This document shows positions 1 through 64,000 of a stretch of 64,000 nucleotides of DNA, one piece after another. Each line of letters starts with the position of its first letter. The first letter of the stretch is position 1. The position numbers and the translations under genes are program-made. Source of the stretch: Trichomonas vaginalis G3. Lineage: Eukaryota; Parabasalia; Trichomonadida; Trichomonadidae. Under the pieces are notes generated by a model that was given only the letters and a program-made list of their open reading frames with translations, was not told the DNA's origin and searched no databases. Location of the stretch: contig NC_067205.1 in the NCBI RefSeq assembly GCF_026262505.1, forward strand, positions 20,643,645 through 20,707,644, written 5' to 3'.

Positions 1-599
1 ATTGCGATGATGCCATTCACGCCCCAAAAAACCGACAACATCATCATTGGTGTGTCAATTTTTTTCTTCGGGAATGTTTGCGGATTTTCATCCTTCGGGA
101 TCCACATGATTTTGGCTTCTGTTGCATATTGAAACCAAGACTCGTCCCCTGTTACTAAAAAGCGAAACTTCTTGGATTGATACGCACCCAATATAGAGAG
201 GAGCTCTTTCGAAGATTGGACTCTAGATTTTTTTTGAACTGAATTAAGGTTGTGCGGAACCCAACGTGTATACGCTAGTTTGTAGTTCAAATAATTGTGC
301 AGATAATAACTGACTGTTGTACGTGGTATCGTTGTCATCTCCTCTATCCTTCTGAGTGATGCTCTTGGGTCTTCATCTAGCGCTTGAAGAATTGCTTTGA
401 TTTTTCTTTGATCCGGCGATCTTTTGTCAATTTTTATGATGGGCGCCTTTTTGTTCATGAAGTGATACATCCTAACATGATACGTTACAGTGGAATAGCT
501 AGGAGCATCCATACCGAAGCATTTTACCAATGTCTCGTAGATTTTTTTACAGTCTTTGCATTTTTTTGCAAGAGCAAGGATGTTTTCTTTATGATTCAT
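1..599 (-). CDS. mariner transposase, C-terminal part outside window
   Basis: A DD34D mariner transposase, which cuts and pastes the element at TA sites in the nucleus. The chosen start begins MNHKENILALA. A helix-turn-helix DNA-binding region follows, then the first catalytic Asp in VTGDESWF. The second and third catalytic Asp lie beyond the window edge. The eight-T run that is seven in copy 2 is eight here, so the frame is kept. No stop was seen up to the edge, so this may be an intact coding copy, but that cannot be decided from the part present. Confidence 0.8.
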   Translation of the reverse strand, partial: MNHKENILALAKKCKDCKKIYETLVKCFGMDAPSYSTVTYHVRMYHFMNKKAPIIKIDKRSPDQRKIKAILQALDEDPRASLRRIEEMTTIPRTTVSYYLHNYLNYKLAYTRWVPHNLNSVQKKSRVQSSKELLSILGAYQSKKFRFLVTGDESWFQYATEAKIMWIPKDENPQTFPKKKIDTPMMMLSVFWGVNGIIA

Positions 600-806
600 T
601 AAAAAAATGAAAAAAATCCCGCCAAAATTTCCCGCGAAACCGCCTCTTGTCTCAAAATTCATTTTATATCCCGGCATGGCGCCAAAATACAACATACTCA
701 TCATATACATATATTCATATTTTTTATTATATATTTATAATCAGCATATATCTCCTTTAATAGTCTCATATAGAGCGCTGTGCTAAACGCACCTTTGGAC
801 ACCCTA
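1..806 (-). mobile_element. mariner element (Tvmar-like), copy 1, cut by window start
   Basis: The right part is an almost exact match to the two other mariner copies in the window. It ends in the terminal inverted repeat read outward as GGACACCCTA, followed by the TA target dinucleotide. Only the transposase 3' two-thirds to 5' end is inside the window. It lacks the 26-bp deletion seen in the copy at 61781. It inserted a short distance upstream of a surface-protein fragment, and the same junction recurs in the tandem copy near 5443. Confidence 0.93.
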
Positions 807-880
807 TATATGTCAGCCAAATCCCAAAGATCCGAAATCGAAATCGACTGATTCAATAATAACAAGGTGATCAAAATTAA

Positions 881-1942
881 CATTCAAAGGAAATTCGAGA
901 TGAAACATTTATTAAAAGCATATATTCAAGAGAACAAAATAATCCTCAATTCCATTTGCAATTTCAACAAAGTTTTTCTGATTATTACAATACAACTGAT
1001 TATGTTAATAAAACAGAGAACGAAACTATATCAGGGAATGGCAATTATTACATTCATGATGCAGTATTTTCTTACCATTATCAAAAAACAGCCATTTCCC
1101 TTAATTCTAGCAGCAAAGTATTACTTGAAATGTGCGCATTTTACAACAATAATTCCACCGAAAAAGGTGGATCGATAAATATCCAATATTCTGATTGTGT
1201 TTTAGTTCACATTTGTTTTTCTAATTCATCATCCACTGAAGATGGATGTGCATCTTATATAGAGGATTCTTCTCTAAGGAATCCCAAAAAAAGCTATGCA
1301 TTTGAGTGCTCGGTTTCAAAATGCATCGGGAAACAATATGCATTTGTTCATTCACTCGGAGATATCCAAATAAGTAATATGAATACATCTTATAACATAA
1401 TAACTACATGTGCTGGATGTTCTTTTCAAAGTTTATCCAATAGCATTTTAAATTTCACAACAGTATCAAATTGTTCATCTTCAGAATTCTGTATTGTTAT
1501 GGTCGGGTCTTTGACAAATAATGTTACAAACTGCAATTATTTAAACAATGAGTTTTCAGGAGATGAATCAGTAGATTCATCATCATCAGTAATTTCATGT
1601 CCTTTTTCATGTCCATTTTCAAATTGTTCATTCATGGGAAATAAAGGAAACTATTTATTTCCAGACAGACCAACTATTTTAAATTGTTTCTTTCATGAAA
1701 ACACGCTCATACGAACTGTGCAATTTGACCCATATAATTCATTTCGTGCGGAATCAATTGAATCATTTGATTCATTTATATCACATTATGCAGTTGAAGG
1801 ATGTCCAGGTGCATATTATCACAATAAAGATATATCAGATAAAAAAATTAAAAAAGAGAAAATAAAAATAAGAAATAAACTTGTCATTAATGTATATAGA
1901 GCATCATTCGGTGTAGCTCTATATTTATCCTCTATTTTATAG
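881..1942 (+). pseudogene. surface-protein family fragment (Pmp-like, beta-helix type repeats)
   Basis: An open frame of about 350 codons with no ATG near its start, so it looks 5'-truncated. It is rich in Asn, Ser and Cys and has short repeats of the kind CAFYNNNSTEKGGSI, reminiscent of polymorphic membrane protein (Pmp)-like parallel beta-helix proteins that are numerous in T. vaginalis. The C-terminal end has the family motif DSFISHY, a Cys, an NKDISD stretch and a lysine-rich segment, then a short hydrophobic tail. Paralogues lie at 2200, 5518, 6834 and 12948. Membership of the Pmp-like group is inference; the relation between the local copies is seen directly. Confidence 0.55.
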
Positions 1943-1958
1943 TTTATATATTAATAAA

Positions 1959-2174
1959 ATGTTAGGGGTTCAAAGAGCTAATGATGTTAAATCATACAGA
2001 ATCATTCTTGAAACGCTTTTCAAAGGTCGAAAATACACATTCGAGAATGATCTTGCACAGAAGATCAAAGATGAAAAAGAAATAACTTACAAGTTGAATG
2101 ATTTAAAAATTTTGAATAATTTTTGTCATGTTCATGAAGCCTTAAGCATGAATTTAATTCTCAAAATATTTTGA
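1959..2174 (+). CDS. small hypothetical protein, 71 aa
   Basis: A lysine-rich ORF that begins with ATG after an A+T-rich leader and ends 30 bp before the next surface-protein fragment. It is repeated without change at 6593-6808 in the tandem copy, but that copy is too young for this to show selection. No domain is recognised. It could equally be the tail of a degraded larger gene. Confidence 0.3.
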   Translation: MLGVQRANDVKSYRIILETLFKGRKYTFENDLAQKIKDEKEITYKLNDLKILNNFCHVHEALSMNLILKIF

Positions 2175-2199
2175 GTATTTAATTGGCCGGCCAAATCCC

Positions 2200-2786
2200 T
2201 TAGATCCGAAATCTATACTGAATGATTTCCTAATCACAAACTAATAAATATTAACAGAAATAGAAGAAAATCCAGTATGAAAAAATTATTCAAAATGAAT
2301 ATTCAAGCGAACAAAATAAGAATCAAATCCATCTACACTCTCATAATTTCACAACATCATTTAATACATCATCTTCAGAACAATCTACAATCAGTAATGA
2401 TGGTAAATTTAATATTACAAAATATAATTTTATAAATAACGAATATGAAGGAAGTGAAAATGCATTAATTAATGTCAGAGTACATGTATATATTTAAATT
2501 GTTCATTCATAGAAAATACAGGCAATTATTTTCAACAGGACCAACTATGGATAATTGTTACATTAGTAAAAACAAAGTCGATAACATTGTAAGAGATGAA
2601 ATATTATCTATTAAAAAGCCTCCATCATTTGATTCTTTTATATCTCATTATTCTACAGATAATTGTCATGCTTTTTATTTTTATAATAAAGATATTTCAG
2701 ATAAAGTACCAAAGAAAGTTAACATAAAAATTAAAATTGCTATCAATGTTTATAGAACATCATTTAGTGAAGTCCTAAACTTATAA
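2200..2786 (+). pseudogene. second surface-protein family fragment, internally deleted
   Basis: The leader (GGCCAAATCCC, then AGATCCGAAATC) resembles the leader of the fragment at 881, so the two are tandem paralogues. The middle of the protein is missing and at least one frameshift separates the N-terminal part from the C-terminal part. The latter keeps the family end: SFDSFISHYST, a Cys pair, NKDISD and a basic stretch before the stop. It is not expected to make a full protein. Confidence 0.5.
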
Positions 2787-2897
2787 TCTATATTGTGATT
2801 ACAAAAAGGGCTTTTTTTATTTATAAAATGTCAAAAAAATGAAATCTGACACTTTACAATTACTAAACTTTTTATTAATTAATATTGAGGATGTTTT

Positions 2898-3167
2898 ATT
2901 GTCGTCTGGAAAAAGTGACAAAATTATTATTGTCGTCTAAAAAGGTGACAAATTATTATTGTCGTCTGGAAAAGTGACAAAATTATCATTGTCGTCTAAA
3001 AAATAGATTTTTCAAGCATGTTTCGGTACCTAAATAAAGGAAGAACATCAATTCCATCTATGTATATAGTATGCAAACACGCATGATATATGGAGTAGCT
3101 CTTTATCTGGCTAAAAATCCTATTATTTGAAAATTCGCATTGTCGTCTAAAACAGCCAGACGACAAT
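2898..3167. repeat. small inverted-repeat element with internal GTCGTC repeats
   Basis: It begins ATTGTCGTCTGG and ends CCAGACGACAAT, a perfect 12-bp inverted repeat. The left half holds four spaced copies of ATTGTCGTCT followed by AAAAGTGACAAA-type sequence. No coding capacity is seen. The arrangement suggests a MITE-like non-autonomous element with subterminal repeats. The same element in the tandem copy is split by the hairpin-array insertion. Confidence 0.5.
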
Positions 3168-3209
3168 AATAATACCCTATTAATATAGATTATATAACAA
3201 AAAAAAATT

Positions 3210-4105
3210 TTAGATGTTTAATGAAGCCATTTCGTCAGATTCGCGTGTTTCATTGTTAGAATTATTTGAGTGTGCTTCATCAATAAGTTTAGTGAAAACA
3301 TTCTCAATAGTTGAAGATGTGCATGTGTAATACTTCAAAACGTGTTCTTCATTCTTCAAAACATTCAACTTTGTGAATAAATCTGCAATACTGATATCAT
3401 TCGAAGGAACTGTGTAAATGATAGAGCTGTGATGTTTAATGAGTTGTTTAGCTGTTTTGATGTTATTATTGATGTATTCTTCAACAATATTGATTGTTGT
3501 TGAATCTCCATTTGTCAAGATCAAATCAAACTTCCACTCTTTACCGAATTTGTTAGACAAATATGTTGGTGATCCAATAGTGTGGATACAGCCATCAATC
3601 ATGATTGTGATCTCATCACAAAGACTCTCTGCTTCTTCAATGATATGTGTGCACAAGATAAATGTTTTCGATCCTTTGTACATGTTGATAAGATGATGAA
3701 CTTTTCGACGACTGATTGGATCGAGAACTGATGTAGGTTCATCCAAAACAATGATTTTTGATTCTAACATGAACGCGATTGCAACTGATAATTTCTGTTT
3801 CAAACCTGCTGATAACTCACTAACAACACGGTTCTTGTGTCTTGTCATGTCCAAACTGTTCAATAAAAGATCAATGACACGTTCGCGTTCACTGTTTCGA
3901 ATACAAAAGAAATGACAGAAGAATTTCATTGTTTGAATAATTGTCAATTCTTCTGCCAAATGTGTGACGAACTGTGGACAATATCCAATCATTTCATCAC
4001 CGGAGATATCAATCGATCCACTCATCAAAGGTATTTGGTTGAGAAGGATATTCATCAATGTTGTTTTTCCTGCACCATTTGAACCCAACAAACCAAACAA
4101 GCAAC
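3210..4105 (-). pseudogene. ABC transporter nucleotide-binding domain, 5'-truncated duplicate
   Basis: It matches the C-terminal 40 percent of the intact gene at 8947-11229: Walker A GSNGAGKT, signature LSAGLKQKL, Walker B IIVLDEPT and the C-terminal regulatory segment. Homology stops within a few codons before Walker A, where unrelated DNA is joined. All transmembrane segments are lost and no ATG precedes Walker A in a sensible position. This is a duplication remnant and not a soluble ATPase gene, although the reading frame stays open. Confidence 0.85.
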
Positions 4106-4269
4106 CAATATTAATAGAAAAAGAAGAAAACACGGATGAAATAATGTTTAAAACTGCAAGTTTTATGGAAGAAAATAGGAAACTAATAAATTTTCAACTT
4201 CAACAATGATTATAATAATAAAACGAAAAACGTGTACTTATGAAATAAATTGATGACATCACATCTGCT
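4106..4269. other. duplication breakpoint sequence
   Basis: A stretch found only once in the window, between the broken ABC gene and the broken mariner. On the plus strand it contains an open frame ending KLINFQLQQ that resembles the C-terminus of some other gene, which suggests a third sequence was captured at the junction. Neither boundary shows a target-site duplication. Confidence 0.4.
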
Positions 4270-5240
4270 GATCGATCCAGGCTTGAAAGACACGCTTTAA
4301 ATCATCATGAGAAAATTGCTCAAATTGCTCTCTTACAAAATTTTCAAGATCATCTGGACTCGCGAATTCGCGTCCTTCAGCTCTCTTTTTTAGCGTGCCG
4401 AATAAATAAAAGTCAGAGGGTGCAATATCAGGTGAATAAATTGGGTTTGGAACAACTTTGACATTGTTTTCCAACAAGTAATTCATTACCTTATGACTTT
4501 TGTGAACTGTTGAATTATCAAAATGAATTGCAAACTTTTGTTTTTGTTGTTTGGATTTCTCAAACTCATCAGAATTGATAATTTGAGTAAGAACATTGTC
4601 AATTAGATACTGAGCATTCATCGTATTAGGTTTTTGAAGAATATCAATTGCGATGATGCCATTCACGCCCCAAAAAACCGACAACATCATCATTGGTGTG
4701 TCAATTTTTTTCTTCGGGAATGTTTGCGGATTTTCATCCTTCGGGATCCACATGATTTTGGCTTCTGTTGCATATTGAAACCAAGACTCGTCCCCTGTTA
4801 CTAAAAAGCGAAACTTCTTGGATTGATACGCACCCAATATAGAGAGGAGCTCTTTCGAAGATTGGACTCTAGATTTTTTTGAACTGAATTAAGGTTGTGC
4901 GGAACCCAACGTGTATACGCTAGTTTGTAGTTCAAATAATTGTGCAGATAATAACTGACTGTTGTACGTGGTATCGTTGTCATCTCCTCTATCCTTCTGA
5001 GTGATGCTCTTGGGTCTTCATCTAGCGCTTGAAGAATTGCTTTGATTTTTCTTTGATCCGGCGATCTTTGTCAATTTTTATGATGGGCCTTTTTGTTCAT
5101 GAAGTGATACATCCTAACATGATACATTACAGTGGAATAGCTAGGAGCATCCATACCGAAGCATTTTACCAATGTCTCGTAGATTTTTTTACAGTCTTTG
5201 CATTTTTTTGCAAGAGCGAGGATGTTTTCTTTATGATTCA
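4270..5240 (-). pseudogene. mariner transposase, frameshifted and truncated
   Basis: The three catalytic Asp positions survive: VTGDESWF, HFDNS and APSDFYLFG, with 34 residues between the second and third, as in mariner (DD34D). A one-base loss in the run of Ts that is eight long in the other copies splits the frame between the DNA-binding and catalytic domains. The last residues are lost at the breakpoint. Non-functional. Confidence 0.88.
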
Positions 5241-5443
5241 TTAAAAAAATGAAAAAAATCCCGCCAAAATTTTCCGCGAAACCGCCTCTTGTCTCAAAAT
5301 TCATTTTATATCCCGGCATGGCGCCAAAATACAACATACTCATCATATACATATATTCATATTTTATTATTATATAATCAGCATATATCTCCTTTAATAG
5401 TCTCATATAGAGCGCTGTGCTAAACGCACCTTTGGACACCCTA
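4270..5443 (-). mobile_element. mariner element, copy 2, lacking its 3' terminal repeat
   Basis: The 5' end is complete (GGACACCCTA next to TA). Homology to the complete copy stops at GATCGATCC, about 120 bp before the 3' inverted repeat would occur. The element cannot transpose without that end. It sits exactly at the junction between the two tandem segments. Confidence 0.9.
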
Positions 5444-5517
5444 TATATGTCAGCCAAATCCCAAAGATCCGAAATCGAAATCGACTGATTCAATAATAAC
5501 AAGGTGATCAAAATTAA

Positions 5518-6576
5518 CATTCAAAGGAAATTCGAGATGAAACATTTATTAAAAGCATATATTCAAGAGAACAAAATAATCCTCAATTCCATTTGCAATT
5601 TCAACAAAGTTTTTCTGATTATTACAATACAACTGATTATGTTAATAAAACAGAGAACGAAACTATATCAGGGAATGGCAATTATTACATTCATGATGCA
5701 GTATTTTCTTACCATTATCAAAAAACAGCCATTTCCCTTAATTCTAGCAGCAAAGTATTACTTGAAATGTGCGCATTTTACAACAATAATTCCACCGAAA
5801 AAGGTGGATCGATAAATATCCAATATTCTGATTGTGTTTTAGTTCACATTTGTTTTTCTAATTCATCATCCACTGAAGATGGATGTGCATCTTATATAGA
5901 GGATTCTTCTCTAAGGAATCCCAAAAAAGCTATGCATTTGAGTGCTCGGTTTCAAAATGCATCGGGAAACAATATGCATTTGTTCATTCACTCGGAGATA
6001 TCCAAATAAGTAATATGAATACATCTTATAACATAATAACTACATGTGCTGGATGTTCTTTTCAAAGTTTATCCAATAGCATTTTAAATTTCACAACAGT
6101 ATCAAATTGTTCATCTTCAGAATTCTGTATTGTTATGGTCGGGTCTTTGACAAATAATGTTACAAACTGCAATTATTTAAACAATGAGTTTTCAGGAGAT
6201 GAATCAGTAGATTCATCATCATCAGTAATTTCATGTCCTTTTTCATGTCCATTTTCAAATTGTTCATTCATGGGAAATAAAGGAAACTATTTATTTCCAG
6301 ACAGACCAACTATTTTAAATTGTTTCCTTCATGAAAACACGCTCATACGAACTGTGCAATTTGACCCATATAATTCATTTCGTGCGGAATCAATTGAATC
6401 ATTTGATTCATTTATATCATTATGCAGTTGAAGGATGTCCAGGTGCATATTATCACAATAAAGATATATCAGATAAAAAAATTAAAAAAGAGAAAATAAA
6501 AATAAGAAATAAACTTGTCATTAATGTATATAGAGCATCATTCGGTGTAGCTCTATATTTATCCTCTATTTTATAG
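5518..6576 (+). pseudogene. surface-protein family fragment, duplicate of 881-1942 with frameshifts
   Basis: It is nearly identical to the left copy but carries a one-base loss in an A run near 5925 and a two-base loss near 6418, just before the SLCS/HYAVEGC segment. The reading frame is therefore broken twice. The family C-terminal motifs (NKDISD, basic run, hydrophobic tail) are still present after the second break. Confidence 0.55.
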
Positions 6577-6592
6577 TTTATATATTAATAAA

Positions 6593-6808
6593 ATGTTAGG
6601 GGTTCAAAGAGCTAATGATGTTAAATCATACAGAATCATTCTTGAAACGCTTTTCAAAGGTCGAAAATACACATTCGAGAATGATCTTGCACAGAAGATC
6701 AAAGATGAAAAAGAAATAACTTACAAGTTGAATGATTTAAAAATTTTGAATAATTTTTGTCATGTTCATGAAGCCTTAAGCATGAATTTAATTCTCAAAA
6801 TATTTTGA
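6593..6808 (+). CDS. small hypothetical protein, 71 aa, duplicate of 1959-2174
   Basis: The sequence is the same as the left copy. It is followed by the same GGCCGGCC-containing leader of the next fragment. Nothing further can be said about function. Confidence 0.3.
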   Translation: MLGVQRANDVKSYRIILETLFKGRKYTFENDLAQKIKDEKEITYKLNDLKILNNFCHVHEALSMNLILKIF

Positions 6809-6833
6809 GTATTTAATTGGCCGGCCAAATCCC

Positions 6834-7426
6834 TTAGATCCGAAATCTATACTGAATGATTTCCTAATCACAAACTAATAAATATTAACAGAAATAGAAG
6901 AAAATCCAGTATGAAAAAAATATTCAAAATGAATATTCAAGCGAACAAAATAAGAATCAAATCCATCTACACTCTCATAATTTCACAACATCATTTAATA
7001 CATCATCTTCAGAACAATCTACAATCAGTAATGATGGTAAATTTAATATTACAAAATATAATTTTATAAATAACGAATATGAAGGAAGTGAAAATGCATT
7101 AATTAATGTCAGAGTACATGTATATATTTAAATTGTTCATTCATAGAAAATACAGGCAATTATTTTCAACAGGACCAACTATGGATAATTGTTACATTAG
7201 TAAAAACAAAGTCGATAACATTGTAAGAGATGAAATATTATCTATTAAAAAGCCTCCGTCATTTGATTCTTTTATATCTCATTATTCTACAGATAATTGT
7301 CATGCTTTTTATTTTTATAATAAAGATATTTCAGATAAAGTACCAAAGAAAGTTAACATAAAAATTAAAATTAAAATTGCTATCAATGTTTATAGAACAT
7401 CATTTAGTGAAGTCCTAAACTTATAA
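6834..7426 (+). pseudogene. second surface-protein family fragment, duplicate
   Basis: Counterpart of 2200-2786, with two extra codons of Lys-Ile repeat near the C-terminus. Internally deleted and frameshifted in the same way, so the decay predates the duplication. Confidence 0.5.
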
Positions 7427-7677
7427 TCTATATTGTGATTACAAAAAGGGCTTTTTTTATTTATAAAATGTCAAAAAAATGAAATCTGACACTTTACAAT
7501 TACTAAACTTTTTATTAATTAATATTGAGGATGTTTTATTGTCGTCTGGAAAAAGTGACAAAATTATTATTGTCGTCTAAAAAGGTGACAAATTATTATT
7601 GTCGTCTGGAAAAGTGACAAAATTATCATTGTCGTCTAAAAAATAGATTTTTCAAGCATGTTTCGGTACCTAAATAA

Positions 7678-7683
7678 AGGAAG
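7678..7683. repeat. target-site duplication, left (AGGAAG)
   Basis: AGGAAG occurs here and again at 8781-8786, but only once at the uninterrupted site 3038-3043. Confidence 0.85.
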
Positions 7684-8780
7684 TGTTGTAAACGAAAACG
7701 ATAAAAACGGTTTGTCAGAAAAAGTGACACTTTACATGGCAAAAAATAGAGCCTTACTTTTGAGATACTTGAGATTGAAACTGAATCTTATGAGGCGGTG
7801 ATCTTGAATCACTACCTCATAAGGTTCAGTTTCATATAAAATTTGTTGCAATTTGTTATTCTTTTGCAATTATTTCTTATAAGATTTTACATCTTTTAGC
7901 GGGGAATGTTTGTTATCATGTATTATTATAAATATCTACACGATAACGAACATTCCTCGCTAAATTGCTGAGAAACTTTGAGGAAATGTCGAACAATTTC
8001 CTCAAAGTTTCTCAGATTTATATAGATCACTAGAGTCCCCTAGGCACTGATTCTGGTTCAGTACCTAGGAGCTCTAGTTCTCTAACGAACTGATAAAATG
8101 TTTTTAAATTTTTGGATATTGCTACCTGTGAAGCACTGACTTCAAGTCAGTACCTCACAGGTAGCAATTACATTGAAAGATGGAGAAACTTTGTCCGAAT
8201 GTTAAACTATTCGGACAAAGTTTCTCCCATTTGTAGTGGAGATGGAAGGCTTTGAGGTATATTATATTAATGTATACCCCAAAGCCTTCCATCTCCACTT
8301 GAAAGTTCCAAAACTTTGGGTTAATTGCAAACTATTAACCCAAAGTTTTGGAACTTTCTAGAAGGAATTGCAGGGTAAGAGGTACATATTCATACTATGT
8401 ACCTCTTACCCTCCAATTCCTTCCTTAACATAAACAAATTTGGAGTTAATTGTTTGCAATTAACTCCGGGTTTGTTGACCTCCAAATGAAAATGAAAGGG
8501 TAAGAGGTATATAGTGACCCTATATGCCTCTTACCCTTTCATTCTCATTAATTATGGGAGAAACTTTGGCCGAATGTTAAATTATTCGACCAAAGTTTTC
8601 CCATTTTTTGAAGGGATTGGAGGCTATGAGATACTGATGCAATGTCAGTACCTCATGGCCTCCAATTCCATCCTGAAACTGATCAAAGTGGACCTTACAT
8701 GCATTTGAAATTTGCCATGTAAAGTCCACTTTTTGAGAGAGAGGATTTGACTGCGTCAAATCCTCTTTTTCGTTTACGAG
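7684..8780. mobile_element. hairpin-array insertion element, 1,097 bp, non-coding
   Basis: Inserted DNA flanked by 6-bp AGGAAG duplications, with an empty site in the left tandem copy. Near its ends it has inverted GTAAACGAAAA. No ORF of note. From about 7776 to 8766 it is nearly continuous hairpins, each with stems of about 11-26 bp and loops of about 3-20 nt: 7776-7834, 7896-7963, 7968-8015, 8030-8077, 8118-8168, 8180-8227, 8234-8300, 8301-8358, 8361-8423, 8433-8476, 8485-8549, 8554-8603, 8612-8675, 8684-8733 and 8739-8766. It could be a non-autonomous DNA transposon, a foldback element or a hairpin-RNA precursor. No transposase is encoded, so any mobility would need help in trans. Confidence 0.8.
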
Positions 8781-8786
8781 AGGAAG
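8781..8786. repeat. target-site duplication, right (AGGAAG)
   Basis: Second copy of the 6-bp direct repeat that bounds the hairpin-array element. Confidence 0.85.
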
Positions 8787-8946
8787 AACATCAATTCCAT
8801 CTATGTATATAGTATGCAAACACGCATGATATATGGAGTAGTTCTTTATCTGGCTAAAAATCCTATTATTTGAAAATTCGCATTGTCGTCTAAAACCGCC
8901 AGACGACAATAATAATACCCTATTAATATTATATAACAAAAAAAAT

Positions 8947-11229
8947 TTAGATGTTTAATGAAGCCATTTCGTCAGATTCGCGTGTTTCATTGTTAGAATT
9001 ATTTGAGTGTGCTTCATCAATAAGTTTAGTGAAAACATTCTCAATAGTTGAAGATGTGCATGTGTAATACTTCAAAACGTGTTCTTCGTTCTTCAAAACA
9101 TTCAACTTTGTGAATAAATCTGCAATACTGATATCATTCGAAGGAACTGTGTAAATGATAGAGCTGTGATGTTTAATGAGTTGTTTAGCTGTTTTGATGT
9201 TATTATTGATGTATTCTTCAACAATATTGATTGTTGTTGAATCTCCATTTGTCAAGATCAAATCAAACTTCCACTCTTTACCGAATTTGTTAGACAAATA
9301 TGTTGGTGATCCAATAGTGTGGATACAGCCATCAATCATGATTGTGATCTCATCACAAAGACTCTCTGCTTCTTCAATGATATGTGTGCACAAGATAAAT
9401 GTTTTCGATCCTTTGTACATGTTGATAAGATGATGAACTTTTCGACGACTGATTGGATCGAGAACTGATGTAGGTTCATCCAAAACAATGATTTTTGATT
9501 CTAACATGAACGCGATTGCAACTGATAATTTCTGTTTCAAACCTGCTGATAACTCACTAACAACACGGTTCTTGTGTCTTGTCATGTCCAAACTGTTCAA
9601 TAAAAGATCAATGACACGTTCGCGTTCACTGTTTCGAATACAAAAGAAATGACAGAAGAATTTCATTGTTTGAATAATTGTCAATTCTTCTGCCAAATGT
9701 GTGACGAACTGTGGACAATATCCAATCATTTCATCACTGGAGATATCAATCGATCCACTCATCAAAGGTATTTGGTTCAGAAGGATATTCATCAATGTTG
9801 TTTTTCCTGCACCATTTGAACCCAACAAACCAAACAAACAACCATCCTTGATGCCAAGTGATACATTGTTAACTGCATTGATGTTTTTGCGTTTTGTATC
9901 TTTGTAAACTTTACAAACATCAACTAATCTGATCTTGTAATCACCTGGATGTGAATTTCTCACTTCTTCTTCCATGGCGATTGCTTCTTCTGATATCTTT
10001 TGACTCTCCTTAACTTGTATCATGTTTTCACTGATACTTTGTGACAATTTAATACTCATTCTCTTAATTCTCTTGTTCATGAGCTCCATAGGTGCCAAAA
10101 GAACAAACCATAGCACAAAGCAAACAAATGTATACATGTATTGTTCCTTCCTTGTGTATCCGAAATAATATAAATGAGTTAATATGGCAGAAGGAGCTGA
10201 AAAAGGGTATAAACATGGTATATCGAAGTAGTCCTTAAACAATACACCTTGTTCGTTCATCAAAAGCATACTATAAACTACAGAAATTGATACTCCAGCT
10301 ACAGCATAGCCAACAAAGGCCACAAACTTGGAAGAAACCATGTAGGCAAAGAAATATGATACTTCTACGTATAATGAATTGGCTATTATTATAGATAATA
10401 ATGATAAATAAGGATGATCACAAAAAAGTTCGAATTTCATGAACATAAACATCGCCCATGCAATTATTACACATGGAGTAGTTGCAATAAGGTCAGCAAT
10501 GTATGTTCCGGTCCAATAAGCCAGTAAATTTAATTGATATAACTCTAGATAAGTTCTTCTCATCGTATAAAGGTCGTCCATTGTGTAGAATAATGGGAAG
10601 ATGCCAATAATGATTAAGCAGACAATTAAAATAACCAATTTATTTTGATTATAATCGGAATCTTCAGCACTGACTTTATGATAGAAAATATGGGTGTCCC
10701 AATAAGTACTGTTTGTCTCGTACATGTAGATAGCCTTCTGTAATATCAATGAAGCTGAAGATTTTGGATAAAATTTTTCTTGGTAAACTGAATCTTCATG
10801 CATATAAGCTTTCGGATATCCGGCTCCATTTTTAGAGAAATTGAACGCAAAGAAAAGAGGATGTTCGGGATTTTTATCATTATAGTTTAAAAAAGACTCA
10901 TCATCGCTTAAATTTACTGAATTTGGTGTTATCCCTGTATCGTATTTAATAATATTTTTGACATTTTCTAAAATCTCTTTTGTATAATTTTGAATTTCGG
11001 GATCTTTTGTAAAAATAACGCCGAAGTTGATGGATTTTGTGTTCAATAGTTGAAACTGTGAATATCCGGTAACTGAATTATTGTGGCTCGTCAAAGCTAA
11101 GATAAGATCAATCAAATTTGAGAAAAAGACAAGAGCGATGGTCGAAGTAATTAAGTAAATTATATGGCGCCAATAAATTATTAATCTTCTGTATAAAATT
11201 GAGTAGGTAACTTCAAAAAACTTCCACAT
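8947..11229 (-). CDS. ABCA-type ABC half transporter
   Basis: A membrane ATPase of about 760 aa, probably moving lipids or other amphipathic compounds as in the ABCA family; the substrate cannot be told. Order: one N-terminal membrane helix, a hydrophilic non-cytoplasmic loop of about 150 residues, a cluster of five to six helices, then one nucleotide-binding domain. Walker A (GSNGAGKT) is near residue 470, the signature LSAGLKQKL follows, Walker B (IIVLDEPT) is near 580 and the H-loop is CTHIIEEAE. Start: the frame extends further upstream but only into an inserted element and has no earlier ATG. The first ATG (MWKFFEV) lies 21 nt after an Inr-like TCATTTTT. A truncated duplicate lies at 3210-4105. 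Confidence 0.85.
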   Translation of the reverse strand: MWKFFEVTYSILYRRLIIYWRHIIYLITSTIALVFFSNLIDLILALTSHNNSVTGYSQFQLLNTKSINFGVIFTKDPEIQNYTKEILENVKNIIKYDTGITPNSVNLSDDESFLNYNDKNPEHPLFFAFNFSKNGAGYPKAYMHEDSVYQEKFYPKSSASLILQKAIYMYETNSTYWDTHIFYHKVSAEDSDYNQNKLVILIVCLIIIGIFPLFYTMDDLYTMRRTYLELYQLNLLAYWTGTYIADLIATTPCVIIAWAMFMFMKFELFCDHPYLSLLSIIIANSLYVEVSYFFAYMVSSKFVAFVGYAVAGVSISVVYSMLLMNEQGVLFKDYFDIPCLYPFSAPSAILTHLYYFGYTRKEQYMYTFVCFVLWFVLLAPMELMNKRIKRMSIKLSQSISENMIQVKESQKISEEAIAMEEEVRNSHPGDYKIRLVDVCKVYKDTKRKNINAVNNVSLGIKDGCLFGLLGSNGAGKTTLMNILLNQIPLMSGSIDISSDEMIGYCPQFVTHLAEELTIIQTMKFFCHFFCIRNSERERVIDLLLNSLDMTRHKNRVVSELSAGLKQKLSVAIAFMLESKIIVLDEPTSVLDPISRRKVHHLINMYKGSKTFILCTHIIEEAESLCDEITIMIDGCIHTIGSPTYLSNKFGKEWKFDLILTNGDSTTINIVEEYINNNIKTAKQLIKHHSSIIYTVPSNDISIADLFTKLNVLKNEEHVLKYYTCTSSTIENVFTKLIDEAHSNNSNNETRESDEMASLNI

Positions 11230-11242
11230 TTCTTGTAGCAAG

Positions 11243-11254
11243 GAAAAAATGATC
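11243..11254 (-). promoter_or_regulatory. Inr-like transcription start element of the ABC gene
   Basis: Read on the minus strand it is GATCATTTTTTC, fitting the T. vaginalis initiator TCA(Y)(T/A). The A of TCA is 21 nt before the ATG, the usual close spacing in this organism. An element insertion begins only about 35 bp further upstream. Confidence 0.6.
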
Positions 11255-11288
11255 CAAATTCCCAGAAAAATAAATATTTTATTTAAGT

Positions 11289-12340
11289 AAGGGTTTCGTT
11301 TTGCGAAAAAAACGTACAATACGCAATTTCGCTAAAAAACATTTAGCTAGCAATTTCGACCTTTGACTCCACTCAAGACGTCACTTTTTTAATTTTGCGG
11401 TATCATATTTTTGGAAAATCTTTATGAATATTATATAAAAAGTCTCTTTAATATCTATATTTCATATTTTTATCGATTTTTAAAGTTTTTGCGAAAAGTA
11501 TTCAATTATTTTTGCTATTTGGTCGGGTAAATGTCAGATTTGTGACATTTTCTGATATGATATTCAGATTCTACGTTGATAATAATGCTTATAGAACCCT
11601 CTTGCTATTGTGTCAAAATTGCGAAACCGATAGCAAAAATATCTCGCAATATCAAAATTGAGATATTGAGTGAATTATGCATTATAGAGATTAAAAATCT
11701 GATTTGTGAAAACATCTCATCAGTTTCTAGCTAATTCAAAAATCTTTACTATCTTATTCGATTAAAATGAAAAGGGAATAGTTTCATTATGCTTTAAATG
11801 ACAGCCTTATAATATAATCATAGTTTTCGCTCAATATGCAGTATTTTTTTTCGAAATCTATGGTCAATATCCTAAATACTGATTGCTTTGCATTCATATC
11901 TCTTACATTTTCTATACCCACATCACTATTCATTGCTATTCCTATCTTTTTCATTTTTGTTTGTTTCTCATAATTTCTCAAAAAACATGATAACTTGATA
12001 TTTGTAAATATCATACTTTATAACGTAAATAAGAACTTGACCTATTAAGAAAAGCAGTAATGAAAAGAAAATCTGAAAATTCATAAAAATTACAAGTTTC
12101 TGATGACAATTAGCTTAATTAAACCAGGTACAAGATTATATAATTGTATTTTCTATCCAATTATCCATATAATATCTTATCCAGAAAAAATAACTTGATC
12201 AATACCAAATGATTTTTTAACTAGTAAATAAAGTATTTTCTTTACACACACATTGTATATCATAGTTTCTTTTTGGTTTCGCAAAACATCCAAAAACAAA
12301 TATGCTATAAAAGTGACAATTTTAGCAAAACGAAACCCTT
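11289..12340. mobile_element. terminal-inverted-repeat element upstream of the ABC gene, about 1.05 kb
   Basis: The ends are perfect 16-bp inverted repeats (AAGGGTTTCGTTTTGC and its complement). They are flanked by direct repeats of ATTTAAGT(A), 8-9 bp, which fits Mutator-like (MULE) insertions known in T. vaginalis. Inside, GCGAAA-type motifs recur near both ends (for example around 11310, 11500, 11620 and 12280). The only ORF is a 75-codon frame at 11787-12014 with no recognised domain. It is likely non-autonomous. A 9-bp duplication with one mismatch is the weak point of the MULE assignment. Confidence 0.6.
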
Positions 12341-12947
12341 AATTTAAGTATTATGAATTGCATAAAGATTAATATTTCAACTCAATTTCGGACTTCTTTT
12401 TACAAAATTTATTGCCTTTTAATAAAGGTCATGCATTTGTATACAATTCCTAGTAACAATTTGATGTTGAGTCATAAAATCGGAAATTGTGTGTATTTGT
12501 GGTTGAAAAACTGATTTTTTATGTAATTGTAAAAAAATTAACAAAATTTAATAAATTGAGATTCAAAATGACGACTTATCGAATTTTTCGACGAAAATTA
12601 GAAAAGTTTCAATCACATTCACCGAAAAACTTCAAAAAGAAAAAAATATTAAATTCATATTCCTTAGTAAAGTCTCTTATTCAAATTTTTGAAAGAGTTT
12701 CACTCAATATTGCAGCAAACTCACGATTAGGAGACTTCACATAGCAAGGTGAGTTTATAAATTCAGTTCAAAACACGATGCTGATTAATTATTTGATTAA
12801 TTTGCTCGAATATTTCATATAAACACTCAATAACAGCAATGAAAGTTATTAGAATATCAATCTTAGGAATGCATAATGAAAGAGAATATATTTTTGCTAG
12901 CATCATACTATTATTATTCCATTTTAGGAAAGAGATATTATGTAAAA
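12341..12947. other. A+T-rich intergenic region
   Basis: I see no convincing gene. A 58-codon frame starting with ATG at 12568 (MTTYRIFRRKLEKF) is Lys/Phe rich and unsupported. This is the ancestral DNA upstream of the ABC gene before the element at 11289 inserted. Confidence 0.5.
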
Positions 12948-13978
12948 TTAAAAGAAATTTAGATTGACAGCCAATAATGAAAATGCTGAACAAACTAATA
13001 GTTCTGATACTTTTGCATAACAAATATGAGCGATAGCTCTTTTATATTTTTTATTTGATGCTGGTATAGTATCACCTGGGCAATAAAAAGTTGAATAATG
13101 AGAAATATATGAGTCTAATGGTTCATTATGATCGGTATTGAGTGTTTGATCATTACTCACAGGTTCTTCAACATCATTTTCACCAAAGTAGCAATTTTCA
13201 ATAGTAGGTAAGATCGCAAACAAATATTTTCCAACATTTTCAATAAATGAACTGTTTAAAAATGTACATACACCATATGGATAAATTACAAATTGAGCAC
13301 TCTCAGTACATTCATTTTTTATAAAATTACATTTTGTATTAATATAGTACCCAATGTATGTAACTCCGGACTGATCTGTAGATGAAGTATTGAATGCTGT
13401 TGTGAAATTCAAAATTCCTTTTCTTGATGGATATTGAGTTGCAAATGCGGCTGTATTTATAATTTTGTGATAAGAAGTATTCATATTACTTATCTGGACA
13501 TCGCCGTAATTATGACAAAAAGGAGCTAAATATCCACTGCATTTTGATACTGAGCATTCAAATGCATAACTTTTTTGTTCACTCTCTTCAATCGTTACAA
13601 TGGAATATGCACATCCATATTTATCAGTTGAATCAACTGATGATTTGGAAAAACAAATATGAACTAAAACGCATTCGGAATTATTGATATTGATTGATCC
13701 ACCATTTTCTGTGGAACTATTGTTGTAAAATGTGCATGTATCAAATAATACTTTGCTATGAGAATGAATGTATACTGCTGTCTTTTGATAATGGCAGGTA
13801 AATACTGCATGATTAATGTAAAAATTACCATTTTCTGATATAGTTTCATTATGAGTCCTTTCATCAAAATCGACTGAATTATAGTAATTTGAGAAACTTT
13901 TTTGAAGTTTATGAAAAAATTGATTGATTTCTTTGTGCGAATATGCATTACTAAGTATCGATTCATGCTTATATAATT
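12948..13978 (-). pseudogene. surface-protein family member, 5'-truncated
   Basis: A long open frame homologous to the fragments at 881 and 5518: CTFYNNSSTENGGSI, YAFECSVSKC and NMNTSY align with their counterparts. At the end are DSYISHYSTFYCPGD, a short basic stretch and a hydrophobic segment (LLVCSAFSLLAV) that could be a membrane anchor. A TAG closes the frame upstream and no ATG is found in the first 150 codons, so the 5' end is missing. Divergence from the left copies shows it is an older paralogue, not part of the recent duplication. Confidence 0.5.
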
Positions 13979-14169
13979 GAGGCTATAAATACATATCTTA
14001 ATCACTCTTCCGAATGAGCAGAACTTCTAGAAAATGAAAATAATAAATGAAAAATAAATTTGACAAATAAAAAAAAAACGGTTACTTTTGAGATAACTTG
14101 TTTCTAGGTAATAAAATGACATGTTATGTAATCTGTGGTCAATAGGTGTACTAATTAAAATATGAATGT

Positions 14170-14175
14170 TATCTG
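14170..14175. repeat. target-site duplication of outer Maverick, left (TATCTG)
   Basis: TATCTG directly precedes an A10 run and the inverted repeat. The same hexamer directly follows the T run at the other end (57852-57857). Six bp is the Maverick/Polinton target length. Confidence 0.85.
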
Positions 14176-14227
14176 AAAAAAAAAAGGTAGTGGGGCTTCC
14201 AGGCACTTCGTGCCCTCTAGCCCCGAA
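14176..14227. repeat. outer Maverick left terminal inverted repeat with nested hairpin
   Basis: After A10 and GGTAGT comes GGGGCT, then GGCAC-TTC-GTGCC, then AGCCCC. This gives an outer stem GGGGCT/AGCCCC and an inner stem GGCAC/GTGCC. The right end (57798-57851) has the same outer stem but a different inner stem. Confidence 0.8.
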
Positions 14228-14265
14228 GATGTTTAGTATAAATGAAGTTTTTATTCGGAAAATTG

Positions 14266-14355
14266 TTAGTCTTCTGGTGTGAATTCGGAGGACTCTTCTT
14301 CTTCCTCCATTGCTTCTGGGAAGAAGCCTTCTTCTGGGTCGAAAACATTATATAA
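14266..14355 (-). CDS. short acidic coding remnant
   Basis: The minus strand reads VKSDTLYNVFDPEEGFFPEA, then EEEEESSEFTPED and a stop. The composition looks protein-like but no ATG lies in frame upstream, because stops close the frame. An overlapping frame opens with ATG (MFSTQKKAS) and gives a basic 39-residue peptide instead. Either a frameshifted small gene of the outer element or the C-terminal remnant of one. Confidence 0.3.
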   Translation of the reverse strand, partial: LYNVFDPEEGFFPEAMEEEEESSEFTPED

Positions 14356-14445
14356 TGTGTCGCTTTTCACAAATTATATATGTTTTCATGTTTTGTCACT
14401 TTTCTGTCACTTTTCGGGTAAAAACATTTTTATTATTATATATAA

Positions 14446-14756
14446 ATGAATTTTACAAAACCACCGTTACCATTCTTTGGAAATAAGAGTAGATGTAAAG
14501 ATATTATATTGAGAGAACTTAAGAAACTACCGAATGGTCTAACATTTGTAGATTGTTCGGTGGAAGTTTCTATATATCCCATTTGTGCATACAATATTCC
14601 CAGACTCAAAGATTATATGCAATGACTTCGACAACTATATGGACCGTCTCAAACATATTCCAGACACAAACAATATATTGAAAGAGTTAAAAGAAAAGAT
14701 ACCTATAGGTAAGATGGAACGTATACCATTAGATAACAAAAATATTGTGAGAGAGG
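14446..14756 (+). pseudogene. D12-class DNA adenine methyltransferase, 5' part
   Basis: N6-adenine DNA methyltransferase of the Dam/D12 type, which transfers a methyl group from S-adenosylmethionine to adenine in DNA. It begins MNFTKPPLPFFGNKSR, a typical N-terminal motif (PFFGNK). The SAM-binding motif DCFGGSF is present across a one-base loss, and a second one-base loss follows. The gene is then interrupted by the inner Maverick and resumes at 33222. Maverick-borne adenine methyltransferases and abundant 6mA are reported for T. vaginalis, so the family fits the host. Confidence 0.78.
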
Positions 14757-15444
14757 AGTTAGTATACAAGTCTTGGGTATTGTGGCACTGCGTTCCACCT
14801 TACCCAATACTTGTGAATTTGACACTTTACAAAACCGTTAACGTATATTTTACAACATGAACGCAAAAACTAATTTAACCTTAAATATTTACAAAGCCGC
14901 CAACCACTTCACTAACGAACTCACTAATGTAAAAAATAAACGTTCTCACTATCGTTCTCACTAACAACTTCACTAATGTTCTCATAAATTTTTCCTAATA
15001 TCTTCATCATCAGTGTTAACCCTATTGTAGTCATACTTGAAGCCATAAACTTTCTCTAACTTCTTAACGTACAATTTACATAACTTACCTTCGTCATCGT
15101 ATGGTTTAATGATATAACTATTTCATCTTTATACACAGTCAATGAAAAGTCAACTGGTCTCGGATGTATTTGAAAGAACATGTTATGCTCAGGAAGGAAG
15201 AATAAATGTTTAAATGTATGTTGTTATACTGTGGAATTCGAATGAGTTGCTTTTGTCTGTGTCATTTACATCCAAATAAAAATTTTCAGTAAAAATAAAA
15301 AATAAACTTAAAATTAATGATATCACCACCCTCACACGTATGAAAACATAGCACAAAAATAATGTTTATGTTAGAATGTTAGATCTAACACGTTTTCTAA
15401 CCTCATTTCTAACCTGTTGAATTCATTGCTTTATAACTCTCTTC
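14757..15444. repeat. inner Maverick left terminal inverted repeat
   Basis: It pairs with 32533-33216. It includes a small gene (degenerate here, intact at the other end), a palindrome GTTAGATCTAAC near 15381, and short TTAGTGA-type repeats next to the terminus. Several one-base differences from the right repeat. Confidence 0.88.
14993..15272 (-). pseudogene. terminal-repeat-encoded small protein, broken copy
   Basis: Same gene as 32707-32991 (95 percent or more identical DNA), but with several one-base indels that break the frame, including around 15040, 15117 and 15190. It lies wholly within the left terminal repeat. Confidence 0.6.
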
Positions 15445-15950
15445 CTTGGTTTCTTCTTTTAGTTGCTTTCTTCACGTCTGTCTCCAACTTGACTGTCTTT
15501 CTTCTTCGTCCGTAATGATACAGTTACTTCCACCAGTCAATGGGTCAAATGGTCTTTCGTAAGGATTTCCATACATTCCATAGGGACCATACGGAAGAAC
15601 TACTGGTGGAGAAGAAACATTTTCTTAGTTCCATCGAATCTATTTAAATGCATTGTTTCACCTTTCATCTGGTCATTAAAGTCTTTTGCGTGTTTTGCAA
15701 ACTCATCGTCCTTTCCTAAAGCATTTTCTGACTCAGTCGCAACCAAATTGGATGCTTTATTTATGAGCCCTATTTTATTTAATCTTAACTTCTTTGCAAC
15801 CCAGCCTCCAATCTTCCCTTTATTTGCATCTAATGTCTTCGAAACCCTTCCTCCACTCATTTTATTTACTGCGTCATAAGCCCCAGGTGCTTTTGCTCCA
15901 AATGCTAATGCTTTTGTTCCCATTGCGCCTAAAGCTGTCCAAGCTACCAT
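15424..15950 (-). CDS. putative small virion protein, amphipathic N-terminus
   Basis: Begins MVAWTALGAMGTKALAFGAK, an Ala/Gly-rich amphipathic segment, then a basic middle. A frameshift near 15610 is followed by a Pro/Tyr/Gly-rich tail (LPYGPYGMYGNP) that runs into the terminal repeat. The start ATG overlaps the stop of the upstream minus-strand gene (TAAATG). The layout resembles the outer-element protein at 37941. No family is recognised. A role in the particle is inference from composition and neighbours. Confidence 0.45.
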
Positions 15951-17028
15951 TTACACCATATTAAAATCATCTCTCTTCAATATTATCTCATAAAAGTTCT
16001 CGTTACTGGAGAAAGTCAATGAAACATAAACATTCTCATTCATAAACTTCTTTCTTATCTCATCTATACGCTTCAAAATGTCTGAACAATTGCTAACATC
16101 TTCTACAACAGTTATTTCATCATGAACGACTTTAAGAACAAGCTCATTTAATATGCTATTAAAATCATCTCAATAATGAGTCCATCCTTTCCATCTTTAG
16201 GTAGCACAACATCTTTCATTGAAGAAGGTTCGACAAGTCTTATGTTAAACTTACTGACAAAGTTTGTTATACTATAATGCTTCGGTGGCGAATACATGTA
16301 GTTTGAAAGACATAATATAGATTCTTCAGCAAATTCACTTATACTGGATTTTATAACAATGTTCTCACGAGACAAATACCACAATTGACAATCTTGTAAG
16401 CAATCCTGCTGAACCTTCTACTGTAAACGTCGATGGTAACATTCCACGAAGGTCATCTATTGACATCTTTGAGTCACTGAATTTAAATATTTTCTTAAAG
16501 CAATCGTCATTATCTAACCATGCAATAGCTTTGAAGTTTTCATTCGAATATACATCTGCTTCATTAAATGTAAAACCTGACTTCTTTGCAGAGACGACTT
16601 TAAAATCTATTGCATTTGTTTCAAAATTATATACTATGGTAACTTCTGAAGGTAATGGATGTCCTTCCGCAGTCAGTTGTTCTCTCACTACCGTTTGAAG
16701 CTTTGTGTTAAAAACTTTCATGTCATCTCCTGTGTCTAGGTTCACATACACAGCAACAGGAAAACTATCTTGCTTCTTTGTTTCATCATTATACCTCAAA
16801 ACATTAAAGTTCTTCAATAATATTGTTCTTCCCTGCTGGAATACTTCTAACTTGTCTTATTTCAATAGCTTTCTCACCTCCTACATACTCTACCCAGTGT
16901 CTTGGATATTCATAAGTATACTGACTTTCTTGAATTTTGGTAGGTTTCATCATAACGTGTTCATAGTATATCTTTATACTCTTGTCAGTTAGACTCGGTG
17001 CTATGTTCTGAATATTTCTGACTTGCAT
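15951..17028 (-). pseudogene. putative virion protein of a four-member Maverick family (frameshifted)
   Basis: About 355 codons over at least three frame segments, with breaks near 16800, 16370 and 16150. The N-terminal part has the family pattern YEYPRHWVEYVGGEKAIEIR, comparable with FDYPLRWL...KAIGFRR in the outer-element members at 34531 and 41448. A KDGKDGLIIEM-type segment also occurs near the C-terminus of 28552-29409. Divergent from the packaging ATPase with 16 bp between ATGs. The function is unknown; a capsid-associated role is inference from its place among virion genes. Confidence 0.45.
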
Positions 17029-17044
17029 TTTTAATGAAGATAAA
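17029..17044. promoter_or_regulatory. 16-bp bidirectional start region with TTTTTA box
   Basis: Both start codons are separated by only 16 bp. Reading right gives TTTTTAATGAAGATAAAATG; reading left gives TTTTATCTTCATTAAAAATG. Each direction thus has a T-run plus A box directly before its ATG. Confidence 0.5.
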
Positions 17045-17931
17045 ATGAAGCATTTAATACATGACGTAGATGAAGACATGAATGAAAGCAGTGAAAAGCT
17101 CAACAGTTCTCTCATTCTTCCTTTCAGTAAGGACTATGAGTTCTGTTCAAATGGTGTGTATTTCTATTGTGGAAAGATGGGTTCAGGTAAGACATTTAAC
17201 CTCATTCGTCATATACTCATAACAGAGCGTTTAGGAAACGACTCTTACTATGACCAAATCATTATATCAGCAACTTCAGACTCTATGGATTCAACAGCGA
17301 AAACATTTATGTCAAAAGTTCAAGCCTCTGTCGTTAAAGTTCCAGATAGCGAACTCATTGAATTTCTTCAACGTTACATTCGACGTAAGAGAAAATATTA
17401 TGCTATTGTAGAGTTCATACAGTCAGGAATGCAAAAGACTTCAGAAGAGATGGAAAGAATTATTGACAAACACCACTTACGTCAATACTCAGGAGTTTAC
17501 GATATGAAACGACTGACAAACTACATTCTATCAAAACTTTCAAAATACCCCTTCAAAAAGTATCCTTCAAATACTCTGCTCGTTTGTGACGACTTCGCCG
17601 GAAAAGGTTTAGTGTCAAAGCCTGACTCACCATTAGCTAACATCATAACTAAAGTCAGACATTACCATTTAACTGTAGCAATATTATGCAAACATGGCGT
17701 TTCCTTGCTTTAAACATAAAACGTCTCATAACTGACTTCGTTATCTTTCAAGGTTTCTCACGTTATGATATTGAACTCATTTGGAAACAGTCAGGTATAA
17801 CATTACTTTTGAAGAAATTTGGGGAAGCATATAAGTCTCTCATCTCGCCTCGTTCATACCTTGAGATTCATATCATGACTAATACCATTAAAGTCAAAAA
17901 TATTCCATGGGAACGACCAACATTGTTTTAA
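17045..17931 (+). pseudogene. Maverick DNA-packaging ATPase (FtsK/HerA type), one frameshift
   Basis: A P-loop ATPase expected to drive DNA into the capsid. Walker A is CGKMGSGKTFN near residue 45; Walker B is NTLLVCDDFAG near residue 180. A one-base shift near 17690 separates the last 80 residues. These hold the conserved C-terminal helix region (GFSRYDIELIWKQSG) and EIHI, matching the outer-element ATPase in the same place. Total about 295 aa, within the usual range for Polinton ATPases. It is convergent with the next gene, overlapping by 4 nt. Confidence 0.85.
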
Positions 17932-18322
17932 AGCTTAACCTTCAAATGACTGATGGTAAACAAATTCCATGCATCTCTGTCGCCATTTCTGTTAATATTT
18001 TTGCTGTCATTCATATCATCCACTTCCCCATCCGTTAACTTTTGAGGATATGCGTTAGAATAGCTGTTCTTAAATGAAGGCTTTTCACCTTTGAGAGCAT
18101 AAACTCTATAATACTTTCTGCATACTTTATGTTTGAACCTCCTGAGCCATCATTGACATAAATTTTTATAGGTTTCCACCCTTTGTTCATATTCCTGCTT
18201 CTTCCCTTTGCTCTTTTGTTCAGTAGTTCTACATCTTTATACACAACACCTGTCTCGGTGAATTCAACAATATTTTCATTCGTTAGCTTTACATTCAAAC
18301 CCTTGTCGAGTATATTGTTCAT
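17928..18322 (-). CDS. hypothetical Maverick protein, about 130 aa, one frameshift
   Basis: Starts MNNILDKGLNVKLTNENIVE. A shift near 18115 is needed to reach the tail ending LFTISHLKVKL. Basic middle (LLNKRAKGRSRNMNKGWKPI), then a Gly-Ser turn. Not recognised. It is placed between the ATPase and a capsid-region gene. Confidence 0.45.
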
Positions 18323-18355
18323 TCATACATATAAAAGGTTTTTATTCTATATGAA

Positions 18356-19005
18356 ATGAGAAGCAAATCCATCTTAGCTGGTGCCGTTAATGTTCCAATT
18401 GAACCAACATCAAATGTTGACTCACGAACGACAAACAATATTGTCATAAAGAACTATAGTTCAGAGTGTTTGAAAGAAAAAGAACCAGAACTTAAGTCGG
18501 GAGGGCTCAAAGAGCCCATCTTGGCGCATGCGCCGTGAATTTAAACTCAGCTTCAAACGCTAACGCTACATCAGATGTTAAGTTAGAGTATCCACCACTG
18601 GCACAAATTCTTTCAAGAGAAGCCAACGACAACCCTTACACAAATGTTCAAACAAATCCTTCAGATAACGTAGACCATTACCTTCTTCAGTTATACCAAA
18701 CAATTTTACTCAAAGACGATAAGAAGCTTTTGACAAATCTTATAAGCAAGAACCAAATAATTCTAACAAAGGAGGACCTTGAAAATGTTATCTCACGAAT
18801 AACAGGGAAACAATGTGTCATTGACTATCTCGACCCTGAAATCGAATGCTGTGGTCAAACGCCACCATTCATGAAAATAGGTAACATCCGCATCATTGAA
18901 ACACCAGGAACTACAGGAGTTGAGTTTAAGTATAAATATTCGAACGAGTATACAAAACTTTCAACAGAATATAAACTTTGCTTGAAATATGTTTTAGTAA
19001 ATTAA
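18356..19005 (+). CDS. hypothetical Maverick protein with ECCG motif, one in-frame break
   Basis: The N-terminal part is low-complexity (Ser/Asn/Glu). A TGA near 18536, next to a GC-rich run, divides it from the rest, which ends in a beta-rich domain around EIECCGQTPPF and LKYVLVN. The outer element has the same pair as two genes, 50514-50819 and 50239-50514, with DISCCGVSY and a matching end (SLKFIC). In both elements it neighbours the probable minor capsid gene. The family is shared but not identified. Confidence 0.5.
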
Positions 19006-19020
19006 AGCAATTTGTAATAT

Positions 19021-19270
19021 CTATCCAAAAACTTCTTCAACAGTATCGAACTCATCTTCATAATGCAAACCTAATTATTGACTTGGTGCAGTTTTCACTA
19101 ACACAATATAGCGCTTTGCGCTCGGCGCCTTTGACGCCTTTTTCTGTTCTCTTGACTGACATAACTAACTCATTTGTTTCATCAAACAGCAACAACCAAA
19201 GTTCATGACCTAATACATAACATTCATACTTTATATTTTTAGCTCTGAGTTCTCTTGTAAGCTGTTGCAT
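19021..19270 (-). CDS. small hypothetical protein, frameshifted
   Basis: Begins MQQLTRELRAKNIKYECYVL. A shift near 19085 leads to an acidic tail (HYEDEFDTVEEVF). The start overlaps the end of the minor capsid gene by about 40 nt, so the two are probably co-transcribed. Nothing recognised. Confidence 0.4.
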
Positions 19271-19994
19271 TTAATATTTTCTAAAAAGTCAACTTCAACA
19301 GTCATTCGCACTGGTGCCTTCAGTTCTACAGGCTCTCCTTGAAAGTCAACAAGTCTGAATTGCATGTCTTTCAAATTATGAGGACTAATGCGAACCCATT
19401 TACTAAATGAGTTGCTATGACAGGAACGTTTGGAATGAACATTGAATTGACTGCATAACAGAAGGATTTATATTCTACTGAACCTTTACTATTAACTCCT
19501 GAAATGCCTGTGACATTAGCTATTTTAGACTCAATGTATAAACAATTACCATAACATACGTATGGAACAGATTTCATCTCAATCGTTTTGTCAACACTTT
19601 TCAAAGGAAATGTCATATGGTATGCACCCAGAAGAAGTTGTACTCTATGACTCATTCTTGGTATCTTGAACTCTTTCTTGCTACTGAACTTCAATGTTCC
19701 CTCAGAAGAGAGTTCGACATCTATGTTGTCAATAGTTTCTTCATTTATGAGAGTACCTATGACTCCAGCAATTTTATCTATTCTGTACTCGGCTCTGTTA
19801 GGAAATGTTACAACACTTCTTTTGTCATCTATTTCAAACTCCATGAAATCTGTTTCATCTGTTATGACAAAAGTTGCGATAGTATTGAAGTCAACAACTC
19901 TGAAAGCAAGCGCTTCATTCTGAAGACCTAAGTTTGTTTGTAGCTTTACTGTCCCGTATTCGTTTGGGTCTGTACTTTGCAAATAGAACAACAT
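19231..19994 (-). pseudogene. probable minor capsid protein, one frameshift
   Basis: About 253 aa, mostly beta-strand pattern. It aligns along its whole length with 49437-50234 of the outer element: a QSTDPNEYG start, a central RMSHRVQLLLGAYHMTFP, the GNCLYIESKIAN strand, and FRLVDFQGEPVEL near the end. Mavericks encode a single jelly-roll minor capsid (penton-like) protein. This pair is the best candidate by size and presence in both elements, but I see no diagnostic motif. The shift near 19385 separates the last 50 residues. It shares a 17-bp divergent start region with the fibre gene. Confidence 0.5.
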
Positions 19995-20011
19995 TTTATT
20001 CTCATTAAAAT
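19995..20011. promoter_or_regulatory. 17-bp bidirectional start region
   Basis: Only 17 bp separate the ATGs of the minor-capsid-like gene and the fibre gene. The rightward reading has TTTTATTCTCATTAAAATG, the same box-and-spacing seen before other genes of both elements. Confidence 0.45.
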
Positions 20012-23000
20012 ATGACTATTGCTGCATATGCGTATGAAACAAATGAAGCAAGAAGAGCACATGAACTAGTAAACGAAAACTCAACTTTAACCATTGAAGG
20101 CAATGATTTAGTCATTGACGATGGAAAAACTAAAAAAGTCATTGATTTCGATACTTTTAACACTTATGACCATTCATTACAACAAGCAAGGTTCCCATCA
20201 TAAATGATGGAACGGTGCAATATATAAATTCTACAGTAGATGCCTCATTAGTGAAAGTATTAAATGTTCTCATTGAATTGTTAAAGAGCTTTCGATTTGA
20301 CGACAACATTAAATGCCTAAAGAATTTAGTCATGAATGAGAAACAAATTCTCGGCGTGCTGGTAGCAGTAATGATGTACACCTTATGACATTAGAATATT
20401 ATAACGAACATAAAGATGAACTGAAAGGAGAGAAGGGTGACACCGGACCTCAAGGACCACAAGGACCACAAGGAATAACAAGGAATACAAGGAATACAAG
20501 GAATACAAGGACCTCAAGGCGAAAACGGTTTGGATGGAAAGGATGGAAAGGATGGAAAAACTGCTAAATCATGGATATGGGACCTTATAAATACTGGTTT
20601 AACAGCTGCTTCATATGGAGTTCTTCAATACCAAATCGGAAAGATATGGGCGGTACTTGGTGAAGAAGTTTTAAATGACGTTAAAAATGCTTTGAACTTC
20701 ATTTCAAATGGTTCGGATACTATTAAAACTTTATCTGGTTGGATGCAAGAAACAAGGAGTCAAATAGATACTGTAAAGACGTATGAGCAAACAATGCACG
20801 TACGGGATTGGATACTTTACGACAAGCACAAAATACACTAAAGGAAGCAAATGATATTCTTGGCTCAGTATCAGACATGCATGAAGATTGGCTTAAAGGT
20901 ATTGACAAATCTTTAAAAAATCACAGTCAGTCTATTGCTGACTACAAGAAAGTATAGATTTTTTACATAGTGCTATGGACGTACATGATGGAAGCATAAG
21001 GAACTTACTTAATGCTAACAATAACTTACCAGGAACTATTAAAGCATTTATAAAGTCCTTTGTAAAACCGGTGCTCTAACATTTAGGTCTTTGAGAGCAA
21101 GAGCATTGAAGTCAAGAGATGCAGAAACTCCAACAGAACCTACAGAAAGGAACTGAAACAACAGAAACTCCAAAGAAACCACCAAAACCAACAGCTAATG
21201 AAATATTGTTCGAATATTTTCCAAGGTACTCTGTTCTCATTGCATACATTCAAGAAATACTTAAGAAAGCAGACTTGACTTTAGGAGATGATGAAAGTTC
21301 TGTATATCTTTCGTTCCAGTTTCAAATAGCAGAACTTTTGAGACAGATATGCTTAATGTATGACAACATCTCTGATTTCACAAGATATGATGACGACCAT
21401 GACCCCGAACATGGTGAAGAAGAAGTTTTACAAACATCCATTAAGACAGGAAAGGTTTTAACTCAAAGTCTCATTATTGAACACAAAAGATGGCGAAGTG
21501 GACGTTCTTCAAGAGCTGAAGAAAAATACTTCTTCGGGAGGTGGTGGTAGGCATGAACTTGAAATAAATGAGATAGAAGAGAAATTAGCCGAAAAAGCAG
21601 ATAAAGAACATAAACACAATATCTCCGATATAAATGAACTTCAAGCTACATTAAATAGTAAAGCGGACAAAAATGAACTTGACGCAATGAACAAAGTTTT
21701 GAAATCTCATAAACACACATCTCCGATATAAATGAACTTCAAGCTACATTAAATAGTAAAGCGGACAAGACATGTTCATTATATAACTTCAGACGAACAG
21801 ATTATAACGGACTACCATGGATATTTAACACGAAGTGATGAAGCGAAGACAAAAAATGTTAATGAAAGAAGATATAAATACATTCGTGCTAAAGGTTATG
21901 ACATAAGCTGTACTGTACAGTATGATGTAGCTAAAGCACCAGAAGATTTGTTTATACCGGTGAAATTTATGCCTCTACTTTCAATGTTAACGGTGTATTA
22001 GTTGAACCAAGATTTATGTTAAGAGTTAAGGCAAAAAATAACGTTTGAAGATGCTATTAAAAGTAAAGCTGACAAAGTTGAACTCGAAGCAACGAACAAA
22101 GTTTTGAAATCTCATAAACACAACACCTCTCCGATATAAATGAACTTCAAGCTACATTAGACAGTAAAGCTGACAAGAACCATACACATAAATCCTTCAC
22201 TACTGTTAGAGCAGACGACATAATATTGAACTTTGACCTTGGTTCAAGTGCACCATTAGAAAATCCAAGTACAAGCGTAAAAGATACTCTTAACAGTTTA
22301 GATAAGAGTTGCAGGAACATTGAAAGTCATGCCAGAAACTTTGAAGCATATGAACTACCAGCAATGTTAGACAGTAAAGCCGACAAAAACTTATGTGGAT
22401 ACAGAACTATCAAGAAATTTTCGAACCAGATACAATGACATTTACAACAGAAATTATAAATGGTGAACCAGCAACTCCATTTGAATTTGTTAGAGGTCTT
22501 CAACCAGATACTTTTGAATTTTTCTTGGATAATTCTATTGAACTAACATTACATTATAAAAGTGGAACAAATGCAACATTTCATCCGGGAGATACATTCC
22601 AAATGGTATTTAATGACATAAGTTCTTTAGAATATGTTTATAGAGTTATGAGCATATATGATTTAATATATCCTATAGGAGCTGTTTATACGTCTATGAA
22701 TCCAATAAATCCAAACACTTTATTTGGTGGTAGATGGTATGAAATAGTTGACAGTTTTCCATTCTACACTAATACGCAGTCAATGAAGATGGGAGGTTCA
22801 AAGAAAATAGGTATTGAAAACCTTCCTTCACATATGCATAGGTTCAGTGAAGAACATCTGTGGAAGGAACCATTCACATTCAATAACAAAAAGAGGTTAT
22901 ATAAATCTTGCAGCGGGTTCGAATAGACAGGGAATGAATAGATATGATATCTCAGATGACCCAAAGATGTTAGCACAGGTATTTTCTGTGGAACTGCAGG

Positions 23001-23103
23001 AAATCATACACATGTTGTAGCTGGTATTACAGACCCAGCAGGTAATGGAAAAGATTATATGCCTCCTTATATAACAATGCACGCTTGGATACGAGTTGGT
23101 TAA
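20012..23103 (+). pseudogene. tail-fibre-like protein with collagen repeats and phage-type C-terminal domain
   Basis: About 1,030 codons with at least six frame breaks; it could be two genes dividing near 21080. Order: N-terminal domain (MTIAAYAYETNEARRAHEL), a collagen-like stretch (GPQGPQGPQG, then GLDGKDGKDGK), helical segments, a coiled region with repeats of KADKEHKHNISDINELQATL, then a C-terminal domain with LIYPIGAVYTSMNP, GGSKKIGIENLPSH and KDYMPPYITMHAW. The last is the tail-collar/short-fibre type known from bacteriophages. The outer element has its own version (35360-36967). Likely a trimeric surface appendage of the particle for host attachment; this role is inference. Confidence 0.72.
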
Positions 23104-23121
23104 AATCTTAACTTTACATAA

Positions 23122-24217
23122 ATGAGCTTGAAAGAAGTATTCGAACAACATCCATGGAGGTCATTTAAGAAGTTCAATGAAGCAGCAAAAAGTTGGGGAT
23201 TTACTAACAAGAGCTGAAGTGAAAAGGTTCTTTGACAAAAATGTTGTACATCAAACAAAAATAAATCCTTACGACTACTTTTTACCAATTTACTCCAACA
23301 CTCCTGACGCATACCATTTGACACTCTCATTCAAAGCAGAAAAGGAGGACATAAACCATTCCTCATCTTCATAAATGTTAACACTCGCAAAGCTTTTGCG
23401 TATATAATGAGAAATAAAGGAACTCATGAAGTGTTAAGAGTTTTACAAAAGTTTGTAGCAGAACATAGCCCAAGTATTTTAACATCAGACCAAGACGGTG
23501 CATACCTCAGCAACGAAATCACAGAATTTCTCATTAAGCATAACATAACTCACTACACTACTGAAGACCATAACCATAACATACTCGGTATCATTAACCG
23601 CTTCATAAGGACTCTCAGAGATTTAAATCAAGAGCGAGACTTTACCGAAGAAACAATGAAACATTTCATCGAAGTTTACATTCCTCAACACATTCTACAA
23701 CAGGACATACACCAAATTCAATGACACAACAACAAGAAGAAAATAGTATACAAAAGAAACGAAGCCAAACACAAAATATCAGAAATTCACACAATTTACC
23801 CTCATTCCTGGTACAAAAGTTCGTGTAGTTCTTGACGACAAACCGTTTGACAAAGAAACGTTTAAGGTTAAGTAGAAACTATTATATCGTAGACTCTCAC
23901 AAGGTAATGGATATCTTATAAAAGCTGCTGACGGACTCTATTGCATTTTACCCTCGACATAAGTTAGTTGAAAGTAGTAAATGGCAAACTTGCTGAAACC
24001 ATTGACGACAAGCGAAGCAAGGAGGATGGTTATTGAAATACTTGGCTACAAAATAAACGATGACACTTATAAAGTAAGATATGAAGGAGGTGTTGAAGAT
24101 GTATACGCATCTAAGAACTTGAGAGAGTCAAAGCCAACACATCTGGGACCATTAGAGCGGGAGTACTGGGAAAGACAAAAATATGCCAGAAAGAATAAGA
24201 AAATTCTTCTAAACTTT
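23122..24217 (+). pseudogene. Maverick retroviral-like integrase, multiple frameshifts
   Basis: An RNase-H-fold integrase that joins element ends to host DNA. First catalytic Asp in HFDTL (at a frame break), second in ILTSDQDGAY. At the position 36 residues later, where Glu is expected, the sequence reads GIINRFIRT, giving Asn. A C-terminal domain (IKVRYEGGVEDVYASKNL-like) ends in a basic, coil-prone segment. Breaks occur near 23320, 23690, 23870 and 23965. Length about 365 codons, normal for the family. The gene runs straight into a stray copy of a Maverick end. Confidence 0.8.
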
Positions 24218-25103
24218 AGTTATATGGTTATGTTTGGTTATGGTGCACTGCGTTCCACCTTACCCAAGATAATGGTTTGACATTCTTTACAAAACCGTTA
24301 ACGTATATTTTACAACACAAACGACAACAACAACTTAACATTAAATATTTACCAAAGCCGCCAACCACTTCACTTCACTAACGTTTTCACTAACGACTCA
24401 CTAATGTAAAAAATAATACGTTCTCACTATCGTTCTCACTAACGACTTCACTAATGTTCTCATAAATTTTCCTCAATATCTTCATCATCAGTGTTAACCC
24501 TATTGTAGTCATACTTGAAGCCCATAAACTTTCTTCTCAACTTCTTAACGTACAATTTACATAACTTACCTTCGTCATCGTATGGTTTAATGATATAACT
24601 ATTTCTATCTTTATACACAGTCAATGAAAAGTCAACTGGTCTCGGATGTATTTGAAAGAACATGTTAATGCTCAGGAAGGAGATAAAATGTTAAATGTAT
24701 GTTTGTTATATGTGGAATTCGAATGAGTTGCTTTTTGTTCTGTCATTTACATCCAAATAAAAATAAAACTAAACTTAAAAATAAACTTAAAAATTAATGA
24801 TATCACCACCCTCACATGTATGAAAACATCCATTATAATTTAGGTGAAGTGGTGAAATCTCACCTCTTTTTTCACCTCTTTTTTCCACCTCATGAATTCA
24901 TTGCTTATAACTCTCTTCCTTGGTTTCTTTTTAGTTGCTTTCTTCACGTCTGTCTCCAACTTGACTGTCTTTCTTCTTCGTTCCGTAAGATACCAGTTAC
25001 TTCCAACCAGTCAATGGGTCAAATGGTCTATTCGTAAGGGTTTCATACATTCCATAGGACGCCATACGGAAGAACTACTGGTGGAGGAAGAGTTCATCGA
25101 CTC
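24218..25103. repeat. partial third Maverick left end, abutting the assembly gap
   Basis: It matches the inner-element left end from the terminus to about 15606, in the same orientation, with many small indels. It differs in its palindrome block, which has GGTGA/TCACC arms as in the outer element rather than GTTAG/CTAAC. So it comes from a different Maverick copy. It may be a nested insertion with only one end present, or a chimeric contig end. It also carries a broken copy of the small terminal-repeat gene (24460-24663). Confidence 0.7.
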
Positions 25104-25203
25104 NNNNNNNNNNNNNNNNNNNNNNNNNNNNNNNNNNNNNNNNNNNNNNNNNNNNNNNNNNNNNNNNNNNNNNNNNNNNNNNNNNNNNNNNNNNNNNNNN
25201 NNN
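25104..25203. other. assembly gap, 100 Ns
   Basis: Exactly 100 unknown bases, the usual size for a gap of unknown length. The true distance between integrase and polymerase, and the polymerase N-terminus, are therefore not known. Confidence 0.99.
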
Positions 25204-28200
25204 CATTGACTTTAACATCGAAGCTTTAGATGAACCAAACAGAGACTACTTACACAAACATTTCGGTAAGGTTTTCATGAGACTCTTAGAGAAAATTAAA
25301 ATAAACTCCCAACAGAGATGGATGGTATGTTATAAACTTGGTGGAAAGTATGAATGTTCTACGTTAAACCTCAATAATATTGGAACATTACTACATCAGC
25401 TCTTGAAGGAGAACTTTATATCAGAGATAGAAGCAAATGCTGCAGGTATTGTTGAAATGCACTATGACTTCTTCTTGACAAACATAAAGAATCTTACCGA
25501 AATAAAGATGTATGATTTAACAGAATATGAAGGCTTAACGATGTCAGATGTAAAGAAAGGCAAACCAAAAAAGAGACCATATAGAGATGAAAGCACACTG
25601 ACAAATGACCAGAAAGCCATTTTGGAAGCTCTTAAGCAAACAGGAAACCCAGCACTTATAGAAAGCTTTTGGAAAGATAATGGTGAAAAGAAGTTTTATA
25701 AGAAGAGAAGCGGTCAGTTCTGGAAGTATCTTTGCACATTACCTATAAATCTTGAACGCTACCAAATCTTCAATGAACTGAACAAAAGAACTGCAACACT
25801 TATGACAGAAGATAACTTTCGTTTATGCTTGCATTCAGGCTGGAGTAAATGAAGAAACTATTGACCACATGAGAGAAGTCATTCGTGTTAGAGACTTTCC
25901 TCAAAGTAAAGTACAAGAAATTTCTGACGCAACAGGTATAGCATTTAATGTTACCATTGGTTACTTCAATGACTCAAGACATAATGAAATAAAGAGATAC
26001 ATACCAAAAGAATGTGAAACTGTTCGAACTATTGACTTACTTCTTGTTGAAGACCACTACATGCTAAATGAAAGACTTCCAATGACAACATATTTCATTC
26101 GAAACTATATAGAAATCTTGAAGGAGTGTGGTGGAATGAACATTGAAAAACAGATGAAAATATATACAAAGAGAGAAGATAAATATGTAGTTCGCATGGA
26201 TAGAACTACACCGCTATGGGATGTTATGAAAACATTGTGGGAGTGCAAATATTTTGAACCTATTTCTTATGGAGAACTTTTCACATATACGACTGACTTA
26301 TATAAACAGAACCTTGCACCATTTAAAGATTTGACATATGCTCCAAAGTATTGTGTACAACTGAAGAAGAAAGCAGAGTCAAAAGAAGTAAATAAAGCTA
26401 AATGTAAGTTCATACCTGAGCACGTTTTCTTTGCTGACTTTGAGTGTAGTACGGATGGCTTTCATAAAGCTTTTAACATCTGTTATGACAGTGAAGATGG
26501 TTCAGTTAGTGAAAGTATTTGGGGTCAAAACTGTGCAACAGAATTTTTGGAAAGACTTCCTGACAAGAGTTTAATATATTTCCAACCTCAGTTATGACAT
26601 AAACTTCATCTTAAGACACATGACAGAAGTGAAAGGAACTCCCATCATTAAAGGTTCACGAACAATGCAAATAACTGGTTTATATAAAGGAAGGGCAATT
26701 ATTATAAAAGACTCTTACAGTGTTATAAATAAGAAGCTTAAACTATTTCCTGCTATGTTTAACTTACAAACAGGACCGAAAGAAGTATTTCCATATAACT
26801 ACTACAGCAGTGTTTTGTTAGCAAATGACAACAGAACTGGTGTCATTTCTGAAGCATGTAAGTTTATCCATGATGCAGATACATTTATGAAGAACATAGA
26901 TTCCATCAAAGGTTGCAGAATAGATGAAAACCACTTCGACTTAGAAAAATATAGCACGTTTTACTGCAAACAAGATGTAAGAATTTTAAGAGAAGGTTTT
27001 GTAAAGTTCCGCAATGACTTATTGAAAGAGTTTGATTTAAACGTTTATGACTACGTTAGTATTTGTTCTATTGCTAACAAATTGTTTGAGAACAGAGTAT
27101 ACTTCCCGAATGGAAATCTTTATGACCTCTCAAATAAACCAAGAGAATTTATTTCGAGATGCATTCAAGGTGGAAGATGTATGTTGTCAGATAACATGAA
27201 ACAAAAGAGCAAAAAGAAACTCATTGCTGACTTCGACACTGTTTCATTATATCCTTCAGCTATAGCAAGACTTTATACTTTAGAAGGTATTCCAAAAGTA
27301 TTGAAGGAAGAAATGTTAAGCACAGAGTATCTCATGAGACATTTATTCGATGACGACCAAAAGGAACCCATTGGTGAAAAGTTTATGTCTGGCTTCTTTG
27401 TTCTCATTAAGATAACAGAGATTGGTATACCCAGACACTTTCATTTAATAGTTTGCGACCCTGAACTAAATCCAGAACTTAACGTTCCAAGAAGTTCAAA
27501 CACTTGCTGTCTCATGTATGTTGACCATATAACATTACAAGACCTCATAAAATATCAAGGTGTCAAATGTGAAGTGTTGCAAGGATACTATTACGATGGA
27601 AACAGAGATATGAGAATAAGAGATGAAGTAAAGAAGTTGTTTGAGTTAAGGTTAAAGTATAAGAAAGAAGAAAACCCCTTACAAGAAATTATAAAACTCA
27701 TTCTGAACAGCATTTATGGCAAAACTATTCTATCTCCTATTGAGTCAAAAATAACCATAGTAGATGACAAAGATGCTATAAGATATGCTATAAGAAATTA
27801 CAACCATATAGTGAAGTTCGAAGGTTTGGATGGTTCAGATAAAACTATTTTCAAGCTAACGAAAAGCATTTGCAGACACTTTAACTTCTGTCCACTTGGT
27901 GTTAATATTCTGTCTATGTCAAAACGTATTATGAATGAAGTATTCTGTACTGCAGAGGACATGGGACTTCAAATCTTTTACCAGGATACCGACAGTATGC
28001 ACTTATATAATGAAGACATCCCAAAGCTTGCAGCAGAGTTTAAGAAGAGATATGGTCGCGAACTTATAGGAAAGAACCTTGGTCAATTTCATAGCGACTT
28101 TGCAGAAATAACACCTGGAAAACAAAGTTTAGCTTATAAAAGTATTTTCTGTGGAAAGAAGACCTACATAGACTTACTCACTAACGATTTAAATGAAGTT

Positions 28201-28491
28201 GCATTTCACTGCAGAATGAAAGGCGTGAAGCAAGATGTTATTGCTTTAACCGCTAATGAAATGTTTCCTGAAGCTATACAATGCTATTACAATGAAGATA
28301 AGAACATTCACATACCTGTTGGAACATATGACAAAGACTCTGAGTTCAGTTTAATGAAACTTTACAAAGCACTTCATGATGGTCAAGAGATTGCATTCGA
28401 CTTATGTAAGTCATGTCAACCTTGCTTTGCTGAAAAGTTCAACTTTTCAATAACGACTAAAACAAGCTTTATTCGTAAGTTGAAGTTCTGA
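25204..28491 (+). pseudogene. protein-primed family B DNA polymerase of the inner Maverick, 5' end in gap, two frameshifts
   Basis: Replicates the element with 3'-5' proofreading. After an N-terminal region of about 400 residues come exonuclease motif I FFADFECSTDG, motif II NLSYDINFIL (across a break near 26585) and motif III YCKQDVRIL. Polymerase motif A is DFDTVSLYPS, motif B is LILNSIYGKT and motif C is YQDTDSMH. All catalytic residues are present. The other break is near 25850. Length at least 1,090 codons, as usual for Polinton polymerases. Strong assignment. Confidence 0.93.
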
Positions 28492-28551
28492 GGTCATTTA
28501 TTTTTGTCAGCAATGAGGTCATTCGTGATAAAAATAAAGCTAGCGTAGATT

Positions 28552-29409
28552 TTACAATACTGCGATGGTAGAGTTTAAGAGTTGTGCTTCAATGTAGAGA
28601 CAGTCCTTCCCATCTGGAGGCAAGAACACTGGACATTTATGGTCATGAGTGGAGAACATGTCTATCCAAAACTCACGATTGAAGCCAGTTAATTTATAGT
28701 ATTTAGGGTTAGGAAGTGGTGAAGTTCTTGTATGACCAATGAACTCATTTTCAACGCCTTTGGCTATATTAGAGTAAAGTATTGCTTGCTTTCTATCCCA
28801 AATGCCAGGTGTTACAATCTTTGAAAATTCATTTTTCCTCGGAAGCATTGCATCATAATTGAAAACATTCTTAAAATCATCACTTGGTTCGGAGATTTGA
28901 AATCTTATACGTAATGGATTTTCTTTCTTTTTAGCGACTTCATTGAATGGTGAGAATACAATGAATTGACAGTCATGAGTTCCATCTTCATTTTCATTAA
29001 ATTCATAATGAAAGTCTATAAGTTGTGGCTGACTACCTTCTTCTTTCAGTTGTGCAAGAAACTCACGTAAAGGCTGTAAAGTTTGTACTTCAATGTTGAA
29101 CTTTTTCTCGAACATCTCATTAAATGAAATCATACATTGTTGCAATGTTGTATCGTCTTTAAAGTATTTGTATATGTGAATGTTTTGGGCGCTTAAAGAC
29201 TGTTCGTCATTTTCTATCTCGACTTGAAGTATAAAGTCAACCTTTCTGAAAGCACGTGTTATATACATAGATGTTATGCCAATGTACTTCTCTTCATTTA
29301 TGTTCACAATCCAGTCTGTTGGAAACTTAAACGTTACTCTGTTCCCCTTTATTTTGACGTCAGGGTTTTCACTACTGAACGCAACAGTTAAAGGTATTTG
29401 TCTATACAT
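28552..29409 (-). CDS. putative virion protein, 285 aa, intact
   Basis: Begins MYRQIPLTVAFSSENPDVKI. A pattern of beta-strands with YIGITSMYITRAFRK near residue 40 and LPPDGKDCLYIEA near the C-terminus. These two places have weak counterparts in the proteins at 15951, 34531 and 41448. One of the few unbroken larger genes. A TTTTTATCC box ends 8 nt before the ATG. Not assigned to a known family. Confidence 0.6.
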   Translation of the reverse strand: MYRQIPLTVAFSSENPDVKIKGNRVTFKFPTDWIVNINEEKYIGITSMYITRAFRKVDFILQVEIENDEQSLSAQNIHIYKYFKDDTTLQQCMISFNEMFEKKFNIEVQTLQPLREFLAQLKEEGSQPQLIDFHYEFNENEDGTHDCQFIVFSPFNEVAKKKENPLRIRFQISEPSDDFKNVFNYDAMLPRKNEFSKIVTPGIWDRKQAILYSNIAKGVENEFIGHTRTSPLPNPKYYKLTGFNREFWIDMFSTHDHKCPVFLPPDGKDCLYIEAQLLNSTIAVL

Positions 29410-29433
29410 TTAATTCGGATAAAAATAAACCAT

Positions 29434-29688
29434 TTACTCTTTCTTTGCTTCAGCTTCTTTAGCTTTTGCTTCTTCTCTAGCTTTTTTCGCCAGCAAACGT
29501 GGGTTCTTCTGTCTTCCAGCAGCTAATGCAGCTAGTTGTTTTTCACTAAGTTTTCTCTTTGGTCTCTCTGGCTTTTGTTCTTGTTTTTGTTCCTTCAGTT
29601 CGGATAAAATTTGCTCGCGAATTTCTTTCTTCAATGCTTCAACATCTATGACACCTTGGGTCTTGTCCGTAGGGCTTGTCTGAGTCAT
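29434..29688 (-). CDS. small lysine-rich protein, 84 aa
   Basis: Helical and strongly basic in its second half (KRKLSEKQLAALAAGRQKNP, then Ala/Lys/Glu repeats). It starts after TTTTTTATCTGCAGTCAA. Basic small proteins in this position could bind packaged DNA, as core proteins do in other large particles, but that is inference only. Confidence 0.55.
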   Translation of the reverse strand: MTQTSPTDKTQGVIDVEALKKEIREQILSELKEQKQEQKPERPKRKLSEKQLAALAAGRQKNPRLLAKKAREEAKAKEAEAKKE

Positions 29689-29733
29689 TTGACTGCAGAT
29701 AAAAAACTAAATTAAAACTTTAACCGATGTAAA
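29689..29733. promoter_or_regulatory. divergent start region
   Basis: 45 bp between two divergent ATGs. The leftward reading carries TTTTTTATCTGC 6 nt before the ATG. The rightward reading has a less clear A+T run. Confidence 0.4.
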
Positions 29734-30168
29734 ATGAGCTTGTCAAAATCAGAGCGAGAGTCTATTATATTAAATGACGCAAGAGGAATACAACATCCTT
29801 TCTATTACGTAAGTCAGAGTAAAGATGGTAAAATATACGTAAGAAAAAGAAAGGTACCATTAGCGAATGCAGAGAGCGACAACATTAAGGTGCATGGCAA
29901 GGGTGAAGTCCACGAAGCCCATATAAAACCTTCTGTTCAAACTGAAAAGTCAATAGAACCAGAAGAAAAGAAGCCAGATGTACTTTCAATAACGAACCAA
30001 GAGCTTATTGCAAAGTTCGTGAATTTCATTGAAAAACAAACCGAGTCAAAGAACCCTGACCCGCCAGTGAAAGAAGTTGAGACAAAAGAGAATGTACAGT
30101 TCATTGAAAATGTCAAGAAACAACTTCCACCACGAATACCAAGAAGAAGAGTGAGAATAATGAAGTAA
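29734..30168 (+). CDS. small basic protein with IxxARxG...Y..KxGK motif, 144 aa
   Basis: Begins MSLSKSERESIILNDARGIQ, followed by PFYYVSQSKDGKIYVRKRK. The outer-element protein at 38534 has the same N-terminal plan (NSIIESARSG, then YKVTFHRNGTASISKKK), and so does the small protein at 32306. The C-terminus is Pro/Arg-rich (PPRIPRRRVR). Intact. Unknown function; a nucleic-acid or scaffold role would fit the charge. Confidence 0.6.
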   Translation: MSLSKSERESIILNDARGIQHPFYYVSQSKDGKIYVRKRKVPLANAESDNIKVHGKGEVHEAHIKPSVQTEKSIEPEEKKPDVLSITNQELIAKFVNFIEKQTESKNPDPPVKEVETKENVQFIENVKKQLPPRIPRRRVRIMK

Positions 30169-30195
30169 ATAGATATTTTTATCTGAAGTAAATAC

Positions 30196-31768
30196 ATGCA
30201 GAACGAACAGCTAAACGAATTTACTCCAGCAGAGCATATTCATCAGATTCGCTCATATTTCGATATCATAGACAATGCAGTTCAAATTGGTGACACTAAT
30301 AGAAAATATTCTGACGCAAAGATTCCATCACAACCTGAACTGCTAAAGATAACACATGGGTAACATTCAATCTCTCACCTCCTGGGAAAATATGTTGGAC
30401 CTTTACAATACATTCATTACGTATAAAATGGAAGGTCAATTTATTGCAGATAAAGAAATTGGTTCAGGTTCCAATAAAACAAACCCACCAGGATTTTGGA
30501 TTGGTTTCGATGACGCTTTCTATGCAGTTGCTGGATATATCAAATCCTTGCAAATGGTTGTATCGTATATTCTCAAGACAACGCAAGAGAAGAAGCAATA
30601 TAAACTTCAAACTCACAAACTACCGAACAAATAAAGAAAGTAGATGTTTTCTCAAAGACTCGACATGAAGATGTATGGAGTCATTCGGAACATGCAGAAC
30701 AGGACAAATTGTTAGTGGTCCAATTACAGCAGGAAAATCATTTGATTTTAAGCTTCGTTTAAGAATTCCTGTTAGAAGATTCCTTCCATTAGAAGCTATT
30801 CGATTTATTCCAGCTTTTGCAGGAAACATTCAGCTTAAAGTAAAGTTCAGTAGCGACGCCTTACAATGCACATCTATATCTGTAAATGATATCATTGCTT
30901 TCAATCCAACTCTAAAGTTGCATTTTGCTTCAGATTCAAATCCACCGACAAATAAATTTGTTCCATGGAATGAACCATTCACTATGATAACGAAGGCAGT
31001 AGAAGCTAGTGGAACAGTTACTATTACAACTGTAACCCAGCAACTATTTCGAACAAAGATGGATTTTAATGAATGTTTCATTCATCCAAAGTCATTCTCT
31101 TTAGACCCTAACATTTATACAGAACTTGTAGAACATTATACAAACGAGGCTTTATGTTTTCCTGTTAAAGTTATGGATTGGATTCCTATGGACGGTTCAT
31201 TCTCAAAGAATACAGATAGTTCAAGTGCAACATTTACAGCAGCTTATACGCCTATTAATGTTAAAAGTATTTGGGCACTATTTAGAAAGAAAGACAACTA
31301 TTATGTTAATTTTGAGAACCCTAAGTTTAAATATCTTCAGCTTTCCATGGGAGCTTATGGAAATATGCCTGCAGAACCTGAAAAATCATATGGACCTGTA
31401 TTTTATGAAATGGTTGCGAACGCCTGCAATACAAACAATGATATGATAGGATTTAATGAAGATGTTATGAGGTCATTGGTGGATGATGGTAGTGTGGAAC
31501 ATAAATGGGATAGCTATGACAACACCATTTCTTATGTGGTTTTCCAACAGAAGTGGACTTTTGCTTCCAGCAAGGTCAAACATCTACTGCTCCAATAACA
31601 TACAAATTGTCTGTTAAAGGACCTATTGAACTAGCAACTGAAAATGTACCAAAGCCACTTATTGGATTTATGAGGGATTGTTGCTTTGCAATACAAGTAA
31701 GACAGTCAGGCATACCAATAATAAGACTTGACGACTATAACTTAGCAACTGACGACAGTGAGGAATAA
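30196..31768 (+). pseudogene. Maverick major capsid protein (double jelly-roll type), frameshifted
   Basis: About 520 codons. N-terminus MQNEQLNEFTPAEHIHQIRS; breaks near 30360, 30560 and 31560. The middle has FKLRLRIPVRRFLPLEAIRF and a run of beta-strand patterns; the end is SGIPIIRLDDYNLATDD. Position, size and strand-rich pattern fit the Polinton major capsid, which forms trimeric double jelly-roll capsomers. The outer counterpart is at 51148-52751. Domain identity is by context, not by a diagnostic motif. The promoter box TTTTTATCTGAAG lies 8 nt before the ATG. Confidence 0.65.
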
Positions 31769-31798
31769 AGGATGAACGTTTATTTTTAAAGCTTATAA

Positions 31799-32258
31799 AT
31801 GAGTTCTTCATCAAGCTCTCGTGAACCTTCACCATCTGTGAAACAAAACTTTACCAAACGATTATGGAGCACCTATTGAATATTTCTTACGAGCTGCACA
31901 ATGGCAAAGAGCAGTTTCACCAAGGTTAGGTGTTCCACCAGCTCCTGTCAAAAATAGCATTTGGTCAAGTCCTTATATAAGATATGGTCTCCCACTAGGT
32001 TTGCTAGCTACAGCAGGAGCAGTTATGATGTTGAAAAGAAATAAAGCAAATGTTATAAATAATACTGAAGTAGCTGAAGTTAAACAAACTCCAACACCTT
32101 CGTCAAAACCAACGCCTTCACAAGCAAAACCTTCAATGACTCCTGAACCTATGGAAGTACAAACTCCTGTTCAAAAGTCAACTCCTAAACCGACTCCAAC
32201 ATTTAAACCAGAACCTACGCCTCAAATAAATCGTAAAACTCCTGCGTTTCCTTACTGA
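31799..32258 (+). pseudogene. small membrane protein with proline-rich tail, one frameshift
   Basis: About 152 codons. A Ser-rich start (MSSSSSSREPSPSV), a break near 31855, then IEYFLRAAQWQRAV, one hydrophobic segment (LPLGLLATAGAVMML) and a tail of about 65 residues dominated by Pro, Thr and Lys (PTPSSKPTPSQAKP). One membrane span plus a Pro-rich tail is common among small particle proteins of large DNA viruses; no family is recognised. Confidence 0.5.
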
Positions 32259-32305
32259 AAAATAACGTTATTTTTATTTTATTTGAACATTTTTATTTGA
32301 TTGAA

Positions 32306-32541
32306 ATGACGACTAAAGTCACTGAAGCAATGAAACAAAAGTTTTTGGTAGAATACATTAAATCAGGAATTATTCCAGAAGGTTTTTACGTTCATACTAT
32401 GAAGGATGGTAGAGTTCAGTTTAGAAAATAAAGCAACCATTAGATAAAGAAGGAATTTTGAGAAAGATTAAACTTCATGAGGACAACATTGCTAAACTTA
32501 GGAAGAAGTTAGAAGAGTTGGAGAAAAGAAGAGAGTTATAA
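32306..32541 (+). pseudogene. small protein with coiled C-terminus, one frameshift
   Basis: The first 41 residues (MTTKVTEAMKQKFLVEYIKS...) end in KDGRVQFRK and share the plan of 29734. After a one-base shift the frame continues into a charged helix (IAKLRKKLEELEKRREL). The gene ends inside the right terminal repeat. Confidence 0.45.
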
Positions 32542-33216
32542 AGCAATGAATTCAACAGGTTAGAAATGAGGTTAGAAAACGTGTTAGATCTAACATTCTA
32601 ACATAAACATTATTTTTGTGCTATGTTTTCATACGTGTGAGGGTGGTGATATCATTAATTTTAAGTTTATTTTTTATTTTTACTGAAAATTTTTATTTGG
32701 ATGTAAATGACAGAACAAAAGCAACTCATTCGAATTCCACAGTATAACAAACATACATTTAAACATTTATTCTTCCTTCCTGAGCATAACATGTTCTTTC
32801 AAATACATCCGAGACCAGTTGACTTTTCATTGACTGTGTATAAAGATAGAAATAGTTATATCATTAAACCATACGATGACGAAGGTAAGTTATGTAAATT
32901 GTACGTTAAGAAGTTAGAGAAAGTTTATGGCTTCAAGTATGACTACAATAGGGTTAACACTGATGATGAAGATATTGAGGAAAATTTATGAGAACATTAG
33001 TGAAGTTGTTAGTGAGAACGATAGTGAGAACGTTTATTTTTTACATTAGTGAGTTCGTTAGTGAAGTGGTTGGCGGCTTTGTAAATATTTAAGGTTAAAT
33101 TAGTTTTTGCGTTCATGTTGTAAAATATACGTTAACGGTTTTGTAAAGTGTCAAATTCACAAGTATTGGGTAAGGTGGAACGCAGTGCCACAATACCCAA
33201 GACTTGTATACTAACT
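32533..33216. repeat. inner Maverick right terminal inverted repeat
   Basis: Complement of 14757-15444. It carries the intact small gene at 32707, the palindrome GTTAGATCTAAC and a cluster of TTAGTGA repeats in the last 200 bp. It ends ACTTGTATACTAACT, then AGAGG and the methyltransferase. Confidence 0.88.
32707..32991 (+). CDS. terminal-repeat-encoded protein, 94 aa, intact copy
   Basis: Begins MTEQKQLIRIPQYNKHTFKH and ends in an acidic tail (NTDDEDIEENL). One TTTTTATTTGGATGTAA box precedes the ATG. Because it lies in the terminal repeat, the element carries the gene twice; the left copy and the stray copy at 24460 are broken. Short basic middle with several aromatic residues. Not recognised. 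A protein acting on the ends is possible but unproven. Confidence 0.6.
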   Translation: MTEQKQLIRIPQYNKHTFKHLFFLPEHNMFFQIHPRPVDFSLTVYKDRNSYIIKPYDDEGKLCKLYVKKLEKVYGFKYDYNRVNTDDEDIEENL

Positions 33217-33703
33217 AGAGGTTTTGAAAAAAGCAGAATATATAGACTGGGATAGTATATCTGCTAGACTATTATATAGTGGTGCTATAAGAGTTCATGA
33301 CATTGAAACACTTATGTCAAAAGTTTTATATCTTAACTATACAAATGTTTTCAAAGAGGACATAGAAAAATATATTGAGGGTATAGAGTTTGTGAGATGT
33401 TATTGGACAGAGTTGTATGAAAAATATAAAGACAAGGAAAATGTTTCTTTATAGTGGACCCGCCGTTCTATAACACATGGGATTTTCAATACCAAGTAGA
33501 CTGGACTTTGAGAGACTCTTTAGAAACTTTAGACGTTTTACATAACCATCCATGCTTTTACTTTACATCCGATAAAAGTGGTTTGGAAACCGTTTATGAG
33601 ATGGTTAGAGGACATACATGACTATGAGTTTAGATATGACAAGATAGAATATGAGAGAGGTCCTATAAACGGAGAAAGTGTCATAACAAAGAAATTTTAT
33701 TAG
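33217..33703 (+). pseudogene. D12-class adenine methyltransferase, 3' part
   Basis: Continues the gene begun at 14446: EYIDWDSISARLL and a target-recognition-like segment. After a one-base shift near 33455 comes the catalytic motif DPPF in VDPPFYNTWDFQY (DPPY type). A further shift near 33620 leads to the end TKKFY. With both parts joined the protein would be about 265 aa, normal for D12 enzymes. The reading frame is continuous across the insertion point, so this gene was hit by the inner Maverick. Confidence 0.8.
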
Positions 33704-33710
33704 TAAGTAA

Positions 33711-33842
33711 ATGTGGTTTGAAATAGGACTACTTGTTTTAGGTTTTTTCCATTGTGTCATTTATTTATTTGACGTGGCAGAAAAGTACAGAGAATATGAA
33801 GATGAACCAATGCCTGCAAATGTTCAGTATATGTACTCGTAA
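33711..33842 (+). CDS. small single-span membrane protein, 43 aa
   Basis: MWFEIGLLVLGFFHCVIYLF forms one hydrophobic helix, followed by a charged tail (EKYREYEDEPMP). It starts 7 bp after the methyltransferase stop. Unrecognised. Confidence 0.45.
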   Translation: MWFEIGLLVLGFFHCVIYLFDVAEKYREYEDEPMPANVQYMYS

Positions 33843-33865
33843 GAGATATTTTTATCTAATATTAA

Positions 33866-34226
33866 ATGGACGCACAGAACTTAGCGAATGCACAGCAACC
33901 TGGACAACCAAACCCAGAGAATATTCCAAATGAAGTTAGAATACAAACTGCAATGGCAAACTATGGTCAAGTGCCAACAGATGTACAAATGCAAACTGCC
34001 ATGTCAAATGACGCTGCGTTAGGTTTGCCACCATGGTATGCAAATATGAGATGGAAAGAGTTTTATACAAACCCTGAAGTGGGATATAAAACACTTTATG
34101 CAGATGACGCGAACACAGGAGTTGACCAGAATATGTTTTCTACCAGAGGAGAAACAGAATGTATGAGCTCCAGTTAAAGAATGCTATGGAACTCAACAGG
34201 AAACGTAAGAGACTAGGCGGACATTA
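33866..34226 (+). pseudogene. small Gln/Asn/Pro-rich protein with basic C-terminus, one frameshift
   Basis: MDAQNLANAQQPGQPNPENI, then two related segments VRIQTAMANYGQVP and VQMQTAMSNDAALG. A break near 34155 leads to a basic helix (LNRKRKRLGGH). TTTTTATCTAATATTAA precedes the ATG. Small and basic, as in core or cement proteins; no family known. Confidence 0.5.
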
Positions 34227-34244
34227 GATTTTTACATATAGTAA

Positions 34245-34489
34245 AATGGGTTTCTTCAGTAAGATAGGAAACTTCTTTCGAAATGTTGGAAAGAGGTATA
34301 TGGAATGGAATAAAAACCGTAGGAAGAGGAATTTGGAACGGTGTCAAAAATATTGGTAAAAGGGTAGGTCAGTTTGTTGGTATTATACCTAAAGACCCTG
34401 AACCAGAAGAGCAAGCTCCTGTTATACAACAGCCTGAACCTGCACCACAGTCTAGTTGGCAACCAAATCCAACACCTCAACCGTATTAA
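34245..34489 (+). pseudogene. small protein with amphipathic start and proline-rich tail
   Basis: MGFFSKIGNFFRNVG, then after a one-base break two near-repeats of RGIWNG(I/V)K and a Pro/Gln-rich end (EPEEQAPVIQQPEPAP). The start is a glycine-second, aromatic, amphipathic helix like that of 37941. Such segments occur in membrane-active particle proteins of several virus groups; here this is inference. Box TTTTTACATATAGTAAA before the ATG. Confidence 0.5.
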
Positions 34490-34530
34490 AAAATTATATT
34501 TTTACCGTTCGATAGTAGTTGTATATGAAA

Positions 34531-35341
34531 CTAAGTTCTAAGTAAAAACGCATGGTATAATGGAATTATTCTTTTTCTTCCATCTGTAGTAAACCATACT
34601 TGAAAGTCTGAAATACTTCCACTTGGTGGTTCGTATAACTTTGTAGGTTTTTCGTAAAAGTCATTCATCAGACATAAGAAAGAGTTTTGCGCACCAGAAA
34701 ATGAAGCATGAACAATAATAGCATCTGGGTCGAAAATATTTTCATATGTTCCATTAGGGTTTTCGACTTCATAAAAGTCTGGGTGTACTGGATATGCTGC
34801 AGGCTGATTTAACATCCTCATAAATCTATACCATGCCAAGTTGTTATATTTTGTAGAAATATAAACGTTTTCTCCAAGGTCTTCTATTCTATTGATTTTA
34901 ACAGTTGCATTTTTCCTGTCATAAATAATATCGAGATGGTATTCTCCTTCATCAATGTTATACTGTTTTGCATATTCGATATAGATATCGTTTATTTTTT
35001 CTTGAAAAGCTTGAAGAGTTGTTTCTAAGTTTACAAGCAAACTAACTTGTAAAAGTTTTCCCTGTTCAAATTTCTCATACATACGTTTTTCTTTGTTATA
35101 GTATCGAACTTCAAAACGACCGTAAATGGAAACCATGTATGGCTTCTGAAATGAACTTCATTCTACGAAAGCCAATAGCTTTTGTGACAGATGGGTCTCT
35201 TAACCATCTTAATGGGTAGTCAAAACGATAGCCTTCATGCTTTACGGTATCTGTCTCAAACTTTTGACCGACATTAGTAAAAAGTTCATCTAATGGTTTA
35301 GTTGTAGCAACTCTTGAATTTTCTTTTTCTATTGAAAGCAT
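34531..35341 (-). pseudogene. putative virion protein family member, outer element copy 1
   Basis: About 270 codons, one break near 35115. Family marks: FDYPLRWLRDPSVTKAIGFRR near residue 40, FDPDAIIVHASFSG, NSFLCLMNDFY and YEPPSGSISDFQVWFTTDG toward the end. It shares most of these with 41448-42307 (opposite strand), and more weakly with the inner-element proteins at 15951 and 28552. Function unknown. It is divergent from the tail-fibre gene with 18 bp between ATGs. Confidence 0.55.
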
Positions 35342-35359
35342 ATTTTATCTAGAATAAAA
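35342..35359. promoter_or_regulatory. 18-bp bidirectional start region
   Basis: TTTTATCTAGAATAAAAATG to the right and TTTTTATTCTAGATAAAATATG-like sequence to the left. The core TCTAGA is itself a palindrome. Confidence 0.5.
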
Positions 35360-36967
35360 ATGTCGAAAGATATTGCTTCCATGAGAGAAATACAACACAA
35401 CCGACAACTCATTATGCAAGCTCTAAATAAGAACACAACAAACTTTTCAAACTATTCTAAGATATCTGAGTCATTGAAAGAAGGAAACTTAAAACTGACA
35501 TTAAACCCAATGACAGATGAGTTTCTGTTTCAAGACAATAAGAACCATACTGTCTGTATAAATCCAACAAAAGGAACTTTAAACGAGAAACCTATAAATG
35601 AACTTCTTTTGAAAGCAGATGTTGACAACAAAGCTGACAAAGAATATGTAGACGATGCAATAGCAAAAGAAGAAGAAAAAGCTAACAATGCTTATGCAAC
35701 AAAAGAACATACTCATCCTGAACTAGCAGACAAAACATATGTTGACAATAAAATGTCAAGTGAAGTGACAAGAGCTGAAAACGAATATTCTAAAAAGACT
35801 CATACACATTCTATATCTGAAATAACAGACTTACAAGAAACCTTAAACAGGAAAAGTGCCGTTGGACATAGACATTCTATATCTGAAATAACAGACTTAC
35901 AAGAAACCTTAAACAGTAAAAGTGCCGTTGGACATACACATACCATTGCAAATATTACAAACTTACAAGAAACCTTAAACAGGAAAAGTGCCGTTGGACA
36001 TAGACATTCTATATCTGAAATAACAGACTTAAACGTTAGCCTTGAAAAGAAAGCGGATGAGGAATATGTGGCTAGTAAGTTAGAGAAGAAAGCGGATAAG
36101 GAATATGTGGATGAAAAAGATAATGAAATTATAGAAAGGGCTGAATGGTATCATGAATGGACATCGAAGATTTTAAAAACTAAAGCTGATACAGGATGGG
36201 TTTCAGGATGTTTAGACCTTAAAGCAGATAAAACTTATGTTAACGATGAGTTAGAGAAGAAAGCAAATAAGACTCATACACATACAAGTTTTACAACTGT
36301 TGCTATAGAAAGTATTGAAGGAACGGTTGAAGAAACTGGTGGGGATGCATTATATTGTAAACCTCCTAACTTTCCACAAGGTTTAACATCGGATGACGAC
36401 ATAACGACGATGAGAAACATTAGATGTAAAGATGTTTATGTCATGAAGGATGAACATAATATTAAATTCACTGCTCAAGATTTATATGACAAGAAAGCAG
36501 ACAAAACAGAGCTTCAAACATTAAAGACAGAAATGCTTCAAACATTATATCCTATAGGCTCTATTTATACGTCAATGAACTCTACCAGACCAGAAGTAGT
36601 ACTTGGTTTTGGAACTTGGACTCAAATAGTCGACAGGTTTTTGTATTGTGCAAACTCTTCAAAGGAAACAGGTGGAAGTAAAACGATTTCAGGTGAAAAT
36701 TTACCTGCACATAGTCACTACATAGATTTAAGTACATCTCAAGCAGGTTGGCATAAGCATAGATATTGGGATTGGTCAGCAATGACAAAAGGTAAAGGAT
36801 ATGATGTTAAAGACAACGTTAAGTTTGCTATAAATTGTTTCTGGAGTAACACTGAGGGAGGAGGAAACCATACACATCGCGTTTCAGGATATACGCAAAC
36901 AACGGGACAAAGTAAAGACTACATGCCACCTTACATGACAGTTTACGCATGGTATAGAAATGCTTAG
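35360..36967 (+). CDS. tail-fibre-like protein with phage-type collar domain, 535 aa, intact
   Basis: Predicted trimeric appendage. N-terminal domain of about 90 residues, then repeats of HSISEITDLQETLNRKSAVGH (four related units of about 22-23 residues) between coiled segments (KADKEYVDEK). The C-terminal domain, about 160 residues, has LYPIGSIYTSMNSTRPE, GFGTWTQIVDRF, ETGGSKTISGENLPAHSH and DYMPPYMTVYAWYRNA. This resembles bacteriophage short-tail/baseplate fibre tips, including the His-x-His metal-binding pattern (SHSH, NHTH). The unbroken frame contrasts with many neighbours. Role in attachment is inference. Confidence 0.78.
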   Translation: MSKDIASMREIQHNRQLIMQALNKNTTNFSNYSKISESLKEGNLKLTLNPMTDEFLFQDNKNHTVCINPTKGTLNEKPINELLLKADVDNKADKEYVDDAIAKEEEKANNAYATKEHTHPELADKTYVDNKMSSEVTRAENEYSKKTHTHSISEITDLQETLNRKSAVGHRHSISEITDLQETLNSKSAVGHTHTIANITNLQETLNRKSAVGHRHSISEITDLNVSLEKKADEEYVASKLEKKADKEYVDEKDNEIIERAEWYHEWTSKILKTKADTGWVSGCLDLKADKTYVNDELEKKANKTHTHTSFTTVAIESIEGTVEETGGDALYCKPPNFPQGLTSDDDITTMRNIRCKDVYVMKDEHNIKFTAQDLYDKKADKTELQTLKTEMLQTLYPIGSIYTSMNSTRPEVVLGFGTWTQIVDRFLYCANSSKETGGSKTISGENLPAHSHYIDLSTSQAGWHKHRYWDWSAMTKGKGYDVKDNVKFAINCFWSNTEGGGNHTHRVSGYTQTTGQSKDYMPPYMTVYAWYRNA

Positions 36968-37922
36968 TCGTCATTTTCAACTTCTTTAGCATATTCGTCA
37001 GGAGTTGTCTTATATTTGTTAGGAACTGTCTTTGAAAGTATACCACCTTGAACTTTGACAAGTTTGAAACGAGGTCTGACAATAGTAGTTTTATCTTCTG
37101 CTTGCAGTCTGTACATTTTGCCATGTTTGCCTAAAACTTCATAATATTCTCTTGTATACTTTCTTCTATTTTTACGAACACGAATGTGAGTACCTGTCGG
37201 GTTCCCATTGTTGTCATAGTCAATAGTATTTTCATATGGGTCGCGTTTAGGTATTTCTATTTTTACTTTGTCACCTTTCTGAAGTTTGAAGCCCGGCATT
37301 CTTTCTTGTTTGTCTCTTTTGACTAAATTATTAAATATATAGTCTTTCTCTAAGTCAGGGTTGTTTTTCATTTCTTCGGGGGAGTGGTTTCCCAAACCTT
37401 TTTGTTTACGGCTATTGTAAATATTTAAAACTTGTCTCATCTTTGCCATGGAGAAGTGTCTATATTTGTCGTCATATGACATTTCATTTGCTTCACCACC
37501 TTGTGGTGGTTTAAGTCTCTTAACATTTTTATACAACCGTCAATGACACCAAGAGCAGAATGGTTTTGGTCGACAATGAAATATTGGTTTTACATTTTTG
37601 AACGCAGATAGTTTTTTTACATCATCTGATTTGAAAGAACTTTCACAGTCAGATGTCAGTTTTGTGGATGGTATTTGTCAACGAATATTGTCAAAGCAGT
37701 TTTCACATCTAAAATATTTTTGGACCATAATGGTATGGCTTCACAGTATCTTGTGTTTTGACCGACAAATATTAGCCAGTATGGTGGTCCATCTGTTCTA
37801 ACTCTCGGAATGTTTTCCAAGATATCCATAAACCAAGCATTTGGTGTTGAACTAAAGATTTTTATCATGAGTGCTTTCTTTGTCGCTTTAGAAACATAGG
37901 GGTCCTTGTTTGGATTCGTCAT
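36964..37922 (-). pseudogene. Maverick integrase of the outer element, frameshifted
   Basis: Starts MTNPNKDPYVSKATKKALM. First catalytic Asp in AWFMDILEN, then the strand PPYWLIFVGQNTRY. After breaks near 37655, the second Asp is in KLTSDCESSF. Further on VDQNHSALGVIDGCIKML places Asp where the third catalytic residue (Glu) is expected. The C-terminal part, intact over 190 codons, has RHFSMAKMRQ, PGFKLQKGDKV and the SH3-like RKYTREYYEVLG segment. Breaks near 37655 and 37560. It cannot make a full protein as written. Confidence 0.75.
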
Positions 37923-37940
37923 TTTTTTATCCTATAAGAA

Positions 37941-38343
37941 ATGGGTTTATTTGGCGCATTAGCAGGAGTTGCATCCAGATTTTTGCCCGCAGTGGGAACA
38001 ATAGCCAGAGGTGTATTTGGAGTTGGAAGGAAGATTTTGAGTACATTAGGTATTACTTAAAGAGAAAGCACAACCTATTATACAAACTGTACAGAAAGGT
38101 TGGGATGTAGCACGAGATGCAACAAATCTTATTCCAAATCCTGAAACAAGAGGAAAAGTTCAAGGATGGATGGACAATGTAGGAAGACAAGCAGGAAACT
38201 ATTATAACAAAGCAAATGACTACTATAACCAAGCAGGACACTATATGGACCAAGGTGAAAGATTCTTTAACAGAGGATATAACCATGCACAACAGTGGGT
38301 AAACAATAACCAACCTCAACCGCCTCAAACGTGGGGAATGTAA
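37941..38343 (+). pseudogene. putative virion protein with amphipathic glycine-rich N-terminus
   Basis: MGLFGALAGVASRFLPAVGT, then RGVFGVGRKIL; a one-base break near 38056; then helical Gln/Asn-rich sequence with repeated aromatic residues (YYNKANDYYNQAGHYMDQG). About 133 codons. Preceded by TTTTTTTATCCTATAAGAA. A similar start occurs at 34245 and 15950. It could be membrane-active or internal to the particle; not assigned. Confidence 0.48.
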
Positions 38344-38385
38344 AGTTTTTTACTGAGATGAAATGAACATACAGCATTGAGACAA

Positions 38386-38514
38386 ATGGGTTCAAGATGG
38401 ATTTGTCGGCTTCCAGCAGTTACACAACGTGTTTGTCAAGTTCTTCCTATACCTCAGGAAGTTTTAGACCGACTTAAAAAACAACAACAACCAGTTGAAA
38501 ACAAACCAAACTAA
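38386..38514 (+). CDS. small basic protein, 42 aa
   Basis: MGSRWICRLPAVTQRVCQVL, then EVLDRLKKQQQP. The upstream box TTTTTTACTGAGATGAA is identical to that of the next gene, which supports a real gene. The annotated start could lie 10 nt upstream if a one-base error is allowed. Confidence 0.4.
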   Translation: MGSRWICRLPAVTQRVCQVLPIPQEVLDRLKKQQQPVENKPN

Positions 38515-38533
38515 AATTTTTTACTGAGATGAA

Positions 38534-39118
38534 ATGACCGAAGAAGTTGAAACGGTAGATTTGACACCACAAACAAAAAGTTCAGAACCATTGTCAAAAC
38601 CTGTCAAAGAACTTACAGATGAAGAGAAAAATTCAATAATAGAAAGTGCCAGGTCTGGAAATACAAACCCTAACTACAAAGTCACTTTTCATAGAAATGG
38701 AACGGCAAGTATCTCAAAAAAGAAACAGACTCTCACAAATAAAATATTGAAGTCTGAAGGAGCTTTCGAGACAACAGATGGAAAAGTTTACTTCACTGAC
38801 CAACAGTTCATTATAGAACATCTCATTGACTTAGAGTCGAAATATTCTAAACTTTACAACAAACACAAAAAGTTGAAAGGAAAACAAAAACAAATGGCAT
38901 ATGATATTTATGAAGATGTTGACGACACAACTGTTCCTGCAAGTGAAGTAAAGTCAGAGGAACCGAAAGGTGACGAAAAACCGATAGAAGAAGAAAAACC
39001 AAAAACTGAAGATAAACCAAAACCAAAGTTTAGTTTGGAAACTAAACCAAGTCAACCTTCATTAGCTGGTATGGGTTGGCGTCAAAGACTTATGGCAGCA
39101 GGCGGTTATGTAAAGTAA
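38534..39118 (+). CDS. acidic/basic two-part protein, 194 aa, intact
   Basis: Starts MTEEVETVDLTPQTKSSEPL. The central motif SIIESARSGNTNPNYKVTF followed by ISKKK is shared with 29734 and 32306. Then a charged coil, a Glu/Lys/Pro-rich run, and the end GMGWRQRLMAAGGYVK. The box TTTTTTACTGAGATGAA is the same as for the gene before it. Unknown function, present in both Mavericks, so probably part of their shared gene set. Confidence 0.6.
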   Translation: MTEEVETVDLTPQTKSSEPLSKPVKELTDEEKNSIIESARSGNTNPNYKVTFHRNGTASISKKKQTLTNKILKSEGAFETTDGKVYFTDQQFIIEHLIDLESKYSKLYNKHKKLKGKQKQMAYDIYEDVDDTTVPASEVKSEEPKGDEKPIEEEKPKTEDKPKPKFSLETKPSQPSLAGMGWRQRLMAAGGYVK

Positions 39119-39162
39119 AGAAAAAAATATTTTTTTATTTTTATAAAAATGCCCCATATAGA

Positions 39163-41298
39163 ATGGATAGAAAGTCTGCTAGAATAAAAGCAGAGTTACA
39201 AAGATATGGTTGGAGAGTTTCGAAGAATTTTAAATATAGGAAGGGAAGACCCATAAAAGTCTATGACAAATTGTCTGGTCTTCGCTACGAAATGGATTTG
39301 GAAACAGCACGTGCAAATTATCCAAACAGACTAGAGAGGTTAGAAGAAGAACGTCTTATGGACATGCCTTTCGATGTTAGTGAACCTCAAGTTGAAGGAC
39401 ACGACGGCTTTGCCAGATTCTACTGGAAACATGACGAACAATTGCATCCTTTGAGAAGGAAAAAAGGTAGTGCAGAGGATGGTCATGCTCCCATGGAAAG
39501 AACAAGATATGCATATGAGAAGTACCGTGAAGTTAGAAGTCAAATTACATCTGGTCGAACCTTTACAGTAAACTTTGACGAAGGAAAGAACAAAGAAGGC
39601 TTCATGGGTGTACTTGCTGCAATTCAAGATGGAAATAAGAAAGGATACAATCTCAGATTGACCATAACAGATTTGGATGGTCACATTTACTATGCACATG
39701 GCAATGTCACAACAGCTGCAATGCTTCTTGACGCTTTCAAGACTACAAAGAGAGAACAAATGGTTGACTCCGACTCAGACATTTTGAATGCAATTGAAGG
39801 AATTGCAAGTGTCAAGTTCGAATGGTACCAACCTAACCCTCAAGCAGTCAGACAACATGCTGGATACTTCCCCTTCATAAATAAGTCTGACATTGACTTG
39901 ACAAGGTATGGAATTTACAATTCAATTGAAACAATTGTCAATGAACCTTGCATTCTTACATGTCTCAGGAACTCTGGTCTTGTTACAGATGAGAAGATGA
40001 AGTATCTTGAGTCATGTGTGAAGACAAGGTACATTCTCAGAGGTCAATTGGCAAAAATTGCACCGTTGGCAAATGTCAATATCCGAGTCAGCATACCTAC
40101 AGCTAAAGGTTCTTCACATGACGACTATGTTGTTGACAAAGACTTACCATGGTTGAAGATTGTAATTGTCCACAACCACTTCATGTTGAACGAAAGTCTT
40201 ACAAACCCATTGTTCGGAAAAGGCAAGTGCAACATTGTCAGAGCTGTAAACATTCTTTTCGAGAAAGGTTTGTTTGGAACCAATTCCAGATGACAAGCTG
40301 ACAGAAACTTTTGTACCAAAAGACGAAACAAACTTTCATTGTTAGCAAGACCAAAAGTTGTTCCAGACAAAGTTCTAGTACAAAGAAGTACACAATTCCA
40401 CAAGGAGTTGGATTGTTCGGATACCAACCTGAACCAGAAGAACTTCCAATGAGGTTGCAAGAACTTCAAGATGCTATAAACAAACTTCATTGAGACATCC
40501 AATTGACGTCAAATTGTATTGGAGAGCATCTGAGTTAGGTCAGAAGGTTTTATATGAAACAGGTTGCTTCGACGATGTTTATGAGAAACAGGAGAAGTTT
40601 CTCAGAAGATAAGAGACTCACTTGAATTTCCACAAACTGGACCAATTGGTTGCGACAAGTTCGACTCAGATGAAAAGATATACTATGTCGACCTTAACGC
40701 TGCATACATGAGGTTTGTCCAATATATTCCGACTGGAATTCCAAACGAAGATGGTGAGTTCCCGGGAAGGAACTATACAGTTGGAAAAGTCATACAACAA
40801 CTGTATGATATTAGGAAAGCTTCAAACCCCAAACTTGCAATGACACTCAAATTGCTTATGAATTCGACATGGGGATATTCCATTAAGAAACCTCAAGAGA
40901 TGAAGAGTAAACATTATGAGAAGGTCGACAACTTTGTTGAAAGGTTTTCTCCTTTTGTTTTGAAGTACGAATTCACTCAAGGTCAAAGTGGCTTAGTAAC
41001 CACATTAAAACCTATTGTCGAACATTGGTCTTACCCTCAGTTCGCAAAAGCAGTCCTTGACAACTACAACAAATTCTTCTCCGAAGTCAAATCGAAAGTT
41101 GTGGTTTACTATGAGAACATTGACGCACTCATGACGAACGAAGAAGGCTATAACAAACTCATTGAAATGGGCATGGTCGGTGAAAAGATGGGCTGTTTTA
41201 AGCTAGATAAGGTATTTTCCGAAGTTCATGTAATATCGAAAAGGAAATATTGGGGTATACTTGAAGACGGCACAGAAATAAAACATTGCATGAAATAA
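39163..41298 (+). pseudogene. shortened B-family DNA polymerase of the outer Maverick
   Basis: The N-terminal 375 residues are unbroken and share the plan of the inner polymerase before its exonuclease (including HNHFMLNES against HYMLNER). Frames are then broken between 40290 and 40690. Motif A is YYVDLNAAYM, motif B is KLLMNSTWGYS and motif C reads YYENIDALM, where the first Asp of DTDS is Asn. No exonuclease motifs are found: the stretch from HFMLNE to motif A is about 500 bp against 1,160 in the inner element, and A to B is also much shorter. Proofreading and probably catalysis are lost, unless another polymerase acts in trans. Confidence 0.72.
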
Positions 41299-41342
41299 AA
41301 AAATTTATTTTTAAAAAAGTGACATTTTTTATTTTATTTGAA

Positions 41343-41447
41343 ATGTACGCTGAGTTTGTTGGAGAAGACCGTTGGGAAACTTGTTTGTTAGATGAGAAAT
41401 ATGAAATGGCATACCATTTTAAAACAATATATTTTTACATATATTAA
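41343..41447 (+). CDS. possible very small protein, 34 aa
   Basis: MYAEFVGEDRWETCLLDEKY followed by a short aromatic tail that overlaps the next gene's TTTTTACATATATTAA box. The box ATTTTTTATTTTATTTGAA precedes the ATG. Weak evidence. Confidence 0.25.
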   Translation: MYAEFVGEDRWETCLLDEKYEMAYHFKTIYFYIY

Positions 41448-42307
41448 ATGCTTCAGGTTGAAAAACAAAGAACAAAAGTAGCAGATACAAAACCGTTAGA
41501 CTATATCTTTACAAATGCTGGTAGGACTATTTCAGATGAAGAAATTTCATCCCGAGTATACAGGTTTGACTATCCAATTCGTTGGCTTCAAAGTCCTTCA
41601 GATGCAAAGGCAATAGGATTTAGAAGAGTTTTGTTTTCAAATAGAACTAACGCATTATGTTCGCAGTATATTTTCATGGCAGTATAAAGGTTCTGATGGT
41701 CTAATAGACAAATTTGACGAAATGAGAATCTTTAGCAGTTCGTTCAGACGAAAGTCTTGAGAAAACTCTAAATGACTTTCAAACTCAAATGAACAAATAT
41801 TATTGGGAATTTCAAGAAAAATACGACTCTTTACTAAATGGAACATACTATCTGAAACTAGAATATGACAAGATGAACTCCACCGTTTCATTTCAAAAGA
41901 TTGAAATTAACCCTCCAAGAGATACAGAGTTTTTATTTTGGAAAGTAGACAAACGTTCTTGGGCACAATTTCTTCGGTTACTAAACCAGAACGAACCATT
42001 ACCACCAGATGGTCCATTTAAATTTATACTTCCACCAGCAGATTTGACAGTTTATAGAAACGTGTTTGACCCTCAAAATGTTATGTGTCATGCAAGTTTC
42101 AGTTCAAGCAACAATAGTTTTCTATGTATTGGTAAGGACTTTTATGACTTTGCTTCTAAATTCTACGAACCACCTAGTAACAGTTTCTCTGACTTTCAAG
42201 TTTGGTTCACAACAAATGGTGTGCAACATATTATTCCATTGTACTATGACTTTTATCTCGAATTGTCTTTCATATATAACTACGGAAAAGTGCTGAAAAA
42301 GTATTGA
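41448..42307 (+). pseudogene. putative virion protein family member, outer element copy 2
   Basis: Paralogue of 34531-35341: FDYPIRWLQSPSDAKAIGFRR, FDPQNVMCHASFSS, NSFLCIGKDFY and YEPPSNSFSDFQVWFTTNG. Breaks between 41640 and 41790. Two copies in one element on opposite strands suggest an old duplication followed by divergence, perhaps two subunits of one structure. Function not known. Confidence 0.52.
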
Positions 42308-42453
42308 ATGTGAAGATATTAGAAAATAACATTTTTTCTAACATCGTAGAAAACTCATGAAAACAATTTATTTTTGACACTTTCACAAAAAACATAAAAA
42401 AGTGCAGTTAAACGTTAAGGTTTACTGAACTGGTTGGATGTCGCCTTCACAGG

Positions 42454-42705
42454 TTATGTAAACGGTTGTCCTGAGAAGTGGAACAGTGCTCTGAGAATTT
42501 GTATAATTCGTGGAATTGGACTCTCTCTGTTTGGAAGTAGTATCCAAGGACGCTTGGCAAAGAACTTTATAATGGCTTCCTTCTTTGCTTGCTTTATGTC
42601 GTCGTAGGCTGTCCCGTCTGGTATTTGAATTGGAATTTCAGTCGAAGTCTCGAGATTCAAGACAGCCCTTCCAGAAATAGTGGTGAACTTGACCTTGGGC
42701 TTCAT
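42454..42705 (-). CDS. hypothetical protein, about 83 aa
   Basis: Begins MKPKVKFTTISGRAVLNLET. A beta-like first half, then basic helical sequence (KQAKKEAIIKFFAKRPW). Its G+C is higher than its neighbours, like the repeat region beside it. No family recognised and no clear promoter box, so it may be a remnant. Confidence 0.35.
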   Translation of the reverse strand: MKPKVKFTTISGRAVLNLETSTEIPIQIPDGTAYDDIKQAKKEAIIKFFAKRPWILLPNRESPIPRIIQILRALFHFSGQPFT

Positions 42706-42789
42706 GACCTTGCGCAAGTAGTCTTTTACGCAGTCGTTTATTTAAATTAGGTAAACTGCCTCGTCAAATCCTTCTGGCATTCCGAGTCC

Positions 42790-43078
42790 TTCCATCCGAC
42801 AGGAAAATATTTTCCCGACAACTGGAAAAAATTTTCCTTCCGACAGAAAAATTTTTCCTTCCGACAGGAAGAACTCTTCCAGTTGTCCGTCCGTAAACAT
42901 TCAAATTTTCGAAAATTGAGAACTTTTTGGTCGAACTTCAGAAAAAGTTTTTCCTTCCAACAGGAAAAAATTTTCCTTCCGACAGGAAAAAAATTTCCTT
43001 CCGACAGGAAAAGTTCTTCCTTCCGACAGGAAAAGTTCTTCCTTCCGACAGGAAAAGTTCTTCCTTCCGACAGGACAC
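42790..43078. repeat. 22-bp tandem repeat array
   Basis: Units of the type CCTTCCGACAGGAAAAGTTCTT. In the last part CCGACAGG recurs at exact 22-bp steps (42979, 43001, 43023, 43045, 43067); earlier units are more diverged. Each unit contains TTTTCCT-TCCGAC-AGGAAAA, a 7-bp hairpin. Both strands are open for long distances only because the repeat is free of stops, so long frames here are not genes. Confidence 0.85.
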
Positions 43079-43084
43079 AAACGA

Positions 43085-43501
43085 ATGTCCCACGTCCCAC
43101 CAACCCAGTCCATTCCCAAACCAGAGGAACCTAAAGAACCACAACAGTCTCCTCAGCAACCTCAGTTCCAGCAAGTACCTCCGAATTTCTACCAATTTCC
43201 ACCTCAAGGTTACTACCCACCACAAGGCTTCCCGAACTACCCTCCTCAGCCTATGCCTTACTTCCCCAACCCTTGGATGTTCCAGCAAGCTCCACCCCAG
43301 CAATTCCAATCTCAATCCAAATCGAAGAGAGACCAAGAGTTCGAAGAAGGTCTGAACCGTTTACGCAAAGAGTATGCTACAGCTCCAATTGAGAGAAAGT
43401 TGTTCCCGGACCAAAAATATAATTTAGGTGAAGAGGTGAGATCTCACCTGTTTTCTCACCTGTTTTCTCACCTGTTTTCTCACCCTCTTGAATTTTCATG
43501 A
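43085..43501 (+). CDS. Pro/Gln-rich protein running into a repeat, 138 aa
   Basis: Starts MSHVPPTQSIPKPEEPKEPQ, immediately after the tandem array. About 75 residues are Pro, Gln, Phe and Tyr rich (NFYQFPPQGYYPPQGFP), then a charged helix (KRDQEFEEGLNRLRKEY). The last 20 residues (HLFSHLFSHLFSH) are encoded by the GGTGAGATCTCACC repeat block, so the original C-terminus was probably replaced. No family known. Confidence 0.5.
   Translation: MSHVPPTQSIPKPEEPKEPQQSPQQPQFQQVPPNFYQFPPQGYYPPQGFPNYPPQPMPYFPNPWMFQQAPPQQFQSQSKSKRDQEFEEGLNRLRKEYATAPIERKLFPDQKYNLGEEVRSHLFSHLFSHLFSHPLEFS
43425..43500. repeat. palindromic repeat block 1 (AGGTGAGATCTCACCT)
   Basis: TTTAGGTGAAG, then the perfect 16-bp palindrome at 43434-43449, then three TGTTTTCTCACC units and TGAATTTTCATGAATTTCC. 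Same element as blocks at 43668, 44727 and 45800. The last two are inverted relative to the first two. Confidence 0.85.
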
Positions 43502-43585
43502 ATTTCCTTAGGATAGAAAAAATAAAGTTAGTTTTATTTTATTTATTTTGTATTTTTTTGTATGTAAAGACATGATTTCAGGGAT

Positions 43586-43623
43586 TTTTTTGACGAAGTG
43601 TAAACCTTCACTTCGTCAAAAAA
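43586..43623. other. perfect 15-bp hairpin GACGAAGTG/CACTTCGTC
   Basis: TTTTTTGACGAAGTG, loop TAAACCTT, CACTTCGTCAAAAAA. It follows a promoter-and-ATG sequence identical to that of the next gene (AAGACATGATTTCA), so here the hairpin stands where a gene body would be expected. The same stem recurs four times in the array at 45567. It could act at RNA 3' ends or be a recombination remnant. Confidence 0.7.
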
Positions 43624-43667
43624 TAACAGTTATCTAATGAAAAAGTGTCATTTTTCAGCAAAAATAA

Positions 43668-43740
43668 TGTTTAGGTGAAGAGGTGAGATCTCACCTGTTT
43701 TTTCACCTCTTGAATTTTCATGAATTTTCCCGAAATAAAA
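43668..43740. repeat. palindromic repeat block 2
   Basis: AATAATGTTTAGGTGAAG, palindrome at 43681-43696, then TTTTTTCACCTCTTGAATTTTCATGAATTTTCC. It leads into the A+T-rich upstream region of the next gene. Confidence 0.85.
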
Positions 43741-43788
43741 AATAAAGTTAGTTTTATTTTTTATTTTTTTTTATTTTGTATAAAAGAC

Positions 43789-44727
43789 ATGATTTCAACA
43801 ATCGGCACAACAACAATTCAAACAACAGCACCAAACTCGTTAGTCATGAATCCAACATCTATGTTAGTAGAGATGAAAAGCTTCATTCCTTCTTCATATA
43901 CTTTTGAAACAGAAATCCAGAAGATAAAGCAAGAACTTTTAACAAGTAATTTAGACTGTAGTGCGAAAGATGAAACAAATGAACAGTATCTTTATGAAAT
44001 GCAGGACCTCATCGACCATTTACCCAAATTGCCTGAAATCCAACAACAAAAACTCACTATTCCTGAATTCGATGAAATAGAAGTCAAAGCAACTGACTCA
44101 GTAGAAATAAAGAAGTTCATACGAAAGGTAAACTATGAGTTTCTAGGATTTCATTGCAACCATAAGGTTATGGACAAAGATTGCGACATGGTATATAAGA
44201 ATGTTTCTGACATATATAAATCTGAAGAATTTAAGACCTACGACAACTTTGTTTCGTTAGTTGCTGAATGTGTATGGCAGATAAGAGATCAAGATAGAAG
44301 AGGTAAGGTATGGAACAAACAAATAAGACCCGCTATGTTTGAGATGAAGAGAGCAATTGACGCTTTAGTTGTTTTAGCAGGTAAGGTTTCAGAATATAAC
44401 GCAAAAATGAACCCGCAATGTTCTAAATGTAAAGCAGCAATGAGGAGATATAACTACTCCGTCAAAGAGATAGAACGTATGAGAAACGACTATGCAGACT
44501 TAAAGAAAGAAGCAGAAAAACCAGCAGAAAATAAAATGGACATGTTAGAATTTCTGAACAAAAACTATCCAACAGCAGAAGATTTCCTTCTATCTGACGT
44601 CAAGAAGAAATATAAAGAAACTTTCGGTATCGTTAAAACTTTTGACATACTGACAGAAGAAATAGAAGCTACGAAACTGTTTAGGATTTCAAATATACAT
44701 CGTACAATTCATGTAAAACGCTTGTGA
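43789..44727 (+). CDS. hypothetical Maverick protein, 312 aa, intact
   Basis: Starts MISTIGTTTIQTTAPNSLVM. Mostly helical; a Cys pair in NPQCSKCKAAMRR (CxxC) near residue 225 and another Cys near residue 140 might bind metal, but no known zinc-finger pattern is complete. Upstream sequence ATAAAGTTAGTTTTATTTT is shared with the KilA-N gene and the empty cassette at 43520. It lies between repeat blocks 2 and 3, like a cassette. Not recognised. Confidence 0.6.
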   Translation: MISTIGTTTIQTTAPNSLVMNPTSMLVEMKSFIPSSYTFETEIQKIKQELLTSNLDCSAKDETNEQYLYEMQDLIDHLPKLPEIQQQKLTIPEFDEIEVKATDSVEIKKFIRKVNYEFLGFHCNHKVMDKDCDMVYKNVSDIYKSEEFKTYDNFVSLVAECVWQIRDQDRRGKVWNKQIRPAMFEMKRAIDALVVLAGKVSEYNAKMNPQCSKCKAAMRRYNYSVKEIERMRNDYADLKKEAEKPAENKMDMLEFLNKNYPTAEDFLLSDVKKKYKETFGIVKTFDILTEEIEATKLFRISNIHRTIHVKRL

Positions 44728-44815
44728 AAAAACAGGTGAGAAAACAGGTGAGAAAACAGGTGAGATCTCACCTCTTCACCTAAACATTATTTTTGCTGAA
44801 AAATGACCAAATTTC
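44727..44815. repeat. palindromic repeat block 3, inverted
   Basis: AACAGGTGAGAAAACAGGTG units, palindrome at 44758-44773, then CTTCACCTAAACATTATTTT. It begins at the stop codon of the preceding gene. Confidence 0.85.
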
Positions 44816-44892
44816 ATGAATTTCCTTAAGACAGAAAAAATAAAGTTAGTTTTATTTTTATTTATTTTTTTATTTTGTATGTAAGAACAGAA

Positions 44893-45504
44893 ATGACAAA
44901 CATTGAGTTTGAAACAGTTAAAAAGATAGACAATGACACCAAAGTGGTTAGAATAGGTGATTTAAACGTAAGATACTCAAAGAAATACAACAAATATTCT
45001 TTGTCAGACATTATATCTCCATCTGGAAAGAAACCGAAGGACTGGGTTAGAATTGCTTCTACTCAGAAAATTTTGACAAGAAATCCTGAGCTTATAATAT
45101 CGGTAAGATTCTATGGAACTACAGCATATCTCATTGACAAAAGTCTTATACCAATAGTTTTGTTATGGTTAGACCCAGTTGTTGGATATAACTTCATAAC
45201 ATATGGTTCATTCGATACGGAATGTTGCAGTGAAGGCTTACTTTACATCGTTCAGAAACCGAAGGACTTCAACACAAAAAGATATAAGATAGGAAGAACA
45301 TATAATATAACTCTAAGATATGACAGTACAGTCAATAGAGTCAAGGTTGTGTTCGTTAATGATATGAGAGCTGCTGAAACAGAACTGCTTGAAGTTTTTG
45401 AGAAAATGTATGGTGCTCCCATAAAAGGTAAAGAAACGTTTGAAGTAGATGAGATAGATAAAGCTATAAAATTATTTGACGAAGTTGCTGAAAAATACAT
45501 GTAA
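44893..45504 (+). CDS. KilA-N domain protein with T5orf172/GIY-YIG-like C-terminus, 203 aa
   Basis: Starts MTNIEFETVKKIDNDTKVVR. The N-terminal KilA-N domain, a DNA-binding fold common in large DNA viruses and phages, shows YSLSDIISPSGKK and the helix region ending SLIPIVLLWLDPVVGYNF. The C-terminal part, GLLYIVQKPKDFNTKRYKIG followed by RTYNITLRYDST and RAAETELLEVFEKMYG, fits the T5orf172/MUG113 branch of GIY-YIG domains often joined to KilA-N. Probable DNA-binding regulator or nuclease-like protein. Intact, with the cassette-type upstream region. Confidence 0.75.
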   Translation: MTNIEFETVKKIDNDTKVVRIGDLNVRYSKKYNKYSLSDIISPSGKKPKDWVRIASTQKILTRNPELIISVRFYGTTAYLIDKSLIPIVLLWLDPVVGYNFITYGSFDTECCSEGLLYIVQKPKDFNTKRYKIGRTYNITLRYDSTVNRVKVVFVNDMRAAETELLEVFEKMYGAPIKGKETFEVDEIDKAIKLFDEVAEKYM

Positions 45505-45566
45505 AGCGTTTATTTTTGGTCTTTTGTGAAAGATAGAAAAAATAACGCTAATTTTTTATAAAATTT

Positions 45567-45778
45567 GACGAAGTGCAAATCTTCACTTCGTGTCATAATG
45601 TAAAAATAACGCTAATTTTTGACGAAGTGCAAATCTTCACTTCGTGTCATAATGTAAAAATAACGCTAATTTTTGACGAAGTGCAAATCTTCACTTCGTG
45701 TCATAATGTAAAAATAACGCTAATTTTTGACGAAGTGCAAATCTTCACTTCGTGTCATAATGTAAAAATAACGCTTAC
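45567..45778. repeat. 54-bp tandem repeat, four copies, each with a hairpin
   Basis: Unit starts at 45567, 45621, 45675 and 45729, nearly identical. Each has GACGAAGTG-CAAATCTT-CACTTCGTGTC, then ATAATGTAAAAATAACGCTAATTTTT. Eight base pairs of stem are perfect. It follows the KilA-N stop. The 54-bp period is a multiple of three, which creates a false long ORF. Confidence 0.92.
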
Positions 45779-45799
45779 CATGTAAAACGGTTGTGAAAA

Positions 45800-45900
45800 A
45801 AAAAGAGGTGAAAAATTAGGTGAGAAAACAGGTGAGATCTCACCTCTTCACCTAAACATTATTTTTGCTGAAAAATGACCAAATTTCATGAATTTCCTCA
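45800..45900. repeat. palindromic repeat block 4, inverted
   Basis: GAGGTGAAAAATTAGGTGAG, palindrome at 45830-45845, CTTCACCTAAACATTATTTT, then TTTCATGAATTTCC. Directly downstream (45905-46080) are two direct copies of CGCCAAAACTCTATGAAAAC-type sequence with no gene. Confidence 0.85.
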
Positions 45901-46141
45901 TATGCTTGCTTCCCTCGGAAAACCGAGAGAAGAGATTCCGTATGAAAACAGTGAAGAACAGTGAGTACGTAAAAAAACGTAGTCGCCAAAACTCTATGAA
46001 AACAGTGAAGAACAGCGAGACCGACTTTTTTCTGGGTCGCCAAAACTCTATGAAAATCATGAAAAATAACAGAGTATTTTGACAACTTCAAACAAGTAGG
46101 GTAGATGATACTTTTTCTATTAAACCGTTTTGACATTTCTC

Positions 46142-46321
46142 ATGAGTGAGTATAGTTCTGCCGAACCATTGGAAGAGAAGAAGTACCCTTGCTGGCAAAA
46201 GACAAAAATAGTTGCCTTAGTTGTCATTGCAATTGTACTCGTAATTGAATTCATTGTACTTCTCTTCACGTACATAAAACTCAAGGACGGCATATGCTTT
46301 AAGAAGCTACCATCTTACTAA
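46142..46321 (+). CDS. small single-span membrane protein, 59 aa
   Basis: MSEYSSAEPLEEKKYPCWQK, then a strong hydrophobic helix (IVALVVIAIVLVIEFIVLLF) and a short basic end. Probably a membrane or envelope-associated small protein of the element. No family known. Confidence 0.5.
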   Translation: MSEYSSAEPLEEKKYPCWQKTKIVALVVIAIVLVIEFIVLLFTYIKLKDGICFKKLPSY

Positions 46322-46340
46322 GACTAAACACTTACATTTT

Positions 46341-47213
46341 TCAAGCTTGACTTTTTACAATTTGAACTTTGTTTGCGTAGATATGAATTCTGAAAGAAGT
46401 ATGAGGGTCTTGTATGACTTTGTACTTCTCCCATAGTTCATGTCTGTCAAACTTACCTGCCATGGACTCTTTCATAAGTTCCATGAAATCGTCTTCGGAC
46501 AATCCGGGGAAAAGTACAATGTCAGTAAGTATTCTTTTACATCCTTACTTAAACTCTTTGCTGTCTGTACACAAATGACAACTGAGATGTTAAAGTGTCT
46601 GAGCTTCTTAAGAATTCGACACATATCTTGTTCTCTGTTCTTTAACAAAGGATGAGAAGCAAAGTCATCTAAGATAAGAAGACATCTATGAGGGTAAGTC
46701 TTCCAATCGTAAGATTGCAATTTCTTCGAAATGTATTCTATCTCTTTCTGTTTGTTTCTGAAGTGTTTCTTCTCTAATATTCTCTGCATTTCCTCATGGG
46801 TCTTTAAACTTAGAATTTATATACTCATTTATAGCATTATACTTCAAAACTCTTCTTTGGTACTTCTTTATCCAATCTAACAACTCAGTATCCTTTATAC
46901 ATACTAACTTAGACTTCTTTATAATATCTTTGAACGAATTGACGGTTTGGTCAAATTGACCAGAAGTACTACAAATAACAACTAACTCATAGAATGGGTT
47001 CTTCTCATCTAGTTCTTGTTGTTGTGCAGCCATTTTAAGATAAGTGAAAGTCTTACCCGACCCAGGTGGTGCAATTAGACCTGTTATACCATTCTGAGCA
47101 AATAAGAACTTGTCATGTATAGGTTTTATCTGAGCATTTTCTAACTTCCTCTTGTTCTTGTTTAAAACATTCTCAAATTTCTTGTCAATGTCAGCAAACT
47201 TTTTTTCTAACAT
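46341..47213 (-). pseudogene. Maverick DNA-packaging ATPase of the outer element, two frameshifts
   Basis: Walker A is LIAPPGSGKTFTY near residue 60; Walker B is RCLLILDDFASH near residue 170. After a break near 46480 comes the C-terminal region GLSEDDFMELMKESMAGKFD and FRIHIYANKV, matching the inner ATPase. Another break is near 46790. Start chosen at MLEKKFADIDKKF, since the frame upstream overlaps the divergent gene's promoter. About 290 aa. It drives genome packaging in the family. Confidence 0.85.
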
Positions 47214-47249
47214 ATTTTTAGAAAAATTAAAATTTTTATCTTTTAGAAA
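47214..47249. promoter_or_regulatory. 36-bp divergent start region
   Basis: Rightward AATTTTTATCTTTTAGAAAATG; leftward AATTTTTCTAAAAATATG. Both carry the T-run box of the other element genes. Confidence 0.5.
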
Positions 47250-47698
47250 ATGTCTAGCGATTTCGCTATCTATATTCGAGACAAGCTTTTCGACAGCAAA
47301 ACATCTGTCGACCATAAAATCTTACATAGTGTAAACAAGAAAGGTGAATTTGTTCTAAAGTTCTGTTTCTGGGAATATGACAAGAACCATAAAACATTAA
47401 GCAGAGAAGTCTTAAAATTTGTCAATGACAGACTTGTTGACAGAGATGACGCCTCTTGGAAGATGAAGTCCAACAAAACTTCTTAGAATGCAAAGAAGAC
47501 ACATGCGCTGTTCTTGAAGATGAAATAGAAAACAGAATAGAAGAGCTATTAAAGGACAAAGAACTTTTACATAAATATAGTTGCGAAATTTGACATAACT
47601 CCACCAGAAAAGAAGAAGAAAGAAAAGAAAGAAAAGAAAGTAGAAGAAGAGAAGAAAGAACCTGAACCAGTTCCAGAGAAAAAGAAATTTGACATGTA
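47250..47698 (+). pseudogene. hypothetical protein with lysine/glutamate-rich tail, frameshifted
   Basis: MSSDFAIYIRDKLFDSKTSV; then FCFWEYDKNHKTLSREVLKF. Breaks near 47480 and 47590 lead through an acidic helical part (EDEIENRIEELLKDKELL) to a tail PPEKKKKEKKEKKVEEEKKE ending KKKFDM. About 148 codons. No family recognised. Confidence 0.42.
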
Positions 47699-47715
47699 AA
47701 AATAAAATTTTATTT

Positions 47716-48134
47716 TTAGAACATTTCTGGGTCAATGTCAATGTTCTCTTCCTCTTTAGGAGCAAACACTGGCTTAGACTCTAAAATCTTTTTACCCAAT
47801 TTACCTTGAACTTCTACAACTTTAGACTCATAATATTCATAGTCGTCTGCTTTCTTTGGTTCATAAGGTATAACAAGTTTGTATGCTTTGCCTTCTTTAA
47901 GGTTTGAAACCTTCTGTCAAAACTTTCTTTGACTGCTAACAAACCTTCTATGTCTAAGTCTTCAAATTTCGCACCATTTTTAGTCACAATAGCAAACTTA
48001 ACTGGTTCGATGTTCCAAACTTTGCTGAATGAAGACTTTTCAAAATGGTAGAAGTAAACATTCAAATATGTGAATGGGTCTAGTTCTTCTTTAAGTCCTG
48101 ACATGTACTTGTTTACTGAGATGAATTTTGCCAT
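47716..48134 (-). pseudogene. SSB-like protein with acidic C-terminal tail, one frameshift
   Basis: About 139 codons. Starts MAKFISVNKYMSGLKEELDP. Mostly strand-like, with LNVYFYHFEKSSFSKVW, VTKNGAKFEDLD and, after a break near 47905, KAYKLVIPYEPKKADDYEYY. It ends in an acidic tail KEEENIDIDPEMF with a terminal Phe, as in bacterial and phage single-stranded DNA-binding proteins. It lies 31 bp downstream of the SF3 helicase on the same strand. The SSB role is inference from tail, size and neighbour; no OB-fold signature was proven. Confidence 0.4.
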
Positions 48135-48165
48135 CTTTTTCTATCGGATAAAAAAATATTTTTTT

Positions 48166-49407
48166 TTAAAATTTACTCAAAAAATTTTTCTTTGTATATA
48201 CACCATTCTGTACGTCTAAAAGACTTTTGACATTTGCCAAGAATGTTCGTTTAGACGCTGTCATATAACCATATTCTTGACAATATTGTTTATACGAATC
48301 GTACAATGACCTTTCATCTAAACACTCAAAGTCAGTTTCATCTATGAACAGTTCATATACACTCTTGTTTGCTTCTAACAATGTTTGTCTCTCTTCGGTA
48401 TGTGGAATTTGTCTTGGATTGAACTTTGAAATATCTAATGTCATAAAATATGAGAACAAGTGGTTGTAAAAGTCAGATGTCAAAGTTTCTGCTAAGTCGT
48501 CAAAATATTCTGTATCTTGCATATGAGCTTCTGACGTTCTGACAACTACATATCTTCTGTCAGAACTTTCTAACTTCATCGGAACAGCATTGTTTGAAAC
48601 CATAATGAAGTTTGCAACATTTTCACAAACTCTTTGGTCTTTATATTTTCTTTCAACAACTCCAACTTTGTCTGTTATAAGACTCTTCAAAGCATCTGAG
48701 TTCAAAACTTTTGTTGTATCTATACTTTGAAGTTCGTTACATACTATAAGTTTCATATTCTCTATTGAGGAGTTAAACTTGCCACAGATGTTTTCTAAGT
48801 TTGTCATATTCGGGTTCGAATAGCCCTCTAACAGTTTGCACAAAATATCTGTAAAGAAAGTATTCTTACCAGTTCCTTGTTTTCCAATTATAATGAGAGC
48901 AGTTTCATTTTTAGCACTTGGATGTTGTAAGATGTTTGCAAACCAACATAAGATATACTCATAGACTCTTTCGTTTCCATTGCATATAATTTCTTTGACA
49001 TGGTCTAACCAAGCTTCTATAATATTTTCTTTCCATTCTACTTGTTCGTATTTATATCCAGTGAAGATAGAATAGAAGTTTGGAGAAGGTGTATAGAACT
49101 TTATACCTCGAACTGAAAAATCTTCTAACTTTGACAATAAGATATCCCAAGCATCTAACATCTTCATGCCAACTTGTACGACTTTTATTTTCTTAAGTTT
49201 CTGTCTACATTCTTGTTCTGAAACTATTGTTGCTTTAGGTTTGTTAAAGACTACATCCCATTCTTTCATAACATAACATTCTGGGGCAGAGTCGACATAA
49301 ATGACTAAACGTTTCAAATTCTCGACTGCTTTGTTATAGTCTCTAAATGGACACATATTTCTGAATGCTTGGAAGTCATAAAAATCTGAAACATCTATTC
49401 TGTACAT
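48166..49407 (-). CDS. superfamily 3 helicase (D5-like), 413 aa, intact
   Basis: A hexameric AAA+ helicase expected to unwind DNA at the replication fork. Walker A is GKQGTGKNTFF near residue 175, Walker B is MKLIVCNELQ near 220 and motif C is ANFIMVSNN near 270, followed by the SSDRRYVVVRTSE arginine-finger region. The N-terminal 160 residues lack recognisable primase motifs; the C-terminus ends in a winged-helix-like segment. Helicases of this type occur in virophages, poxviruses and giant viruses and are not part of the usual Maverick core. The unbroken frame supports recent function. Confidence 0.88.
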   Translation of the reverse strand: MYRIDVSDFYDFQAFRNMCPFRDYNKAVENLKRLVIYVDSAPECYVMKEWDVVFNKPKATIVSEQECRQKLKKIKVVQVGMKMLDAWDILLSKLEDFSVRGIKFYTPSPNFYSIFTGYKYEQVEWKENIIEAWLDHVKEIICNGNERVYEYILCWFANILQHPSAKNETALIIIGKQGTGKNTFFTDILCKLLEGYSNPNMTNLENICGKFNSSIENMKLIVCNELQSIDTTKVLNSDALKSLITDKVGVVERKYKDQRVCENVANFIMVSNNAVPMKLESSDRRYVVVRTSEAHMQDTEYFDDLAETLTSDFYNHLFSYFMTLDISKFNPRQIPHTEERQTLLEANKSVYELFIDETDFECLDERSLYDSYKQYCQEYGYMTASKRTFLANVKSLLDVQNGVYTKKNFLSKF

Positions 49408-49436
49408 TTTTATAAAAATAAAAAAAATATTTTTTT

Positions 49437-50234
49437 TTATTCTTGACTTTGTTGTTGCATTTGTTGCATTTGTTGTTCTTGAGCTATTTGTTGTTGAAGT
49501 TGTTCTTGTAATACAATACTTTCACCAGTTGCATCTTCCAATTCGAAACTTTCTGCCGTCATTGACAAATACATAGGACATAAAAGTTTTACAGGAACAA
49601 AGTTTGCGTCAACTAATGTCAACGTTATACTTGCCAAAGTGTTTGAGTTCACTAAGGTTGAAAATTCTGCATTCGAATGAACAATAGGCAAACCAGCAGA
49701 GAAAGTATTGTTTATACGCATAAGTATCTTTTGGTCATAATAGTTTCTGTCGACATTCGAATAACACTTTGAACCTAAGTTTGAAACAATATATAAGATT
49801 GGTGTGCTTAATGTCAATGGAATAGACATTCCTTGTATGACACCTTTTCCTGTTATAGGAAACTGTTGGTAGTAAAAACCAGAAATAAGTTTTGTATTAT
49901 AGCTCATATCGTTTATAGTAAACTCAGTCGGACATCCAAACATAATGAAACCTGCTCTAGTTGCAGCACATGTTACACCCGTACTTAAAGTATTAAATAA
50001 GTCAACAAAACCTGTTGGTGGTATATCTGAGTAAGTATCTTCAAAGGAGTATTTTTTACCATTCACAACAATAAAGTCTTCTGGTGTCAAAAGAGCAAAA
50101 CAGGCTTTAGTCGTCATTGTGTTTAAGGTTAGTTTACAATATCGTCCTTGAGGACTTTGTAAGTTTGTTGTTATAGAATTATATGACTCAGGGTTTTTAG
50201 TCGTAATAGTATAAACCATTATATCTTCTGCCAT
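49437..50234 (-). CDS. probable minor capsid protein of the outer element, 265 aa, intact
   Basis: MAEDIMVYTITTKNPESYNS; then beta-rich sequence with KACFALLTPEDFIVVNGKKY, SYNTKLISGFYYQQFP, and the strand LPIVHSNAEFSTLVNSNTLA. It ends with a Gln-rich tail. It aligns with the inner-element protein at 19231-19994. Length and strand pattern fit a single jelly-roll penton-like protein. Located between the helicase and the CCG-motif gene in a minus-strand run, probably co-transcribed. Confidence 0.52.
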   Translation of the reverse strand: MAEDIMVYTITTKNPESYNSITTNLQSPQGRYCKLTLNTMTTKACFALLTPEDFIVVNGKKYSFEDTYSDIPPTGFVDLFNTLSTGVTCAATRAGFIMFGCPTEFTINDMSYNTKLISGFYYQQFPITGKGVIQGMSIPLTLSTPILYIVSNLGSKCYSNVDRNYYDQKILMRINNTFSAGLPIVHSNAEFSTLVNSNTLASITLTLVDANFVPVKLLCPMYLSMTAESFELEDATGESIVLQEQLQQQIAQEQQMQQMQQQSQE

Positions 50235-50238
50235 TTAC

Positions 50239-50514
50239 TTAGCAAATAAATTTTAATGAAATGTTGTGGTCGTCAAATATTTTTATGACGTCTGGGAAAC
50301 TATACTTTAAGTTCAACGTTTCACCTCCTTTCATAACGTATATCTTGTCAATGACATTATATGAAACACCACAGCAACTAATGTCGGGTTCTATTTCTTT
50401 GATGTTTATATCGTCTGCCTCTGTCAAAAGTTTCAATAGTTCTTTCAAAACTTCATGAGGTGCAATGACATATGAGTTCACTTTTACAGGGTTGTGTTCG
50501 ACCAAGTTTAACAT
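50239..50514 (-). CDS. small beta-rich protein with ISCCG motif, 91 aa
   Basis: MLNLVEHNPVKVNSYVIAPH; core IEPDISCCGVSYNVIDKIYV. Its ATG overlaps the preceding stop as TAATG, so translation may be coupled. Homologous to the C-terminal part of the inner-element gene at 18356-19005 (EIECCG). Start chosen at the ATG rather than the upstream TTG. Confidence 0.6.
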   Translation of the reverse strand: MLNLVEHNPVKVNSYVIAPHEVLKELLKLLTEADDINIKEIEPDISCCGVSYNVIDKIYVMKGGETLNLKYSFPDVIKIFDDHNISLKFIC

Positions 50515-50819
50515 TATACTAAAGCTTGACAAATCTTCTCCTGAGTTTGAAGTTTGTCTTTCAGTTGTTGGTAGTCGTTTCGAATATCTGCAACAGAACT
50601 TAAGTCTCTGCTAACTTCAGGATATGTTGGTTGTTCTTTTACAGGAACAATTGTTATACCATCTTCGTCTTCGTATGGTTTCCCCACTTCAACATCTCTG
50701 TCTTTGACATTGACAACAACACTTTGACTGTTTGTTTGAGTTGGTGAATTTAACTTCACATCTGCCACCGCCATTAAACCTTTTGAAACACTTACGCTTC
50801 TATTTTTCGGAAATGACAT
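50514..50819 (-). CDS. hypothetical protein, 101 aa
   Basis: MSFPKNRSVSVSKGLMAVAD; a flexible Ser/Thr/Val-rich N-terminal half and a helical end (IRNDYQQLKDKLQTQEKICQ). It pairs with the ISCCG gene; in the inner element both are one reading unit (18356-19005), so the two products probably act together. Confidence 0.55.
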   Translation of the reverse strand: MSFPKNRSVSVSKGLMAVADVKLNSPTQTNSQSVVVNVKDRDVEVGKPYEDEDGITIVPVKEQPTYPEVSRDLSSVADIRNDYQQLKDKLQTQEKICQALV

Positions 50820-50837
50820 TTTACTTAGAATAAAAAG
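50820..50837. promoter_or_regulatory. 18-bp bidirectional start region
   Basis: Leftward TTTTTATTCTAAGTAAAATG; rightward the shorter TTAGAATAAAAAGATG. Compact divergent arrangement like those at 17029, 19995 and 35342. Confidence 0.45.
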
Positions 50838-51262
50838 ATGGACGTATTCGAGTATCTCTTCGAATTGAAGCAGAACAAAGTTTACTCACAAACAATACAA
50901 ATACATTGACAGAATAGTTCTTTATACAAACAATGGAAAATGTTATAGAATAGCAGTCTTTGCTGAACCAAAATATTTTCATAAAGCAAAGAAAGTTGGT
51001 ATAACTGAAATGGTGAAAGTTCTTGAGTTGACAAAAATATAACAACAAAACTTACAGATATTTCTAAAGGTAAGTTTATCTTACAATATTATGTCAAAAC
51101 TGGCGTACTGTCAATATTTGACGGAGAGAAGTCAGTTCAAGAACAACTTACTGACCTGCTGCCAAAATCTGCTCGATGGAAGCTGTCGTTATGCCAATCT
51201 GAGGAGCCCCAGCAGGTTTCATCGAACGAATCTTCAAAAGAGCATCTTCCGTGAAAAGTGCT
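50838..51262 (+). pseudogene. hypothetical protein, frameshifted, overlapping capsid gene end
   Basis: MDVFEYLFELKQNK, break, then YIDRIVLYTNNGKCYRIAVF and AEPKYFHKAKKVGITEMVKV; a second break near 51043, then KGKFILQYYVKTGVLSIFDG. The predicted end overlaps the capsid gene on the other strand by about 115 nt. Sequence pattern looks protein-like (strand-rich), but no family is known. Confidence 0.4.
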
Positions 51263-52751
51263 ATTGGTTTTGTAAACTTCTTTGCTCTCAGTTCATCTGG
51301 ACCGTCTCTGTCACCAGTATATTGTATTTGTACAGTACCAACAGTTGAAATACCACCCATAAAGTCTTCTGAGTCAGCAAATGGAATGCCAAGCCAAAAG
51401 TTTGAACGGTCTCCATTTGTATATTGAGTTTTTTGACCTCCTGTATGAGTCCATACTTTCACATATGGCATAATAGAACTTTGCATTTCAGGGTTAATGG
51501 TTGTTGTGAAGTTGTTGTTAAAGTTCATAGCATCTAATGTCAAGTTGTATGACCTCATATCCTCAACTGTAGAATATTCTTCTCTTGGATAATATTTGCC
51601 ATCTATGTTTATATGATATTTAATACCGGGGTTGTAGAAACAAGAATAGTCATTTATAGTTCGTCTGAACAGTACAAACATAGTATCTGCATGTTTCATT
51701 GCAGTTGTTAAAGCAATATCTGTTCTTGCACCTGGGTCAGCACTTTGGTTTCCAACTTCACCTGCAAAGTCTTTGACAGATATTTGGTGTATAGGGAACA
51801 TAAGTGGAACTGCAATATATTTGGCAGCTAAAGCATTTGAAATATCTGGGTCCAACATATAGACTGCAAGTCTGCTTTCTATTCTCTTGCATTCAAACTT
51901 TTCGCATGTGAACTTAACTGGGTCCCAAGCAGTTCCAGCAGCATTGAAATAATAGTTTACTTCATTGTTGAAGTTTGAGAAACCAAAGTCTAAGTCAACT
52001 TTGTCTTTGCAAAATTCGGCGAATGACGTTTGATTTGTTCCCTTTACGTCTGTAATGCTGAATGGGTCTTGTGTTGGTGCAATGACTAAGTTATTTTTGC
52101 TTGGAGTAAGTTCGATAGAAATTTTTCCTGCCCAGTTTGGCAAGTATCTTAAAAACCTGAAGATGAGGAAAGATGACAAAGGAACTCTAAGTTTCAGTTT
52201 TATTTGGTTACTGCTGCTGCAGTTTGTCCAGAAAGGTTAACATAAACTCCTGGAACGTTAGGGTCAAGTCTTCTTATTTTCTCATATTGCATACTGGTCT
52301 GTTTGTTCTCTAGCTTGTGGTTGTACTGAGTTTCTCAAAGCGAACCATTCATAGTTTGCCCATGTTACTGTTTGAACTAAGTCAGAGTTAGAATATATCT
52401 TATATCCCATGAAAACTTCTGGAGCATATTGGTATCCGACATAGAAAATTCCATTGCAACCTTTCTTTCTTGTCAGACAACAGAAGGTTTTATTTCAATG
52501 TCTTGTTCCACGTATAAGAATGAGTTGTCAATAGAAATAATATGAAACCTGTCGCAAGCAATATCTACTGTTGTTGAAGAACCTTCTCCAAACTCACCTA
52601 CGTTTCCATAAGAAACAGCAGTTGTATATTCGTAAGTTCCAGGAACTATTTCTGACCTTCTAATGGCATTGTCGCATTCGTTATACCATTCGGAAACATT
52701 TCCGTTCATGGCATCCAAAACTGTTGGCGTTATATTCTGAGCGGCGTACAT
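51148..52751 (-). pseudogene. major capsid protein of the outer Maverick, frameshifted
   Basis: About 530 codons. N-terminal part MYAAQNITPTVLDAMNGNVS, then breaks near 52475 and 52190, then a 340-codon unbroken part: PNWAGKISIELTPSKNNLVI, MLDPDISNALAAKYIAVPLM, FRRTINDYSCFYNPGIKYHI and an end SIEQILAAGQ. Size and strand-rich pattern fit the double jelly-roll capsid protein of Polintons; counterpart of 30196-31768. Box TTTTTACCCATATGAA before the ATG. Identity is by context and pattern. Confidence 0.62.
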
Positions 52752-52903
52752 TTCATATGGGTAAAAATATAGAATAGTTGGATTTATGTGTCATAATAGA
52801 ACCCACTCGACCAAGCTTTACTTTCTTCCTGACTGAGTTTTTAACTCTTCTTTTTCCTTCATTGCCACTACTTTCACTAGATGAAGTTACTTCTTCACTA
52901 CTT

Positions 52904-54291
52904 TCACTTTGTTCTACTCTTCTTCTTCTTTGGTGTCGCTTTTGGTAACTTGCCCTCTGCTTCAAGTTGTTGCATCTTTGCCTCATGTTCACCTAGTATG
53001 TTGTAAATTTCCCATGTCCTTTTTGCCTTTGGGCTCTGGTCGCCCATCTCAGGTAACCTATATCCTAGAAAGATTTTGTCATAGTTTGTATTTGAGTCTT
53101 CGCGTATTGTTTGCATGACTCTTTCCTGAGTTTCCGGTTCAAGCTCTTCAAACAGAGCTTGTCCATATGGAATAAGCTCGTTTCCAAATATATGTTTTTG
53201 TAGCCATTCTGGTTTTCTTTCCATGTTACCAATAATATCTTTTGTGAATGGGAAAGCTTTTACCCAATGTTTCAGTCTTGCGTCATTTATTTCTGTAGTT
53301 GGTTTTATTTTGTCAAGGAACATGTTTTTCAATACTAACATTTCATTTGGTACTGTCCATTTGAGTTTTCTTAAATATTCATCCCTTCTCAGTTCATTGT
53401 CTGCAAAGTAAGTTTTTATGACATTTTGTAAACTTTCGTTTGCAAGGTCATGTACAATAGGTTCTCTTCCTTCTATCTCCCTAACTTTCTTTCTAAACTC
53501 TTCACCAAATATACCATCTCTATGGTTCTGTGTAGTTCTTTGAGATAAATGTTCTAGAACGTCAGGTGTTATATTTCCATCAGCCATGTTCATTTCATAC
53601 TGGTCCAAAATATCTGCATGTTTCATATCTTTCAATGGCATTAAAGCCGCGCTGAAAATACCAGCTATATCTGGTTCACCATTCACTTCCATTGCGTCTA
53701 CAACTTCTTGGAATTGTGGTTGTAAGTTTATGAACCACCTATCCGGATTAGCTTTATGACCCCATCTCATTGTAGTTCCATAGTCTGCAGAAACAAAAGT
53801 AGGTTTGTTTCCATATTGGTTAGGTTCTGAATGAACTTTAAACAATGTTTCATTTCTATATGTTTTGTGAAATTTAACCTTTTATTTTCACCGAGTTCAG
53901 CCAAAGATTGAACGTTATATGGTCGTAAGTAAAAAGGATTGTTGTATTTGCGTACACTTTCTTTCAGTTCTTCCATTCTATGCTGAATATTTTCATCTGA
54001 TGTTGGAGTCTTTTGTATGTCGGCGAACATTTTTCGATATTCTTCTACTATGTCAGCTGAATTTTTCTTAGACTCTTGGAAAGATTCCATATTCTCCGCA
54101 TACTCTTGTTGAGGGTCAAGATTTTTCGGCTGTTCCAAATCTTCATCTAGTTCTGTGAAGTTAGTTTCCAAAGGAGGGATTTGTTCGTTTCCTTCAGGCT
54201 CTTCTAGCTGTTGTTGCTGAACTATTTCTTCCATGTCTGGTTGTATCTGAACTTCTTCCTGTGGAGTTTCTTGTACCTCATCTGCTGGCAT
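52904..54291 (-). pseudogene. large hypothetical structural protein, one frameshift
   Basis: About 460 codons. An acidic Gln/Glu-rich N-terminal region (MPADEVQETPQEEVQIQPDM), a break near 53850, then FVSADYGTTMRWGHKANPDR, HDLANESLQNVIKTYFADNE and a C-terminal lysine run (KKKKS). Another frame continues into a Ser/Glu and basic tail to 52753, so the true end may be later. It starts inside the 3' end of the preceding gene (14-nt overlap). No family recognised; it could be a tape, portal-like or core protein. Confidence 0.45.
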
Positions 54292-56098
54292 TCATATATT
54301 CCGAGACCGTTTTTACAAGTTCCCTATTTAAGCCATCCGCATTCATAACCCTTTCTTCTTTCGTTCCGTCTCTATTTTTTACGCGTTTCATGAAGATAGT
54401 TGAATTATCATTTATCTCTGACACCAAATATCTCGGAGTAAATTCATCCATGTCATTTGGATGATATGCTATTAAATCATATCCCTTAGCGAGCTTGTAT
54501 TTTCCAGGTTTGAAATTATATCCCATTTGGTGCTGAACCATAAAGCTAAATAGGTTCGGGTCAGTATTTCCTTCCTTGAACTTTCTAATAGCTTCTTTAT
54601 ATCTGTCACTAAAGTCAAGAGTATCTGGGTAACCATAATTTTCCTTAAGCATTTTTAAGAATTCTTGGTTTCCTTGTTCTCTACTTCTTTTATGTCCTTG
54701 CTCTGTTTGTGGTTGTGGTGCTGGATTTTGAACTGTTGGTTGTGGTGCTGGATTTTGAACTGTTGGTTGTGGTGCAGTGTTTTGAACTGTTGGTTGTGGT
54801 GCAGTGTTTTGAACTGTTGGTTGTTGTGTTGGTTTTGGTGCATGCCTGTGTCTGTGTCCATGTGACGATGTAAATGTTTTAGGTAGTCCTGGTGCAGGTG
54901 CTTCTCTTGGAGGGTTTGGTGGTATATAAGTTCCACCAGCTGGCACATATGTTCCATCTGCAGCATAATGTCCTACCTGACTTTTCGTTTTTAAGAAAGC
55001 ATTTACTAGGTCTGTTTTGGTCTGTTGTAACTCTTTTTCTTGACTTTCCACAACAGTTGCTCTCACGGCGTCATAGGCACTTTGAACTGCCTGTCTCGTT
55101 GCTGCATCTGTTATTTTCGTCATATTTTGTGCTACTTCTCTTAACTCGTTGTCGAAACCTTCAGACTTCAGTTTCTTTCCAGATGAGAAGTCGTTCACTA
55201 GTTTCACCTTACTATGAAGAGCTTCGAAGGCGTTCTTAAAGTCAGCATTCATTAAAGCTTCATTTGAACTGTCTTCATCCGCTTGTATTTTTGTCCTTAT
55301 TGACCCTATAAGTTGGGCTGCTTTGGCGTTGGCTTGGGCATCTAACCAGTCATTATTAGCTTTTATATATTCTGCGCTTTTCATTGCCTTTTGCATGGCT
55401 GCGTCGTTATTTTTACTTTCTTGTGCTAAGTTTTCATACTGTACGGTTTGGTTTTGCAACTGTAAAAGTTTTTCTGCCTTTACATTTGCTTCAACTTCTT
55501 TTTTATACTCATCGCTATCCATATATGTCTTCAGGGCTTTTTGTTTTATTTCTTCATCTTTCAGTACTTTATATTGAGTAGTATGGTTTTTCAAATTTAT
55601 AACATCTTGTTCCATTTTTGCTACTTCTGCTGCTTTTTCTGACACTTTTTTCGCATATTCCTCTGTACTTAGTTCTTTCAGTTGTTATTCTTTCTTCTTT
55701 TTCTCTACGTTTAACTCATTGAGTTTCTTTGTGTGTCTGTCATATTCTAGTTTCTTTTCGTTTTCACTTATTTGTTTCTGTATGTCTATGTTTGACTTTT
55801 TGACATCTGTTATTTGATTTTTGAGTGAACTCAAATTCATTTGACTTTGAGGGTTATAAGCTGTTCCGTCTGCAGCTCCACCATAGCCTGCCATTTTCGC
55901 TAAAAGTGCCGCTCTTAAACCTCCACTCTGTGCACCAATAACTCGGTTTAAAAGCATAGGGTTGCTTGACATTTGTTGCAACATAGTGGGGTCATTCATC
56001 ATTGTTGTTGCAACTGTTGTTGTGGTGTCAGTTTTACTATTGGATGTTTCAATGCTCCCTTCCTCTTACGTATATTCTTACGTAGCTTACGTGGCATT
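54278..56098 (-). pseudogene. long coiled-coil protein with proline-rich repeats and an in-frame TAA
   Basis: About 600 codons. A basic start (MPRKLRKNIRKRKGALKHPI), a frame break in a CAA run near 56005, then MMNDPTMLQQMSSNPMLLNR and coiled coil. An in-frame TAA at 55685-55687 is followed directly by CAACTG, and the frame continues without a new ATG nearby. Downstream: long helical part, a Gly/Pro segment, four copies of PTVQN(T/P)APQ, and a C-terminal domain ending TVSEYMNASR. Either one gene with a nonsense change or readthrough, or two genes with the second starting at MEQDVINLKN. Probably structural. Confidence 0.48.
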
Positions 56099-56568
56099 TT
56101 AAGTGAAGTTAAAAAGCGGTTTTTGACAGATGTTTATATGACACTTTTTGTTCAGCACAAAAAACTACTCGGTCAAAGTGTTGTCAGTTTTGTAAAATAA
56201 CCGTCCGATCTCATTCTATAAGGGGAAAAGGCTTCTCAAAGTTTACTTCCTTGGAACGCCTGTAACTTTTCCTGTAGCGATGATAGACCCTTACTTGTCC
56301 GGACAAAGTTATACTATTTTGAGTGCTCTACAAAAAAGTCAACGGCGACGACTCTCAAAAACAGTTGTGTAAAAAGTTTTACCGTTGGACAAAAAAGTAT
56401 ATATAGAAAACAAAAAACGTTTATAGTTCATTCAATATTTGAGATGGAACGGTTTGCCAACGGTAACTATTAAATAAAATAAAAAAATAGAGGGGGTCTC
56501 CGTTGGTAAAAACCGTTTATTTTAAACTTTTCTATGAGTAGTCCGAAAAAAACAGTTTATTTTTCATA
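56099..56568. other. non-coding region of the outer Maverick
   Basis: No gene seen. It has scattered CGTTTAT-type and AAAAAGT-type motifs and a G5 run near 56492. The right gene group starts after TTTTTCATA. Confidence 0.4.
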
Positions 56569-57027
56569 ATGGAAGGAAGAAAAAGTGTCGCAAACAATTC
56601 GTCGACTACCTCTGCAGTTAAAGTTCTACAACTTATGTCTCACCATTCTCAAAACCTTACAACCTCCTATAATACCAAAGCAACTTCCTCATACAATTCA
56701 AGACAATTTGTCCAACAATTTGAGTTCTTCTTCTCAAAACACAACAGATACAGTTGTCCAAACAGCACCAGAACAAGTTTCACATAGTTCTACAATTCAA
56801 GACAAATTGTCCAACAATTTGAGTTCTTCTTCTTCTCAAAACACAACAGAAACATCTGAAACAGATTTACAACCAGCACCAGAACAAGTTTCACATAGTT
56901 CTACAAGTATGTTAAAAGAGCACAATTTCAAGATTTAATTTCTCTTGAACAATATTCGAGTAACGAAACACAAACCGACGACTGTAACCTCTCGCTACCC
57001 GAATCCATTCAAAAAAATACGCCATGA
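56569..57027 (+). pseudogene. Ser/Thr/Gln-rich hypothetical protein, frameshifted
   Basis: MEGRKSVANNSSTTSAVKVL, break, then two near-repeats of IQ(D)(N/K)LSNNLSSSSQNTT with APEQVSHSST; another break near 56930; tail QDLISLEQYSSNETQ. The stop overlaps the next ATG as ATGA. No family known. Confidence 0.42.
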
Positions 57028-57748
57028 AAAGACTGAAATTGTTGTATAAACTTCTTAACAATTGGGGGGTCGAAGACAACACAGATTATAGTGAAATGTT
57101 TAACAAAGTCATAGAATCTCTTAAACCAATTGAAAACGACATAAAAAATCCCGGTGTTCTTGTAGACTTTTCGCCTCAAAATTACCAGTTACAACTAATC
57201 TAATAGCAACACAAGCTATAGAGCAATTTATTTTATGTTTTCCCAAGCAATATAGACAACACCTGAGGGAAACAAGAATAGGACAATTTCAATTGGTGTA
57301 TCCTACAACATACAACTATTACGAAGAAGCAAATGAATATGGAGAACTCTCGTTCCATTTCACACTTTCAGTTCCTGAGGGAGAAGAAAAAGCAATCTAT
57401 CATGTACAATCTCTTGCAGGATGTGAAGGAAAACCTCACATAATAACTACTGTTGCAATTGACAAACCTGCAAGAGTCGAAGACGATGTTTTGTTCGCGT
57501 CCATTGCTGGTTTTGGCATGGGAGAACCAATTCCAATTTCCCATTTCACAGAATACTCAGCACAACATTTTCAAAATGTAGAATTCGTGTTCTACGACCA
57601 TCAAAAGTTCCTGCTAACAAAACCAAAGAAACAATTTGTCTCAATATTTGTTGCTGGTCATGTGGCTGACAAAGAGCCATCAGATACTGACTATGAAGAA
57701 GAGGAGGAGGAAGAAGAAAACGATAGCGATGTCGTTCTTATCGAATAA
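57024..57748 (+). pseudogene. hypothetical protein with acidic tail, one frameshift
   Basis: MKRLKLLYKLLNNWGVEDNT, break near 57190, then LIATQAIEQFILCFPKQYRQ, a beta-rich domain (FHFTLSVPEGEEKAIYHVQS) and an acidic tail of eight Glu ending NDSDVVLIE. The last residues fit a SUMO-interacting motif (hydrophobic VVLI beside acidic residues). About 240 codons. Last gene before the right terminal repeat. No family recognised. Confidence 0.45.
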
Positions 57749-57797
57749 AAACTTTAATTTCTTACTATATAATTTTTTAGTTCTCCTCTAGGTTTTT

Positions 57798-57851
57798 TAG
57801 GGGCTAGAAGGGGCGCAGCCCCTGGAAGCCCCACTACCTTTTTTTTTTTTT
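57798..57851. repeat. outer Maverick right terminal inverted repeat with nested hairpin
   Basis: GGGGCT (57800-57805), GGGGC-GCA-GCCCC (57810-57822), AGCCCC (57827-57832), then ACTACC and a T13 run. Same plan as the left end but with a different inner stem. Confidence 0.8.
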
Positions 57852-57857
57852 TATCTG
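57852..57857. repeat. target-site duplication of outer Maverick, right (TATCTG)
   Basis: Same hexamer as at 14170-14175. Confidence 0.85.
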
Positions 57858-58133
57858 TATCTAATTGTGATGATAGATTCACTGAAAGTGAGAGAATTTC
57901 ATGTATAATTAACTGTATGATATCAAGATGGTCAATTCTTCTGCTGGTTGTTGATAATCACATAATGCTTTGTCAATTTGGAATATTGAAAATGTAATTG
58001 AATTTCTAAATAATTGATATTTTGAATTCTAAATGCTTTTTTCGATTGTGTGATCCAACTGCATGCCTATTTGACTAAAAGATTAATCAAGACAGATGAC
58101 AACCAACACTTTGAATCAACAAAAGTGACAAAA

Positions 58134-58697
58134 ATGACTCAAACAATCACTTTCGTTACAGGAAACAAAAACAAGCTTCGCGAAGCTCAAGAAATCCTTG
58201 GAGTCAAGCTTGTCAACTTAGAAATCGACATTCCAGAACTCCAATTGTTTACATCTGAAGAAGTCGCATTATACAAGGCAAAAGAAGCCGCTAAAATTGT
58301 TGGTGGACCAGTTATTGTCGATGATACAGCCCTCCACTTCAATGCTATTGCTGGATTGCCAGGCGCTTACATTCGCGCTTTTGTAACACGTCTTCGCCCA
58401 TTCGAAATCGCTAGACTCCTTGACAGTTACGAAGATAAGTCAGCCTACGTCACCTGCAGCATTGGGTTCTGCGCAGGACCAAATGATGAAGTTAAAGTTA
58501 TTACTGGTCGTGTCAATGGCAAAATTGTCCATCCACGCGGAGAAGGTGGCTTTGGATTCGATCCAATTTTCCAACCAGATGGTTACGATAAGACTTACGC
58601 AGAGCTTTCTGAAGAAGATAAGAATAATTGCTCCCACAGAGGAAATGCTCTTCGCCAATTTAAGGAATCCGGAATTCTTAATAAGTACTCACTTTAA
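58134..58697 (+). CDS. ITPA: inosine triphosphate pyrophosphatase (HAM1 family), 187 aa
   Basis: Hydrolyses ITP, dITP and XTP to monophosphates and pyrophosphate, clearing deaminated purines from the nucleotide pool. Family marks: start MTQTITFVTGNKNKLREAQE (nucleotide loop TGNxxK), VIVDDTALHFNAIAGLPGAY near residue 65, GEGGFGFDPIF near 145 and SHRGNALRQF near the end. Length is normal for the family. Start chosen at the ATG that gives the conserved N-terminus; the frame extends upstream without ATG. It lies about 280 bp beyond the Maverick end and looks unaffected. The stop is part of TTTAAAT, a typical T. vaginalis 3' end. Confidence 0.95.
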   Translation: MTQTITFVTGNKNKLREAQEILGVKLVNLEIDIPELQLFTSEEVALYKAKEAAKIVGGPVIVDDTALHFNAIAGLPGAYIRAFVTRLRPFEIARLLDSYEDKSAYVTCSIGFCAGPNDEVKVITGRVNGKIVHPRGEGGFGFDPIFQPDGYDKTYAELSEEDKNNCSHRGNALRQFKESGILNKYSL

Positions 58698-58896
58698 ATC
58701 TGGTTTTCAGTGTTTGGATATCGGATTTAATTTATTTACTACGTCCATGCAGTTATGAATAAATAGAACAGCATTTTTATAACCTCTATTGATATTTTTT
58801 CATACTCAAAAGCTATTCTTATTACCAATAAGAATACATTTTAAAAAAAGTTTTAAAAATTTCAATAAAATGCTTTGAAATAAAACTTACATGATT

Positions 58897-60705
58897 TTAA
58901 TTGAGATAAAAAACAGAAGAAAGATTGTCATTTTCAAGATTATGAATGAGATTTCTTAATTTGTCTGACCATTTGCAAATTAAATTAGTTTTCATGCTAT
59001 CATCAACACTAAGCCATTTCATTAGCTCATTGTTGAAAAGTACAGCAATGCTTGAGTCATATTGAGTTACATTACTGTAGCAATTGATTCTTCTTTTCTT
59101 AGCTGCTATCATTCTCTTCTTTCTAATAATTCTTGCTTGTTTCTGGCATATTTCTGCTTTCTTTGATTCGATGTCTCCTCTAAGAATTGCAACGTATTTA
59201 AATAATTCGTTTGTAACGCTTACATCATCACTTCTTGAGTAGATAACTTGTCTCCTACCTTGCATATCAGCGATTCTTCTTTCTAAAATATGTACTTGCT
59301 TTCTCATTTCTTTATTTTTGGCCAAAACTTCTTTAACTAGAACATGAAGAGTTGAAAGACGTTCAGTATGACCTTCTGGAGTTGCTTGTGATAAGTCAAT
59401 AATACTATATTGTATGTTATCTGATGAATCCATGGATGAATTCGCGCTTTGAATTTGAGATTGAATTTTTTCGAATTCTTTGACCATATATTCTTTAACA
59501 TTTTCATACTGAGATGTCTGGAAATTCATTGAAAAGAAATCTTTGTCAACAGCTTTTGCCAAATCTTCGATATCTTTTTCAAGATCTGTTTGTCTTAATT
59601 TCTTAGACTCAATAATACGGATATGATTTTTAAGATCATCAGCTTTGAGATTAAGGCTTTGAATTAATGCCTTTGTGCTTTCAATTTTAGATTCAGTAAT
59701 TAATTTTTTGTTTTTTATCTTTGAAAGTACTTCTGCTGCTTTATGTTCTCTTTCTATGTTTTGTTGAGCAAGTTGTGAAGTTGATGTATTCAGATCTTGC
59801 GTTGATTTCTGAATTTGAGCAATAGAATTTTGATTTTGTTTTGTGTTCTCAATTATTGACTTCTTTTTCAAACTTATATTGTGCAAATCGGTATCTAATG
59901 ATGAGAGTCTAAAATTCATGTTTGATAAATTCGAGTTATGATTACTTTTTTGCGCCTCAAGTAAAATTGAAGATCTTTGTTGATTTTGCGAGCGATTATA
60001 CAATGTAGCTTGGTGATTTAGTGTTTCATTTCTCAATTGACGTAGCGATGACTGGATAGTTTGAATTTGATTACTTAAAATTATTTGTTTATTCTTAAAT
60101 GCCGATGATTCATTTCTTGCATGTTGAATATTTGACATATAATTTTGTATATTTCCTTGTGATTGTTGAATTTGTAATTCAATTTGTGATTTTTGTTGAT
60201 TTATTGTTTGAATTTCATTATTTATTAAGATATCGTCGGAATTATATGATGCTCTTGATAATGTAAATAGTGTGTTTTGTATGTTAGATGCTTTTGATTC
60301 GAATTGGTTCATGTTTCTTTCGATAGTAAAAATATTGTTTTGCAAATCATTGCAAGATCGATTTATCGAGTCTACTTTTGTTTTTGAAGTCATAAGTGAA
60401 CTATTCACTTGGTTTAACCGCATTAATTCGATTTCTATTTCATGATCAAGTTTTTGATTGATTTGAGAATTTTCGTGAATAAAGTTTAACTTGGCGCTTT
60501 CGATACTATTCTTCAATTCTTGAAGTTTGTAATTGTTATCAGACAATTTCGCGATCTTAACGTTTACATCTTTAGACAATTGTTCGATCTCTAGCTGTTT
60601 AGTTTTAACCGCGGACTCACGATCGTATGTTGAATATGTTGATTCTTCAATGATGCTCGTGACAGTGTCTAGAGATTGATCAATAGCATGATCAACTATG
60701 AACAT
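58897..60705 (-). CDS. coiled-coil protein, 602 aa
   Basis: MFIVDHAIDQSLDTVTSIIE, then about 450 residues of heptad-type Gln/Asn/Ser/Leu/Lys/Glu-rich coiled coil, and a shorter basic coil (KKRMIAAKKRRI). It ends in a small non-coil domain (FNNELMKWLSVDDSMKTNLI). Convergent with the ITPase gene (200 bp between stops). The ATG is preceded by CCATTTTTTATTG, an Inr-like start. Probably a cytoskeletal or scaffold protein; no specific family recognised. Confidence 0.7.
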   Translation of the reverse strand: MFIVDHAIDQSLDTVTSIIEESTYSTYDRESAVKTKQLEIEQLSKDVNVKIAKLSDNNYKLQELKNSIESAKLNFIHENSQINQKLDHEIEIELMRLNQVNSSLMTSKTKVDSINRSCNDLQNNIFTIERNMNQFESKASNIQNTLFTLSRASYNSDDILINNEIQTINQQKSQIELQIQQSQGNIQNYMSNIQHARNESSAFKNKQIILSNQIQTIQSSLRQLRNETLNHQATLYNRSQNQQRSSILLEAQKSNHNSNLSNMNFRLSSLDTDLHNISLKKKSIIENTKQNQNSIAQIQKSTQDLNTSTSQLAQQNIEREHKAAEVLSKIKNKKLITESKIESTKALIQSLNLKADDLKNHIRIIESKKLRQTDLEKDIEDLAKAVDKDFFSMNFQTSQYENVKEYMVKEFEKIQSQIQSANSSMDSSDNIQYSIIDLSQATPEGHTERLSTLHVLVKEVLAKNKEMRKQVHILERRIADMQGRRQVIYSRSDDVSVTNELFKYVAILRGDIESKKAEICQKQARIIRKKRMIAAKKRRINCYSNVTQYDSSIAVLFNNELMKWLSVDDSMKTNLICKWSDKLRNLIHNLENDNLSSVFYLN

Positions 60706-61778
60706 CAATAAAAAATGGATATAAATAGTCGATCTGAAACATCCTTCTATTGGATGTTTTTTGTTATATGGAACTTTTCATTTAAATCCTACTAAATAAA
60801 GGATCTTATCAATCATATTTCGAAAATGTGGGGACTGTTATCTTGTTTACTTATATACATCCTCTATCTGAACATTTTCTCACTTTTTAGGGATTTTCTC
60901 TCAAAATATACAAAAATAGTAATACCAATACATGTGTCTAATATACTTTAAAACCATCGTGATAAAATTCAAAAACGAAGAGTTCTTCTCTCCAAATTTT
61001 TTTCAAAATCAAAAAAATGAGATAAAAAAATACGTTTGGAAAATTTATTTTTAGCATTTTAGGAATTTTCTCACTTTTCTTCCAAATTGACATCCTTACT
61101 CACCACTTTCAAGTTTTTCATACATATATCTAGGGCTGTACAAGATTTAAAAAAACATTGCCGGGTTACCGTAGAGGCCTAAAAAAATCGCGCCTCGGCG
61201 GCAAGCCGCCTCGGCATTAAGAATGCGCATCTAAATTTTTATATGTCCTTCTTTCTTTTATTTTTCCCTTCCCTTTCTTTTCTTTTTCTTTTTTTCCCTC
61301 CTCTTGCTCTCATTTACCTTTTTTTCCTTTTCTCATCATTTTTCAAAATTTAAAATTTTTATCAAAAATCTTGCCTATAAAAGCAGACTATGGAACCTTT
61401 TAATGCCTCTTAATCAATATTATACAGCATAAAGCATATTAAATGATAGTAATTACGTATAAATTTATTTTATTATCTTATTTATTAATTCTTTAGCATG
61501 TATTGTTTAATATTAACTTTTCTGTACATTAAATATGATATCTCCAAAGTATGAATGCCTTGTAACGAAACGAAAACTTAATTTTATGTTGAATATTTGT
61601 CACAAACATTAGATTATTAAAATATATGTTGGATATCCCTTAGTATGAGACTTCATGACTCTTGTTGTCTAACGTGAGCTTTGGATTGCAAGCTCTGTGG
61701 TTAACGAACATAAATTAATTGTAAAGTTTTCAAAAAATTTCATCGTTTCTATCAGCATCTATTTTTCCTTTAAAATAA
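60706..61778. other. intergenic region with GC-rich hairpin and pyrimidine tract
   Basis: No gene found. At 60744-60766 is AAACATCC-TTCTATT-GGATGTTT. At about 61185-61215 is a G+C-rich GCCTCGGCGGC-AA-GCCGCC stretch, out of place in this A+T-rich region. 61240-61345 is nearly all C and T on the plus strand. Confidence 0.5.
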
Positions 61779-61780
61779 TA

Positions 61781-63058
61781 TAGGGTGTCCAAAGGTGCGT
61801 TTAGCACAGCGCTCTATATGAGACTATTAAAGGAGATATATGCTGATTATAAATATATAATAAAAAATATGAATATATGTATATGATGAATATGTTGTAT
61901 TTTGGCGCCATGCCGGGATATAAAATGAATTTTGAGACAAGAGGCGGTTTCGCGGGAAATTTTGGCGGGATTTTTTTCATTTTTTTAATGAATCATAAAG
62001 AAAACATCCTTGCTCTTGCAAAAAAATGCAAAGACTGTAAAAAAATCTACGAGACATTGGTAAAATGCTTCGGTATGGATGCTCCTAGCTATTCCACTGT
62101 AATGTATCATGTTAGGATGTATCACTTCATGAACAAAAAGGCGCCCATCATAAAAATTGACAAAAAATCGCCGGATCAAAGAAAAATCAAAGCAATTCTT
62201 CAAGCGCTAGATGAAGACCCAAGAGCATCACTCAGAAGGATAGAGGAGATGACAAAGATACCACGTACAACAGTCAGTTATTATCTGCACAATTATTTGA
62301 ACTACAAACTAGCGTATACACGTTGGGTTCCGCACAACCTTAATTCAGTTCAAAAAAAATCTAGAGTCCAATCTTCGAAAGAGCTCCTCTCTATATTGGG
62401 TGCGTATCAATCCAAGAAGTTTCGCTTTTTAGTAACAGGGGACGAGTCTTGGTTTCAATATGCAACAGAAGCCAAAATCATGTGGATCCCGAAGGATGAA
62501 AATTGACACACCAATGATTATGTTGTCGGTTTTTTGGGGCGTGAATGGCATCATCGCAATTGATATTCTTCAAAAACCTAATACGATGAATGCTCAGTAT
62601 CTAATTGACAATGTTCTTACTCAAATTATCAATTCTGATGAGTTTGAGAAATCCAAACAACAAAAACAAAAGTTTGCAATTCATTTTGATAATTCAAGAG
62701 TTCACAAAAGTCATAAGGTAATGAATTACTTGGTGGAAAACAATGTCAAAGTTGTTCCAAACCCAATTTATTCACCTGATATTGCACCCTCTGACTTTTA
62801 TTTATTCGGCACGCTAAAAAAGAGAGCTGAAGGACGCGAATTCGCGAGTCCAGATGATCTTGAAAATTTTGTAAGAGAGCAATTTGAGCAATTTTCTCAT
62901 GATGATTTAAAGCGTGTCTTTCAAGCCTGGATCGATCGCTGCGAACGCGTGATTGAATCCAATGGTGATTATATTTAAATAAACTTTATATATATGTAAC
63001 TTGTTTATTTCTATTCGCAGTATTCAGGTTTGTGCTAAACACACCTTTGGACACCCTA
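61781..63058 (+). mobile_element. mariner element (Tvmar-like), copy 3, both ends present, 1,278 bp
   Basis: Begins TAGGGTGTCCAAAGGTG and ends with the inverted repeat GGACACCCTA; TA target dinucleotides flank both sides. Compared with copy 1 it lacks 26 bp at about 62502; adding these gives 1,304 bp, the length I know for full T. vaginalis mariner (Tvmar1). It could still be moved in trans because both ends are intact. Confidence 0.95.
61988..62978 (+). pseudogene. mariner transposase with 26-bp deletion
   Basis: DNA-binding half intact (start MNHKENILALAKKCKD; RTTVSYYLHNYL helix). First Asp in VTGDESWF, then the deletion shifts the frame after PKDEN. In the second frame are HFDNSRVHK and SPDIAPSDFYLFG with 34 residues between the Asp residues, and the complete C-terminus. 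Deletion ends share a GAAAA repeat, suggesting slippage. Non-functional. Confidence 0.92.
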
Positions 63059-63266
63059 TATATTTGTATGAATACAATATTTAGTAATTTTTTTATTTCC
63101 CATAATTTCATTCAAAATTTCAGAAAAAATTAATTTCTATTCAATATTATTTCAGCTTCAAAACACTTCATTCTTATAGATGTTGATTCACTAAAGTGTG
63201 ATTCTATTTATATGAGGTAGGGGCATGAGGCTCGGCAAGTCTTATTGCTTTTTACCTCAATTTAGG

Positions 63267-63352
63267 TATTAAATAATTATAATGATTCATAGTGGCCGCT
63301 GCTGACTGGCCATCAGCAGTCCCCTGGCCAAGATTAATATAATTATTTAATA
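63267..63352. repeat. nested inverted repeat
   Basis: TATTAAATAATTATA pairs perfectly with TATAATTATTTAATA. Between them CTGCTGA-CTGGCCA-TCAGCAG forms an inner hairpin, flanked by GGCC copies. It lies 180 bp beyond the 3' end of the hAT-like gene and could be part of that element's subterminal region. Confidence 0.6.
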
Positions 63353-63534
63353 CTTATCCAGTTTTACATCAATAACAACAAAGCTAATCAATCATCATTC
63401 AGAAATGCGGGAAATTACTACTAATATTAAAGATTGATAGACATTAGGCTGGCCACCTTCTGTCTAATATCTTTACGAATAAAAATAATACTTTTTAAAA
63501 CAAATTATTTAATAAATTTTATTAAAAAACAAAA

Positions 63535-64000
63535 TCAAATATCAAATTGATCATCATTCAACTTGATGAAGAAGCGGCATGTTACATATTCTTCTTTGCA
63601 TGATTCGTTCATTGAATTTCTTGTCTTTCGCAATTCAGATATTACACGTTCTACATCTGCTTCACTGCACGAAAGTGACATCATCCTTTTTCCAATTGGT
63701 CTTATTGCTTTTAGTTGCTTTATGCCATTCATGTACCAAAACTTGCCATCATTTTGAGCAAGATGATGACCATTTATAAGATGGGAATCATCTTGCTCTA
63801 TGAAGAAATCGTAAGCATCACTCAATTCCTTGGCTCTATCGTCTTTATTGATCGTTGGCTCAACTGTTGATTCGGCAATTGCTCTTTGTCTGAGGATTGT
63901 TATCATGAATGTGTATAGATCTTTTATCTCTTCATCTACAACATCCCAGACCAAGGAATTCCTCGAACCATCGGCATTTGTTTCAGCTGCATGATCGTCG
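63535..64000 (-). CDS. C-terminal part of a hAT-like transposase, cut by window end
   Basis: The frame is open to the window edge, so the N-terminus is missing. The segment with a Trp, then IGKRMMSLSCSEADVERVIS, then ELRKTRNSM and an EEYV helix matches the layout of the hAT dimerisation region (xxxSxxxERxFS, followed by RxxL). Catalytic residues would lie outside the window. The family call is by this pattern only; a host gene of unknown type is the alternative. Confidence 0.4.
   Translation of the reverse strand, partial: DDHAAETNADGSRNSLVWDVVDEEIKDLYTFMITILRQRAIAESTVEPTINKDDRAKELSDAYDFFIEQDDSHLINGHHLAQNDGKFWYMNGIKQLKAIRPIGKRMMSLSCSEADVERVISELRKTRNSMNESCKEEYVTCRFFIKLNDDQFDI

Follow-up and report, generated by a model that had tools for sequence, protein, structure and literature searches.

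Within a 64,000-nucleotide stretch of the Trichomonas vaginalis G3 genome (hereafter, the window), slightly more than 1 kb of DNA consists almost entirely of consecutive hairpins, which raises the questions of what kind of genetic element this is and how such a row of hairpins could have been kept. An initial annotation, made from the sequence alone, described a mobile element of 1,097 bp that is bounded by AGGAAG duplications, carries no gene, and contains about 14-15 hairpins of the size of small-RNA precursors.

Insertion, ends and genomic copies

Alignment of the flanks with a paralogous empty site in the same window delineates a clean insertion of 1,098 bp (7684-8781; Table 1): flank 7301-7683 aligns to 2667-3043 at 98.4%, and flank 8781-9000 aligns to 3038-3263 at 96.5%, with the element absent there. 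The proposed insertion is thereby confirmed, with its length corrected to that given by the copies. The AGGAAG repeat is present as well but is best read as a 5-bp GGAAG duplication beside the terminal A; a 6-bp duplication, and with it a link to Polintons, was rejected because the copies show 4 bp. The window also contains a block of about 4.6 kb that is partly doubled (1593-3263 and 6229-9000; 98.4% and 96.5% in the aligned parts), with equal tandem-repeat arrays in both block copies, at 2896 and 7536. Because the hairpin element is found only in the second block copy, the insertion probably occurred after the block duplication.

Comparison of the copies places the element termini at TGTTGTAAACGAAAA..TTTTCGTTTACGAGA, with a 15-bp terminal inverted repeat (TIR) that includes two mismatches and falls within the range of the IS481EU transposons (mostly <50 bp). 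When 48 copies were reduced by flank comparison to 39 distinct insertion sites, 4-bp target duplications were identified at 31 of these, a 5-bp duplication at one (the window copy), and duplications of 0-2 bp at six; the one other site is ambiguous, its 27-bp match lying in a tandem repeat. A second empty site is available for a further copy, L084 (441 bp), which is flanked by CTAC and CCAC and whose element-free counterpart lies inside the transposase-carrying element L083. No ORF of at least 150 aa overlaps the element, in agreement with its description as gene-free.

The element search covered the 180.85-Mb T. vaginalis G3 genome. Among 1,036 first-look candidates, 40 places were scored, and 38 of these are full length or nearly so, with 96-100% identity; the element is thus not peculiar to one locus, and the genome search that the initial annotation had proposed as a test did reveal other copies. 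The first 22 nt of the left end match the genome 370 times and the right end 218 times (up to two mismatches; 0 in the controls), numbers that are not counts of hairpin copies because duplicated segments are included and the left end is shared by L072, L073 and L083. The larger number of left ends suggests either other elements sharing this end, such as these three, or more extensive decay of the right side. At least 44 of the 100 listed left ends (of 370) have a listed right end (100 of 218) 200-6,000 bp away. Searches for end variants produced 10 sites against 2 in the control for the left end, yielding L067-L076, and 5 against 2 for the right end; L067 was rejected as a chance match, with the element absent. 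The exact left-end pattern had no match in viral contigs, a collection from which records of T. vaginalis G3 may have been left out.

The lengths of the copies fall into groups around 1,100, 976 and 850 bp, and a single copy has 724 bp. Whether the ends and the number of hairpins are constant, as the initial annotation had asked, therefore receives a divided answer: the ends are common to the copies, whereas the lengths vary in steps of about 125 bp. Most of the aligned deletions extend from spacer to spacer, but L035 has lost 35 bp within hairpin 3, and in L084 the joints fall within hairpins. Because short copies (724-856 bp, and one of 441 bp) were inserted as well, insertion does not require the full array. 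The median pairwise difference among 27 long copies is 1.2%; the copies represent a non-random sample because part of them were picked for a high score and part for an odd left end.

The empty sites, the many copies, the TIR and the target duplications bear out the proposal of a mobile element. It is a non-autonomous DNA transposon that fits the description of MITEs, being short, without a long ORF, flanked by a near-constant duplication, equipped with a TIR, and present in many copies. The element is real and abundant, and its general kind is already known.

In two regions, element ends recur at many regular steps, of about 9.8 kb on contig C3 (near 21.42-21.57 Mb) and of about 15 kb on contig C5 (near 7.89-8.17 Mb), which looks like segmental duplication carrying the ends along. 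On contig C4 (15246466-15248633), a left and a right end are separated by 2,168 bp, roughly twice the usual length.

Table 1. Features of the hairpin element and its surroundings in window coordinates (dyads in coordinates of the consensus)
Feature	Position	Strand	Basis or remark
Whole element, 1,098 bp	7684..8781	+	Empty site in window; ends common to copies
Paralogous empty site without element	2667..3263	+	Flank alignment
Left target-site duplication GGAAG	7679..7683	+	Copy comparison
Right target-site duplication GGAAG	8782..8786	+	Copy comparison
Left terminal inverted repeat TGTTGTAAACGAAAA	7684..7698	+	Copy comparison; end matches in genome
Right terminal inverted repeat, TCTCGTAAACGAAAA read on - strand	8767..8781	-	Copy comparison
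Left-end region, 91% with transposase-carrying copies L072 and L083	7684..7750	+	
Hairpin 1 (class 1)	7776..7834	+	Dyad 121
Hairpin 2 (no class; best score 14, with hairpin 9)	7895..7964	+	Dyad 246, on lattice
Hairpin 3 (class 2)	7968..8015	+	Dyad 308.5
Hairpin 4 (class 1)	8027..8080	+	Dyad 371
Hairpin 5 (class 1)	8118..8168	+	Dyad 461
Hairpin 6 (class 2)	8181..8230	+	Dyad 523.5
Hairpin 7 (class 1)	8235..8299	+	Dyad 586
Hairpin 8 (class 2)	8301..8358	+	Dyad 648.5; loop of window copy inverted relative to most copies
Hairpin 9 (class 1)	8361..8423	+	Dyad 711
Hairpin 10 (class 2)	8433..8476	+	Dyad 773.5
Hairpin 11 (class 1)	8485..8549	+	Dyad 836
Hairpin 12 (class 2)	8554..8604	+	Dyad 898.5
Hairpin 13 (class 1)	8610..8672	+	Dyad 961
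Hairpin 14 (no class)	8685..8732	+	Dyad 1028.5, off lattice
Hairpin 15 (no class)	8735..8771	+	Dyad 1073, off lattice; overlaps right end

Relationship to transposase-carrying elements

Over 67 bp, the left end of the hairpin element has 91% identity with L072 and L083, which are copies of an element in which the shared end is followed by a transposase gene on the opposite strand. These two copies are 96.7% alike over about 1.5 kb and therefore represent one family, not two independent witnesses. The frame of L072 is broken; the longer piece matches rve (PF00665, 3.3e-10), with IS481 as the best NCBIfam match (NF033577, 1e-16, below the curated cut-off), and the shorter piece has no profile match. 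In L069, a diverged relative with 68% protein identity over 212 residues, a similar end was recognized by eye beside the gene, and in L027, the hairpin element is inserted in a gene of the L069-type transposase kind. Judging from the common end, a transposase of the L072/L083 type would move the hairpin element. The right end of the transposase-carrying partner was not found in L082, L083 or L086, and given that no partner with both ends was detected, we infer mobilization in trans rather than observe it.

Other candidate connections were rejected. None of 30 IS481-like loci, taken from 63 that were scored among 1,639 candidates in the family search, has element ends within 1,500 bp (up to two mismatches), so none of these loci was regarded as the close partner. 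The idea that hairpin arrays regularly belong to the transposase elements was rejected as well: L085 (601 bp) and L086 (1,301 bp), which represent the N-terminal flanks of two transposase genes, show no match with the element, although L083 contains a short remnant (see below). In 6 of the 51 transposase places taken first from a total of 129, a listed element end (100 of the 370 left and 100 of the 218 right ends were listed) occurs within 6 kb, a proximity that may be explained by local clustering of transposons.

Several structures in these elements deserve mention in their own right. L073, on the minus strand, is an element of 296 bp that has a similar left end but lacks a hairpin array; it may represent a second short family of non-autonomous elements served by the same transposase. 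The N-terminal flank of the L072 transposase gene contains a 404-bp palindrome that is 88% complementary (L082:1-404). Upstream of the transposase gene of L083, a stretch of 41-43 bp (L083:1147-1189) resembles part of a class 1 hairpin (see below) and could be left over from an array that the parent element carried.

For short non-autonomous transposons, the ends are usually regarded as sufficient. The hairpin array could be a passenger, that is, a pre-existing hairpin satellite captured by an ordinary short derivative of an autonomous transposon. The left end in common with the transposase element, the class 1-like stretch in L083 and the differences of about 125 bp between the copy lengths are all compatible with such a capture, but we consider it very unlikely, given that a passenger array would be expected to lose both register and pairing at the divergence between its units that is described in the next section.

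The hairpin lattice and its upkeep

The consensus of the long copies contains 15 strong hairpins, each with 14-29 Watson-Crick pairs, in line with the original count. Such a row is indeed beyond chance, as the initial annotation held: the local fold (RNA parameters, pair span of up to 110) amounts to -530 kcal/mol, compared to -208 +/- 11 kcal/mol for 100 dinucleotide shuffles (z ~ -30), and among the remaining 1,098-bp tiles of the window, the best value is -254 kcal/mol. The stems had also been taken to be independent, which is not the case, because 12 of the 15 fall into two homologous classes, class 1 (hairpins 1, 4, 5, 7, 9, 11 and 13) and class 2 (hairpins 3, 6, 8, 10 and 12). Members of a class are linked by scores of at least 14, although not all pairs within a class score high; between the classes, scores stay at or below 13, which is the 99% point of the null.

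In the consensus of 29 long copies, the dyads of hairpins 5-13 follow one another at exact 62.5-bp steps (eight of eight intervals), with classes 1 and 2 alternating throughout; a step of 90 interrupts the lattice between hairpins 4 and 5. The ungapped autocorrelation peaks at 125, 250 and 375. Symmetry about two dyads 62.5 bp apart forces a 125-bp period, which makes the interior an alternating inverted repeat. With nine dyads pooled, reflection identity in the sequence beyond the stems, spacers included, is 0.47-0.53, compared to 0.24-0.28 at centres off the lattice. The values differ from dyad to dyad, and at hairpin 5 the symmetry ends with the stem. The exact lattice is a property of the consensus, since hairpins 2, 4, 6 and 12 of the window copy are missing single bases. 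Hairpin 4 is not called in L077, L070 and L080 each have one 61.5 step at a deletion joint, and L032, a degenerate copy of 962 bp, keeps few of the lattice dyads. The geometry is demonstrated by these comparisons, and its purpose is what we infer below.

The age of the array is apparent from the comparison of four units that comprise hairpins 6 to 13 only. In register, the units are 39-69% identical in a gapless alignment, and 193 of the 220 pair cells are Watson-Crick. The unit-pair comparisons include 87 cases where both sides changed and are still paired, 168 where they are the same, and 74 changed ones with at least one broken pair. When the pairing centre is slid, matching drops from 0.84-0.90 to 0.13-0.42.

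Covariation across copies, assessed in 29 of the 40 listed elements, involves fewer changes: 99.0% of the 8,453 cells are paired, and both sides have changed in 10 of 329 pairs, a number reached in none of 500 shuffles and falling to 1-3 when the pairing is slid. The structure was derived from one of the aligned rows, which gives it an advantage over the slid versions. These changes map to hairpins 8 (five), 9 (three), 12 and 15, those in hairpin 8 mostly forming one mirrored block, so that few events in four hairpins underlie them. For one measure, further pair types, the copies do not stand out from the shuffles (29 against 27.8; 138 of 500). None of the 90 stem substitutions in the 29 copies is a compensated change (95% upper bound 3.3%). 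The compensatory changes envisaged by the initial annotation are accordingly present across copies and between units, but not among the substitutions of resident copies. The substitution rate in these 29 copies is 0.44% in stems and 0.84% in spacers (p = 1e-4), a gap that we do not take as proof because base context was uncontrolled.

The unit region of 27 recent copies (the 29 long ones minus the divergent L031 and L075, with hairpins scored as inverted skipped) shows 52 substitutions together with 26 one-base indels, the latter distributed over 21 places, and all eight intervals are intact in 14 of the 27. Of the 21 deleted bases, 16 are in homopolymers; some of the indels may therefore be assembly errors, which would inflate the indel contrast. 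At any usual indel rate, units so diverged would be expected to have lost their register, yet it was kept, and on this we chiefly base the case for selection in the lineage that transposes. The 125-bp period follows from tandem duplication and the half-period spacing from an alternating origin; only the absence of indels and the pairing of the arms demand upkeep. It had been suggested that the array is either very young or has its stems kept; both hold, and these are not alternatives, the copies being young (1.2%) and the array, with its co-varying arms, old.

The hairpins recombine as DNA, as indicated by exact loop inversions in single copies. Among the 29-39 copies examined per hairpin, such inversions affect hairpin 3 (L011), hairpin 6 (L017 and L070) and hairpin 8 (L001, the window copy, and L002), and in L016, the inner part only of hairpin 9 is inverted; the inverted hairpins have perfect or near-perfect stems. 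L078 was rejected as inverted, having a longer loop instead. Subfamily mosaics are found in L080 and, within hairpin 8, in L024, L031 and L069.

Recombination of this kind makes it possible, although we find it doubtful, that the upkeep is neutral, with the array originating by fold-back or a rolling hairpin and its arms being matched by template switching or cruciform recombination, without any function. The loop inversions in hairpins 3, 6, 8 and 9, the mirrored block changes in both arms of hairpins 8 and 9, and the extension of the pooled reflection symmetry into the spacers (0.47 vs 0.24) all fit such a process, and the one-armed hairpin 8 of L024, L031 and L069 may represent its intermediates or recombinants. 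However, the absence of mirrored changes among the 90 resident stem substitutions speaks against it and led us to reject arm-to-arm conversion in resident copies as the sole upkeep; moreover, a lattice free of indels over 500 bp at such divergence is left unexplained.

The mismatches in the consensus stems comprise 13 G-T, 11 A-C and 5 others. Selection at the transcript level would favour G-U over A-C on one strand, so the lack of such an excess counts against RNA and, jointly with the exact spacing, makes it more likely that the DNA itself takes part in mobility than that the hairpins are small-RNA precursors. The Rfam search returned 70 matches at E <= 1, the best at 5.9e-6, and none at the gathering score, so that no curated precursor family was matched. 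In a published small-RNA survey, miRNAs account for 0.0046% of the T. vaginalis data (PMC7844918). On these grounds, we disfavour the suggestion that the hairpins are small-RNA precursors. More broadly, transcription of the element into dsRNA or small-RNA precursors that serve silencing, or act as decoys, is unlikely: the stems are long, near-perfect and precursor-sized, and T. vaginalis encodes Argonaute and Dicer, with small RNAs of ~34 nt that correlate with lower expression of genes and transposons (PMC7845603), but independent RNA precursors would not need exactly spaced dyads.

We tentatively favour, as an explanation that may well be correct while falling somewhat short of probable, a non-autonomous transposon that is served in trans by an IS481EU-type transposase and whose old alternating array is kept for a role of the DNA in cis. 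An IS481-like DDE transposase of the IS481EU kind would move the element. The interior would consist of a module of ~62.5 bp in the order X, X reversed, X and so on, each junction forming a hairpin dyad, and in the transposing lineage, the dyad spacing would have stayed fixed and the arms complementary while the letters diverged. The array would act as a set of evenly phased palindromic sites that may be bound by the transposase or a host protein, the presumed binders, or be extruded as cruciforms, and would thereby aid synapsis or copying of the element. Selection on mobility would then keep the lattice.

The DNA helix has ~10.4 bp per turn, so 62.5 bp correspond to about six turns. It is conceivable, if uncertain, that the interior is a functional one-dimensional lattice of palindromes in alternating reflection, with dyads on one helix face about six turns apart, that forms a DNA scaffold promoting transposition. 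Such a lattice, possibly selected for spacing and self-complementarity and mostly not for sequence, might take the form of a protein filament or a row of cruciforms.

Most of the interior of the element points to long-term upkeep of geometry, in both spacing and pairing, rather than of sequence. If this geometry serves mobility, selection would here be acting on the internal shape of the DNA, which is unusual for a transposon. The many copies, with length steps of ~125 bp and single-copy loop inversions, also provide a natural series for measuring hairpin recombination and decay in a eukaryotic genome.

Comparison with known systems

A literature search found no described hairpin lattice in T. 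vaginalis. The word 'hairpin' is absent from the main text of the survey of parabasalid IS481EU transposons, taken there to include Banshee (Kojima 2023, PMC10045372), and in a recent study of strain IR-78, 29.89% is left as unclassified repeats (PMC12589397). The interior geometry, described nowhere that we found, appears to be new, whereas the element family may already bear a name in Repbase.

IS481EU elements have target duplications of about 4, 15 or 25 bp and a TIR mostly below 50 bp, with TNT..AYA termini in T. vaginalis (PMC10045372). The hairpin element resembles them in its host, its TGT start, its mostly 4-bp duplications, its short TIR, and the apparently IS481-like transposase of the element that shares its end, and non-autonomous IS481EU families are known (PMC10045372). 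It differs at the 3' terminus, which is AGA instead of AYA, while the 5' TGT fits the published signature (PMC10045372). Seven non-autonomous IS481EU families are reported from T. vaginalis (PMC10045372).

The TGTNR start, the 4-5-bp duplications and the integrase-like enzyme of Ginger2/TDD elements are also similar (PMC2836005). In contrast, a preference for RTATAY targets and an H2C2 zinc finger are features of Ginger2 (PMC2836005), whereas the L072 piece best matches IS481 models; within the four-base scope of the duplications, TATA occurs in none of the 31 that are 4 bp long. Polinton/Maverick elements are described in the IS481EU survey as generating 6-bp duplications (PMC10045372). The hairpin element, with mostly 4-bp duplications and a 15-bp TIR, is different. 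Polintons and Mavericks also carry long TIRs.

Foldback-type elements, such as FB and Galileo, have long terminal inverted repeats that are built from repeats. The hairpin element is like them in combining internal repeats and palindromes in a DNA transposon, and unlike them in having many separate hairpins arranged in one lattice between short ends. Bacterial REP/BIME sequences are short repeats whose palindromes alternate in arrays, and a transposase acting in trans spreads them; they depend on another enzyme class and lack both a TIR and target duplications. The element of T. vaginalis differs from REP/BIME in these three respects and resembles them in its alternating palindromes and in the transposase that would act on it in trans.
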